Shown here piece after piece: positions 1 through 64,000 of a stretch of 64,000 nucleotides of DNA. How positions within the stretch are numbered: the first letter of the stretch is position 1; the number at the start of each line of letters is the position of its first letter. Location of the stretch: assembly GCA_037951105.1 (NCBI GenBank), contig JBAMJV010001322.1:1-64000 (forward strand). The letters are read 5' to 3'. The notes below the pieces were generated by a model. It had not been told where the DNA came from. It did not search any database and was given only the letters and a program-made list of their open reading frames with translations. The position numbers were made by a program, and so were the translations under genes. This DNA is from Echinarachnius parma (Eukaryota > Echinodermata > Echinoidea > Clypeasteroida > Echinarachniidae).

Positions 1-3000
1 GAAACATTTTCGAGGCCAAGACCGTGATCCGTCAAACAATTGCAAGGCCAAGACCGAGATCAATTTGAAGCCGAGATCAAAATCCATCACAAATTTCGAG
101 ACCGAGATCCGCCAAAGTTTTTCGAAACTGAGACGGAGATCCGTCAAAATTGTTGGAAGTCGAGATCGAGATCATCAAATATTTTTGAGGCGGAAACCAA
201 GATCCATCAAACAAATTCAAGGTCAAGAACAAATTTTGAAGCCGAGATCAAAATCTATCAAAAGTTTTCGAGACTGAGATCCATACAAGTTTTTCGAAAC
301 TGAGACCAAGATCCGTCAAAATTGTCAGAAGACGAGACGAGATCTATGAAATATTTTCGAGGCCGAGACCGAGATCCGTCAAACAAATTCAAGGCCAAGA
401 CCAAGATCCATAAACAAATTTCGAAGCCAAGATCAAAATCCATCACAAATTTTCGAGACCGAGATCCGCCAAAGTTTTTCGAAACTGAGACCAAGATCCG
501 TCAAAATTGTCAGAAGACGAGACCGAGATCTATGAAATATTTTCGAGGCCGAGACCGAGATCCGTCAAACAAATTCAAGGCCAAGACCAAGATCCATAAA
601 CAAATTTTGAAGCCAAGATCAAATCCATCACAAATTTTCGAGACCGAGATCCGCCAAAGTTTTTCGAAACTGAGACCAAGATCCGTCAAAATTGTCAGAA
701 GACGAGACCGAGATTATGAAATATTTCGAGGCCGAGACCGAGATCCGTCAAACAAATTCAAGGCCAAGACCAAGATCAAATTTTGAAGCCAAGATCAAAA
801 TCCATCACAAATTTTCGAGACCGAGATCCGCCAAAGTTTTTCGAAACTGAGACCAAGATCAGTCAAAATTGTCAGAAGACGAGACCGAGATCTATGAAAC
901 ATTTTCGAGGCCAAGACCGTGATCCGTCAAACAATTGCAAGGCCAAGACCGAGATCAATTTTGAAGCCGAGATCAAAATCCATCACAAATTTTCGAGACC
1001 GAGATCCGCCAAAGTTTTCGAAACTGAGACGGAGATCCGTCAAAATTGTTGGAAGTCGAGATCGAGATCATCAAATATTTTTGATGCGGAAACCAAGATC
1101 ATCAAACAAATTCAAGGTCAAGAACAAATTTTGAAGCCGAGATCAAAATCTATCAAAAGTTTTCGAGACTGAGATCCATACAAGTTTTTCGAAACTGAGA
1201 CCAAGATCCGTCAAAATTGTCAGAAGACGAGACCGAGATCTATGAAATATTTTCGAGGGCGAGACCGTGATCTGTCAAACAATTTCAAGGCCAAGACCGA
1301 GATCCATTAGCAATTTTGAAGCCGAGATCAAAATCCATCACAAATTTTCGAGACCGAGATCCGCCAAAGTTTTTCGAAACTGAGACCAAGATCCGTCAAA
1401 ATTGTCAGAAGACGAGACCGAGATCTATGAAATATTTTCGAGGGCGAGACCGAGAATTCAAGGCCAAGACCAAGAGATCCATAAACAAATTTTGAAGCCA
1501 AGATCAAAATCCATCACAAATTTCGAGATCGAGATCCGCCAAAGTTTTTCGAAACTGAGACCAAGATCAGTCAAAATTGTCAGAAGACGAGACCGAGATC
1601 TATGAAACATTTTCGAGGCCAAGACCGTGATCCGTCAAACAATTGCAAGGCCAAGACCGAGATCAATTTGAAGCCGAGATCAAAATCCATCACAAATTTT
1701 CGAGACCGAGATCCGCCAAAGTTTTTCGAAACTGAGACGGAGATCCGTCAAAATTGTTGGAAGTCGAGATCGAGATCATCAAATATTTTTGAGGCGGAAA
1801 CCGAGATCCATCAAACAAATTCAAGTTCAAGAACAAATTTTGAAGCCGAGATCAAAATCTATCAAAAGTTTTCGAGACTGAGATCCATACAAGTTTTTCG
1901 AAACTGAGACCAAGATCCGTCAAAATTGTCAGAAGACGAGACCGAGATCTATGAAATATTTTCGAGGCCGAGACCGAGATCCGTCAAACAAATTCAAGGC
2001 CAAGACCAAGATCCATAAACAAATTTTGAAGCCAAGATCAAAATCCATCACAAATTTTCGAGACCGAGATCCGCCAAAGTTTTTCGAAACTGAGACCAAG
2101 ATCCGTCAAAATTGTCAGAAGACGAGACCGAGATCTATGAAATATTTTCGAGGCCGAGACCGAGATCCGTCAAACAAATTCAAGGCCAAGACCAAGATCC
2201 ATAAACAAATTTTGAAGCCAAGATCAAAATCCATCACAAATTTTCGAGACCGAGATCCGCCAAAGTTTTTCGAAACTGAGACCAAGATCAGTCAAAATTG
2301 TCAGAAGACGAGACCGAGATCTATGAAACATTTTCGAGGCCAAGACCGTGATCCGTCAAACAATTGCAAGGCCAAGACCGAGATCAATTTTGAAGCCGAG
2401 ATCAAAATCCATCACAAATTTTCGAGACCGAGATCCGCCAAAGTTTTTCGAAACTGAGACGGAGATCCGTCAAAATTGTTGGAAGTCGAGATCGAGATCA
2501 TCAAATATTTTTGAGGCGGAAACCGAGATCCATCAAACAAATTCAAGGCCAAGAACAAATTTTGAAGCCGAGATCAAAATCTATCAAAAGTTTTCGAGAC
2601 TGAGATCCATACAAGTTTTTCGAAACTGAGACGGAGATCCCTCAAAATTGTTGCAAGTCGAGATCGAGATCATCAAATATTTTCGAGGCCGAGACCGGGA
2701 TCCGTCAAACGATTTCAAGGCCAAGACTGAGATCCAGTAACAAATTTGAAGCCGAGATCAAAATCCATCACAAATTTTCGAGACCGAGATCCGCCAAAGT
2801 TTGTTTAAACTGAGAAGGAGATCCGTCAAAATTGTTGGAAGTCGAGATCGAGATCATCAAATATTTTCGAATCCGAGACCGGGATCCGTCAAACGATTTC
2901 AAGGCCAAGATTGAGATCCAGTAACAAATTTTGAAGCCGAGATCAAAATGCATCACAAATTGTCGAGACCGAGATCCGCCAAAGTTTTTCGAAACTGAGA

Positions 3001-3192
3001 CGGAGATCCGTCAAAATTGTCAGAAGACGAGACCGAGATCTATGAAATGTTTTCGAGGCCGAGACCGAGATCCGTCAAAAAATGTCAAGGCCAAGACTGA
3101 GATCCATTAATACATTTTGAGGCCGAGATCGAAATCCATCAAAGTTTTCGAGACTGAGATTCGCACAAGATTTTCGAAACTGAGACCAAGAT
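1..3192. repeat. Satellite array, ~31-bp monomers in ~186-bp higher-order units
   Basis: The whole stretch is built from ~31-bp monomers of the form TTTTCGAGACCGAGATCC plus GTCAAA, with variants (GAAGCCGAGATCAAAATCC, AACTGAGACCAAGATCC). Marker variants recur at 346, 532 and 716, spaced 186 and 184 bp, so about six monomers form a higher-order unit. The array starts before the window and ends near 3192 at unique DNA. Because 186 is divisible by three, long frames stay open (for example 322-786 and 1951-2457) and read as 62-residue repeats rich in Arg, Asp and Lys. I read these as by-products of the period, since 31 is not a multiple of three and frames break at indels. Confidence 0.93.
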
Positions 3193-4392
3193 GTAAGTTA
3201 TAAAATGGAGTGAAACCAACATGATTTTAAACCCTGTATTAATTAGGAAAAATAAACCTCACCTCAATGTTACCCGAGCGACACGTGGATGAGAAACAGT
3301 AGGGGGTCAGGTCGTTAAAAACACGCAGCGAGCCTTGGGACACAGTCTTAATCAAGCATCCGCAGAATCCTCACTCGGGTAGGTTACCATAAGAAATGCA
3401 CCTCCCTCATCACGCGATCAGCTGGGGCGACACAGAGTATCGACGCGCGCTGTGTTTTTGGTTCACGGCCATGACGTCATCTACCTGGGTAACGTTCCGC
3501 GTGCGGCCTTATAGTCCGTTTATCAGGATGTCGTCCGGGTGTCGTCAGGACGTTACCGGGCTATCACCCTGACCCGACTAGGGTGAAACTCACCGCGATG
3601 TCGTCCTGATGTTATCCCGATTGGAGCGACTTGATAGAAACAGTGTAGGATCTCATCCAGATAACATCATGACGTCACCGCGACTATTTTTTGTTATTAA
3701 AACGGGGGTTTTAGGGAGCGTTTTAACAGTTGTTTTTACATTATTTTAACTTGGACATTTTTTTAGATTCGCGATGAAGATCAAACAGGACAATTGCTGA
3801 GGGGACTGAACATTCTTGAATGGGGCATCATGCCCCCTTTTTGGTCTTATCATGTTTAACATTTATGTAGGACACAGATAAGTGGCCTATTATGAACGAT
3901 AACATTGATATAAATGTATCATGTTATTAGACTTTTAAAAGAGATAAATAATATTTATCTCTTTTATAAGCCTAATAAGATGATGTTTCCACAATAAATA
4001 ATTCCTGATATTCTCCCATGGATGCTTAATAGTTTTTGGTATAGCATTAAGTATAGTACATGCATCATAACATTCATCATTGGGTCATAACTTGCCCTAC
4101 AATGCCAGGATGTTTACGAACGCAGCATTATATAGAAATTCTTTTGTTTGGTGGTAGTATCAATTCATGTAAAGGTCAAAGCGTGTCGTTAACGCATACC
4201 GCAGTAATGCGAAAATGATAAAAGTGATGACAGCGAAACTTGAACAATGCAAAGATCATTATCTCACGTAATGCTTAAATTAATTACACATTTTTGGATC
4301 TCTTAATTACACTAATTAATCTCATCTCCTTAACGCCCTCTGGCGACGAAAATTGGACAGTGTGTTCAATAATCTACCGACAACACAACATA
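3193..4392. other. Gene-free stretch
   Basis: No supported gene. A GC-richer part (3280-3680) has CGTCA/GACGTCA-type motifs (CRE-like half sites near 3470 and 3670) but no ORF; the rest is AT-rich. Confidence 0.5.
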
Positions 4393-4399
4393 GTTTTAC

Positions 4400-4436
4400 C
4401 ATGGATAGTACTAGTAGTATCCTAGTACTATCCATG
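4400..4436. mobile_element. 37-bp palindromic mini-element with 7-bp target duplication
   Basis: Arms CATGGATAGTACTAG (4400-4414) and its exact complement (4422-4436) enclose a 7-base loop. The unit is bracketed by direct repeats GTTTTAC at 4393-4399 and 4437-4443. The same terminus and a 7-bp duplication occur at 6976-7101, so this looks like an extreme deletion derivative of a MITE family. Confidence 0.7.
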
Positions 4437-4485
4437 GTTTTACAATGATACAAAATCACATAACGGTAAAAGTGCATGTTACAAT

Positions 4486-4882
4486 CCTGGGGGGGGGGGG
4501 GGGGGGGGGGGCACTCGAAAAGTTGACGGGGGTGTGCCGCACGGAATTCTGAAATGGGGGACTTAAGAGCTGACTACAAGCACAAAATAAAGGGTCTTTG
4601 GAGCTACAAAAACCCTGAAACGGGAGTTAAGGGGTCTAAGAAGCAGATTAAAACTACAAAATACATAGACTTGGAGCTACCAAAGACCTACGGAAACCCT
4701 CAAAAACGCTCAAATGACGGTCCAAGGAGCTGACTAGAAGAAGAATAATTTCGGGGGTCTATGGAGCGGCAATTTTTGAAAATCTGGTATCTTTAGAGCG
4801 GCAATCGAGTGTCAAAACGGGGATCTTTTAAGCGGGACATACACGTCTTACATTTTACATAAGTGCCCCCCCCCCCCCCCCG
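4486..4882. mobile_element. Non-autonomous hAT-like element with poly-G termini
   Basis: An exact 8-bp direct repeat GTTACAAT flanks the unit (4478-4485 and 4883-4890). The ends are inverted: CCT then a 23-G run (4489-4511) then GCAC at the left, and GTG then a 16-C run (4866-4881) at the right. The interior has repeated GGTCTTTGGAGC-like phrases and no ORF. An 8-bp duplication is typical of hAT transposons; no transposase is present. Confidence 0.75.
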
Positions 4883-4984
4883 GTTACAATGCTATCCGAA
4901 TACAATCTTCATCACTGATAAATGTTCATAATCAGATAAATGGATTAAATGATACTGTAAATATAATACAAATATGTGAGCAAA

Positions 4985-6035
4985 TTGATTGGAGTGAGTA
5001 CTGTTGGTTTTAGCCAGTCAATCATTTGATACTTAGCATGTTGTAAGAGATACCCCCGGGGTAACTTAATGAAAAGTCGCGTCATGAAGTGTTGCGTCAT
5101 GGACTAACAAACATCCACTGAATGACGAGATGAACAAATACTAGCATTTAAAAATAACACACTACTTAAATGGGGGAAACTTTGCTTTTTGTTTCATTAA
5201 TAAACTTCCGGTACATGTATACATTGTAATTTTAAACATCTAAATGGATTATACACATTGGTAAATTTGTATTTTGTTTTTCATTTAATATTACTAGTAT
5301 TATCCTTTACTAGATGGATTTTACTTCATATACTTGGATTCAAATGTGCACAAGATTTTTTTTTTTACAGTACTCATGAATACAGTGATGAAAATAATAT
5401 TATGCACCAAAGATACAACATAAAAATGGATGAACTTTTATATGAATAAACGAATGAGGAATAAGTTCCTCCATATATAATGTAGGTATATATATATGGT
5501 TCCTCAGCACAGGAGAAACAAGCCCGGTGAGAGTTTTTGTTGTCCTGGAAAATCCTCGAAATCGACACGGGGGGGGGGGGGGGGGGGGGGTGTCCGTTGC
5601 CAACACAATATGAGGATAAGGCCAAGGCCACTTGTTTAGTTGTGTCTACAAGGGGAGGGGTTCCGAGACTATTGGTTATGATGGTCGAGACCGATACAAA
5701 GTTGACTCAAGACCTGTAAAGAGTGAGTATATTAGTTGTTAGCCAATCAATCAATTTGATATCTAGCATTGTATAATAGCTACGTTTCAAAGACACATAG
5801 AGGCAGCGTATTACTATAACCCAGAGGTATATGATAATCGCAAATTTTGACTTATTCAATTGTCATGGACTAACAAACGCCCACTAAATAACGAGATGAA
5901 CAATCGCCATCATTTAAAAATAAGACAATAATTGATGGGGAACATTTACCTCTTTTGGGAATTTTACACGATCTGATTCATGAATGAACTACTAGTATTA
6001 CATGTATACTTTAAACATCTAAACAAATATTTGCA
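4985..6035. repeat. Diverged tandem duplication (two copies ~730 bp apart)
   Basis: 4985-5260 and 5718-6035 are homologous: both have GAGTGAGTA, TAGCCARTCAATC, CATGGACTAACAAACRYCCACT, an ATTTAAAAATAA phrase and TTTAAACATCTAAA in the same order. A poly-G tract and a short unrelated stretch lie between them. No coding capacity is seen. Confidence 0.75.
5569..5590 (+). repeat. Poly-G tract (22 G)
   Basis: Uninterrupted G run flanked by GACAC and TGTCC, so the tract sits in a small inverted context (GACAC/GTGTC-like). It may be the end of a G-tract MITE like that at 4486-4882, but no target duplication was found. Confidence 0.8.
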
Positions 6036-6189
6036 AATGTGTTTAATTCGTACATTGATAGAATGAGACTTTCCACATTTAAATCGTAGTTGCTATGTCA
6101 GAGAAGCACAAGCATCGTTATGACAAGAAAGACACCGCTAATAGGCGTACCCGGGGTGGGGTGGGGCTTATATCATTCTCAACCAATGT

Positions 6190-6229
<40 letters not shown>

Positions 6230-6258
6230 TGTTGTAGTAGTAGTAGACTAGTAGTAGC

Positions 6259-6298
<40 letters not shown>

Positions 6299-6366
6299 GT
6301 AGTAGTAGTAGTAGTAATAGTAGTAGTAGTACTAGTAGTAGTAGTAATAGTAGTAGTAGTAGTAGT

Positions 6367-6441
<75 letters not shown>
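6190..6441 (+). repeat. (AGT)n microsatellite
   Basis: About 250 bp of AGT trinucleotide repeat with a few interruptions. It creates a Ser/Val-repeat frame that is not a gene. Confidence 0.97.
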
Positions 6442-6610
6442 TATACATGTAGTTATTGTAGTAGTATTTTATGACATCTTTGACATTATTTATTTATCAA
6501 TCCATTAATTTATTATCAGGTACAATTAACCAAGATGGGGATTTTCGAAATAGTTGAAACAGCATGCATATAATATAATAATCCAGACTTCTCTTCATCA
6601 AGTAACTTAA

Positions 6611-6954
6611 AGGGATATAGTAACTTTGTTGACACTGTGCAAAAAGTGATGAGTGGTTGATAAAATGTATATTGTTGTTAGTCCACTAGGTGTTGTGTGA
6701 AAATTTCAAGTGAAATGGACTTTATATGGCCCAGTCTGAATTTGCAAAAATGCAAAGTGATATTCACTAACTCATTGCACTCACTTTGTTCACGGTTCTG
6801 ACGATCCATTGGATAATTTGACATCTGAACACTTCAATCGAAAAAGGGAAATTTAAACAAAACGAAACCTGTCCCATGCAATTTAACAAGGTATGAGGGA
6901 ACCGCTAGAATTCCAATCGGATTTTGGGGATTTGGACAATGTTACTAAGTCCCT
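6611..6954 (+). mobile_element. TTAA-flanked MITE, 'TAGTAAC' family
   Basis: Termini AGGGATATAGTAACTTTGT and its inverted partner (ACAATGTTACTAAGTCCCT) are flanked by TTAA at 6607-6610 and 6955-6958. Other members: 9950-10241, 18428-18815, 34312-34690, 38815-39165. TTAA duplication suggests a piggyBac-type mobiliser, which is inference. No ORF. Confidence 0.85.
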
Positions 6955-6975
6955 TTAAATATGTCCAATTTTGAC

Positions 6976-7101
6976 CATGGATAGTACTAGATAGGCGGCG
7001 TATCGTTTGAAGCGTGATCGAGTTAGCAGTGAGAGTTACAACTTGGGTTTGCCTGAGGCAGGGGATTATAGAGTTGACGATGTTTCTCCTTACTATCCAT
7101 G
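6976..7101. mobile_element. 126-bp MITE, CATGGATAGTA termini, 7-bp TSD
   Basis: Begins CATGGATAGTACTAG and ends TTACTATCCATG. Exact 7-bp direct repeats TTTTGAC flank it (6969-6975 and 7102-7108). It shares termini and duplication length with the 37-bp unit at 4400-4436. Confidence 0.75.
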
Positions 7102-7109
7102 TTTTGACT

Positions 7110-8974
7110 ACTGCCTGAAATGTTGATTTCCCCAACTCAGAACGTATCCCCACCCTTACCCTTTTCCCATCTCTATCGTACGCCTCTTAATTCTGATTGT
7201 GTTAGTATACGAAATTGGTGTAGACCAAGAGGCACTCAGCGTCTGTCTGTCGTGATGAACTGTGACTTTTATTGACGGTCAGCAGTGCCTATATAACCTT
7301 GGTGTGGGCAAGGACCCAAGGGTCCGTGATGTGGGTTTGCACGATAGCGTATGCTAGTATATCGGGAAGAGGGGCACGGGGGCACGTGCCCTTAAAGTTT
7401 GATAACACAGAAGATACAAATTATGGGGGCCCCATGTATTATTATAACCTCACGTCGCCACTGGGGTTGCAAGCAGCCTTCTGTACTAAAGTATAGTCAT
7501 ATATACTCTCTGGTTGACCCAAGGAGGTATACGGTTAGCCCATATCATGCATGTATATGGCTTGAACAAGCTTGATCCATTCATAGTAGTTTCAAGTTTC
7601 AACTGTCGTCATCACGCGGGAAATAAGTTTTGGCGCGATTGCGATCATAGTCAGACCTAAACATGTATGAACGCTCTTCATTTTCTAGTATGGTATTCCC
7701 AGCCCATCACTGCTGCTATACACAGGAAAATATAGGATATATCATGATCGAAGGGATAATGGATTTAAACCATGAACGAGTCATACTCACTCGACAGCCG
7801 ATATCATTTTCCAGATTGATGACGCGGGAAATTACTAATTTTTGGCGCGTTACACAATTGACTCAAGACTTGTATGTGTTTTCTGGTATTCTCTACTAAC
7901 ACATCACGTATTATTTGCCGCTATGCAAAGGGATATCCATATAGGATTATTATCGAATGGACAATGGATTTAAGGCGGAATACTATCACTTTTACCAGGG
8001 AAATGGTAGCTACTCCAACAAATCACCTGCTAATCGTGGGATTATCAACTTTGTTATCAAACAGACAATGTGCTTCAATGACATGCTGTGCACGTGTTCG
8101 TGGATCAATTATTCTCATCATTTTGGGTCATGCAGGTATGTTAATTTCAAATCAAAATGCGTTTTGCATCAAATTGTACTTTTGTCGTATGATAATTAAT
8201 CTAGAGACTGAGAGTATATATAATATCAAGGATATAGCAAATATGGAATAGTGCGGCACAATAAAGTGAATGTTTGTATGTGTATGGGAGTATACGTGCG
8301 TGTGCGAGTGTGTAGTTCGTGTGTGTTTTTGGGGTGGAGGGGGGGGGGGGGGGGGGGTAAGGCGGTAGGGTGGTAGGGGCAGGGGCGTATTAAGTTAATT
8401 GTACATTTTTTCCTTTTCATCGATCTTTCATAATTAAATGTTGCTTGTAAGTATCGGTTTTTGATTGTTTCACTGTTTATTATGTTTGGTCAAGGTTTAT
8501 GACATTTATGCTATTTATATTGTGTTTGTGTAAGATGTATGACATTTATGAAGTTATGATATTTAGATATGAAATTTAATAACTTATTTTGATTGTTTGT
8601 GTTTTTTTGTGTTGTTGGTGTATTAATACTATGTGATACTATGTACTAATCTGACCAGTGTAGAAGTAGTGCTTGGGCGGGGATGGGTTCTTTCTTAGGT
8701 TTAGGGGGTGGGGGGGGGGGGGGGGGAGTAAACGAGACTTGAAGGAGTATCATGTCGTTTTCTCTTTTTATATTTTAAACCTCCATTATGTTTATTTCAT
8801 GGTAATATGTGAATTGAATATTACTTTGTATCTGTAGTTGTATTTTTTTTTCAATGTAAGAATCATTTGTACTATATATTTCATTATACTATAATTGTTG
8901 TATTTCTTAACATTGAACATGTTTTATTGCTATAGTGTACAGTTTATAAAGATAGCCTATTACAATTTTGATCA
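7110..8974. other. Gene-free stretch
   Basis: Short frames only, none with family features. Holds two poly-G runs (8339-8357 and 8710-8726); the first is followed by GGGGCAGGGGCGTAT (8378-8392), which resembles an hAT terminus, but no matching partner end was found. Confidence 0.5.
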
Positions 8975-9271
8975 AACTGAATTTCAGTGACCTTCTAGTT
9001 CACGACCCGCACTATAATCTTACAAACGATTATAGTCTAACTTCACCATGCTCGAAAGACATGGATACAAAATTACAAACGACCGGGTAAAAAACATGTA
9101 TACAAACAGATCACAAACACAAACACAAGAGTGCACTCTCTAAATTTGCGTTGGTTTCAACAATTTGTAAATAAAAAATGCGATGTTTTGATGGAATAAC
9201 GATTAAATAGAAAGATCATCAAAAACTTTTTTAAAACCTCTTTTGAAAATGTTTGAAAAAGTGTAAGCATT
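8975..9271 (+). mobile_element. Partial TTAA MITE (GGTA family), disrupted
   Basis: Matches the left half of the element at 9276-9830 (TAACTTCACCATGCTCGAAAG, ACAAATTACAAACGAC-like and GTGTAAGCATTTT phrases) and stops where that element starts, so the younger copy appears inserted into the older one. Confidence 0.65.
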
Positions 9272-9275
9272 TTAA

Positions 9276-9830
9276 AGGGATAGTTGAGTTCTGGTAAGGA
9301 GAGTACAGTTTTAGTGAAACTGAATTTTAGTAACCAAAACCTGCATTATTACATTACAAACTAATAGTTATAACTAGAAAGGAACACAAAATTACAAATG
9401 ACGTAGTAAAGATCATGTTATCATTCAAAAAGAGCCGTTAAAACGTAAGAGGGCGCTCTCTAAACACTCATCGGTTTCAACCATTTTGAATAAAATATTG
9501 TGCATGTGATGCTTTGTTGAAATAGTGATTAGATAGAGAAATAACCAACAACTATTTAAATACCTATTTTGTAACTTTTTGAAAAGAGGAAGCATTTTTT
9601 TGAATTTTTAACGGCTGGTTCAAAATTCTCTAATAAACCCGGGGCCCCGGGTTTATTACAAACTGTTATATTTATGGATATTTCAGCCGTTTCTGAACCG
9701 ATTTTGATCAAACAAAGATGATTTTATTGTTTAAATATTATGCTCTTTCAAATTTTACACTCAGTTTTTCATTACCTCACAAACCAATTAAGTAGTCTAG
9801 CGCCCTCTCTACCAAAACTCAACTTTCCCT
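9276..9830 (+). mobile_element. TTAA MITE, GGTA family, copy A1
   Basis: Inverted termini AGGGATAGTTGAGTTCTGGTA and TACCAAAACTCAACTTTCCCT are flanked by TTAA (9272-9275, 9831-9834). A perfect 28-bp palindrome centred on GGGGCCCC lies at 9631-9658. It is nearly identical to the copy at 25315-25870, so the family moved fairly recently. Subterminal AGAGGGCGCT/AGCGCCCTCT is shared with the other copies. No coding capacity. Confidence 0.9.
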
Positions 9831-9949
9831 TTAAATGAGTTTGTATTATATCAAATTAATAAATGTAAATTGAATAAATGTGGGATCTCACATTTATTCA
9901 GTGATTTATCAATGATTAATTGCATGTGTTTTAGTGTGATCTGATATGT

Positions 9950-10241
9950 CCACAAGGTAATATATATGTAGACATTTTTATGTTAATTTGATGGGGTTTT
10001 TGGGCTGAGATATGGTATTCACTGATTCGTTGCACGTGCATTGTACACGATTGAAGTTATCCCGTAGACAATTCTTTATTTGAACACTTCAATCGTAAAC
10101 ATCTTTTGAACGAAATTGAAATTTGAAAAACCTGTCCCGTGCTTTTATTGTTAATGTTATGAATATAATAAGGGATGAGAGAACCAGAGACTAGAGTTCA
10201 AAATAAGTTTTGTTGGATTTGGACAATGTTACTAAGTCCCT
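9950..10241 (+). mobile_element. Truncated TTAA MITE, 'TAGTAAC' family
   Basis: The right end (GGACAATGTTACTAAGTCCCT, then TTAA at 10242-10245) and interior phrases (TTGAACACTTCAATCG, ACCTGTCCCGTGC) match 6611-6954. The left terminus is missing or very diverged. Confidence 0.7.
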
Positions 10242-10249
10242 TTAAAGAC

Positions 10250-10963
10250 ATAATCATCAACTTTGTTGTTTAAAAATCATATCCGATCTGGTTACATATT
10301 GGGGACAAACATTAATTCAATAATTATAACAATCTTTCACATTTTGAAAGAAAAAAAATGGTGAATGATTATTATCCAAACATCACATTCACACTATTTC
10401 AAGAAGAAAAAAAGGGTTAAAACATGAGGTGTCTGGTACATTATACTAGCGCTATACCTAAATTATGTTCCGTATAGCGCTTTCCACTAGTAGTATTACC
10501 ATGATTACCCCGGTCGTGGTTTTTGTCAAAATGAACTTAAGTAACCAAAACCTGCACCATATTAGCATTACAAACTTGTTAACTCCTGTGATCAATCAAT
10601 CTTTTGAAAATGTTTTAATAAGTGTAAGCATTTTATATGTTGTTTAGTCATCGAATAAACCTGTATGGAGCCAATGGTTTATTTCCCCTGAAACTATTAT
10701 ATTATCAGACATTTAGAACTGCTATAATGTGTGATGAAATAACAATACTGTATATACTAATGATATATTCGGACCTTTGTAAAGGGCATAGCGAGGAATA
10801 CAAGAAAGATTATTAGGTGATCAAAGGCCCTTATTACAATGGCCTAGACTAGACGGCACATCAGCCCTGATTAACACTTGTCTTATGAAATAAAATATGA
10901 AGGATTTCGGCAATGTCTTACTAATTTTCTCTCCATTTAGCGCTTGTGGACAGACTTGAAAGA
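10250..10963. other. Gene-free stretch with a MITE scrap
   Basis: 10515-10640 contains scraps of the GGTA MITE family (AAGTAACCAAAACCTGCACC; TTTTGAAAATGTTTTAATAAG). Otherwise AT-rich DNA without supported genes. Confidence 0.5.
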
Positions 10964-10967
10964 TTAA

Positions 10968-11505
10968 AGGGGTAGTACAGTTTTGGTAAGGCTAAACTTT
11001 AGTTACCAAACCTGGACAGTAACATTATAAACTAATAGTTATAACTCCACCATGCTCGAAATGTATACAAAATTACAAACGACTAAGTAAAAAGCCTGTT
11101 ATCATTCAAAAAGAGCCATTAAAACACAAGAGGGCGCTTTATAAAAAGGCATTGGTTTCAACCATTTTTCATACAAAATTATGCATGTGATGTTTTATTG
11201 AAATAATGATTAAATAGAGAGATCATCTACAACTATTTACAAAATGCTTTTGAAAATTTTTGAAAAAGTGCAAGCATTTTTTAATTTTTTTTAAAAAATC
11301 GTCTAATTATTTGGGCCCCAAATAATTATAAGATCAGATATATTTATTGATATTTGAGTCGTTTCTGGGTCGATTTTGACCAAATAAAGTTTATTCTGCC
11401 ATTAAAATTGCATGTTCTCTCAAATTCGACACTCAGTTTTTCATTACCCACCTCACAACAAAATTGTGATGTGCAGCGCCCTCTCTACCAAAACTAAACT
11501 ACCCC
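10968..11505 (+). mobile_element. TTAA MITE, GGTA family, copy B1
   Basis: Termini AGGGGTAGTACAGTTTTGGTA and TACCAAAACTAAACTACCCC; left TTAA at 10964-10967, right site decayed to TTGA. The centre is a palindrome with 12-bp arms (TAATTATTTGGG and complement, 11304-11328), different in sequence from the A-type palindrome but at the same place. Confidence 0.88.
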
Positions 11506-11743
11506 TTGAAGATTATTATTTTTTCTCTGTTGGTATATACTGTACATGTATATCTAGAAGGATAAGGGTTATTGATAACTCCCTTTTCTTCATTCCCTAC
11601 CCCCCTCCCCCCCACCCCGTCACTACGCCACTGCATTATTTGTAACAGATAGATGAACAAATACCGCAGATTTTTTTTTTTTTTTTAAGGAAATATACAA
11701 AATAGAGTGGAAAAGGTTATCCATCACAGTTTATAGGTAGACG

Positions 11744-11820
11744 TTGAGTAGAGATGATCGGCTGTCTCTACATTCTACATTCGCCACGTCATCGTGAGAC
11801 AGCCGATCATATCTACTCAA
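11744..11820. other. 77-nt near-perfect hairpin
   Basis: Arms of 25 bp (TTGAGTAGAGATGATCGGCT onward, 11744-11768; partner 11796-11820) have a single mismatch and enclose a 27-base loop. Size and pairing fit a pre-microRNA-like hairpin, but a tiny MITE would look the same. No flanking duplication was identified. Confidence 0.55.
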
Positions 11821-12257
11821 ATATACAACATATTAATATCATTATCCTAATTCTATATACATTTATTCGTGCAGGTACATACGCGTGACGTCTTGTTTCT
11901 AATTCTATGTCCGAGAAGAGTACTGTTGGGATAACGAGTTAGTAGTATTTTACTTGTACATATTTCCTAACATCACACACAGGGTGGGGGGTGTGTAGAG
12001 ACTGAGAGAAAAATATATTAATAAAATAATTTGCAAGATTCACTGATATATAACCATGCATTAATTATACGGCCTCCCTTCCTACAGTCCAATACAAAAC
12101 AATTCCACCATATACTATGATAGTAGTTTGTCTGATCATTATTGAACATGACATATTAACGGCCGTTCTGTACATGTGTGAAACAGTCTGGTGACAGATA
12201 ATGTATGTATTTTAGTCTAGCAGAAGTTAGCAGAATACCGGCCATGAAACTAATGCA

Positions 12258-12461
12258 CGGCGCAGACAGAGCCAACTCGACTGGTTGTCTTTCCGATCGG
12301 CTCAGTTTTCAGTGCCTCGCGACACACATTTTGCCAGTCGAGAGACAGTCGGATGCCAGTTGGGGCCGATTCAACACGATAAATCTGCTCCGACCGACCG
12401 GGCCCAACTCTAGCCTGATTGAAATCAGTCGGATCGGGTCGAGTCGGCTCTGTCTGCGCCG
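12258..12461. mobile_element. 204-bp MITE with CGGCGCAGACAGAGCC termini
   Basis: Inverted ends CGGCGCAGACAGAGCCAACT and CGGCGCAGACAGAGCCGACT extend about 24 bp with one mismatch, continuing into CTCGAC. The interior is GC-rich with ATTGAAATCAGTCGG-like repeats. No clear target duplication was found. Confidence 0.65.
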
Positions 12462-12705
12462 GGCTTAACGCGACTAACGACCACTTGGGTCCCGACCGAA
12501 GCACATTTAAACCTGTGTATAGGCTATAGCGACCAAAAAATTAGCGCTTGAGCTTGAGGCACCAAGTAGGTCGCCTTTGGTCGTTCAAGGCTTCACAATT
12601 CTGAGCATGTCTGTGCATAAAAAATTAATTAAAAAGGCTTAATACGTCTACATCAAGTGCTTCAGACTCATAAGCACAGATTATTCGTGCCCTTCACTTC
12701 AGTAC

Positions 12706-12841
12706 TAGCTAGACAAGGATCGAGTCCTCACTGGCAAATATATAGAGGAAGGTCTGCACAACCATGTCATCTGGGCAGTGATTCTCGACTGGCAGCGATC
12801 AATGATGTAGGCGGCGCTTTCGAGGGTCTAGATTATTGACT
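12706..12841. mobile_element. 136-bp MITE, GGCGGCGCTTTCGAGGGTC family
   Basis: Flanked by 10-bp direct repeats ACTTCAGTAC (12696-12705, 12842-12851), of which 8-9 bp is probably the true duplication. The right end GGCGGCGCTTTCGAGGGTC then TAGATTATTGACT matches the element at 16522-16700. Confidence 0.7.
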
Positions 12842-12851
12842 ACTTCAGTAC

Positions 12852-13290
12852 CTGATGCTGATACTGAAATGCGTCAAACAAAGACACTTCACTGAACATC
12901 ACAACCCACACAACCGAGTTTGACATCTAACAAGTATTTTAATTTTAAGTTTTAATAGCCGAGGCGGGGTATGTCCCCGTGTTCCTAATTCTTTGAACAT
13001 GTTGAATGATAATCCGTGTGCAATTGTTACGACCAAGCGATGCATCTTGCCTTCAGAATTCTATAGAAAACTAGACATGCGCATTTAAAAGTGCAGCTGA
13101 TTCTCTGAAGTCTCTTGATGAGTAAATAAATGACATATTGACACATTTTGCAATTTTAAATTTATCACTTAAAATGTAATGCCAATTCATCATACATTTT
13201 CATTTGTTTGTGGTTATACATACAACAAAACTACGAACACGTGCGTGTACCGATGCAAATTAATTACACATACGCATATAATAATAATAA
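12852..13290. other. Gene-free stretch
   Basis: AT-rich DNA without recognisable features, ending in a short ATA/AAT repeat at the border of the foldback element. Confidence 0.4.
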
Positions 13291-14208
13291 TATAGGTTTT
13301 CCCATCCATTTTCAAACTATCGTCAATCAAATTCAATCAATGCTTACTTCAATTTCGTCCCGAGAAGTTAGGAAACTGCAATTGCTACATTCGATTTAGT
13401 CATTTACCATTCTAATTGATCAATGGTCATTCTAATTCAAAATTGGCTTATTCTAATTCGTCATTTTGCAATGGAATTCGTCCCGACTGGTTATAAGACG
13501 CATAATGTGAAGTTCAAATTCGTCATTGGTCATCCGATTTCAAGACTTGGTCGTTCAAATTTGTCATGTATAGTCTGGTTGCTTTGGTTCATATGAATTT
13601 TCCTATGGAAGCTCATACAATTCATTTCAAAAGCAATTACTTCAATAATAATTGTTTATAAAACGATAAACTGATCACAAACAATTCATTTCGATATTGC
13701 AATTCACAAAACGATAATTGACCAAAAGTCTGATTGATTGATCCATGCAATATATCTGTGTTGGGAGACACATTACAATATCAAATTAATGATATAAAAT
13801 ACAGAAATTGTTCAATAGACGATATACTAAAATTGTATGAATTTCCAAAGATAGAATCTGGGTTCAACATGTTCAAATAAACAAAGGATAATAATGAAGA
13901 GATGATGAAACAAAATATCAAATACAGCTTTCAATATTGTTTGACGAATTTGAATGGGAAATAACGAAATTAAATGCCCAATGACGAAATTGATCATCAC
14001 ATCGTACACCGGCAGGAGTGATCGGACGAAATTGAATGAGCTTTGACTAAAACGATCGGGTCATTGACGAACTTGGTTATGAAAGAACGAACTTGTGTGA
14101 TGAATGACGAAATCGAACATTACATACGATCGGCGAAAGACTTTCCGGACGAAATTGAAGTTAACAATGATTGAAATTGAATGACGAAAATGGATGGGAA
14201 AACCTATA
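13291..14208. mobile_element. Foldback element built of ATTCGTCATT-type short repeats
   Basis: The ends are inverted: TATAGGTTTTCCCATCCATT (13291 on) and its complement ending 14208, continuing through AACTTCAATTTCGTCC. Inside, many degenerate copies of TTCGTCATT/AATTCGTC lie in the left half and their complements (ACGAAATTGAATG) in the right half. ATAATAA flanks both sides. The layout resembles sea-urchin-type foldback transposons; the family name is not assigned. Confidence 0.75.
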
Positions 14209-14215
14209 ATAATAA

Positions 14216-15667
14216 ACAGTTCTTATATAGCGCATATCATATTGCCAGTGGCGTAGACAGGTTCTTACACCTGGGGGGGGGGGGGGGGGGATGATTTGCC
14301 GTTCACATGACCAAGACCAATTTTTCCGCGCCCGAGACCGCCTGCCAAAATTGTTCAAGACCAAGGTAATTGCTTGAAAGTCCTCTCAGTGGGGGGGTTT
14401 GGATTAGGGGGCAAATTAAACCTATGGGGGCTCACGATTTTGCGTGTGTAGGGGCTCATGCCCAACCACACTCACAGTGCTGCCAACTTTGAGCCAGATG
14501 TGAGAGTGAGACATTGCAAGGAGCGAAGTGACTGAGGGAGGGGGAGGGTGTGGGAGGGGGGTTTCCCCCCTCCCACGGTAGGGAGCTTTTGCATTTTTGG
14601 ACTTGAAATTGTGCAATCTGGTGCTTACCTAGATAGAAAATTCGGGCTTAATATTGACTGTATCTGGGAAAGCGTGTTATGATTTGATCGACCAGAAATT
14701 TTAAATATATTTCCACGAAGAAAACAAATAATTGACACACTGATAAATATGCACCCCAAAACACACACAAATATTGTACTTATATTTAGCGTCATACACT
14801 GTTCCAACATCACCATATACCACATTATGTATGATCCAACTATTTCCAAGAATGAGTCCCGAGGGGCGAAGCTACCGAGGGCTGGGGCAGAGCCAAATAG
14901 AAAGGGTTTGGGAGGGGGTATCCCTCTCCCACGGAGAAGATTTTGCATAGAAGTGGTGCACGTCACACAAGCAGCCAGAGCAATGCCAGCCTACACTGGA
15001 ACTACGTGGCCCGGTATACAGAAAAAAACACACAATATGCTCACCCCAGACCATACGCAATTTACTCAACAAACTGAGATAATCTGTTTGCGCGCGAAGC
15101 GCGCAGCAAAAATTGAAAGTGGATGATTGTATAAATTACTTTTTTAACGTTATAATTAACAAGTCTTACCTCATACAACTAATGTTTTTTTTCCCACTCG
15201 TATACAGATACACAAAAAAAATATATATCCTTCCCTAAAACCCGGGGGGATGATTGTACATGTCATCCCCCCACCTTGTGAGGTGGGGGGGAGGCATCCC
15301 CCTCATCCCCCCCCCCCCCCCCCCCCGTTGTCTACGCCCCTGCACATTGCAGAAGTCTCTATGCGCTTGTATTATTACCCTGGTTGTTACTGGTACAGAC
15401 TACAGTTCAAACCCGCACAATTATCTTGCGCACCATCTCAACTCCCCGGGGAGCATACTAGCTAATGGCAGCCATATATGATATCTATAGCACGCATGCT
15501 AATTAACACCCAACCAGGTACCCATTTATACTCCTGGGTATAGAGCAGCAATATGGATTAAATGTCTTGCTGAAGGACATAAATGATGGGACATCAATCG
15601 GGTTTGAACCCACGACCTCTAGATTTGAAGTCTAGCGTCCATCCGATCGTGCCACACCATCTCCATA
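14216..15667 (-). repeat. tRNA-derived SINE, split by an hAT-like insertion
   Basis: Read on the minus strand, a tRNA-like head (about 15594-15665; A-box TGGCACGATCGG, B-box GGTTTGAACCC read from the plus strand, anticodon position TCA) is followed by a body with AGCAAGACATTTAATCC, ATAAATGGGTACCTGG and CTCCCCGGGGAGTTGAG. The body runs to 15343, is interrupted by the element at 14246-15342, and resumes at 14245 with GCGCTATATAAG. Two other copies of the body are at 16360-16735 and 20176-20430. Confidence 0.8.
14246..15342. mobile_element. 1.1-kb non-autonomous hAT-like element with poly-G inside both ends
   Basis: Left end CAGTGGCGTAGACAGG (14246), right end TTGTCTACGCCCCTG (ends 15342). Flanking 8-bp duplication CATATTGC / CACATTGC (7 of 8 match). 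An 18-G run (14273-14290) and a 20-C run (15307-15326) lie just inside the ends. The interior has GCGCGCGAAGCGCGC and two diverged copies of a GCGAAG...GGGAGGGGG...CCCTCCCACGG block, as in other hAT relics. No transposase frame. Confidence 0.85.
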
Positions 15668-15723
15668 ATTGCATGATATGCGACCAGAAATTCAAAATAG
15701 CCGCCAACTTGTTTAATGCGACC

Positions 15724-15779
15724 ACCTGTCTATAGCGACCACTTTTAGCCGGTCCCTTGAGTGGTCGCTATAGACAGGT
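15724..15779. repeat. Perfect 19-bp-arm inverted repeat (ACCTGTCTATAGCGACCAC)
   Basis: Arms 15724-15742 and 15761-15779 are exact complements with an 18-base loop. The same core (CTGTGTATAGTGACCAC / GTGGCCACTGTAGACAGG) forms the units of the minisatellite at 19176-19905, so this may be a single founder-type unit. Confidence 0.85.
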
Positions 15780-15789
15780 TTGACTTTAT

Positions 15790-16355
15790 TCGTATAATAT
15801 GTTTTGCCCCTCTATTCTCTTCTCCATGATATCAGCCTCGACTGTCTCTTTCTCCTGTTTTGTTACTTGTTTTGGGAACACATAAACTCCCATATCCCTG
15901 TTTCAACCGAGAGACTGACATGAATGAGTGGAATTGATATAAACACATCATGTGGGGAGATTCAGGACATTGGGTGGCCATCTCAGTCGGTCAGTCAGTC
16001 AGTCGGTCAGTGGCCTAATGATGGTGATAAATCTCATGAATGGGATTACTGTTTAAACTGTCGGTCTTGGGGCAGAGGAGGCTAACCCATTCAAGGTTGA
16101 CCCTGAATTAGTCGGACTTCTGGCTATGGAGAATGCTTGTTATACCACATCGAAATAATCTTGAATGGGTTAAGACAGGGACAAGAGGAGAAATGCGTCT
16201 TCTTCCCTCTTTCGTACTGTTTATAAACAAGTCATTAAATGATAAGCCTTATACCCAACATTCCGTTGAACCTGATAATCATTCTTTCTAAAAGATTGAA
16301 GCCTGTATCCCTATACATTTGTTTAGGGGGCATGTCCCCATGCCCTAGGGTTCAC
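15790..16355. other. Gene-free stretch
   Basis: Contains a short (CAGTCGGT)n-like run at 15985-16012. No supported gene. Confidence 0.4.
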
Positions 16356-16359
16356 CCAG

Positions 16360-16735
16360 GTGTATACATGGTCTGGTGAAAATTAGCTTGGTGCACCTAT
16401 ATGGTTGCCCGCCGCCAGTATGCTCCCCGGGGAGTTGAGCATGTGTACAAGATAATTGTGCGGGTCTGAACTGTTATGACCAGGGGTAATAATGCGCTTA
16501 GAGGCTGTTCTGCATTAGGCGTAGACTAGAATCTAGTCTCTCCCTCGCATGCTGAACTCGGCCTACCACCCACAATATATAGCGCCACGTACGAGAGAGA
16601 TATGCACAACGAGGATCGGTCTACACAACATGGCGCGATCACTGATGTTATGCAGATCACTCTCGTTGGCGGCGCTTTCGAGGGTCTAGATTATAGACTA
16701 CATTAGGCGCTATATAAGGCCAAAACAAATAAATT
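16360..16735 (+). repeat. SINE body (second copy), tail split by a MITE
   Basis: CACCCAGGTGTATACATGG, CTCCCCGGGGAGTTGAG and AATAATGCGCTTAGAGGC match the SINE at 14216-15667 in order. After TTCTGCATTAGGCG the MITE 16522-16700 intervenes, then GCGCTATATAAGG completes the tail. The tRNA-like head is missing. Confidence 0.75.
16522..16700. mobile_element. 179-bp MITE, GGCGGCGCTTTCGAGGGTC family
   Basis: Inverted ends TAGACTAGAATCTAGTCTC and GAGGGTCTAGATTATAGACTA. A 9-bp direct repeat CATTAGGCG flanks it (16513-16521, 16701-16709). The right end matches that of 12706-12841, giving two members of one family in the window. Confidence 0.78.
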
Positions 16736-17051
16736 GTTGGATTGGCGTAACCCGCCCGACCCTAAAAATACCGCCGACCCTAAAGGTTTTTTCTGATTTT
16801 TTTTTTGGGGAGTATTTAAAAAAAAAAAAAAAAATAGCGATATGTGTTATTTGTGTGTTATGTGTTTTTGTGTATGCGAATCCTGAAAAAAAAACCTACT
16901 TACCTACCCTAATGTTTGGTTGCCCGTTACTCCAATCCAACAATTTATTTGTTTTGGCCTAAGTGCGATATATTGTAATTATTATCTATATATATTTGTC
17001 CCCTCGGGGTGTATTGGGGGGTTCGTCGGGGCGGCGTGTGACTGTGGGTTA

Positions 17052-17832
17052 AAGGGATAGATCAATTTTCGTATTGAGGGCCCTGCACAAAATATTTTGT
17101 GTGAGGAAATGAAAAACTGAGTGTTACAGTTGAGAGAGCATACAATTCGTACGACAGAATAAACTTTATTTTATCCAAACCGGTTCAGAAACGCGTTTGT
17201 TGTGCTAATTTCTTGGTTCAGAAAAACATTTACTAAAATGTTATTCTCGGCAGAAGAGTTCTGCGCTTTCTGACACGCACGTCCCATGATTACTGCCAGA
17301 ATGTCTTCATGTATACAATGCGCGATGCAACCCTTTTCTTTATTACATAAATGACAAACTATTTTGAAATTCAGACTGTTATAATTATGTTCTCGTTTCG
17401 ATTCATTCAAATCTTTTGAACGATGTATTTGTTTGATTCTTTGCATGTCATATTAATTTTAATATAAATGTAATATTGATATCTCCCTGGTCAAACTATA
17501 AATTCGGCGTTAACGTCTTCTTCTCTATACTAGACTTGTCACAGGTTAAATCGAGATATCTCTTGATGTACAGTAATTCAATGACACATTCGTGTTTGTT
17601 TAATATTGGCTCTTGTTTGTATTGTATCCATCTACTTTGCTCACATAATACTAAGGTACGGGCTGGTGGTTGCATTAAAACAAAAACAAAACAAACGTGA
17701 AAGGGATAGTTCATTGGTAATAGAGGGCGTTATTGGTGAGATAATGACAAACTGAGTGTATAATTTGAAAGAGCGTACTATTTCAATGACATAATAAACT
17801 GTATGTAATCGGAATCGGTTCAGAGACTACAT
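17052..17832 (+). repeat. Two diverged GGTA-family MITE ends
   Basis: 17052-17196 (TTAAAGGGATAGATC ... AAACTGAGTGTTACAGTTGA ... GGTTCAGAAACGCG) and 17697-17832 (AAAGGGATAGTTCATTGG ... GGTTCAGAGAC) resemble the terminal part of the TTAA MITEs. The DNA between them has no recognised feature. Confidence 0.6.
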
Positions 17833-18420
17833 ATACAAGGCTCGACATCCTCGCACTGGCTCGCTGGCCCGGGGCCAGCAACAATGTATACAAGTCATAT
17901 TTTGGTGGCACGATCGGGCAAGCAGATTTTCAACCCGACATTGGCAAAATGAAAAATCTTGTTTTCTTGTATGTCATGCTTCATCTGTAATCAAAGGTTT
18001 GATTATGCAAGAGTGATATTTTGAATAGTAAAAAGCTTACTCATGAAATACAATTTTGGGGCCAGTACATTTTCTTTTGGGCCACCAGAATAGGGGAAGA
18101 AACAATTTCACTGACAAAATATGAATGTGGAGCCCTGCATATAACAATTTGTAATTATTGTGGGACCCACACAATCTTTATGCTGTATTTTGTAATGTAA
18201 ACTTTGTTCCACTTGATACAGCCCTCTTGTAAAGCACACCTTATCATATGGCACTGTATGGGGCAACCCTGTGTTTGATCTACTGAATTGAGGTGAACTG
18301 TACGGGTGCGAGCCACCCCACTCTGCGCTAGTTTGAGAGTACAGTCTCCAAGGTCGCATAGGCAATAAAGGTCCCAGGCAGGCAAGTTGGGATAATATAT
18401 TTACGATCGAACATGTGGTC
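17833..18420. other. Gene-free stretch
   Basis: Frames of up to 116 codons on the minus strand (18108-18458) run into the neighbouring MITE and show no family features, so they were not accepted. Confidence 0.4.
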
Positions 18421-18427
18421 AGCTTAA

Positions 18428-18815
18428 AGGGACTTAGTAACATTGTCCAAATCCTCAAAATAAAATTTTAATTCTAGCGGTTCCCTCATACCTTGTTGTA
18501 TTTGTATTAACAATAAAATCATGGGACAGGTTTCGGTTTTTCAAATTTCCCTTTCGTTACAAAGATATGTACGATCGAAGTATTCAGATAAGAAAAACTC
18601 CGGGCGAGTTTTTCATCCCTGTACAAAGTGAATGCAGTGAGTTAGTGAATATCACCCAATGTCACTTTGCATTTTCGCTCATTACTTGGCCATGCAATGT
18701 CCATTTGACTTGAAATTTTCACACAATACCCTGTGGACATATGGGATAACAACACTATACATTGCATCAATCAGTCATCACTTTTTGCACATGTCAACAA
18801 AGTTACTAGATCCCT
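18428..18815 (-). mobile_element. TTAA MITE, 'TAGTAAC' family, reverse orientation
   Basis: Ends AGGGACTTAGTAACATTGTC and its partner ACAAAGTTACTAGATCCCT, flanked by TTAA at 18424-18427 and 18816-18819. The interior matches 6611-6954 on the opposite strand. Confidence 0.85.
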
Positions 18816-19175
18816 TTAATCGTCAATCAACCTACCCTAGCAACGAAACTTCCCCTAGTAAGGATTCACCTTAATTCCAAGGGAGATCCCCTATGAATGC
18901 AAGGGCGATGCCTGGAATTTCCACCCTATATCCAGGGACGAAATGTTCATAAGCCATGCTATTTTCCAGATTGAATAGCCTGGTGTTTGTGTTTGTCGTT
19001 GTTGCTGTTTTTTTTTTTTTACCTAGAATACTTTCTATTCTATTCTGTTTCCAGTCTAAGCATGCATGAGTGATCTGTACTGTCATGGTTGCCAAAATGT
19101 TTCTTTTGGGTTTTTGTGCATTTTTGTATCATTGAAAAGTGTTGTTGAATAGCTTCCGAATAGCATGTACATTGT

Positions 19176-19905
19176 ACAAGATTCAGTTGAACCTGTGTAT
19201 AGTGACCGCCCATTGGAAAACAAGTGGCCACTGTAGGCAGGTGACCTCTATAGACAGGCTCTATATAGCATGTACATTGTAACAGGTGGAGTTTAACCTG
19301 TGCATAGTGACTCCCATTGGAAAACATGTGGCCACTGTAGACAGGTGACCTCTATAGACAGGCTCTATATAGCATGTACATTGTACAAGGTGCAGTTGAA
19401 CCTGTGTATAGAGACCACCCATTGGAAAACAAGTGGCCACTGTAGACAGGTGACCTCTTTAGACAGGTTCTATATACCATGTACATTGTACAAGATGCAG
19501 TTGAACCTGTGTATAGTGACCACCCATTGGAAAACAAGTGTCCACTGTAGGGAAGTGACCTCTATAGACAGGCTCTATATACCATGTACATTGTAACAGG
19601 TGGAGTTGAACCTGTGTATAGTGACCACCCATTGGAAAACAAGTGGCCACTGTAGACAGGTGACCTCTATAGACAGGCTGTATATAGCATGTACATTGTA
19701 AAAGGTGGAGTTGAACTTGTGTATAGTGACCACCCATTGGAAAACAAGTGTCCACTGTAGACAGGTGACCTCTATAGACAGGCTCTATATAGCATGTACA
19801 TTGTAACAGGTGCAGTTGAACCTGTGTATAGTGACCACCCATTGGAAAACAAGTGGCCACTGTAGACAGGTGACCTCTATAGACAGGTTCTATTACGTTA
19901 TTTTC
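19176..19905. repeat. 105-bp minisatellite, 7 copies
   Basis: Seven units of ~105 bp, each with ACCTGTGTATAGTGACCACC, CATTGGAAAACAAGTGG, CACTGTAGACAGGTGACC and TATATAGCATGTACATTGTA. Each unit holds an imperfect internal inverted repeat (CCTGTGTATAGTGACCAC against GTGGCCACTGTAGACAGG). 105 is divisible by three, so a 153-codon repetitive minus-strand frame stays open (19459-19920); I regard it as a by-product. Confidence 0.93.
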
Positions 19906-20175
19906 TCTGCATGGGATCATTTATAATGCCCACTATAGACATGTTTGGCTGTGAGCTACTGATGATAAAGTTATGATTATTGAAGTTGATTGATATATAT
20001 TTGATTAGATTCGTAGTCTGCCAAAATAATGATCAACTGCAGAGCTGCCAAGTCGCCCTGAAAATAGACGAAGATTACTGCATCAGATTTCATCCCAACA
20101 ACAAATCCTTCTGATTATTGAACGATTATTGTCACTAGGTTGTAGTATATAAAAGGTATTTTATCAACAATTGCT

Positions 20176-20430
20176 GCTCTCTACCCAGGTGTATAAATGG
20201 GTACCATGGTCAGGTGTTATAGCCTGTAGCACCATCATCAGTGTCAGCTCGGCTTGTATGCTCCCTGGGGAGTTGAGAAAGTATGCAATATATCATTGTG
20301 TTTGTTTGAAATGTACCTGATGGCCATGGGCATGGTTAATAATAATTCAAATAATTAATTAAGCCTAGTAGAGTATATGGCTGTGCTATACAAATGTTCA
20401 TACATGTATTATTATTATTATATACGGTAT
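20176..20430 (+). repeat. SINE body (third copy), uninterrupted
   Basis: TACCCAGGTGTATAAATGGG, CTCCCTGGGGAGTTGAG and a TAGAGTATATGGCTGTGCTATA tail match the other SINE copies; it ends in ATTATTATTATTATA. The tRNA-like head is missing. Confidence 0.65.
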
Positions 20431-21469
20431 ATCTCCCTGATTTCTGATGAAATTTCTCTGAATCTTCCGGATTGTTGAATGTCAATGTTGGTAGCTCTGC
20501 AATTGATAACCGTACATAATCTTGTGTATATCCAAGATAGTGGAAGGGTTGTATTCAAGGCCGCATAATCAAATTGTTGCAGTAAGAAGTTGGTTCAATT
20601 GCAAAGTTGAAATTAATCTGAAGTCCAAATTGTAACAAAAAAGAGACCAGATATATTGTCAACCAAAATTCATCATGTTTTGCATTGAAATATCAAGTAT
20701 TAATCACAATTATGTGATTGATGGCAACTCTTTATACAACACCCCCTCCCCCAGGCCTCCGGGCTATTCATAATGAAGATCCGCTGTAATCATACCTATT
20801 GTTATTATTGACACATCCATCATCTTGTGTACACTGTCAACAGAGGATAGGGTTGAACGATGAATGTCTCATAATCGGTGATTTATTCGTAACAAAATCA
20901 AGTTAGCAATGAATACAAACGTGATGCAAAAAAAATGTACTGCATTACTGTTGTGTGTGATTTTGATGGTGTAAATGTTATGTGTAGTTCAACAAATTCA
21001 TTTATTATTTATTTAACATACATGTATTTCATATTTCAAAGAAATACAAACAAGTATATACACATCTGCAATTTCTCTTCTGTAATAGATAATAACCCTA
21101 ACATTTTCAAATCAACTATTAAACTATATATGAACAAAGTGTGTTCCACACAGATTTAAAGTTTTGAAGTTGAACTTAAATGTATAGGTCGGACTTGCAG
21201 TTATGGAAAACCATTTGCAGCATAGTAACTAAAACATATTCAAGAGCACATGTTTTAAACTTTTTATAATTTTTACATTATAAATAATGTTCTACTTTGT
21301 ATATAGCAAAAAATGGCATCCATAGTGTATTTTGGTCTATAATTTTATGTAGCAAATAATGGCTTCCCATAATTTAAAGTCTAACTTAAAATTTCAGTTC
21401 AACTTGGGATCTTTGTAAAACACCCTTGGGGTTGGATAGAATGGATGTCGCTATGTTTGGATAATGTGA
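20431..21469. other. Gene-free stretch
   Basis: AT-rich DNA; frames are short and low in information. A 20-bp-scale partial repetition (AGCAAAAAATGGCATCC / AGCAAATAATGGCTTCC) occurs at 21305 and 21350. Confidence 0.4.
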
Positions 21470-21935
21470 CTAAGCAGACCTTTATAGACAGGTTTCTAAA
21501 ATAGTGCTTACAGTAAAACATGTGTATATTGAACACCAAACGAAAACAAGAACATTGTCCGCTATAAACAGGTGACCTTTATAGACCAGTTCCATTAAAT
21601 CATATGTAGTTAGCCGATTGTATGGCGACTACACAAGGGTAACAAGACATGTGGGCGCTATAAACAGGTGACCTTTAAATACAATTTCAATACAACATTG
21701 TAATGCCAAATCTGTGAATAGTGACCACCTAAAGGAAACAATGGGAGTGGACGTTATATTAAGGTATGTTGTATAGACAGGCTGCATAAAATTAAAATCT
21801 CATAGTTAAACCTGTGTATAGTGACCACCCAATGCAGATCGCAAGAAGTGTGGACGCTATAATCATGTCACCTTTATAGACAATTTCATTGAAATCAAGT
21901 ACCATCAACCTGTGTACAGAGACCACAAAGGGAAT
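21470..21935. repeat. Degenerate array related to the 105-bp minisatellite
   Basis: Repeated phrases CTTTATAGACAGG, CTGTGTATAGTGACCACC, GCTATAAACAGGTGACCTTTA recur at roughly 100-bp spacing but are heavily mutated. It looks like an older, unhomogenised array of the same repeat. Confidence 0.7.
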
Positions 21936-22124
21936 CGGTTCTGTTCTGTGTGGGTGTTCTGGCTTGATCACTTGTTTGTAGCCGCTATACTTAATGAACA
22001 GAGGAGAAAAGGGTTTAAATAATTTAACGTTAGTCAGGATGTGTAAACAGTTACGCCAATATCAGACAAGGATGTTCCGCTACAGTATCCTCCGTGTATC
22101 TGATGACATCTAGACAAAAGACAC

Positions 22125-22290
22125 ACGGATAACAGTATTAGTGGGTGTGCGTGTGTTTGGCTGTACGTGCTTCATTGCAAACGGATAACAGTATTAGTGG
22201 GTGTGCGTGTGTTTGGCTGTACGTGCTTGATTGCAAACGGATAACAGTATTAGTGGGTGTGTGTGTGTTTGGCTGCACGTGCTTGATTGA
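22125..22290. repeat. 56-bp tandem repeat, 3 copies
   Basis: Units beginning ACGGATAACAGTATTAGTGG start at 22125, 22181 and 22237 and contain TGTTTGGCTGTACGTGC. Confidence 0.93.
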
Positions 22291-22394
22291 ACAATTTCCA
22301 GCGTTATATTGATGTGTGCGCCTGTGTGCCACTGTGTGTGTTGTTTTAATTATCCGGCACTTGATGACGAGTATGGATAACCTATATCCTCTTA

Positions 22395-22495
22395 ACGGCA
22401 AAACGACAAACAAACAAACAAACAACAAAAACACACAAACAAACAAACAAACAAACAGATACAATTTAAACAAAAAAACAAATACACACAAAGCA
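22395..22495 (+). repeat. (AAAC)n-type microsatellite
   Basis: Degenerate ACAA/AAAC tetranucleotide repeats with interruptions. Confidence 0.85.
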
Positions 22496-22524
22496 TAAAT
22501 ATATACAACAGAATAATCATGTGG

Positions 22525-22783
22525 TTAACCCATCTCCCCCTGCCTGCTGTACCCATGCTTGTTGCAACATATTAAACACTAATGTTGGGTAACCCATCTC
22601 CCCCTGCCTGCTGTACCCATGCTTGTTGCAACATATTAAACCATCATGTTGGGTAACCCATCTCCCCCTGCCTGCTGTACCCATGCTTGTTGCAACATAT
22701 TAAACCCTAATGCTGGTTAACCCATCTCCCCCTGCCTGCAGCTGTACCCATGCTTGTTGCAACATATTAAACCCTAATGTTGG
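22525..22783. repeat. 64-bp tandem repeat, 4 copies
   Basis: Units beginning TAACCCATCTCCCCCTGCC start at 22525, 22590, 22654 and 22718 and end with GCAACATATTAAACC. The last has a small CAG insertion. Spacing is far too regular and spacer-free for a CRISPR-like array. Confidence 0.95.
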
Positions 22784-23059
22784 TTTTACAGACCCTTTGA
22801 ATAAATAGATACTGAATTAATTATTTATTTTATATGTGAGATGCGTATTGTGGGTGTTGTCTACTTTCAATCTGTGGAAATATCATGGCCCAAAGTATTT
22901 AGTTTACGCGCACAGTTTCGCATTGCCTCAAGCAGGTACAGTCCTAAAATATACCATTTGTTATGAAACTATGAAAAGACAAATTACATCAATGCAGCAT
23001 CGCCATGCTACAACGAACACGTGAAGGAAATATTTATTTGCATATCTTTTGTCCCCGCC

Positions 23060-23660
23060 AATGCTGGTAACGTTGAACTTTGGGCAAAGTTGCATAAATA
23101 CGTCACCTACCGCTGTTCTGATTGGCTGATGATTTGGGTCGTATTTGCATATAGTATCCCTTTGCTCGTACTTGTCATTTGTGAACCCATTGAAAGCCAT
23201 TCCAGTCCGAGACGTCGAGGGACCAAAATCCTCATTACAACGGGTTAATACCGATCACTCATTTTGGACAATTTATTGAACTTGATGCATAAATTTCGTC
23301 ATCTCCCGCTGTTCTGATTGGCTGATTATTTAGGTTGTATTTGCATATAGTATCCCTTCGCTCGTACGTGTCGTTTGTGAACCCATTGAGTAATTCCAGT
23401 CTGAGACGACGAGGGACCAAGCCTTAACGGGTTAATACTGATCACTCATTGTGAACAATATATTGAACTTGGGACAAATTTGCACAAATTTTGTCATCTC
23501 CCGATGATTTGATTTGCTGCTTCCATGGGCCGTATTTGCATAAAATATGCATTTGCTCGTGCGTGTCATGTGTGAACCCATTGAAGGCCTTTGGTCTGGC
23601 TTATCACTCGTTTTTAATAGACTCCACTCCGATATGAGTGGACCAGTCCTCAACGGGTTA
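23060..23660. repeat. ~190-bp tandem repeat, 3 copies, each with CCAAT-box and octamer motifs
   Basis: Three diverged units share TGAACTT, GTCACCTACCGCTGTTCTGA-like, GATTGGCTGAT, GTATTTGCATATAGTATCCC, TGTGAACCCATTGA and CAACGGGTTAATACTGATC-like phrases. The first two keep an inverted CCAAT box (ATTGG) about 20 bp before an octamer (ATTTGCAT); the third keeps only the octamer. This motif pair is typical of histone and snRNA promoters, but no such gene is visible nearby. Confidence 0.8.
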
Positions 23661-25310
23661 ACTCTGATCGAGCAATGCTGTGATGGTGTATTTTGGGCGT
23701 GATTTTTAGGTGCCCTGAGAATCGCGGGGAATTGGCAATTTTCGTTACCATGTAAAATTTATGACACGCTGTGTAAGGGGTTTTGGTCCAGTTTGCTGAT
23801 GAAGTGCTGTGGCGTGGAACGTTCATTTTACTCACTCACACTATCTTTTTAGGCAAATGCGAATTATATGCACTCATCACATTAACAATTTTGATTACTC
23901 TCGTATTTGGTTGGTCCGTGTTTGGGTTCTTTCTGTTCGTTCCTTAACATTTGGAAAATGACTTTATTATAAAGTATTTTGTTATTTTGAGTCGCTACAT
24001 TGCTGCACATCATCGCGGTTAATGTGATGTTCGTCCCGAAGAGATTGACCTAGTTATTAACTCGATTTCCAAAACGGTACTTATTATGTGTTCCGTCTGT
24101 GACTTGGGGCTGCGTGATTCCACTTCACGGTTACGCTCACCTTTGCTGACTTACATTATGTTTACACAGTCATTATAGGACGTCAGATGTTGACACATTG
24201 CACATTTTGATGTACACACGATTTGAAATTCCGAACAGGTTAGAGAGGTAGGCCATTGATCCAGAGGCCTTGGTTTCGAGTCCTGAGGACATCAGAATTG
24301 TTAAATATATCAAAGTTAAACTTAGTTTATGTTCACGGATCTATTTCTATCATAGTGTGTATTCAAGAAATTGAGAATGTAACATTTTATAAGTCACACT
24401 ATATGTTATATGCAGATTGCAGATACAAAAAACATCTGTGCAATTCTATTTGTTATCTAGCATTTATGATAATGACGTATACGCTTACCATACAAAAGTA
24501 TAATTATAACGTATGTAACAAGTTATATTTAGATACAACTCACATCTGTTTTGATTAGAGATAATGTTATATTCATATATGAAAATGGGGATTTGTTTGC
24601 CACATGTACGACACTGTTATGGGTAGAGTGTATTTGGATATTGTTGTAACCACTCAACTTAAACCATATACCGGTTACATGAAATTATCTAGCATTACTC
24701 AGGTCAAGTAAGCAGGAGCACTGCTACTGACGGCGGCTTAGCTATAGGAGAGGGGTAGCTCTATCCATTCCAGCTGTCCAGAGGCTTTTTTTAAATTATA
24801 TATGGTGTTTGTATATTTATGGCATGGTCCCCTCCATGTTGTATATTGATCCAGCGAGGTATATCGGGTTTTCTTTCATCAAATCTGTGATTATCTGGAT
24901 TCTAACGTTAAAAAAATTACACATTTTGTCGGGTAGGGATGACCTTTTTTGAATGTAATTAAAATGATACATCTTCATCACCGGATTGCTAATTTTACAA
25001 CGGAAATGTAAGATATGTATTTATCTTTGTCAGTGTTTGTCCTACTAAATATATAAAAATCATACACAATCGATTTTTTAACGTGTAATATTTGCTACTG
25101 GGCAATTCCAAGCAAACATTGACATAAGCACCCGTTTTTCAAATTCGTCGAATCATAACATATTTGGTATCAAATTAAAGCTAAAAGATTAAACTATTCA
25201 GAAATGCATTTTGTTCAAACAAATTTTTGCATGACCTATTATTTCATAGGAATTAATTAGCATAAATTAATTTTCAATTATTTTCAAAAATATACTTGTA
25301 AATATTAAGC
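23661..25310. other. Gene-free stretch
   Basis: No supported gene. A sequence near 24270-24296 (TTGGTTTCGAGTCCTGAGG) vaguely resembles a tRNA B-box but no cloverleaf could be built. Confidence 0.4.
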
Positions 25311-25314
25311 TTAA

Positions 25315-25870
25315 AGGGATAGTTGAGTTCTGGTAAGGAGAGTAGCGTTTTAGTGAAACTGAATTTTAGTAACCAAAACCGGCATCATTACATTACAAAC
25401 TAATAGTTATAACTAGAAAGGAACACAAAATTACAAATGACGTAGTAAAGATTATGTTATCATTAAAAAAAGAGCCGTTAAAACGTAAGAGGGCGCTCTC
25501 TAAACACTCAACGGTTTTAACCATTTTGTATAAAATATTGTGCATGTGATGCTTTATTGAAATAGTGATTAGATAGAGAAATAACCAACAACTATTTAAA
25601 TACCTATTTTGTAACTTTTTGAAAAGAGGAAGCATTTTTTTGAATTTTTAACGGCTGGTTCAAAATTCTCTAATAAACCCGGGGCCCCGGGTTTATTACA
25701 AAATGTTATGTTTATGGATATTTCAGCTGTTTCTGAACCGATTTCGATCAAACAAAGATGATTTTATTGTTTAAATATTATGCTCTTTCAAATTTTACAC
25801 TCAGTTTTTCATTACCTCACAAACCAATTAAGTAGTCTAGCGACCTCTCTACCAAAACTCAACTTTCCCT
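25315..25870 (+). mobile_element. TTAA MITE, GGTA family, copy A2
   Basis: 556 bp, nearly identical to 9276-9830 along its whole length, with TTAA at 25311-25314 and 25871-25874. The same 28-bp palindrome centred on GGGGCCCC is at 25671-25698. Confidence 0.92.
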
Positions 25871-26016
25871 TTAAAAGAGCTGCAAAAATAGGTTTTCATA
25901 AAATTATCTTTCAGTGTTGGTAAGAACATTACTTCAATTTATCAGATAAATATCTATTTCGGCATTTTCTCTCTTTGTTCTGCTTCAGTGACTGTTTCAT
26001 TTATAGTCATCAATAT

Positions 26017-27656
26017 GTCACGCTGTTACCCTAAAAACAGGTATTTTTAATATTTCTGGAAAAATATGAATGGGAATTAAATGATGTTTTGTTTCTTCTT
26101 CATTCGCCCATAGGGGTATATTATGGATGCTAAATAGCAGCATTATCTTTTACCACTAATTAATCTAAGCAATATCAATTGGTCACGCTGTTACTTTTTG
26201 GGTAACAGCGTGACGCAACCTACATGATCTCCATTGATATAATACACTAGACAAAATCAAATAATGAAATATGTTTTTGTTAGGTATGCTCGGGCATTGC
26301 TCATGCTTTGATTATATGAAAAGGGTCAGTTGTGTTTCCATCACAAAGTTACCCGAGTCATATATGTGTAGGGGTTGTATGTCCGTCTTTCTGTATGTGC
26401 ATATGTACATTAGTGTTCTTTTTTGTTTGCAATATCTCAAGAATCGTTGGATGGATTCTGTTCAAACTTTGTACAAGACATGTATTCAGAGGTACAGATT
26501 ATCTGATACATTTTGGGGCCATGAGGTCAAAGGTCAAAGGTCACATAGCTAATTAATATTCCAAAAATATATCATTCTCAAGATATTTCGAGAATCCTTA
26601 AAGGATGACATGATAATTAATACTGGTATGCGTTCAGTGAAGTTGATGACCTGATTATCGAATTTGGTCATGGGGTCAAAGGTCAACAGGTCAAATTATT
26701 GTAGTTTATTTTTTATCTCACAAAAAAATGCCAGAATTAATGTAAGAAAGAGTACTGTAGGTAAAAGAAATTTCTATGAAAATGTTTGGAGCACAGGTCA
26801 AAGGTCACTCGGATAATAACCAATTGAAACACAAACACTTACTGACATTGAAATCATCTTACATGAAACAAATCACTTGTAGATATGCACTGTGCCGACA
26901 TAAAATTAAACATTTGTATGCTAATTTGAGAAATAAGGTCAAAGGTCAAATGTCAAAGGTCTAATATTTCATTGTTGCAATTAAGTATGTATTTTGGTTT
27001 TGATATTTGATGGTTCCACAAACTAAATTCTGAAAAATATAAGAATTTCAGTTATGTCCAAAAACATTTTTTGATCAATAGAGGGCGCTAGGCTGCAAAT
27101 TTGTGTCGTGCGAACCATCATTTCAGAGCATCTGGGTCATATTACCCATTCATCTAGTTCTGTATAGATTCTGGATGACTACATCAAAATTATATATTCT
27201 TATTCATCTCATCAATATCTCCCATATATATATAACATGTACAATTCATAGGTCACGCTGTTACCGTCACGCTGTTACCGTGCACAGATATGTTTATGAT
27301 ATCATATTTACTATGAACATTGGATTTTTTCTACATTTTTATTTGGATGTTCTAGCTTGATGTTTAGTACAAAGAATCAATGTGACAAAATTGCAAAATG
27401 TTCCTGTAGTTCACAGAGTTTGCTTAGTTTCTAAACATGTAAGAAACCCATGTATTTTTGCCGTCACGCTGTTACCGCAGATATTCATAATCATAATTCA
27501 TAATTTAGTGGGAATTTTGATTTTCTTTACTATTGTAAATAATTGGTAGGATAGTGGTAACATATGCATATCAAAATTTGGTTCTGGACATTTTTATTTT
27601 GTGAGTTATTTAGACTTTCATTGTGAGAAACACCCTCCGACCGTCACGTTGTTACC
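26017..27656. repeat. Seven scattered copies of a 14-bp motif GTCACGCTGTTACC
   Basis: Copies on the plus strand at 26017-26030, 26182-26194 (13 bp), 27252-27265, 27266-27279, 27463-27476 and 27643-27656 (one mismatch); one on the minus strand at 26201-26214. The pair 26182/26201 forms a perfect 13-bp-arm hairpin with a six-base loop; the pair 27252/27266 is head to tail without gap. The surrounding DNA does not align between copies, so this is not an ordinary tandem array. Confidence 0.85.
26271..27000 (+). repeat. Interspersed repeat with AGGTCAAAGGTCA (DR1) clusters
   Basis: AGGTCAAAGGTCAAAGGTCA at 26524-26543, and related runs at 26673-26695, 26795-26807 and 26936-26962. Phrases such as ATATCTCAAGAATCGTTGGA and TTTTGGGGCCATGAGGTCAA resemble a dispersed repeat I recall from several marine invertebrate genomes. 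AGGTCAAAGGTCA is the nuclear-receptor DR1 consensus; any regulatory role here is inference. Confidence 0.5.
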
Positions 27657-28298
27657 TTGGAAGTGCCCTACTTTTATGTCAATGAATGAAAAAGCAACCT
27701 TTTTGAAATATATATATAATTGTCAGATTACAAGTAAATAGCATATTGTAAACGTGCGTTGAACTTACTACTGACATTTATGCAACCAGCGTTCTGTTTG
27801 TATATTTTGCGTAGACATAGAATAATTAGTATTAGTATTATCTTCAAGCTTATTTGCCGAAATCCTAATTTGCCGGAGAAATTTTCGTTTTGGAGGAGAA
27901 CACCAGATCAAGTATGAGTTTTAGAGGAACCCCGTTGGTTAAATAAAACGTGGCTGTTCATTTGTAACTGTCTTACTTTAACAAAATGCCCTTTTCACTT
28001 TGAAGCTATCAAAAGAATGTCTCGTACATGGGGCTCCATTTATCAACCTATCTGAGGGAGATATTTGATATAATTCATATTTTGTATCCGTACTTGAAAT
28101 TAAAAATAGGTGTAGAAAATAAAAAAAAGAACATTCATAATTTATTTTTTGTATACAGAATAAACTATATTAAAATGCATTCAAATGTTCGAGGCTGCTT
28201 TCTTGGAAGTTTTCGACTTATAATTATTTCTCCATTGTAAGATATTTTGAATATTATAACATGTTACTTAATATTACTTAAACTAATTAGATGCAGGG
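27657..28298. other. Gene-free stretch; left flank of a duplicated segment
   Basis: No supported gene. 28220-28283 (ATTTCTCCATTGTAAGATAT onward) is homologous to 38207-38270. Confidence 0.5.
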
Positions 28299-30208
28299 TG
28301 TCAAGGGTTTGTGGTTTTAAGCTATACACAAAAAATAAGGCAACTATAAAATAATATATAAAGTTATAAAATGACACAATTTAATATTTAATTTCAAACT
28401 CCCAACAGTAAGTATCAATTAAAATGCATATATATCAAGAATCATAAAACAAATAAATTAGGCATATATAAATCTCTAATTAAAATAAAAACTATGCGTG
28501 TAGCCACTAATATTCACTATTAATTCAATTTCATTGCCCTATATATACCCCAAAAAGGAGAAATGCTAAAATACTATAAAACCTTTGCGTGGTGCAATAT
28601 TTAATAAGTAAGTAAAGGTAATGTATAATATAATTACCTACAAAACCCACTTGTTATACGCGTAATAAGAAACAAAAACAAAACAAAACAAAAAGAAAAC
28701 TAAGGACAAAACAAAAATAGATAAATAAGTAATACAACAACACAAAATAATAATAAATAAAAGAAATACTTAGATGGCCATATAGTTATGAGGCCTAACA
28801 AAAGTCCCGCGGTCCATGTTTTAAGATGAGCTGCTGATTATGCGAATGTTTACATGCTGACTGATGAGATAATGATGAGGTGGTTGCCGCCACGTCCCAG
28901 ACGTGGCTCCTGACGTTGTTTCTGTGCGCTGATTTGCTGACAATCGATCGCGTGATGAGCGTAGTGATGGTGGCCGATCCTGATCGATCACAAGTACTCT
29001 GTCGTAAGCCGACACCACTGCCGAGGCCGGCGGGAGTTCTAAAGGGCTGGCTCCCCTAACTCCGGCGGAAAATGGAGGTCCCGGATATGGCTATGATATG
29101 TAAACAAATCACTAAACGTTCCCCAGTAATTCACATAAAATAGTATTTCAAACATATATATATAAAGGCATTGAATTAATAATTCAGGGTCAAATCCAAA
29201 GAGAAACACAAACAAACTGTCTCACTTAACTAAATAAAACTTATTCACACGTTCTTAACCCGTTAATTCCATATTTATTAAAACAATACAAAAATAGAAA
29301 GATTTCCTTAGAATTCATTTATATACATTTCAATTATCAATCCAATATAGGAAATTCCATCTAACCATAAAATTGCACCATTTAATCTTTGTAAGGCAAG
29401 CGTGAGTTTAATATCGTTCTCAATGTTACTATCGATATAGTCATTTCAATCGAATAATTCAAACTAGTATCGATAGTGAGATATACGTATCGATATATAA
29501 AAATAAAACACTGCACTTTCAACCTATCTACAACAACCATTAATACAACACAAAAAGAGAAACATTTCACATATCAAAATAAAATCATATTACACATTTT
29601 ACCCAACCCTATTCTTCACCCCCCTTAATCAACTATGATCCAAAACGCTGTCCCAATTTTGGTTCCTAACTTTTAATAACCAGAATGAAAAGAGCAAATG
29701 TAAATAATATAAATGCAACACCTCAATTAATTACATTTAAAATATAAATTAATCACATCAAAAATGGCGCCCGTAGCGTGACATATTAAAGTGTAATCTT
29801 TACGAATAATCTTCCTTTATAAAACAATACCAAACACACACATACATAAATGTTCGTATGTACTTACTACTATATCCTGTATCCGGGTAAGAGCGAGGAA
29901 GGTGCCAACGAGGATCTCTCTGCTGGTTATCGCCTTGAAATGCTGAATATTTATTTACCAAAATTCTAGACCTCACTGTCATATTAGCTCCATTAAATAT
30001 TCCAACTGCATTTACAATACCAGGCAAAATAATATTTTTCACTCGTAAACCAGACACCTGCTCTCCGTTCCAACTCAAAATCGTATCTGCCTAATTTTCT
30101 CTCTACCCAGCTATTAATTGATTCTCCAAAACCGCGCCCCGGGTCACATGTGTTTTTCACCGCCAAATCTTTTTTTAAATCACGTCGCCCTCTGTCGACG
30201 GTGTCCCA
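28299..30208 (-). repeat. Solitary LTR-like repeat, copy 1 (contains a 777-bp intron-like insert)
   Basis: Homologous to 57585-59251 from TGTCAAGGGTTTGTGG to GGTGTCC. On the minus strand it reads TG...CA at the ends, as LTRs do. After removing the 777-bp insert (29091-29867) the length is 1133 bp, against 1127 bp for copy 2 without its MITE. The paralogous segment at 38.2 kb lacks it, supporting insertion, though about 15-35 bp of extra flank on each side remain unexplained and no target duplication was found. Both copies share a minus-strand frame with DRVLVIDQDRPPS and TTSGATSGTWRQPPHHYLIS. Confidence 0.6.
29091..29867 (-). other. Intron-like 777-bp segment, absent from the other copy
   Basis: On the minus strand the segment begins GTAAGTACATACG (a consensus donor) and ends TTACATATCATAG. 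Joining its two sides gives GTCCCGGATATGG+TACTATATCC on the plus strand, matching copy 2 (58911-58928) with one substitution. Precise loss of a GT-AG segment suggests copy 2 derives from spliced RNA. The acceptor has a weak pyrimidine tract. An insertion in copy 1 that happens to create such borders is the alternative. Confidence 0.6.
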
Positions 30209-30223
30209 AATAAATCGTCTTAT
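29993..30223 (-). CDS. 76-codon open frame within the LTR-like repeat, unknown product
   Basis: Open frame without a start codon, stop at 29993-29995. It contains the segments DTVDRGRRDLKKDLA, CDPGRGFGESINSWVERK and VWFTSEKYYFAWYC: a balanced, protein-like composition with charged helix-like and aromatic parts. I do not recognise a family. In copy 2 the same frame is broken by an indel near 59215. It lies just upstream (in transcript sense) of the intron-like segment and in a different frame from the sequence read into that intron. It could be a remnant exon or chance. Confidence 0.3.
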   Translation of the reverse strand: MRRFIWDTVDRGRRDLKKDLAVKNTCDPGRGFGESINSWVERKLGRYDFELERRAGVWFTSEKYYFAWYCKCSWNI

Positions 30224-30239
30224 TTATTTTTCACTTGTG

Positions 30240-30723
30240 ACAAAGGGTAACATTCATACTTTAATGACATTCATATTCATGAGAACAAGGTCACGTGATG
30301 TCCATCACATATATTTATTACAAGTTACAACATTCACAGGCAAGATAACCAGTATCTAGTGATTAGATCCTCATTTAATATCGCACATAATGATTGCTGC
30401 TAGGTACGAAGCATTCAACATTTGATAAGGTTCATTTGTAATTGACTTTGAGTTATAACACGTTAAAGATGATTTACAATAACACCTGTTCGATGTCACG
30501 TGGTATATACATTAACCCTACCATTATTGCTATTTAAACAATAGTTGGAGAAGCATCGGCAGTAAACGAAGTGTGTATTCTACAGAATCATAATTGGAAG
30601 GCGTTACTTTATACAGTTCGAACTTGTTCTGATAAAAAGTTGTATCATGTGAACGTGCTTAATGATTGTCGTCTACAATGTTGTTCTATTAACTGCAGTT
30701 ATATTGACATTAAAATAAAGTTT
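30240..30723. repeat. Paralogous segment, copy 1 (matches 38263-38740)
   Basis: Shared order of AATATCGCACATAATGATTG, GTCACGTGGTATATACATTAA (TATA-like), AGCATCGGYAGTAAACGAAG, AACTGCAG and AATAAAGTTTT (polyadenylation-signal-like). The conserved TATA-like and AATAAA elements about 215 bp apart would fit a short transcription unit or an LTR, but no conserved frame was found. Confidence 0.7.
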
Positions 30724-31100
30724 TGGTTTAGAAAACGTGTTAGATGGAAACCCGTTCAGAAAGTTACTGTCGCTAAATCGCCGAGGATTACATGGAGTTT
30801 GAATATAGAATTTGCAAAACTGTCTTTTTTGCACGAAAATATTTTTTTTTCGATCACTGGATCTTGGATAGCATTACAATAGTTTACACCAAGTTAACAA
30901 GATGAGGAAAAAATGTTCACCTTGCAATCACCAATGGGTTTCTTTAGACGGGCAATGTCAGCGGGCGATGAGTAATATCTATTTTGTACTCCAAACAAAC
31001 AAGCATAATTGTCTTTTAGCTCCCGAACCATTTAATTTCCATATTTGGTGCGGAAAAGCAAACAATATGCCTTGTGAATGAAACACACAAAGCTGTTTTA

Positions 31101-31245
31101 CAGGGGCCGCGGAACCAGGGGGCGGGGGGGGATTTTGGATTAAAACAAAGAAATACATAATCATCAAATAAAGAAATATATAACAATTCAAATGTGGTCG
31201 CCCCCCCCCCCCCCCCCGCCACTTTTTAAACCATTCCGCCCCCTG
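31101..31245. mobile_element. 145-bp hAT-like MITE with G-rich subterminal tracts
   Basis: Inverted ends CAGGGGCCGCGGAACC and CAGGGGGCGGAATGG (reverse strand). A G-rich block (31118-31131) and a 17-C run (31201-31217) lie inside the ends. TTTTA flanks directly on both sides (31096-31100, 31246-31250) and the longer CTGTTTTA occurs at 31093-31100 and 31243-31250. Confidence 0.65.
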
Positions 31246-31250
31246 TTTTA

Positions 31251-33205
31251 TACACCGCTTGGCACGGTGATTACTAATCCAGGGATGTAACACGAAAGAT
31301 AATGGTTTCAATGCTCAATGTAAGTTACATTTACATCTGTCACGACCCGGTTGAGGGTCGACAATAAAAATAGTGAGGAGAACTTATCGTAATGACGATC
31401 AACACAACAAACTGACTAGGACTCGTTAGATTCAGTTCAAAGTATTTTAATCAATATAAAATACTCACTTTCAACTCAAAATGACTTTCAAAAGGTTTCA
31501 GACTAAAACAAATAGAATTGAAACAAGTTATTCCAAACGACTATAATCTGAATTACACGCTCATATAATAAAAGATTATCTTGAGACTTACAATTTTGCT
31601 GTAATTTTAAGGATTTACATTTACTTAATCAATAACTGAATGAATGTTTAATGATAACACGGAGTAATCAAAGCACACACACAACCATACTGGATCACCC
31701 AAACACATCACAAAAGAACCTGACCGTTCGCGGTTGGGGCCCCGTTACAGCAATCAAACGCGAGCTGAAGGAGTACTGGTTCACGACGGTGATTTCTGGT
31801 CTATGTCCATTCGTGCGTCTCCGTTGCGACGACCTTGCCGAGTCCACGATGTCGGTGACGACGCTGCGCACCTCGACGAGGGACGGGTGCACCTGCCTTC
31901 CAGGGTTCTGGTGAAAGACCCGAAATAAAACTCTATAATGGAAGAATAATCACCAAAAGTCTTTCCAGAAGTCTATTCTTTATTATAGTCACATGGATAT
32001 TCATTTAGTATACACACAGACATCAGCATCCATACGCATGCATCACAATTACTCAGTCCGTGTGAATTACAATAAACTTGAGTTTCTTCATCTCAAATAA
32101 CTAATTATTGGCTTTATTTAAAAGCCGAGTCTGCCGAGATATATAAATTGTAATTTCTATAATTACTTGCTTTGACGAATTATGAGTGTACGTCATCAAT
32201 TTATGGTTACCATCATCAATCTTTCTTAAACAAACATCCGTACTTCACATTCTAACAATCAAATTATTAAGGTATAACATCGTTTCTCAGATTTATAACA
32301 AACAGTTATTAAATGTCTCACAAAGTTGTATGATTTCATTTACACAGTAAATATGGAGTGACAATTTGAGCTTACCACCGTAGGTGAGTTTCCCTCTAGA
32401 AGACACATTGACTCGTCCTCTTCCAATAACAAATTGTTCCGTTTAGACCACGACGAGATACTAATGATTCTTTACTAATATTAACAGAAGATAACATAAT
32501 GAATCATGACGGCTGCTTAATTTGGCGAACTCCAGCACCAGACCGAACTACATTCGTTTAGTGCACTCACATCTTCACGCCCCGAAAGCAAAGAACAGAA
32601 TGATTCATAACGTACAGTACACGGCAATGCCTTGCCTAACATATCACTTCGGGCGTGGCACATAACCGCTAGCTTTCATATTCAAAAGTAACCTTTATAC
32701 AGTACGGTAACGAAAGGACTATTTTACCGCTACGGACATGTATTGCTCATTTGCATACTTTTCTTAGCAGCGAGCGACATAACAAAGGAGCTTCTAGAAG
32801 AGCTAGCATTCCAGACGATCGCCTCGTTGCTACTCCTGTCTCACTAAGCTACCTTTCACCAACAATCGCTGAGAAAAATTAAATAAAAGTAAGAAAAGCT
32901 AAAAGGCAAAATAAATGGCAATTTCACACTCTACCTGTGACAATAAGTATTATGTTTACTTGATAACAGATTATGCCAATTAACTGTTTTTTTTATTATA
33001 TTTGTAACCCCTTACATGTGTATACCTTTATCAAATAAAACATACACAATATTTATTATGGAAAGTTGTCTTAGTTAGAATGATTTTATTAATGATTATT
33101 GATTTCTTTTCATTTGCATATGACACAGAATAAAACATGGCTCGTAAACCACTCGATAATCCAGACCAAGGTCATGTATTGTATTTAAACACAATACTTA
33201 GTTTG

Positions 33206-33265
<60 letters not shown>

Positions 33266-34307
33266 CAACATAATATATCCGATTGAGCGCCGCCAACATA
33301 TGTGAAGAGACACAAAAACGGTTCTGGGTAAGGACAATTTCAAAGTTAGCTAATTGTCTTCTTGTATCTGTGATTTTCTATCTTGTATCAGTGATTTGTT
33401 GGTCGACTAGGGAAAATATTTTTATACTATTACATTTCTCATATTCCTTGTCATTTGGCTCATGATAACAAAATTATGACACGACTGTTGACTTTGTTAA
33501 AGCCCAAGATCAGTTTCGGGAAAGTAGCCGGATACATCTAAATGTATCCGTATTGTTGAATATGTATAGAAATAGGGCTTGTGTGGTAAAATCCGAACCT
33601 AAGCATCGTTAAATACAGAAATATCAGAAGTATGAGCGAACCGCCACGCGTGGTCGTAATACACGTAGCGTATGGGCGATTCCTCATTGGCAATATATAT
33701 CTCATTATAATAAATATATAATTTCGCAAATATATCAATTAGTAGGCGGTTTCTTGGCCAACTGTGGGTAATCCTATATTAGTATAATTATATTCTTTCA
33801 CATTATTGGTAATAAGAGGTTCCATTTCATTTTTTTTGAGAGTGGGGCGTTTCCAAAACTGGTCATTACCTTTAATGTCTCCCTTAATATGGGTTCATAT
33901 ATGATAGAACAAAATACGTTCCTGAACAGTTTTCATACTAGTCGAAATCCATTTCAAAAGCAATATGCGGTAAGTGAGGCTATCTGGCACCAATTTGTTT
34001 AAAGAGATTTAAACATTAACTTTGCTGAAATCAAACAAATTATTTTGAGCTATAATATATCTCTTGCCTTGGCGTTTGGCTCATAGTAAGAAGCATCAAA
34101 TAGGTTGTAGTTGCATGTCCTAATGTCTCACTAATTATTGAGACATTTAAGGTTTAATTTAATTTTGAGCCAAAAGTATCCAACCGTCCATAATATCCTT
34201 TTTAGGATACTTCACGCCAATGATCGCGATAAAGATCACACACTGATTCCCTCTGTTTTACGAGGTAAACATTATTCCGTCTTTATACAATAGCTCACAT
34301 GATATTG
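31251..34307. other. Insert specific to one duplicated segment; no gene
   Basis: This stretch has no counterpart in the paralogous 38.7-kb region. 31338-32945 starts TGTCACGACCCGG and ends CTGTGACA, hinting at a solo LTR, but no target duplication was found. A (CA)n microsatellite lies at 33208-33262. GC-rich frames near 31650-31930 show no family features. Confidence 0.45.
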
Positions 34308-34311
34308 TTAA

Positions 34312-34690
34312 AGGGATCTAGTAACTTTGTAGTCGTGTGCAAAAAGTGATAAAAAGGCTGATACAGTGTATATTGTCATTATCTGATCTGTCCACTGAGT
34401 GTTGTGTGCAAATTTCAAGTTAAATGGGCAGTATATGGCCGAGTAATGAGCAAAAATGCAAATTGATATTCTCTAATTCATTACACTCACTTTGTACACG
34501 GCTTCGACGATCCAGTGGATAATTTAATATCTGAACACTTCAATCGCAAATATCTTTTTTTAAGGAATTAGGGAAGTTTGGAAAACCAAAACCCGTCCCA
34601 CATTTTTATTGTTAATACGAATACAACAAGGTATGAGGGAATCGCTAGAATTACAACTAGATTTTGAGGGTTTGGACAATGTTACCAAGT
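34312..34690 (+). mobile_element. TTAA MITE, 'TAGTAAC' family
   Basis: Left end TTAA (34308-34311) then AGGGATCTAGTAACTTTGTA; interior matches 6611-6954; right end GGACAATGTTACCAAGTTCC is decayed and lacks TTAA. Confidence 0.8.
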
Positions 34691-34694
34691 TCCG

Positions 34695-36170
34695 ACAAGG
34701 ATCTTACAGTGAAATTGGCAGTATATTAGTCAAACAAATATCAATTTAATGTATCGCTTTAAACTCTTTTTTACAAGATAAACAGCTTTTTAAAAACAAA
34801 ATTCGCACATCATTACAGAGACTCGAACGATAATATGTAAGTCTCTTATATTTATTTGGGCAAATCCGATGAAGTTAGGGTTTTCATGAAACAAATTGGT
34901 ACCAGATTGCATCAGCATTTATATCGATTTCGACTACGAATGAAAACCGTTCAGGAACAAGTGTTGATAAAGTGATTAAAGTTAAATCTCTCCATTTACA
35001 TTTTGGACATGCCAGTATTTCCCCTTTTTCCCTAAACAAAAGTACAGAGTTTAATATATTTGACGGAAAGTACTAAACTTTTTATATGATATGATGAATA
35101 GTTTGGCGTGCAGCCCAGTCCGGGGGCGTCTGGGATCGGCTGAATGATAACGATGAATTTTGATCACGATGAAAGCTGGCTCGATTTAAATGAACCGAAA
35201 AACTTCAACCTCAATGCAGATATAGAGTAACGATAGAAAGCACACCACAAAAGAGAGACCAACTAAGCAGCAATAATGATGAATACATATTAATAAATCT
35301 CACGGCAGCAAGCGGCGCATTGTAAATGATCATACCGTGTATATCGAGTAAACAAGCTGTGTACGGTATGGCAGGATGAAGGTATGCAATGCTAATCCAT
35401 TCTCGACATACATGGATGGTTTTTCTTTGGTGTACGCCAGGGGAAATCGTGTTGACAGAAATTATACTCATTTGTATGGAGTGTGTAAAATGGAAACTTA
35501 TCAGGAAAGGGAAAACCTAATAAATCAACTAGTCGTTAAAATGTAAAACTTAGAAAATGTGGAGAGATAAATGGAGTTGACCTGTTCAATGTATTGGATA
35601 TGTATGTGGCAGTTCCTCGGCCAATACTTATTGAACGTAGTAACGAAAGGGGAATTCGAAAAAAAACCTGTCCCATTCACACGAATACAGCAAGGTATGA
35701 AAGAACCGCTGGAGTTCTAAGTAAGTTTTTAGGATTTGACAACGTTCCTAAATCTCTTTAACACCCCTTTAATCGTGGATTCCTACCAAGTAGGCTACCT
35801 TACAACATCAACATCTCAGACGCAAATGCAAGTACACAGATTCTACCGAGGTGATGAATATTTAGAGTTATTTTGCACATCATATAAGACAAAGTATTAC
35901 ATAAGTATTGTGACTGGTGTTGACTGTAGCTGTCAAAGGGTTACGCATCTTATCCTTTCATGTGAAAACTAAGAATAACCATAAGCCTACACAGAATAGC
36001 AGAATCAACTAAAATCACTCAGACATATATCATTCACGTCTGCCCCAGGCACACAAATTGTTTTGTTTAGTTAGACGACTACACATTGTTTGTGTAGGAT
36101 TTGTATTATATTTTTTGTTCGTGTTACCATTGCAGTCGCCTACGGTTATTTTGATAACTAAATATATTTA
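34695..36170. repeat. Paralogous segment (matches 39600-41700)
   Basis: Aligns in order with the second region: AATGTATCGCTTTAAACT, GTAAGTCTCTTATATTT, GGGATCGGCTGA, AATGATGAATAYATATTAA, CGACATACATGGATGG, CGTGTTACCATTGCAGTCGC and TAAACACGACCAAACAG. In the second region the 35570-36100 part occurs twice (40420-40740 and 41000-41570). No intact frame is conserved. Confidence 0.85.
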
Positions 36171-37164
36171 CCATAAAAGTAAACACGACCAAACAGCAAA
36201 CACTTACGAACGTAAGACTTGTGAATTGTATAACCCAAATCGATCCAATTTATTTCATATATTTGATGTTTCACTCCTGTGGAACGTTGACTTATACGGG
36301 TATTTTTGTTTGTTTTCAATGATATTTATTTTCTTCATTGCTTTTTACAAACAATTACAAAATAACAATAACAAACAATTACAAAATCAGTACATTTGCA
36401 TTTTAACATAATTATATAGATTTTTTGTTTTTGTTTTCAATGTTATTTATGTTCTCCATTGCTATAACAATAACACAATCAGTACATAAAATAATCTGCA
36501 TGTTAACATAATTATATAGAATATAATTTTACATTCAAATCTAAATAATACAAAGTAACTTTTACTATTTACATCAAATAATGCATGAAACATGCATGCA
36601 TGAAGAAAGCATGAACATAAAAAGGGAAAAAGGAGAGAAAAACCATTCTCCCCCCCCCCCCAAAAAAAACCCCCAAAACATCCATACAAGCACTTACATA
36701 CACACGCGTTCACAGACACCCACACACACATCCACTGAAAACATGCGTACATCTTGTGAGAATCTCGACCATTATATCAGCCATGTTCATTTCATTGCTT
36801 ATATTCGCCTTCCCTATTTTATTCTGCACGAAGCTATTCTAAATTGTCCCACTTTCTAAAATGATATGTTAGTGTCTCTCGGTCCCCAGCTAATCATGAC
36901 GTGATTTTGCTGTTAGGTGAAAACCTCACTTTGAGGGCCTGAACTACAGTGTGATTTCTGAGCTCTCAAGACTGCATCCAATAGATTTTTTTTAATCAGG
37001 GTTGGCACTTTCTTATCACTATAGCCCCTCTCTCTGTGATAACACTGGGCCTCGGGGTAGTTAACACAGCGTGGGATTGTTGACAGTAGTGATAAAACTG
37101 TCAGAAACTGATAACGTGACCGAGTTGATTACCACGATGGTCGAAAACAAACTAACGACATAAT
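36171..37164. other. Gene-free stretch
   Basis: Short duplicated AT-rich phrase (36300-36420 and 36425-36520; TTTTTGTTTTTGTTTTCAAT, AACATAATTATATAGA) and a C-run at 36651-36661. No supported gene. Confidence 0.4.
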
Positions 37165-38215
37165 CACCTAATGTTCTTCTCCTCCTTTCTATTTTCTAAT
37201 AATCTTTTCTTAATCTCCAAAGGAGTTGGTGGTTTAATTTTATTTTTGTATTAATAAATATCATATATTTTATCAAAATTGTTATATGAGTTAATAACTG
37301 TTCATTCCCTATGTTTAAGTCAACTATCCCTAATGAATACCTTTCCAATTTATATTTGTAATCTCTACTAAATTAAATAAATTCCCGTACTCTTCCCCAA
37401 TTGGTTTTACTTTCTCACAAAGACAAAGTAAATGCTCGTAAGTTTCTTCATATTTACCACAAAAGGAACATAAATTACTATAAACCCTTTCAAAATGTAT
37501 ATACATGTAATTTAGTATATATAACATTGTAAGCATTTTAAATTGAAATTATCGAAGCTTACTATTCAAAGAGCAATTTCTAAGTCGTACACATATTGAT
37601 TGTACATCTTTCGAATTAATATTATAAATCTGCTCTAAATTTCGTTCTGCATATGATTTTTCTACTGTTTTATTTAACAAAAATGCATATATAACTTTTG
37701 AAGTAATTTGATCTAACAAATACACCCTTTTAAAAATTAAAAAGGCTATATCTAACTCCCTATCTATATTTGAGTGAGTATTTTTCTTTAAAATTTTTTT
37801 TCCATGAAGGGGGAATGCCAAGAAAAATACGATGTATTTTAGTAATTTAAACCCTTTCTTTGAAATTCCTTGTTTGCTTTTAAATTGCCTTCTCCATCAA
37901 CAATACGAAGCAACTTATAAACATTTTTTTAAATAGTTGTTCATCAAAAGGAACATGACCATCAATATAAAGAAATATATTATTATAAATAATCTCATTC
38001 CTCTTAGATGTATCTATTTTTAACAAAAATGTTTTCTTGGCCATCTAAACGTCTAACATATCTCTATGAAATGCTGGTAATACTAATTCAGATATCCCTA
38101 CGGTTGCATTATTATAAAATATCAAACTAAAATACAGTTTCCATCCCATTTTGGCATCCCCCGTTAAAAGTCGCTTTACCCACATAATCCTTTGCACTAT
38201 ATTTCTCCATTGTAG
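37165..38215 (-). pseudogene. 5'-truncated LINE, L1/Tx1-type ORF2 C-terminal remnant
   Basis: Minus-strand reading, broken by several stops and shifts, gives in order: MWVKRLLTGDAKMGWKLYF, VPFDEQLFKKMFISCFVLL, YNINSKDVQSICVRLRNCSL, and a zinc-finger-like CSFCGKYEETYEHLLCLC, ending KIKPPTPLEIKKRLLENRKE. This is the pattern of the ORF2 C-terminal region (connection plus CCHC) of L1/Tx1-group non-LTR retrotransposons. The reverse transcriptase core is missing, as expected for a 5'-truncated insertion. The 5' border falls exactly at the start of the duplicated segment near 38207. Confidence 0.72.
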
Positions 38216-38740
38216 GATATTTTGAATATTATAACATGTTAATATGACTTGAGTTTAAAGGTAACATTCATTATTTTATGAGATTCATGTTCATGAGAGC
38301 AACATCATGTACAGTATGTGATGTCCATCAAATACATCTATTAACATTAACATAAATAATTCAAAGGAAGGAAAGGGAAGAAGAAAGCAGACAGTATAGT
38401 GATACGATCATCATTCAATATCGCACATAATGATTGCCACTCGACATTTCATTAGATTCATTTGTAATTGACTTGAGTTATGACACGTTGAAAACCTGTT
38501 CGGTGTCGCGTGGTATATAAATTAACCCTGCCAGTATTGCTATTCAAACACTAATTGGGAAAGCATCGGTAGTAAACGAAGTGCGTATTCTACATAATCA
38601 TAATTAGAAGGCGTTACATTATGCAGTTTCAACTTGTTTGGATAAATAGTTGTATATCATGCTAACGTATTTAACGACTGTCGTCTATTGTTGTTCTATA
38701 AACTGCAGTTTTGATATTAACATTATAATAAAGTTTTACA
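38207..38740. repeat. Paralogous segment, copy 2 (matches 28220-28283 + 30240-30723)
   Basis: Continuous here, whereas the counterpart is split by the LTR-like repeat 28299-30208. It therefore represents the approximate empty site. TATA-like GTGGTATATAAATTAA (38509 on) and AATAAAG (38731) are conserved. Confidence 0.75.
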
Positions 38741-38814
38741 CATTTTACACTGTATCATATCTTGTATTTTTAAATTGTGAATACACTGAATAAACTAAAA
38801 AAAACTGACGTATG

Positions 38815-39165
38815 CAAAAAGTAATAAATGGTTGATACAATGTACATTGTCATTATATTATCTGTCCACTGGGTGTTGTAAGAAAATTTCAAGTTAAATG
38901 GGCATTATATGGCCGAGTAATGAGCAGAAATGCAAAGTGATATTTACTAACTCATTCCACTCACTTTGTACACGGCTTCGACAATCCATTGGATAATTTA
39001 ACATCTGAACACTTCAATCGCAAATGTCTTTTTTAAGAAAGTTAACTTTGGAAAACCGGAACCTGTCCTATGCTTTTGTTGTTAATACGAATACAACAAT
39101 GTATGAGGGAACCGCTATAATTACAACTGGATTTTGAGGGTTTGGATACTATTACTTGTTCCTTT
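38815..39165 (+). mobile_element. TTAA MITE, 'TAGTAAC' family, 5' end decayed
   Basis: Begins within the element (GTATGCAAAAAGTAATAAATG) and ends ATACTATTACTTGTTCCTTTAA. Its position matches the MITE at 34312-34690 in the paralogous segment, so both descend from one insertion older than the duplication. Confidence 0.75.
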
Positions 39166-39167
39166 AA

Positions 39168-39600
39168 TAATACTACTAATAATAATAATAGACATTTATA
39201 TAGCGCAAATTGCAAAAGAGCCTCTAAGCGCTAAACAGCATAATTACATAAAAATTATCAAATGAAATTTCAAGTAATATATAAACATACATGTAGAAAC
39301 AAACATTACCTATTACAAAATGCTAACTTAAACAAATGAGTTTTTAACTTAGGAGGTACGGATATTAGGGGGAAGATTGTTCCATAGAAAGGAAGCAGCA
39401 AAGGAAAAAGGATCTTTCACCATAGAATTTTGAGTTAATTCGTTGTGGGAATTCGGGGAGAGACTGTGTAGATGATCGGAGTGTTGGAGTGGGAGTGTAG
39501 TGGTGAAATAAATCTATTAAATATGTAGGAGCAAGACCATGCATGATACATAGGCTTTGAAAGTAGTGAGAAGAATTTTGTAGGTAATACTAAAATTTAA
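39168..39600 (-). repeat. Interspersed SINE-like repeat, absent from the paralogous segment
   Basis: Begins with (AAT)n and GACATTTATATAGCGC, continues with GCCTCTAAGCGCT and AAGATTGTTCCATAGAAAGG. The paralogous 34.69-kb site lacks it, which sets its borders. TAATACTA occurs near both ends and may be the target duplication. A shorter relative (AATAATAATAAACCATTTTT...CAAAGCGCTTTA) is at 44678-44745. Confidence 0.6.
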
Positions 39601-41720
39601 GGATCGTAAAGTGAAATTTGTATATATTGGTCAAACAAATATCAATTAGATGTATCGCTTTAAACTTGTTTGTACAAGTAACAAGATAAACAGTTTTTTA
39701 ATACAAAAATCGCACATCATTACAAAGAATCCAACGATGATATTTAAGTCTCTTATATTTCTTTTGGGAAATCCGATGAAGCTAGGGTTTTCATGAAACA
39801 AATTTGGACCAGATCACATCAGCATTTACATCAATTTCGACTACGAACGAAAACAAGTTTTGTTAAAGTCATTTAAATTAAATCTCCGTATCTACTTTTG
39901 GGGCATGTCAGTATTTCCCTCTTTTCCCTCAACAAAAGTACAGAGTTTGATATATGTGACGGAAAGCACTGAACTTTTTTGTATGATATGACAAATAGTT
40001 TGGCATATGGCCTAAAAATAATTTCAGGGGCGGCAGGGATCGGCTGATTATAAACGAAATATGTTCATAACAATGAAAGCTGGCTCGGTTTAAATTAATA
40101 AAAAAACTTCAACCTCAATGAAAATATATAGTAAAAAAAAACACAGAAATGGCACCACAAAAGAGGGACCAACTAAACAGCGATAATGATGAATATATAT
40201 TAATAAATCTCACCGCAGCCAGCGTGTGTATTGTATGACATGACGACGGTATGCAATGCTAATCCATTCTCGACATACATGGATGGTTTTCTTTGGTGAA
40301 CACCATGGGAAATCGCGTAGACAGAAGATGATACTCACTTGTATGGAGCGTGTAAAAAGGAACTTATCAGTAAAATGGACACCTAATAAATCAACAAGTC
40401 GTTAAAGTTTAAAATTTAAAAGATTACTGGAGTAGAGCTGTTCAATGTATTAGATATGTGGCACTTCCTCTGCCCACATTTATTGAAGGTTGTAACGAAA
40501 GGCGATTTCGAAAAAAAAAAACCTGTCCCATAGTTATATTGTTACATTGTAGCCTACCAAGTAGGCTTCCTTACTTAACCCTCGACATCTCAAATGCAAG
40601 TCCAAGTACACCAATTCGACCGATGGTCTTATGCTGTGTATGCACAACATATCAAAGAAATGTATTACTGGATAATTGTGACTAGCGTTTGACTGTCATG
40701 GGGTAAAGAATGTTATCTTATCCGTTCATGTGAACAATATGAATAATGAGACGCCTACACACAATTCTGAATCGCGCATATTTACGCAGACAATCAGTCA
40801 CATCTCCACCAGGCAAACAAATTGTTGATTTGTGTGGAGAGCATAGGCGTACCCAGAGGGACAGGCGGTTTTGGGGGTTCACCCCTTGACAAAAAATGCT
40901 GTTTTGGGGTGGTTTGAACCCCCCTTTTACAATTTTGGCTGGTCTCGAGACCACTTTTTAGCGGTCTCGACCGCCATAAACCTGGTCTCGAAGTCGATAA
41001 ATTTTAAAACTTAGAAAATGTGAAGAGATTACGGGAGTTGAGCTGTTCAATTTATTGGATATGTGGCAGTTCCTCTGCCCGCTTTATTTGAAAGTTGCAA
41101 CGAAAGGGGAATTTGGAAAAAAAACCTGTCCCATAGTTATATTGTTAATGTGAATACAACAAAACATGAAAGAACCACTGGAGTTCTAAGTAAGTTTTTA
41201 GGATTTGACAGTGTTCCTAAATCTCTTTAACCTCCCTTGAATCGTGCACTCCTACCAAGTAGGCTACCTTACTTAACCCTCGACATCTCAAATGCAAGTC
41301 CAAGTACACCAATTCTACCGAGGGTCTGAATATTTGTAGTTATTTTGCACATGATATAAAACACAGTTTTACATGAGTATTGTGACTAGTGTTGACTGTA
41401 TCAGTCAAAGGGTTAAGCATGTTTTATTATCCATTCATGTGAGAAGTAAGAATAACCATACGCCTACTAGTCCAAGAGCATTAGCAGAATACCAGAATCA
41501 AATAGAATCACTCAGACAGATATCAGCCATGTTTGCTCAAGGCAAACAAATGGTTTTGTTTAGTTAGACGACTACAAATTGTTTGTATCGTATTTGTATT
41601 ATCTTTTTTTTTTTCGTGTTACCATTGCAGTCGCGTACGGTTATTTTGGTAACGGAATATATTTAGCATGCAAGTAAACACGACCAAACAGGAAACACTA
41701 ACGAACGTAAAACACGTGAA
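39600..41720. repeat. Paralogous segment, copy 2 (matches 34695-36170), with internal duplication
   Basis: As described for 34695-36170. The GGCAGTTCCTCTGCCC...AACCCTCGACATCTCAAATG part is present twice (40420-40740, 41000-41570). Between them, 40845-41000 is a G/C-rich insertion beginning ATAGGCGTACCCAG with repeated GGTCTCGA phrases. Confidence 0.82.
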
Positions 41721-41860
41721 ATTAATTTTCAAATGTATTTGTTATGGTATGTTGCAACGTGGATATCAAAGTGGATATTCACTCCTATGGAACGTTGAAG
41801 TATACGGGTATATTGGTACGTATTGCACCTTCTAGACTCGTAGAGGGCGGACACTCAAAA

Positions 41861-43293
41861 TAAACCCCTCAAAAAAACTTCGGAAACTCAAGTTTCATCG
41901 ATCATATCTCTCGTATTTTTTAATAAGAATACTCGAAATCGGTGTCACAATAAAGCCTCATTATATACCTTTCAAACGGTGCATTATGTGTAGTGATTAT
42001 GCAATTGGGGCGATTGCAGTAGCCCAGAGAATAGGGGGAGGCAGGAAGTGAAATCTCGCAAAATGGCCCCAATGCATTCAATTTACGAGTGCAAGACTGT
42101 GTTGACCAGTTTTCTAAAGGTTAACATTCTATTGAATGCTGCCACCCTTTCCATTCATCAAAATTGTTGAATTTGATACCATTTTAATGGAAATTATCTC
42201 TTCCTTACGATGGCATATTAATCGTAAGGATTATGCAAATGGGGTGTGTGCAGCGAACCGAAATATGGAGATGGGTCGAGTGTGAAATCAGACAAAAAGA
42301 TATGGAGTTGACAAAAAATCAGAGCGTTGCATTTTTTTCGAGCTTTTGGGAGGATTTTTTAGCATTTCAAATAAAATATTCATGATTTAAATTGATATCA
42401 ACGGAAAGCCCAACAACTCTCCTGTATGAAAATGTGACATTTATAATGATTTTTGTAAAGGGCGGCTGCAGGGAGATGAATGTGGGGGAGCCTCAAAAGT
42501 GACCCATTTCAAAACGCTCTGATTTGGTGTCGGTATCTGTATACCATTGTGTAGAGGATGTAATGCGACTTGAATTAGTTGGCCATGAATGAGAGGAATT
42601 CAATTGAAAACGCATGAATAGTGCCTTGAAATCAGAGCGTTTCAAAATGGGTCACTTTTGAGGCTCCCTCCCATTCATCTCCCTGCAGCCGCCCTTTACA
42701 AAAATCATTATAAATTTCACATTTTCATACAGAAGAGTTGTTGGGCTTTCCGTTGATATCATATTTGATCATGAATATTTTATTTGAAATGCTAAAGAAT
42801 CCTCCCAAAAGCCCGAAAAAAATGCAACGCTCTGATTTTTTGTCAACTCCATATCTTTTTGTCTGATTTCACACTCGACCCATCTCCATATTCCGGTTCG
42901 CTGCACACACTCCATTTGCATAATCCTTACGATTAATATGCCATCGTAATGAAGATATAATTTCCATTAAAATGGTATCCAAATCAACAATGTTGATGAA
43001 TGGAAAGGGTGGCAGTATTCAATAGAATGTTAACCTTTAGAAAACTGATCAACACAGTCATGCACTCGTAAATTGAATGCATTGGGGCCATTTTGCGAGA
43101 TTTCACTTCCTGCCTCCCCCTATTCTCTGGGCTACTGCAATCGCCCCAATTGCATAATCACTACACATAATGCACCGTTCGAAAGTATATAATGAGGCTT
43201 TATTGTGACACCGATTTCGAGTATTCTTATTAAAAAATACGAGAGATATGATCGATCAAACTTGAGTTTCCGAACTTTTTTTGGAGAGGTTTA
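41861..43293. mobile_element. Long inverted-repeat (foldback) element, 665-bp arms
   Basis: Left arm 41861-42525 and right arm 42629-43293 are highly similar complements of equal length with a 103-bp unpaired centre. Ends read TAAACCCCTC and GAGAGGTTTA, so a TA target duplication is possible (Tc1/mariner-like), by inference. No transposase frame. A transcript across it would form a ~660-bp hairpin, a potential source of endogenous siRNA. It ends 145 bp before the first recognised exon of the 2A/Death-domain gene. Confidence 0.88.
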
Positions 43294-43438
43294 TATAAGT
43301 GCAGGCTGCACGAGCAAATATATAGATGAAAACTAAAACAACAACAACATAATGATGAATTATATCATTAGCTTATGGCTTTTCAGGCTTTCAGTTAACA
43401 TGCAATATTAATCGGACTCATTTTCTTTCTGTTTACAG

Positions 43439-44207
43439 GGACAATAAAGGAGAGCGCATTCACACCTAGGTCCTTTGGTGTGACTTATTCGCCACCATGC
43501 CTGTCTCTCTGTGTGAGTGGCGAATAAGGATTGGGAGATTCTTTCCTCGAACTCAGAGCGATGACAATAAAGGATGTACACGCACTCATCAGCCAAGGAC
43601 AAAGGGGAAGAGACAGAAGCAATCCAGCTTCAAGGTTTCTCAGGAGAATGACCAGAAAAATGAAAGCCATGAACCAAGGAGCCTAGGCTATGTGGTTGTA
43701 CTTATTCTGGTAACATTGCTGACGTTGGTTTGTTTGCTAAGAATAAGTGAGGGGCTGGTGCCTAAACTAATTGACACTGGAGACTCATTCGATACACCTT
43801 CAGTCGTAACATCGATACTTAAAACTCCGTTCTCGTCAATCCGTACAATATCTGCATCATACGACAACTCATCATTCGAGCATTCTGCAGTTGAAACTTC
43901 AAGACTGAACCCGTCATGCTTCACAATCCCCATCGTGCCCCCATCGTGCGCCAGCTCTTCGATGACACCCTCAACGATGACATTCTCAACTGACCAAACC
44001 ACCTCTGGCGCGTCTTCAAAACTGAACCCTTGCTGCTTCACAATCCAGTCAGTACCCCCTTCGTACGCCAACTCTTCAATCACACCATCTTCCGACCACA
44101 CCACCTCTGACTTGCCTTCAAGACTGAACTCTCAAGGAGCCGCATCTTGGACGGACTCGTCAGGGTTTGCAGTCAACGAGCCATCGACATTTAGATTTGC
44201 CATGCAG
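43439..44207 (+). CDS. Exon A of the 2A/Death-domain gene: membrane-anchored Ser/Thr-rich segment
   Basis: A strong acceptor (TTTTCTTTCTGTTTACAG, ending 43438) precedes an ATG at 43497 in good context (GCCACCATG), with an in-frame TAG just upstream at about 43468, so 43439-43496 would be 5' untranslated. The 237 codons end at 44207 before a GTGAGC donor, phase 0. Residues 1-62 are basic and polar, 64-82 form one hydrophobic helix (VVVLILVTLLTLVCLL), and the rest is Ser/Thr/Pro-rich with two imperfect ~35-39-residue repeats starting LNPSCFTIP (137) and LNPCCFTIQ (176). This suggests a type II membrane protein with a glycosylated stalk. I do not recognise the family. Its link to exon B rests on matching phase and distance, not on homology. 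Confidence 0.6.
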
Positions 44208-47200
44208 GTGAGCATTCATGTTTTCCACATTTCTTTTTACAATACTGCTATCGAATAGTTCAGCGTAGACATATACATTGTATTCTGGTATTGCCAGAAA
44301 TATATCCCATACAGCCTATTTGTTTGTGTTTATGACATTTTTATGATATCATATAATTCTGGTTAGTTTTCGTGTGTTTTAAACAATGTTTACAACAAGC
44401 TGCATCACTTCGGTAGTCGTTTATACGTATCCCTGAGTTAACTTGTATGTTTCGGGTTCGAGTCAAGTTTATGATATCTCATGACAATTATGAGCATTGA
44501 TAGTCATTTATATACATATTTTGCAATAACTTTCAAATAAATGTAATCTCACCTCCTTGCTTTTATTCCTGTTTGAGTAAATATAAAATCGATGTATCGT
44601 GTCATAACTTTTAAATGATGTATAGTTTCGTGTTATCTGTAATAAGCAACATTACAACAAGCTATGTATAATAGACATAATAATAATAATAAACCATTTT
44701 TATATAAGGAATCACAACAAATTAAGTCTCAAAGCGCTTTAAAGGAATGACAATTTAGAAAAAGGAAGATAGACAGGGAGCGAAGAAGAGACAAGGTGAA
44801 ATGAAATATGACAAATCTTTGACAATCAGTGTAAAAACCTAGTCCATCAGTTTGTTGTGTTCTTACTTATTACATCATTTAGTATAACATGCAACTATAG
44901 ATCTTGTGAAAGTTGTACAAGACATATCAAGTAGTCTCTGAGTAATAGTTAACTGAGAAGTCTGATGTCTACATAATTACACTAGCAATACTAGAGTTCA
45001 AAGATTAAACAAACTGACTTATTGAACGCAAACGTATGGCTGTATCATGCTTGCTTAACAGATAAACTATTGTATCGCTTTTTTCCCCTCAAAAAGAACA
45101 CATACCATTCATTTTACTTATTTTGTGAATGTAAGGGTACATACTTATAATTAACCTGTTGGCTCCATGATAGAAGTGTCCACGTTCGCAGGGCTGGATA
45201 AGGTTTATCCTGATCTAATTCTATCACCACGTTCTTCTACACTATTCTTCTACGACTACGAAAATAAAATGGTTTCCACTAATCATCGCAGGAAGCATGC
45301 GCCCTTTTCAGGACGGACGATGACAGTGATGTCCATCAATGCCGAAGGGTTTTCTTCAGCGAAAGGACAGCTGATTGAAAAACTCTGCCACGATAATGAC
45401 TGTGATATCCTGTGTCTACAGGAGACGGACAGAGGCCAGCAACAGTTCAGGCCCAGAATTCCCGGAATGAAGCTTGCTGTGGAAAGGCCTCATGAGAGAT
45501 ATGGTAGTGCGATTTTCACCAAACATGACACAATCATCGACCAGACGTCACTAACTAAGAGTGACAACGTAGAGATCCTGTCAGTTAGCCTGGGGAAATT
45601 GTCTGTGACATATATATACAAGCCGCCTGGCACAAGTTTCTCATTCAGATAACCTGAGACCTTCAATTACCAGCAGATCAATGTTGTTATTGGAGACTTC
45701 AACAGCCATAGCACCAGCTGGGGTTACAGTGAAACAAATGATGATGGTACTCTGGTAGAGGAGTGGGCTGAAGCACACCAACTCGACCTAATCCACGATG
45801 CAAAACTCCCTCCCTCCTTCAACAGCGGCCGCTGGAGAAGGGGAAAACAATCCAGACCTGGCCTTCACCAGTGAGCGCATATCTGCCCTCAGCAAGAAGA
45901 ATGTGCTAGATCCTATACCCCATCCACAACACAGGCCAATCGTCATCGATTTCTCTGCTGCTGTGGTGCCCCAGAAAGAAAGGTCATTGGATTTCACCAA
46001 TGACCTTGATGCAGCCTTTGCTGATCTTGACCCTACTCCAGCCAACTACGAGATATGTATTAAACTGACACAAGAAATATCCAAGAAGGAATCTCTGCAG
46101 ATAGCAAAGCCCTCTATGATGAGTACTTGAAGCTTCATGAGGAGGATCCCTTCTCAGATGACACCATGAATGCAGGAGAGATGCTGACGGCAGCCATTGC
46201 CGAAGAGCGATGGAAATCCTGGCAAGAAATCATCGAATATGTAGATATGACACACAACAGCAAGAAAGCTTGGTCAACTATAAAAAAGATCAACAACGAC
46301 CCCAAACAAGCAAAAGTGCACTCCAACGTCACTGCTAACCAGGTTGCTCACCAGCTTATGTTGAATGGCAAAACTCAACATAAACTCCAGCAAAAAGAAC
46401 ATCCTCCATGGAACCAGTCCGATAAAGAATCCAACTGGACTTTTACCCTGAAAGAACTCCAGACAGCAATCAACAGCCTTAAGAACGGTAAGGCAGCTGG
46501 TCTTGATGTCATCCGGACTGAGCAGATTAAGCATCTCGGACAGGTTGCTCTACTATGGCTCCTTACCCTGTATGACAATTGCGTCCTCCAGTCCCAACTA
46601 CCAAAGATCTGCAGGAAAGCTCGAGTAATCGCTATCCTCAAACCAGGCAAAGATCCACAAGCGGCCAAAAGTTACAGACCAATCTCCCTACTATGCCATC
46701 CCTACAAGCTTTTTGAGCGCCTCATCTTGAAAAGGCTTGATCCTATTACGGAACAACATCTAATTCCTGAGCAGGCCGGCTTCCGTCCTTGGAGGTCATG
46801 CACAAGTCAGGTTCTCAACTTGACTCAGTTAATTGAAGATGGCTTGGAGAGGAATCAACCTACCGGCGTAGTGTTTGTAGACCTAACGGCTGCCTATGAC
46901 ACAGTGAACCATCGATTACTCCTCAATAAGCTGTACAGGATGACAAGTGACATTCATCTCACCAAACTCATCCGACTGCTCCAGTCCTGTTCAATATCAA
47001 CACGAATGACAAACCTGTCTCTCCAGGCACAAGGAGCTTCATCTATGCTGACGATCTCGGCATTGCGAATCAGAACAGCGATACCAATGAGATAGAGAGC
47101 ACCTTAACATCAGCCCTAGACAACCTGACAGTATACTACAGAGACAACCAGCTGAAAGCAAACCCTACCAAGACCAAGGTTTGCTTATTCCATCTACGCA

Positions 47201-48225
47201 ACCGCGAGGCTGGGAAGAAACTATCACTCACATGGAATGGTACCCCCCTTGACCACTGCGACCATCCAGTGTACCTTGGCGTTACCCTGGATAGGACACT
47301 TTCATTGAAAGGTGAGGGGGAAAGTGAGGACCAGGAACAACCTCCTCCGGAAACTGACAAACTCCTCTTGGGGTGCCAGTGCATCTACACTACGGGCAAC
47401 AGCTCTTGCACTTTGCTATTCTGCTGCGGAGTATGCGTGCCCAGTCTGGGAAAGATTCTCGCACTCGAGGAAACTTGACCCAATTCTCAACGATAGCTGC
47501 AGATCAATCTCTGATTGTATAAAGCCAACAAATGTAAGCAGCCTGTATGTCCTGTCCGGCATTGCTCCACCCGATATACGCCGGTCAGTAGCCAGTAGCG
47601 TGGAGCGTCTCAGACACAGTCAGGATAGCCGCCATCCATGTTATGACATCCAACCATCCCAGAAACGGCTCAAATCAAGGAAACGCTTCCTACACTCTGT
47701 CCAACCACTGACCGAATCCCCACAGGTGGCCATACGTAGGCTTTGGGAGGAGAGGCGCAGCAGTAACCGCCACCATGACAAGCTACCCCCAACAAGCAGT
47801 TACCCCCAGGACACAAGCAAGACTGGAAGACATGGAAGTCCCTCAACCGACTTCGCACAGGGATGGGTCGATGCAAAGTCAACATGAAAAAGTGGGGATA
47901 TACAGATGATGACAACATTAACTGCGACTGTGGCACATCACAAACCATGCAACACCTCCTTCAATGTCCTAACCTTGAGGAACAGTGTAGTCAAGAAGAT
48001 ATGGTGGCTGCAAATGAGACAGCCCTGCGATGTGCAAAGTCATGGCAAAATATTTATTATGTTGGATTAGTTTAGATGTAGGATACAAAAGAAGAATTAA
48101 CCTGTTTCATCGAATTACTTGTTTCACACATCGTGTGAGGTGCCGTTAGGTACAGTGTATTCTTCATTAATCTGCAGCTCTGATGTTTTTCTCCTTTCTA
48201 TCTGAAGCATGAAACTGTCTCACAG
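44208..48225 (+). other. Intron 1 of the 2A/Death-domain gene (inferred)
   Basis: Donor GTGAGC at 44208, acceptor CTGTCTCACAG ending 48225. It contains a scrap of the AATAATAATA / AAGCGCTTTA repeat (44678-44745) and a decayed LINE on the same strand (45167-48130). 44208-45160 otherwise shows nothing recognisable. Confidence 0.5.
45167..48130 (+). pseudogene. Decayed APE-type non-LTR retrotransposon (jockey-like)
   Basis: The reading crosses several frames. 45167-45652: apurinic endonuclease N-part (MSINAEGF, LCLQET, RYGSAIF). 45685-45805: GDFNSHSTSWGY of the same domain. 46127-47095: reverse transcriptase with KSYRPISLL, PEQAGFRPWRSC and VFVDLTAAYDTVNH (motif A). The part carrying motif B is deleted: sequence passes from IRLLQ directly to PVLFNINTND and FIYADDLG (motif C, about 47040). 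47312-48075: C-terminal part with MKKWGYTDDDNINCDCG and QTMQHLLQCPNL. At least three frameshifts plus the deletion make it inactive. Clade assignment to jockey-like is from motif impression only. Confidence 0.82.
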
Positions 48226-48395
48226 AACTCATCCTTGTCATCCTGTGTGAGCCACACGAAGTGTCATGGGAAATGCATGTGGAATCTGTTCATATCCGGA
48301 CTCCACCTCGCGAGGGCAGGAGACATAGAAACCAACCCTGGTCCGCAGACCGATCCTCAGTCTCAAGGAGCAAGGAGCAAGGATGTCGATAACAG
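48226..48395 (+). CDS. Exon B: 2A-like translational recoding peptide
   Basis: 170 nt, acceptor CTCACAG before and donor GTAGTT after. Frame enters in phase 0 from exon A and leaves in phase 2 into exon C. It encodes 56 residues; residues 31-40 read AGDIETNPGP, the complete 2A signature D-x-E-x-N-P-G-P, with the usual hydrophobic lead (MWNLFISGLHLARA). In 2A peptides the ribosome skips the bond between Gly39 and Pro40 (codon at 48343). An internal ATG (residue 18, 48277) would give a short N-terminal 2A leader, as in sea urchin NLR-type proteins where 2A can act as an alternative signal sequence. The acceptor choice is supported by the phase match; a competing AG lies at 48206. Confidence 0.82.
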
Positions 48396-49993
48396 GTAGT
48401 TGAACCCCTCCTATGCATTAGTTATACTCGTATGGTGTAGGAGAGGGAACTGCCGCAGTTTTTTGTCCTATTTCGATCTACATTCCGTCTCTCTTCTGCT
48501 TAACTATTGCTCAAGAACACCCTCTTCATTCGCATATTACAAATTATTAAAATAATGTTTAACAACTGCGTGCCTTGTATTTTAGGGTGCGCTTCATTAT
48601 TCCGAACACGCAAATTTCGTATACCTTAGGGTTCGTTAATCCTAAAATGAAATAGGGTTCGTTAATCAGAACATTTTTTTGCATTATTCCGAAGGTTCGT
48701 TATTCCGAAGGTTCGTTATTCCGAAGGTTCGCTTTCCTAAAATGAAATCAGGTTAGTTATTCCGAAGGTTCGTTAGTCCGAACATGAAATCGGGTTCGTT
48801 ATTCCGAAGGTTCGTTATTACGAAGGTCCGTTATTCCGAGGGTTCGTTATTCCCAAGGTTTGCTATTCCTAAATTTAAATCGGGTTCGTTAATCCGAAAA
48901 TGAATTTTGGTTGATCTGGCGACGGGAGGGAAAGGGGGAGGGGTATGATTAATTCAGGCTGTGAATTAAATAAACAAATCAACAATAATAGTATTATAAC
49001 AAACCCGATTTAATTTTCTGATTAATTAACGAACCCTATATTATTTTCGGACTAATGAACCTTCGGAATAACGACCCTTTGGAATAACGAACCCGATTTC
49101 GTTTTTAGGAATAGCGAAACTTCGGAATAACGAACACTCGGAATAACGAACCTTCGGAATAACGAACCTTCGGAATAACTGAACCTTCGGAATAACGAAC
49201 CTTCGGAATAACGGACTGTAACCGTATTTTAGAGTCCAAATTCAATTCCGAACATAAACTTTCTAGTGCACATGTCACTTTGCCAATGTAATGATTACAT
49301 GAAATTTAATTGTATGTAATGATTATGATCCAAAGAGAAATATGTTCCTGTAAGTGTAGTTTGTATTGAGTAAAATAAAACCGTATCTTTAAAACAAATT
49401 ATGTATTTATTAGAAAAACGCCTTGACATACACGCTTAGTGATGTTCACTATTGCTTTGAGGTTTCACAACAACCACATCCCCACCCTGCAGCTAAATCA
49501 AGGTTAACCTATTGCCTATGGGAACCTGTCGGTCCTGAGCTAAATCCATGGGATTGCAAAATGTAATAAGGAACAGGCTACCACTAGGTTTTCGCAACCA
49601 GTGCAAGTTAACATTATTCTAACATTATCGATACATTGAACGCTCTTGAGAAAACCAAAGAAGGCAACGCACTATTTTCTACATGATTTAAATAAAGGAT
49701 CATTGGTGTAATAGCGATAGTGGACTATGATAAAAAGAACCCGAGACCTCCGGATTGCTTTATTCCAAAGTTAGTGTGAATTATGAATCACCAACACACC
49801 CATTTACAATTTACACCCTTCCTTATATAAATTACAAACAGAAATCTTGCCATATATACTTTTGTAATTAATCCAATTCAAAAGTGCCCCAAAACTAATT
49901 TAGCACCAAGTACATTCCAATGTATGGTATACTGCAGCATTAAAATATTTTGTTCCTTTCCTACCTAATACTGTGTATATTCTATCACCACAG
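48396..49993 (+). other. Intron 2 of the 2A/Death-domain gene
   Basis: GTAGTT donor and TCTATCACCACAG acceptor. Phase 2 on both sides restores a Ser codon. It contains the inverted 16-bp repeat array 48640-49215. 49216-49990 shows nothing recognisable. Confidence 0.7.
48640..49215. mobile_element. Foldback element of inverted 16-bp repeats (GGTTCGTTATTCCGAA)
   Basis: The left block (48640-48895) has about ten direct copies of GGTTCGTTATTCCGAA and variants; the right block (49010-49215) has copies of the complement TTCGGAATAACGAACC. About 110 bp of unrelated DNA separates them. The layout matches foldback transposons with tandemly repeated outer domains. The termini may extend a little further (GCGCTTCATTATTCCGAA from 48589). 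Confidence 0.85.
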
Positions 49994-50397
49994 CCCAACC
50001 ACATCTGAAGACGTCCTATCCGATGAGATCATCATGGAACTCGCCAGAGAAGTCCCTCATGACAAGTTTGATGTTCTAGGCGTCAAGCTTGATAAGTCAT
50101 GGACTTCGGTCGACAATACATTGCACAGGCACGGGAAAGACACCGCAAAAGCTGCGACTGAGATTATGATGGCATGGAAGACGAAGAACGGCGCTGGACT
50201 TGAGCAGGCCAAGCAACTCAAGGTTATCTTGGATAAGGCTGAACTGCGTTATTTGTCTACAAAGCTTGCATCAGAGATAACTAAATCGGCGTCTTCGTTG
50301 GAAAGTGAGTCAGTCAGACTGCCCGTGGCTCAGGCATGTCAGGGTATAGAGCCTGCACCAACAACAGCTGCTTTTACACCAACGCCGTTACATGAAG
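49994..50397 (+). CDS. Exon C: Death domain
   Basis: 404 nt between a CACCACAG acceptor and a consensus GTAAGT donor (phase 1 out). Residues 7-91 of the exon read as a Death-fold domain: helix 1 LSDEIIMELAREV, KFDVLGVKL, SWTSVDNTLHRHG, helix 4 with the conserved Trp in EIMMAWKTKNG, then QLKVILDKAELRYLSTKL. A Ser/Pro/Thr-rich tail follows. Death domains recruit adaptors or caspases in innate immune and apoptotic signalling. Together with the upstream 2A it matches the N-terminus of echinoderm NLR-type genes, but no NACHT or LRR coding sequence is seen before the window ends, so a smaller adaptor is also possible. Confidence 0.85.
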
Positions 50398-50702
50398 GTA
50401 AGTTTAATTATTTTGTTTTAAATTTCATTTTAAAAAGAAAACTCTGCCACTTAAAAGAAACACATGATCATACTTAGTTATGCTAAACCTGACGCACTAA
50501 TCTCAATCAATGAAACTATATTGTAATAAGGTTTATAGAGAGACTGAAGTTACGGACACTTACCTAATACACATAACGTTGTTTAAATTGGTGGAGCAAT
50601 TAAGTGTAATACCGGGTGTGGAATAAAATACTTTCATGATTTCATGTTTGATGATTAAAAAAGTATTTCATTGAATACATTCGCATCGTAGCACAATATT
50701 TG

Positions 50703-51131
50703 ATAGTTTGATAGGGTGGTACAGTTTTGGTGTAGAGGGCGAACTGCAAGACATATCGTATTTGCAACGTCATGAAATACTATGTGTAATGAAAGAGCAC
50801 GGGATTTTAAATACAAAAAACAAATTTGTATGATCGATATCGATTTAGAAACAGCTAAAAATATCTATAAATACATAAATATCATAGTGGCATTGTAATT
50901 GTTGTCTGATGGTCTTCCTATCAAATCGTTATCTTAACCAAACGTCTCATTCAGAGTGTTTAGTTATGGTTCCAACTTTAATGTTTCTAGAGGGCGCTGC
51001 TTCCAACCTTGGAACCTAGCCTTGTACATTATATGCTTATGTAGCATTCGACCATGGTTAAGATATAAGCATTCGTTTTTGTATGATATCGAACAAGTTT
51101 TAGTTACTAAAATTCAGTTTTACCAGAAATG
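50703..51131 (-). mobile_element. Diverged GGTA-family MITE remnant
   Basis: Left: GGTACAGTTTTGGTGTAGAGGGCG. Interior ACAGCTAAAAATATCTATAA. Right: TAGTTACTAAAATTCAGTTTTACCAG. TTAA sites are not preserved at the ends. Confidence 0.6.
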
Positions 51132-51319
51132 TATTAACCCTTTAACGTTCACACACGCGCATTGACATGATATACACTCATTCTAAGCGTCTTAATATTT
51201 GTCCAGATTGTGTAGAATCAGTGTATAGTCTACTTTAAATTGATTAATTAGTATTATTTCAAACACAGGGATCTGACCAGAATAAAATAATAGTGCTGAC
51301 AAATTAGCAAAGATAACAA

Positions 51320-51396
51320 GATTTATCCGGAATTCGAACCCGAGAAAGTCCTCCGGATTGCTAGACCGGTGCTCTATCAGCTGAGCTATATAAATC
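51320..51396 (-). tRNA. tRNA-like sequence, anticodon position AGC (Ala), probably a pseudogene or SINE head
   Basis: On the minus strand the 77 nt have an A-box TAGCTCAGCTG, B-box GGTTCGAATTCC, a perfect 7-bp acceptor stem (GATTTAT with ATAAATC), a D-stem GCTC/GAGC and an anticodon stem CCGG/CCGG with loop CTAGCAA. Problems: one extra base between acceptor stem and position 8, a T-T mismatch in the anticodon stem, an enlarged variable region and a T-stem with two wobble pairs. No CCA or T-run terminator follows. A decayed tRNA or a tRNA-derived repeat fits better than a working gene. Confidence 0.45.
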
Positions 51397-51672
51397 CCGT
51401 AAAGTGTGTTTCTTCCCTGAAATCCCTTAGTATTAAATGCTCGCCGTGGTCAGAATTTCATTTATATTAATCAATGTTTACATTAAGTGAGTGCGACTTA
51501 TAAGTAATTATGATTTATGAAGGGAGTGGTTAGAGAGTGCTGAGTAGGACTGTTAGTATTCTTCCTTGGGTAGTTATACCAATTCGGAACAAATGTATAC
51601 ATCTTTCTCGAGCTTGTAGTAAACAAAAAAACTACACTGCAGATATGACTTAATATTGTAAGGAGGTGATAG

Positions 51673-51766
51673 CACGGGCGTAGACATGTCATTGATACCC
51701 ATTCAACTGGGGGATGATCTATTCATTCATCCCCAACTAATGAATAGGTATTACGTAAGTCCCGTG
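51673..51766. mobile_element. 94-bp hAT-like MITE
   Basis: Begins CACGGGCGTAGACATG, ends ACGTAAGTCCCGTG. An exact 8-bp duplication GGTGATAG flanks it (51665-51672, 51767-51774). The interior holds a hairpin (GGGGATGA ... TCATCCCC). Confidence 0.82.
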
Positions 51767-52498
51767 GGTGATAGGATGATACCAAAATGTTAACTGTCCG
51801 TTGTTAGGACCCTTATGCGTATCTACATAGTGATGGAAACCACTACTTGTAAACAACTTCGAATTATCAATTATGGTATGTATTTGAAATGATAAATAAC
51901 GTTACAAAGCTCTGGTGCTTACCTATAATAATATAATTTTCTATGAAAATCTTACATGCCATTCTCTATAATATTACAATGAAATTGCTGTATGATTGAA
52001 GTCTGAAATATTCCATTTGGAAAAAAATATAAGGTTATTGAATCACTTTAGTAGTGACTGCTTGATTTGTTCTTAATTATGTATTGATGTTTCTAGACCG
52101 GATACATAACAATGTCCATTATTTGTAGAAATCTTCAACATAAAATACCTTTAAAATATTATGCAAACTTTACTCAGTAGGTAGTAAGTAAGTACATATT
52201 GAGCTGCAAATGTGATCTATGTATATATGACAAAATTCACACCAAAACGAATTCATGTTCTCTCTAAGACTAATAAAATGTTTGTGATGTTGTACCACCA
52301 TTTTTTGTATGGTTATGGATTATGTTTTCTTTTTTTTTTGTTTGGGATCAACACACAACTCTCACTTTATACCATGCAACCGTTTCTGTTGATGTTAATT
52401 ATAATTTACAACAATACCTAAATCAGAAATATTTATTTATAGCAAACATAAAACTATATATTTTTAAAACAGCTCATGAATACTTAAAATTGGCTTAA

Positions 52499-53060
52499 AG
52501 GGATAGTTGAGTTTTGGTAAAGAGGGCGCTAGACAAAATATTTTTTTGTGAGATTTTTGTGAGACAGTTTGTCTGTCAAATTTGAAAGAGCTAGCAATTG
52601 TGATGACAGAAGATACTTTTTTTCTTTTTCAAAATCGGTTCAAAAATGGCTGAAATATCCAAAAACATAACAATTTGTAATATATTTGGGGTGCCAAAAT
52701 TATTTGAAATTTTTTTCACCAGCCGTAAACAAAAATAAACAATGCTTTCTCTTTTTAAACATTACAAAAGAGGTTTATAAATATGTTTTAATTATCTTTA
52801 TATATAACCAATATATTTGAACACAACATCACATGCACAATATCTTATTTTAAATGGTTGAACCCAATGAGTGTTTAGAAAGCACCCTTTCGTGTTGTAA
52901 CGGCTCTTTTTGAATGGTAACATGCTTTTTACTTAGTCATTTGTAATTTTGTATTCCTTTCGAGCATGGTGGAGTTATAACTGTTAGTTTGTAATGTAAT
53001 TGTGCAGGTTTTGGTTACTAAAATTCAGTTTGACCAGAACTATACTCTCTTTACCAAAAA
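52499..53060 (-). mobile_element. TTAA MITE, GGTA family, reverse orientation
   Basis: Left end TTAA (52495-52498) then AGGGATAGTTGAGTTTTGGTA and AGAGGGCGCT; interior in reverse relative to 9276-9830 (CAGCCGTAAAC, CATGGTGGAGTTATAACT, GGTTACTAAAATTCAGTTTG); right end TATACTCTCTTTACC without TTAA. The central palindrome is degraded (TATTTGGGGTGCCAAAATTA). Confidence 0.78.
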
Positions 53061-53410
53061 TCATCTGTTGCATTTCATATTGCACAACAAATTAATTGTG
53101 CTTCTTAGTTTTATATCTTTAAATATGTACATTATTGTAATTTAAAAAATGATGTATGAAATAATGTTGGCTACTTTTTAAAATGTTAAGGGGACTGTCC
53201 TCCTTTTACAATTCGTCTGAAAACTTTCTAGTTGACGGATGGGGATAAATGTAACACACCCAAAACAAAATCAGATCGAACAGCCCTGTAATTTGGATTC
53301 TACGAATGAAAAACGAATGCGTCCCTCCATCAAACTATTTATCGGTCAATAAAGGAGTTTAACTGATTTAGCATAATATTACAACAATGTTGTACTTATT
53401 CTTTTAACAG

Positions 53411-53466
53411 GTATTGTGAAGCCGACATTTGTAAAGATATATCATGGAAAAAGATCTCAAAAATAA
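53411..53466 (+). CDS. Candidate last exon of the 2A/Death-domain gene
   Basis: A good acceptor (ACTTATTCTTTTAACAG, ending 53410) is followed by a frame that, entered in phase 1 from exon C, reads 18 codons to a TAA at 53464. This would end the protein at about 447 residues overall, with about 171 after the 2A break. Support is only the acceptor and the phase; no homology. Splicing to NACHT exons beyond the window is the alternative. Confidence 0.25.
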
Positions 53467-54427
53467 TGAATATATAATTACATGTACCAAATTGTCTACG
53501 TTTACCCTGGCCTAGAATGGTTTCTCACATTTTCTTGCCGATATTTGCTAAATCCGATATGTTTTTAACTTCAAAGTTACGAAACAAATGCACTGCCAGC
53601 GCCACGCTTGCCTGCCATCAATCTAGCTACTGCGTTATTATAATGGACGCAGCGCATGATCGCATGATAAAGATAATGTACACTAAATGGTTTTGGCAAA
53701 CACAGCAGAGCGCCGCGTAGGCGTGCTAAGGCGTGCTCGCGAGCTACGCGATTGACTCGATGTACAAACGTTTACGTAAGTAAATATTTGTACATGTACA
53801 TGCGTAAGCCAGCTGCGCTGACAATCTCGTAAGTGCTGGCAATCTCGTAATACATGTAGCGCTAGAGTTCTCGTTCCTATTAAGGAAAACTATATTTTTG
53901 CTCGAAATCAAGATGAGGATAAAACATTGGAAAACCATTAAATTCCCGCTTTTGTTGTCGCCAGTTTTCCTAGTGCACTTTTCTCCCACTTTGTTTTATT
54001 CAATTTCAATGCTCAAAGTCGGCATGCGGCGTTTACGCGAATGCGGCGATTACGCCGGTAAATACGGTAGTCAGTTTTAGCGAGGTGTGGTTGTTTTGTT
54101 TAGTATCCGCTTGCGCCCCTGTTCGATATGTGCGCTGGTCACGTAGCGCGGGTATGTCTGCGGGTCACGTAGGGGTCGCGCGCAGCAATGTGGTACTCCG
54201 TGGAATCCGTGTTCAAACTTGCGCTCCGGTGAATACACGGATAATGCACAATTAAACGCTATCTGTCGTTTTATTATTTTGAGGGCTATAACTCCACGAA
54301 AAAGAGATTTCAATCGCTAATTTGTTCAGGCATGCCGTTAAATTACATTTTCTTTCGTATAAGACAATAACCTCGCAACTTTTGAAATTTGGCTTGCAAA
54401 AGAGGGAATGTCCCTTTAAGCGCAATT
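53467..54427. other. Gene-free stretch, relatively GC-rich
   Basis: 53560-54260 has several CpGs and a GCGGCGATTACGCCGG-like palindromic patch (54039-54058) but no supported gene. A 22-G run follows at 54428-54449. Confidence 0.4.
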
Positions 54428-54449
54428 GGGGGGGGGGGGGGGGGGGGGG
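54428..54449 (+). repeat. Poly-G tract (22 G)
   Basis: Uninterrupted G run. No inverted partner or target duplication was found within a few hundred bases. Confidence 0.85.
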
Positions 54450-54944
54450 TGGGGGGAGAGACTTGAGTCTATTTAGCTAAATAGCCTATGTCATACCGGC
54501 AAAATAAGACGGACTTGTGCTAATGATTAGTTACAAGGATCATCACATCGAAGAGCATATTGAGTATTTATTGTCTCTTGTCTTTCTGGATCGCGCAAAT
54601 AAATGTCAGGTCATCTCATTGGTCTTGCCTCAGACTTTTCTTTAACAAGCCTCACAACATCCCCTTTTAATAGTATACAGTCAAACCTGTTTATATGACC
54701 ACCAAGGGGAAGTACGAAAAGTGGCAACTGTATACTATACAGTCAGATGCAACTCAGCCCGATTCCACTGTATGCATTCATATCCTATTCATAGATTTGC
54801 GAGTGGCACGCACCAATGAGCAATGCAGAGGAGTTTTATTTTGAGCTTAATGGAACCTTAACATAGTCATTAATGAATGAATGTGGTATAAAATGTTAGA
54901 GGAAGAATCATATTTTATGTCTATATTAATTAATCAAGTATTAA

Positions 54945-55675
54945 AGGCAATGGTGAGTGTTGGTAATTTCCAAAATGCCCCCCGACATAAATTGTAACAG
55001 ATTTGGCTGATTTCAATTCCATATGAAAGATCATCGAAAAAAACATGGGAAATAATAATAATTCCCATTCAAATGCTCTAATTGTTGTGGAATTGGCTTT
55101 CAAAATATCATATAAAAGTGGTTGACGCCCGGGTATCACTTTTTAGAGAACGCTAGTGCGAGGCACTAGCGTTCTAGGTCTTCATAATAAAGAACTGAAA
55201 GCAAATATTTTTGTGTACGCTAATTGTGCTTAAAACTATACATATGATACGGTACTTACCAGCAATTCACTCTCCGATATGTGATCCAACTATCGGGTGG
55301 ATTAAGATTATGATTTTTCCCTCCATTCCGCAAATAATCAGTGATATATATGCGCCTCATGGACTTCTCTCCGTGTGTTAGCGCGACTCTGAACGAAAGG
55401 CGAACGAATGGGGCTTGCGAGTTGCGATACGTATACTACCGCGCACTGCACTACAGTCCCGTATAATAGGACCTAGAACGCTAGTGCTTCGCGCTGGCTA
55501 ACTCTTGACACTTCGAGTTGTAACGGCTCTTTTTGAATGATAACAGGGGTTTTACTTTGTCGTTTGTAATTGTGTATACTTTTCGAGCATGGTGAAGTTA
55601 TAACTATTAGTTTGTACCGTAATCGTGCAGGTTTTTGTTACTAAAGTTAAGTTTGACCAACACTCACCATTGCCT
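54945..55675. mobile_element. TTAA MITE (GGTGAGTGTTGGT ends) with a nested element
   Basis: Ends AGGCAATGGTGAGTGTTGGT and ACCAACACTCACCATTGCCT are inverted; TTAA at 54941-54944 and 55676-55679. The right part matches the GGTA family (GTTGTAACGGCTCTTTTTGA, CATGGTGAAGTTATAACT). A second unit (55147-55487) is nested: it starts with a 13-bp-arm hairpin (AGAACGCTAGTGC, 55147-55175) and has 18-bp inverted ends GCACTAGCGTTCTAGGTC (55163-55180 and about 55470-55487). Confidence 0.75.
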
Positions 55676-55899
55676 TTAAGCCAAATTTTAACAGTAAAAT
55701 TAGTCGCCAAATATAAACCAAAAAAAAGAAGTTCAGCGGTAAAAAGTAATAGTTTATGCTTATTGCGTCTCATTGATTTTATAATCATTGTAAAGCATGT
55801 TTCATACCCTTTCAGGATATGTAAGTTTTATTTCGCTACGTTGTATAATCGGGTCAGGAGCCAAGAAAATACCACTCAAGTACAAATTAAGAAGAACTA

Positions 55900-56230
55900 A
55901 AATGCGAAAGAGTATTTCCTTTGGATGGTACGGAGGGGTGTGTAAGCGGGCCAGTGGTTGGCCTAGTTCAAATAACGCAATACCAGACTCCCTCTCGGAA
56001 CAACGCGCTGTGCGGGGAAGGAGAAAATCTCTCTCCCCATCTCTCTTCCTCGCGGGACGTGGAGAATCTGCGTGATGCTGATTCAACCAATCAACGGGCT
56101 GGATTGCCGCTGAATGCCCACAATTTTATATTTTATCAGGCGCATTTTTCGGGTGCAATTAACTCGTGAAAAGCTTTCGTCCGGATCACCTCATTTGCAT
56201 AAAATAAACAAGTTGTTTACGAGTTGAACG
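55900..56230. promoter_or_regulatory. CpG-richer, promoter-like patch (weak)
   Basis: A local GC-rich stretch with a CCAAT box (CAACCAATCAACGGG, 56085 on) and an octamer ATTTGCAT followed by AAAATAAA (56193-56208). No downstream gene is recognised, so this is only a motif observation. Confidence 0.2.
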
Positions 56231-56999
56231 CTATCGAAGTGTCTTGGAAAACCTACCGTAACTTTCTTCATACTTCACCAAATTTTGTATTTCATATATC
56301 AAATTGAGGAAGAAAAAAGAAATTTACTGATGAATATAATATCTAAACAAGAAATTTGTGGCAAATATTGAAAATTAGGCATAATCCGTACCACATTTTT
56401 TTTTTTTTAAGCTTCAGAAAAGTATAATATTTCACTATTTATCCTCCGTGGGCAAAACCGTAACTCTAATATATGATTAATCATGCATTCATTACACTTC
56501 ACACGAAATATCCACTCGAAACGTTATTTTGCAGGGTCATGTCGGGAAAAAACCCGACAATGTCGATAAAAAAAGACGCGCGCCGCACTGCGTTTGCGCG
56601 CGGGTTGTCCCAATAGTACATTTTCGTGTAGTGTGTTGTGTGTCTGATTATAACGACTTGCTCTATGATAATACACATTTCGAACATAGTGGAATTTGTA
56701 CTAGGTATCATTTAAAAGAGTATGACATGTCCTAAATTTAATTTATGATCTATATGTTGTGGTTATGTGATTAATTTGACACCCTATTACGTCACATTTA
56801 TTTTAAAGAAATGCATAAGACTTGGTTGTGTACTTGTGATCTTTCTTACAAAACCATACCAGAAGATGTTTTGTTTTTTTCATTTTTTCAGGATCAGATG
56901 GGTAGATATTATTTTTGTTCATGTAATTAGTTTTCATATTTTTGGTACCGGGTGTCAAATTTCTCCCCAAATGTGGTAATTCTCACAATTTGTTTCACC

Positions 57000-57580
57000 A
57001 TTTAGTTATCATTAACATCATACTCGACATCATTATCTACATCGTCACCATCGTCAACAACCCCATTAACATTACGTTCACAATACTTACAAATTAGCAT
57101 CATCTTCATCTTCATTAACGTCATCTTCGTCATGATCATCGTCATCACGATTAACATTGTCGACAACTTCATCACCATCGTTATCGACACATCAGTATCG
57201 TCAACACCATCAAAATTACGTTCATGATCATCATATAATTTTCAGCATTAATATTACCAACATCATAATATTATTTTCAAATTAGCATCATCATCATTAT
57301 TAATATCGTCATATTTACCATCGTCATGCTTCGTCATCTTCATCAACGTCATCTTCGTCATGATCGTCATCACGATTAACATTGTCGACATCTTTATGAC
57401 TTCATCACCATCATTATCGACACACCGCTATTGACAAACCATCAACATTACGTGCATGATCATAATTATCAGCATCATCTTCATCATCACAATCAATTGT
57501 ATCAACATCATATGTTTTAAATTACGTTGTCTTCATTTTTAACATCATCTTCTTAATAACCATCATGATTCAACGTTATC
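57000..57580. repeat. Degenerate CAT/CGT trinucleotide repeat with internal duplication
   Basis: Dominated by CATCAT, CGTCAT and CATTAA triplets. A ~140-bp block (57095-57240: CGTCATCTTCGTCATGATC, CACGATTAACATTGTCGAC) recurs at 57335-57470. Confidence 0.88.
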
Positions 57581-57584
57581 TTTA

Positions 57585-59251
57585 TGTCAAGGGTTTGTGG
57601 TTTTAAGCTATACACAAAAAATAAGGCAACTATATAATAGTATATAAAGTTATAAAATTACACAATTTAATATTTAAAGGGGTAGTTTAGTTTTGGTAAG
57701 GCTGAACTTTAGTAGCCAAAACCTGCACAGTAACATTATAAACTAATAGTTATAACTCCACCATGCTCAAAAGGTATACAAAATTACAAACGACTAAGTA
57801 AAAAGCCTGTTATCATTCAAAAAGAGCCATTAAAACACAAGAGGGCGCTTTTTTAAAAGGCATTGTTTTCAACCATTTTTCATTCAAAATTATGCATGTG
57901 ATGTTTTATTGATATAATGATTAAATAGCGAGATCATCAACAACTATTTATAAAACGCTTTTGAATTTTTAAAAAAAAGTGCAAGCATTTTTTTATTTTT
58001 TTCTAAAAATCATCCAATTATTTGGGCCCCAAATAATTATAAGATCAGATATATTTATTAATATTTCAGCCGTTTCTGGGTCGATTTTTACCAAATAAAG
58101 TTTATTCTGCCATTAAAATGGCATGTTCTCTCAAATTCGACACTCAGTTTTTCATTACCTCACAAAAAAATTGTGATATGCAGCGCCCTCTCTACCAAAA
58201 CTAAACTACCCCTTTAATTTCAAACTTCTAACAGTAAGTATCAATTAAAATGTATATATTAAGAATCATAAAACAAATAAATTAGGCATATATAAATCTT
58301 TAATTAAAGTAAAAACTATGCGTGTAGCCACTGATAATATTCACTGTGAATTCAATTTCATTGCCATAGATATACCCCAAAAAGGAGAAATGCTAAAATA
58401 GCATAAAACCTTTGCGTAGTGCAATATTTAATAAGTAAGTAAAAGTAATGTATAATATAATTGCATACAAAACCCACTTGTTATACGCGTAATAAGAAAA
58501 GAAAAAAAAAAGAAAAACAAAAGAAAACTAAGGACAAAACAAAAATAGATAAATAAGTAATACAAAAAAAAAAATAATAATAAATACAAGAAATACTTAG
58601 ATGGCCATATAGCTATGAAGCCTAAAAAAAGTCCCGCGGTCTATTTTTGAAGACGATCTGCTGACTATGCGAATGTTTACATGCTGACTGATGAGATAAT
58701 GATGAGGTGGTTGCCGCCACGTCCCAGACGTGGCTCCTGACGTTGTTTCTTTGCGCTGATTTGCTGACAATCGATCGCGTGAAGAGTGCATTGATGGTGG
58801 CCGATCCTGATCGATCACAAGTACTCTGTCGTAAGCCGCCACCACTGCCGAGGCCGGCGGGAGTTCTAAAGGGCTGGCTCCCCTAACTCCGGCGGAAAAT
58901 GGAGGTCCCGGATACGGTACTATATCCTGTATCCGGGTAAGAGCGAGGAAGGTGCCAACGATCTGCCGGTTATCGCCTTGAAATGCTGAATATTTATTTA
59001 ATAAAATACTATAGACCTCACTGTCATTTAAACTCCATTAAATATTCCAACTGCATTTACAATACCATGCAAAATAATAATTTTCACTCGTAAACCAGAC
59101 GCCTGCTCTCCGTCCCAACTCAAAATCGTATCTCCCTCATTTTTCCTCTTCCCACTATTAACAATGATTCTCCAAAACCGCGCCCCGGGTCACGTGTGTT
59201 TTTAACCGCCAAATCTGTTTAAATCACGTCGCCCTCTGTCGACGGTGTCCA
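57585..59251 (-). repeat. LTR-like repeat, copy 2, next to the gypsy pol (putative 3' LTR)
   Basis: Homologous to 28299-30208 but lacks the 777-bp intron-like segment and carries a MITE (57678-58213). It lies 147 bp downstream of the RNase H frame on the same strand, where a 3' LTR belongs, and has TG...CA ends in that orientation. No clear polypurine tract precedes it, and the 5' LTR is outside the window, so the LTR assignment is inference. It carries a minus-strand frame (stop near 58597) shared with copy 1. Confidence 0.6.
57678..58213 (+). mobile_element. TTAA MITE, GGTA family, copy B2, with empty-site comparison
   Basis: 536 bp, ends AGGGGTAGTTTAGTTTTGGTA / ACCAAAACTAAACTACCCCT, flanked by TTAA at 57674-57677 and 58214-58217. 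The homologous site in the other LTR-like copy (28388-28391) has a single TTAA in otherwise identical flanks (CACAATTTAATAT...TTTCAAACT). This shows directly that insertion duplicated TTAA. The centre is a palindrome (AATTATTTGGG and complement, about 58017-58039). Confidence 0.93.
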
Positions 59252-59398
59252 AAATAATTCCTAATAAATAAAGACCTAATTTACTTGGGACAATTTACCC
59301 CATTTTCAAAAAAAAATTTTAGGGGGAAAATAACTTTAATCAAACTCAATTTACTAATATTCAGTCTACTACATCGTGTTTCGTTCATCTATCTCAAA

Positions 59399-60070
59399 CT
59401 AATAGAGACGACTCATATAGTCAGCACCGACATTGTCCTTCCCTTTGATTGCCTCTACGCGATATCGGTACGGCTGGAGGGCCAGTGCGCATCTGCACAC
59501 TCGTCCATTTGTAAGCTTGCCTCGTCGCAACGCCCGCAATGGCTCGTGGTCGACTTCCAAAACGAATTCCCGTCCATAGAGGTAGGGCTCGAATTTTTGA
59601 ACGGCCCAAACTACTGCGAGGCATTCTCTCTCAATCGTAGAATACCGCGTCTCTCTAGCAAGTAGCTTTTTGCTGGCGAACGCTACCGGGAACTTCTCTT
59701 CCTCAAATTCTTGCAGCAGAACCGCACCAATCCCGGTCTCCGATGCATCTGTCCTTAGGATGAAGGGGCGGTCAACCTCCGGTAGGTGCAGGACGGGGGA
59801 ATTTGTCAACTTTGCCTTCAGACTGTCGAACGCTCTCATCTGCGCTTCTCCCCAGCGAAGCTTGTTTGGTTCTCCTTTCTTCGTGAGATCGGTTAGTGGT
59901 ACTGCTATGGCTGCAAAGTTGGGCACGAACTTCCGGTAGTAGTTTGCTAGCCCCAGAAACGACCGCAAATGTCGTTTCGTCTGTGGTTGAGTTGCCTGCT
60001 GGATTGGGTTGGATTTTTCCTCTTCCGCTCTGGTGGCCAAGGAACTCGAGGTCCTCATATCCCAAAACAC
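59399..60070 (-). pseudogene. gypsy reverse transcriptase C-terminal part and RNase H
   Basis: From about residue 30 the frame reads the connection (LRSFLGLANYYRKFVP) and then RNase H with acidic residues in FILRTDASETG (D108), YSTIERECLAVVWA (E148) and LEVDHEPL (D174), ending GADYMSRLY. RNase H removes the RNA strand during reverse transcription. The preceding part of the reverse transcriptase is in another frame, so a frameshift lies near 60010. RNase H itself looks complete. Confidence 0.88.
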
Positions 60071-60140
60071 ACTTGGTGGGTTTCGCCTTCAGATTCGCCT
60101 TGCGAAGTCGTGTGAACAATTCTCGTAAGACATCAAGATG

Positions 60141-61868
60141 CTATTCCCATGAGATGGTGTGTACAATAATGTCATCGATGAAGTTGTGCACACCGTCCAT
60201 GCCTCGGATCAGGTTTCGCATGACTCTGCTGAAACTCGCCGGGGCGTTGACCAGACCAAACGGCATTGTCTTGAATTGGTACAGGCCATTTGGTGTCACA
60301 AAGGCCGTCGTGGGTTTGGCACGATCGGTGAGGGGCAGTTGCCAGTAACCCATGGTGAGGTCAATTTTACTGAAATAGTTGTCCTTGGCAAGTTTGGCGA
60401 ATATTTCCTCCGGATCAGGTATTGGCTCTGCATCTGATACTGTCACCAAGTTTAGTTTCCGAAAGTCGCAGCAAAATCGGTTCGAGCCAGCCGCCTTCTT
60501 CACTAACACGATCGGGGATGCATACGGTGATGATGAGTGTTCAATCACATCAAGATCTAGCATCTCCTTTACTTCCTCGTCAACAACCTGTCGAAGAGCG
60601 TGAGGGAGTGGATATGGTCGCGATTTGATCGGTCGCGGATCTGTCACCTCGATGTCGTGATACCCTAAGCTTGTCCCGCCAGGGACATCAGTCAGGACAT
60701 CGGTGTAGTTTCCAATTAACTTCCGAATTTGCTGTTGTTGCTCCTCCGTCAGTGTGTTGCTGATGTTCACGTCGGCTGCTGTCTGCGTCTGTCGTAGTGT
60801 CATGAGTGTTGGCACATGCAACAGCTTTTCATTTGTCATGGGTTGATTTCTCATCGAGTCTGATTCGGCGTCGTCCTCGACTTCATCTTCTTCTATGACG
60901 GACACAGCTGCGATCTCCAAGGACGCAAACCCAGCTCCCACTGCATCAACATCTTCGTCCCGTCGGTGATACTCCTTGAGAAGGTTTGCGTGAAAGGTCG
61001 TAACTCTTGAACCAAGGTCCACACGATAGTCCAGTTTGCCCACCTTCCCAATGACTCGGAACGGACCTTTCCAATGCATCAACAGTTTGTTGTGATCAGT
61101 TGGTAGTAGAAACAGCACTTCGTCACCGACCTTGAATGATCGCATCCTCGCCTTCCGATTATACTTCTCACGGTACCGATCCCGTGACTTCTTCAACTGT
61201 TCCTGTACAAGTTGACATGTTGACTCTAGTTTCTCTCGCAGGTCCATGACATATTGGTATGTCGTCTTCGTTTCTTGTCCTGTGCTCCCGTTTGTCCACA
61301 ACTCTCGGACGATCATCAGCGGCCCGCGAACGACTCTCCCATATAGTAGTTCGAACGGCGCAAACCCGGTAGAGTCATGTGGCGCTTCTCGATACGCGAA
61401 CAGTAACGCGTCTAGGTATCGATCCCAGTCAGAAGGTCGCTCCTCGCTAATCTTCTTAAGCATTTGCTTCATCGTGCCGTTGAACTTCTCCACTAGCCAG
61501 TTACACGCAGGGTGATAAGGTGTAGTGGTGAGGTGTCTGATTGACACAAGTCGGCTGACTTCCTTCATGACGTCCGACGTGAACTGGGTACCTCGATCCG
61601 TCAGCATCTCTTGTGGAAATCCGACTTTCGAGAACATGCTGAACAGTGCCTCAGCCACCGAAACTGTGTCAATATTCTTCAAAGGTACTGCCTCCGGATA
61701 CCTTGTGGCGTAGTCCATGAGCGTCAGGATGTATCGGTTGCCCTTCGATGTCACTGGGGAAATTGGTCCCACAATATCCACCGCTACCCGGTGAAATGGT
61801 ACTTCGATCAGAGGAGTAGATCCCAGCGGAACTTTGCTAACCTTTCCTTTTGCAGCGAGCGCTGGCAC
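60141..61868 (-). pseudogene. gypsy integrase core fused in frame to reverse transcriptase
   Basis: One 575-codon frame holds first the integrase and then the reverse transcriptase. Integrase: D31 (VAVDIVGP), D91 (LTDRGTQF), E127 (WLVEKFNG) with exactly 35 residues between the last two, and a GPY/F module at 265-270 (HWKGPF). A ~100-residue linker follows. Reverse transcriptase: VIEHSSSPYASPIVLVKK, motif A FSKIDLTMGYWQ (D503), motif B PFGLVNAPASF, and catalytic FIDDIIV (D565, D566). The frame ends at an in-frame stop at 60141, after which homologous sequence continues in the same frame. This ORF alone proves the unusual domain order. Confidence 0.92.
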
Positions 61869-62824
61869 ACATCACAGGAACGGCAATACCTCCCAGCGTC
61901 AGCTCTGATGCCTAACCAGAACAAATTATGTAGCATCTTTTCAGCAGTTTTGTGTGCTCCCAAATGTCCTCCCAGGATCGATTCATGTGCCAACTGGAGG
62001 ATCTGTCGTCGACATTTTCGCGGAACAACGAGCTGATGGGTTACATCCCCAATTCCCGTGCTTAACTCGCGATAGATAAGGCTAGCTTTCATCACAAATG
62101 AAGATCTACTCCCATTTCGACTAGTTCTCACTTCCTTTGTTGTCACTTGTTGTCGAATCTTGTTGAGTGATGTATCCTCACTTTGTTCCTTGCGAAATTC
62201 TGCTGCCGTCGCAATATCTATCTGTCCCGGCACCTTCAATATCTTGGGAGGCTTTAATTCTCTCTTCCGCTGGTTTCTCGTTTCGACCGCCATCCCTTCC
62301 TCACCATGCCAACCTGCATTCGGGTCACCCGGTTCCCGGACATGCTCGACATTTCCGAGTATCACATCGTACACTGGGTTGTCCATACATAAGACTTCTA
62401 ACTCGCCTACGAAGAAGGGAGAATCTATCTTGACCTTAGCAACAGGGAACCTCTTCGCTGTGCCGTCAATCAGCACGCAGATTCTTTCCTGTCCGGTCAT
62501 CTGATCCAGTCGAACTAGTCCCGTTTTCACCACCGCAGTCGAGCATCCGCTGTCCCGGAGAACATTTACTCTTGTGCTGTTGACCAAACCCTTCATCACG
62601 GGCATCGAACGCACTGCCTTTGCGCCGCAAGCGACGCTCACCATTGGCAAAGGCGAATTTTCCACCTTGCTCGTCTTGTCCGGTTCCATTCCGGCACATG
62701 AAAAACAAGAATCAACTAACAAACAGGCGTTACCTTTTTTCTGATTCCTCACGGTTACGCCTCTTCGAACTCGATGCTTCGTCTTGCTCTCTTGATTCGA
62801 CCTCTCTCGGATCGCGATCATCAA
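61808..62824 (-). pseudogene. gypsy aspartic protease and integrase zinc domain
   Basis: The 338-codon frame carries a retropepsin-like protease with DSGCSTAVV (active-site D91) and a later YDVILGN segment, then a spacer, then the integrase N-terminal zinc domain with His280, His287 and Cys317, Cys320 (YCRSCDVCQ). The frame then departs from the integrase core, which continues in the overlapping frame starting at 61868, so a frameshift lies at about 61850. Confidence 0.85.
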
Positions 62825-63176
62825 TGTCTACTAGTTCTTCAAAGGAGTCTTGATCCGAGCTCTGATTCCCCTGTCGATCCATTGCTGACGCTCCTCTCTC
62901 TTTCTTTCTGTCCCGCTGTCTGTAGTTCTTGGCAATATGCCGGGTCCTTCCGCAGATGAAACATCCCTGAGGTCTGGTACGTTGTCCTTCTGCGGGCCGG
63001 GGCCTTCTATCACCGGTAGGGTTGCGGGGAGAAGAATCGTATTTCATCTGAGGCAACGACTTCCCACTACTTTGAGATCCAGTGTGCCATCCTGACCGCG
63101 CTTCAATGAACCGGTCGGCAATAGCAGCGAACTCCTTCATATCTGTGGGGTCTCTCTCTCGGATGAACGTCTCCAT
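62730..63176 (-). pseudogene. gypsy gag C-terminal part with defective zinc knuckle
   Basis: Begins inside the capsid-like region (RERDPTDMKEFAAIADRFIEA) and continues to a nucleocapsid knuckle CFICGRTRHIAKNY at about 62935-62976. The family pattern is C-x2-C-x4-H-x4-C, so the final Cys is replaced by Tyr (TAC for TGC). A highly charged tail follows and overlaps the protease frame by about 95 bases. Confidence 0.82.
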
Positions 63177-63430
63177 ATCCTTAGAACATGCTGAAAAAAT
63201 TGTTCGGTAAGGAGTAGGTGCACAAGTCCTTCATAGTTCTGACCTTTTCCCGCCAGTTCCACCCATCTCTCAAGATAACTCCGTATCCTTACAACATATT
63301 GTGATGCTGTTTCCCCCGACTCTGGCTTGGCACTCCGGTATTTCTTCCTGAACCCTTCGCTAGTGATTGCGTATCTTTTCAGGATGGCTGTCTTCACCTT
63401 GTCATAGTTGAGGGCGTCCTTGTCATCCAA
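63137..63430 (-). pseudogene. gypsy gag, SCAN-like capsid segment
   Basis: Contains FRKKYRSAKPESGETASQYV, RIRSYLERWVELAG and VHLLLTEQFFQHV, the pattern shared by Gmr1-like gag proteins and the vertebrate SCAN domain, which is thought to derive from such a gag. The frame is lost after EQFF; the homologous continuation is in the frame of 62730-63176. Confidence 0.78.
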
Positions 63431-63487
63431 TCTCGCGTAAGTGTTGAGAGCTTTTCAAACATCACGCGGCCAGGCCTGGGCGGTGGC

Positions 63488-63802
63488 TTACCTTTCAAAC
63501 CTATTTACGTAGGTATTAAGACAATCAGTACCGCAAACAAACAGGGGGAGTTTTGGAGGGTGTAATACATTACTTAGTCCCTGATTTCCTTGGTTTCTTT
63601 GTCCATTTGCCGCTCGAGTTTTCTCTAAATCCAATTGGAGCCCAACCAATTCTTTCTCCTCTTGCATGCGATCGCGCTCTTCTGCCCTTACATCTCTAAG
63701 TCTATTCTGTTCCCCTGTTATGAAAGCCTGGAGAGCTGGCCCTTGGTGCCCCAATTTTTTCCCAATCTGCATTAATTTTTCAATATCCATAATCCCTAAC
63801 AA
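63488..63802 (-). pseudogene. gypsy gag N-terminal part
   Basis: 104 codons from an ATG at 63802 (a second ATG six codons down). A Gln/Glu/Arg-rich, coiled-coil-like stretch is followed by PKLPLFVCGTDCLNTYVNRFER, which matches the conserved start of gypsy capsid (PKLP-F...D-D-YL-RFER). The frame ends there; the next part of gag is in another frame. Confidence 0.72.
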
Positions 63803-64000
63803 CCCTAACTATATTAACACGACTGCTTACCAAAACAGGGCCTGATGCAGTAATCAGCAGAAGGCGATAACCAGCGCAGACTGAGGAACCCCACGTCAGT
63901 ACACCTCGATCTCAACTGGATCAAGAAATAGTATTTAAGAATACAAAACAAAGACAACTTAAATTTATGGTTGTTTAAAGAAAGATCTTTACAAAACAAA
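63803..64000 (-). other. gypsy leader region, 5' end beyond the window
   Basis: Upstream of gag on the minus strand. No primer-binding site or 5' LTR end could be identified before the window ends. Confidence 0.4.

Follow-up and report, generated by a model that had tools for sequence, protein, structure and literature searches.

A predicted NLR-family gene of Echinarachnius parma with a 2A peptide encoded behind a membrane-anchor exon

We describe in Echinarachnius parma a gene that is probably a member of the NLR family and whose mRNA would encode, in order, a membrane protein, probably type II (exon A), a 2A peptide (exon B), a Death-like domain (exon C), a NACHT domain (exon D) and LRR-like repeats. 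The window, by which we mean the whole stretch of DNA that was analysed, comprises the first 64,000 of the 112,500 bases of contig C1321, and searches covered 1.2 Gb of genome. Because order, strand, phase and coding constraint are conserved across many paralogues, we assign the membrane segment, the 2A and the Death-like exon to one gene, as an original prediction made from the window sequence had done, and we infer a spliced mRNA that joins them. That prediction is partly supported overall, with its start of exon B, its short Death-domain protein and its alternative start codon being the parts that found no support.

Results

Exon structure of the window gene

All three exons of the original prediction are real, judged by splice-site ranks, open frames and a module conserved across a large family (Table 1), and the phases in the window sequence came out as claimed, phase 0 between A and B and phase 2 between B and C. 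Sites were ranked within the window using a simple weight matrix, with percentages entered from general knowledge, among 3277 AG and 3608 GT sites. Exon A (237 codons) has the acceptor ranked 2 and the donor ranked 1 (CAG/gtgagc), and exon C has the acceptor ranked 73 and the donor ranked 3 (GAAG/gtaagt, phase 1). The splice sites of exon B are middling (acceptor 169, donor 143, AACAG/gtag), which counts against our explanation. Direct splicing of A to C would bring in a stop four codons later, and an exon that corrects the phase, as B does, is therefore required. Acceptors at 48208 and 48226 are both in frame; exon B had been predicted to start at 48226, and the paralogues instead place the acceptor at 48207/48208.

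Table 1. Positions of the exons, their main elements and the intronic retroelement in the window
Feature	Position	Strand	Content or basis
Exon A	43439..44207	+	Part of the 5' UTR, ATG 43497, helix and Ser/Thr-rich outer region; P0002 is a homologue
Predicted membrane helix, residues 63-81 of A	43683..43739	+	Hydropathy and charge of the entire N-terminus
Ser/Thr-rich repeat, 117 bp (39 residues), 1.8 copies	43897..44111	+	
Non-LTR retroelement fragments	45161..48094	+	Inside the A-B intron, outside the gene
Exon B, carrying the 2A	48208..48395	+	Acceptors and donors of paralogues
2A core DIETNPGP	48322..48345	+	Six-frame motif search and paralogue conservation
Exon C, Death-like domain	49994..50397	+	Profile matches, splice ranks and relatives

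Exon A has one membrane helix and Ser/Thr-rich repeats, in agreement with the prediction, and the helix is its only strongly hydrophobic stretch by hydropathy. The first ATG lies in the context GCCACCATG and is preceded by an in-frame stop, and the encoded N-terminus, MPVSLCEWRIRIG, is basic. Net charge ahead of the helix is +7 in the window and ranges from +2 to +12 across 10 A exons; the 15-residue flanks of the helix are non-discriminating for topology in most A copies, and those of the window, with charges of -2 before and -1 after, do not favour an N-in orientation. On hydropathy and the charge of the whole N-terminus, we tentatively read the product as probably a type II anchor, N-in/C-out. 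The ectodomain of the window has 2 sequons, as against 1.93 by chance, and P0002, a copy of A, has one Ser/Thr-rich unit fewer. A hairpin at the ATG was no better than in shuffles (z -1.07), and its 5' arm was not kept in the paralogue leaders compared. Directly 5' of exon A, a foldback element with arms of ~670 nt occupies positions 41852-43301 of the window.

The full 2A claimed for exon B is present as DIETNPGP, the only NPGP with 2A context across the six frames of the window. Its core fits the (D/G/C/N)(V/I)ExNPGP definition, the upstream context HLARAG follows the (A/S/C)G-before-D rule of the Leu-rich 2A class, and the predicted skip site falls between 48342 and 48343 (Gly/Pro). This core is kept in 32 of 32 distinct B exons. 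In 27 windows around the 2A, selected for having the core, AGD(I/V)ExNPGP is invariant throughout (27/27), as are A-G and the Leu at -12 and -7, with x the only free position of the core apart from the I/V variation; synonymous changes occur at six of the invariant codons (A, G, D, N, the second G and the last P). Elsewhere in the genome, two B-type 2A exons lie ~200 bp apart on one strand (C4585:56076 and 56273), and within the B-C intron of the window, TTCGTTATTCCGAAGG arrays run in both orientations (48684-49213).

A multigene family with conserved order and phase

Genome-wide searches returned 150 scored matches for exon B (the best of 285 candidates), 150 for exon C (the best of 630) and 163 for exon A (214 candidates, 150 scored); 26 of the 150 scored A rows were dropped as further fragments of listed exons, leaving 124, and 13 A matches lay outside that list. 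Contigs may include both haplotypes, and the loci are not all independent genes. A same-strand A was found within 15 kb upstream of 109 of the 150 scored B matches, at a median of 1.8 kb, including 28 of the 30 best matches and 28 of the last 50, and within the same 15 kb no scored B had an A on the other strand, and none had one solely downstream (0/150 each). B was found downstream of 108 of the 124 A matches. A C-type exon lies at most 10 kb downstream of 57 of the 150 scored B matches and only upstream of none; the count becomes 71/150 after adding 38 rows from 149 Pfam Death matches, which were hand-picked, some because they were located on B contigs. These B-C pairing counts are lower bounds, with the best C matches alone scored. 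Within the length windows searched in the protein collection, the only homologues were P0001 (a copy of C) and P0002, and scans of viral contigs gave no match, a result of little weight.

The junctions are conserved in the same way. At 10 of 10 loci with A adjoining B, A ends in ATGCAG/gtga and B follows an AG at the homologue of window position 48208, and all 14 paralogues checked keep the splice sites and phase 0 of this junction. The conserved AG acceptor is present in all 32 distinct B exons (47 matches), which come from loci chosen because they match B or C most closely and are thus a biased sample. Start, helix and phase-0 A-B sites are kept in C7848 and C13570, where A is 33-36% identical to that of the window, and C8929 keeps both the CAG/gtgagc donor and the B acceptor. 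At C3768, ATGCAG/gtgaac ends a Ser/Thr-rich open frame of 851 aa that begins with a match to residues 1-84 of A, after which come B, following an AG in phase 0, and a Death-like exon that at 22.1 bits falls just short of the cut-off (22.6). C3068 has B with A ~9 kb upstream, none in the adjoining 2 kb, and lacks a C match over the stretch examined.

Coding constraint was assessed as pN/pS (Nei-Gojobori) among stop-free paralogues with at least 85-90% exon coverage, and the pooled ratios, which are rough given the recent origin of the paralogues and the sequence exchange that they seem to undergo, were 0.48 for B (n=27), 0.56 for C (n=19) and 0.71 for A (n=7). Within A, the N-terminus and helix (92 codons) gave 0.49 (bootstrap 0.33-0.74, 8 sequences); the ectodomain gave 1.16 (bootstrap 0.77-1.89, 8 sequences), a range that does not establish diversifying selection. 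The 16 codons past the A donor gave 0.84, and 4 of 8 copies have a stop at codon 17, which fits an intron beyond the donor and does not prove it.

NACHT and LRR-like exons beyond the window

The search for downstream NACHT exons suggested by the original prediction found one at 74592 (74.6 kb) of the window's contig, open and in phase with exon C (L076:591-2231; PF05729, 53.4 bits, cut-off 26.7), and an LRR-like exon at ~77.4 kb that is weak (16.3 bits against 27). Together with the strong donor of exon C, this in-phase frame speaks against a soluble Death-domain protein ending after ~171 residues, as had been proposed. A-B-C is also followed by NACHT in C7848 (56.9 bits), C13570 (58.3 bits) and C8929 (61.3 bits; cut-off 26.7 for all), and in C8929 repeated, Pfam-weak LRR-like exons come after it, of which one scored 14.6 bits against 40 and another had no match. 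Since NACHT follows in three relatives as well as on the contig of the window itself, we interpret these loci as NLR genes and not as Death-only genes.

The NACHT exon at 74592 is joined to exon C by order and phase alone, and we regard it as a probable but not a certain part of the window gene, because the C-D gap is 24.2 kb and the subtype is unlike that of the closest relative: C8929 has an exon A 97% identical to that of the window, and the two NACHT exons share 50.6% identity, as against 66.7% with that of C7848. Exon C of C8127, C3417 and C11618 is 97-99% identical to that of the window and their exon B only 79%, a mismatch that, with the NACHT subtype of the window, we read as exon-level mosaics or gene conversion.

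It is a distinct possibility that the family is real and the window copy itself decayed or chimeric, consisting of A-B-C remnants without a working NACHT-LRR of their own. The 24.2-kb gap and the differing subtype of D would suit such a history, as would mosaics among near-identical copies (99% identity in C and 79% in B for C8127), but A, B and C are all open with strong outer splice sites, D is open and in phase, and no second A, B or C was found between exon C and NACHT (window, L069 and L076).

Exon C and the Death domain

The predicted Death domain finds support in the relatives of exon C and is weak in the window exon itself. In a profile scan of 29 from a set of 30 C loci (L016 left out), 19 of 29 matched Death and 9 of 29 matched WXG100_2 at E<=0.01, and when scanned singly, 2 of 5 family exon Cs reached the Death cut-off. 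The window exon scored 12.8-14.2 bits against Pfam Death (cut-off 22.6), and its best Pfam match was WXG100_2, at 18.2-19.0 bits (cut-off 27); this higher score for WXG100_2, with both below cut-off, is a point against our explanation. An AlphaFold model of exon C (two near-identical rows, pLDDT 52) searched with Foldseek gave no Death fold and was uninformative, and PDB sequence searches gave no Death match. We take exon C to be a diverged Death-fold domain, a call that depends on the relatives. At L031 (C7142), exon C runs past its usual donor into an open frame of 620 aa with 19 Ser/Thr-rich units of ~24 residues each.

The start of translation

If exon B were instead the first coding exon, with its start at Met 48277, the 2A would be N-terminal and exon A would belong to a separate transcript. 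This arrangement has a precedent in the N-terminal 2A class published for sea urchin NLRs (Roulston et al. 2016, PMC4981915), and 2A exons of that kind are present in this genome: the SpNLR2A6 peptide matched 115 times, with 67-74% identity in the best 17 and more than 76% in none of those listed. No A was detected for 41 of the 150 scored B matches, 28 of which overlap matches of the published peptide, and this too we count against our explanation. The same overlap is seen for at least 28 of the 109 B matches that do have A, and so does not separate the two classes. Besides the presence of A upstream of those 109, the start codon itself speaks against an N-terminal 2A in the window gene, since Met 48277 is present in only 9 of 27 B copies, and the residues before it begin at a conserved acceptor and have the look of constrained coding sequence (pN/pS 0.40-0.63). 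We consider this arrangement improbable, and the internal ATG that the original prediction offered as an alternative start is disfavoured on the same evidence. As to whether the 2A could itself be hydrophobic enough for a signal, the best 19-residue Kyte-Doolittle mean is 0.55 in B as against 2.91 for the exon-A helix.

A retroelement in the A-B intron

Fragments of an endonuclease and a reverse transcriptase lie in several frames at 45155-48075 of the window, the last ORF ending at 48075, and are bracketed by AATTAACCTGTT repeats at 45149 and 48095, the longest word shared by the two flanks. Shared words of at least 12 occurred in 27 of 1000 shuffles; as a putative 12-bp target-site duplication, ending at 48106, the repeat alone is suggestive, and its position is what persuades. 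The same type of element is present in the A-B intron of C8929, and the A-B distance is ~4.0 kb in C1980 and C14175 too. At ten other loci, the A-B introns measure 489-1291 nt. Exon B lies outside the element, because B starts at 48208, past the element and its repeat, which reach no further than 48106, and because the short-intron paralogues keep B; the refutation named in the original prediction, that exon B belongs to a retrotransposon ORF, thus does not apply. 2A motifs also occur in open frames of at least 1000 aa in C1013, C6029, C4289 and similar contigs, which are perhaps non-LTR retrotransposons and a third 2A class of this genome. Although the element ends only ~0.1 kb upstream of exon B, and 2A in open frames of >1000 aa is what non-LTR elements would be expected to show, it is extremely improbable that exon B is a retrotransposon 2A placed by chance between two genes, given its position outside the repeat-flanked element and its retention behind introns too short to hold 2.9 kb.

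Three further features of the window were recorded. Minus-strand ORFs in several frames at 59399-63808 resemble an LTR retroelement (protease, reverse transcriptase and integrase, by eye), a 186-bp satellite array with long in-frame open stretches spans 228-3192, and a tRNA-like match on the minus strand at 51320-51395 (36.4 bits) could represent either a tRNA or the head of a SINE.

Discussion

In the NLR-family gene that we favour, translation would start at the ATG of exon A, and the signal-anchor would target the ribosome to the ER, with the Ser/Thr-rich tail entering the lumen. At NPG/P, the ribosome would usually leave one bond unmade, so that the membrane protein would be released carrying a 2A tail, and would continue with a separate cytosolic Death-NACHT-LRR receptor starting with proline; when skipping failed, the receptor would remain fused to the anchor and be carried to the ER or the outer side. 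These two fates are proposed from artificial signal-anchor constructs, in which, as reported, the zone upstream of the site controlled skipping (PMC2978324). In exon B, the first 17 residues fall ~28-44 residues ahead of the Gly-Pro site, in this same zone.

A broader 'receptor plus sensor' interpretation is one that we hold to be somewhat unlikely: each of about a hundred loci would produce, 1:1 from one mRNA, a variable ectodomain at the membrane and a cytosolic NLR belonging to the same locus, with the 2A acting as a translocon switch. If this were true, and with the conserved first half of exon B lying in the zone reported to control skipping in the artificial constructs, ER or translation stress could change the share of membrane-fused receptor. 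Should the gene structure itself be as we propose, and the 2A separate the membrane protein from the NLR, a family of about a hundred loci would show a surface protein and an intracellular immune sensor being co-produced stoichiometrically in nature and would supply evolved examples of a 2A behind a signal-anchor, a combination that has been hit-and-miss in artificial constructs. What 2A does in sea urchin NLRs would also become directly testable.

Sea urchin NLRs with a 2A at or near the N-terminus are already known, and what appears new here is the membrane protein encoded ahead of the 2A. In SpNLR2A of S. purpuratus, the 26-aa N-terminal 2A is reported to be itself a signal sequence, failed skipping is reported to route the product to the exocytic pathway, and 14 of 87 later NLR entries have the 26-aa N-terminal form (PMC4981915). 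The window gene resembles SpNLR2A, as described there, in having a 2A ahead of a Death-NACHT-LRR protein, and differs in that its 2A is internal, behind a separate exon with its own membrane anchor. Among the papers listed from the open-access literature, covered by title and abstract start, we found no description of a membrane segment before an NLR 2A; some of the published 'within' 2A cases of S. purpuratus NLRs could be this same arrangement, unrecognised.

The order of a type II anchor, a 2A and a protein without its own signal is also that of the artificial anchor-2A-reporter constructs of de Felipe et al. (2010), for which the uncleaved fusion is reported to go to the ER and skipping to be dependent on the stretch 28-48 residues before the site (PMC2978324). 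Those constructs are man-made, whereas the present case is a natural multigene family. For the StopGo/2A peptides of RNA viruses, Li et al. (2026) give the core (D/G/C/N)(V/I)ExNPGP with a Leu-rich context and (A/S/C)G before D (PMC12846837). The window 2A shares this core and the Leu-rich (A/S/C)G context and, unlike the viral peptides, lies in a cellular gene, a use of 2A that the same source describes as rare.
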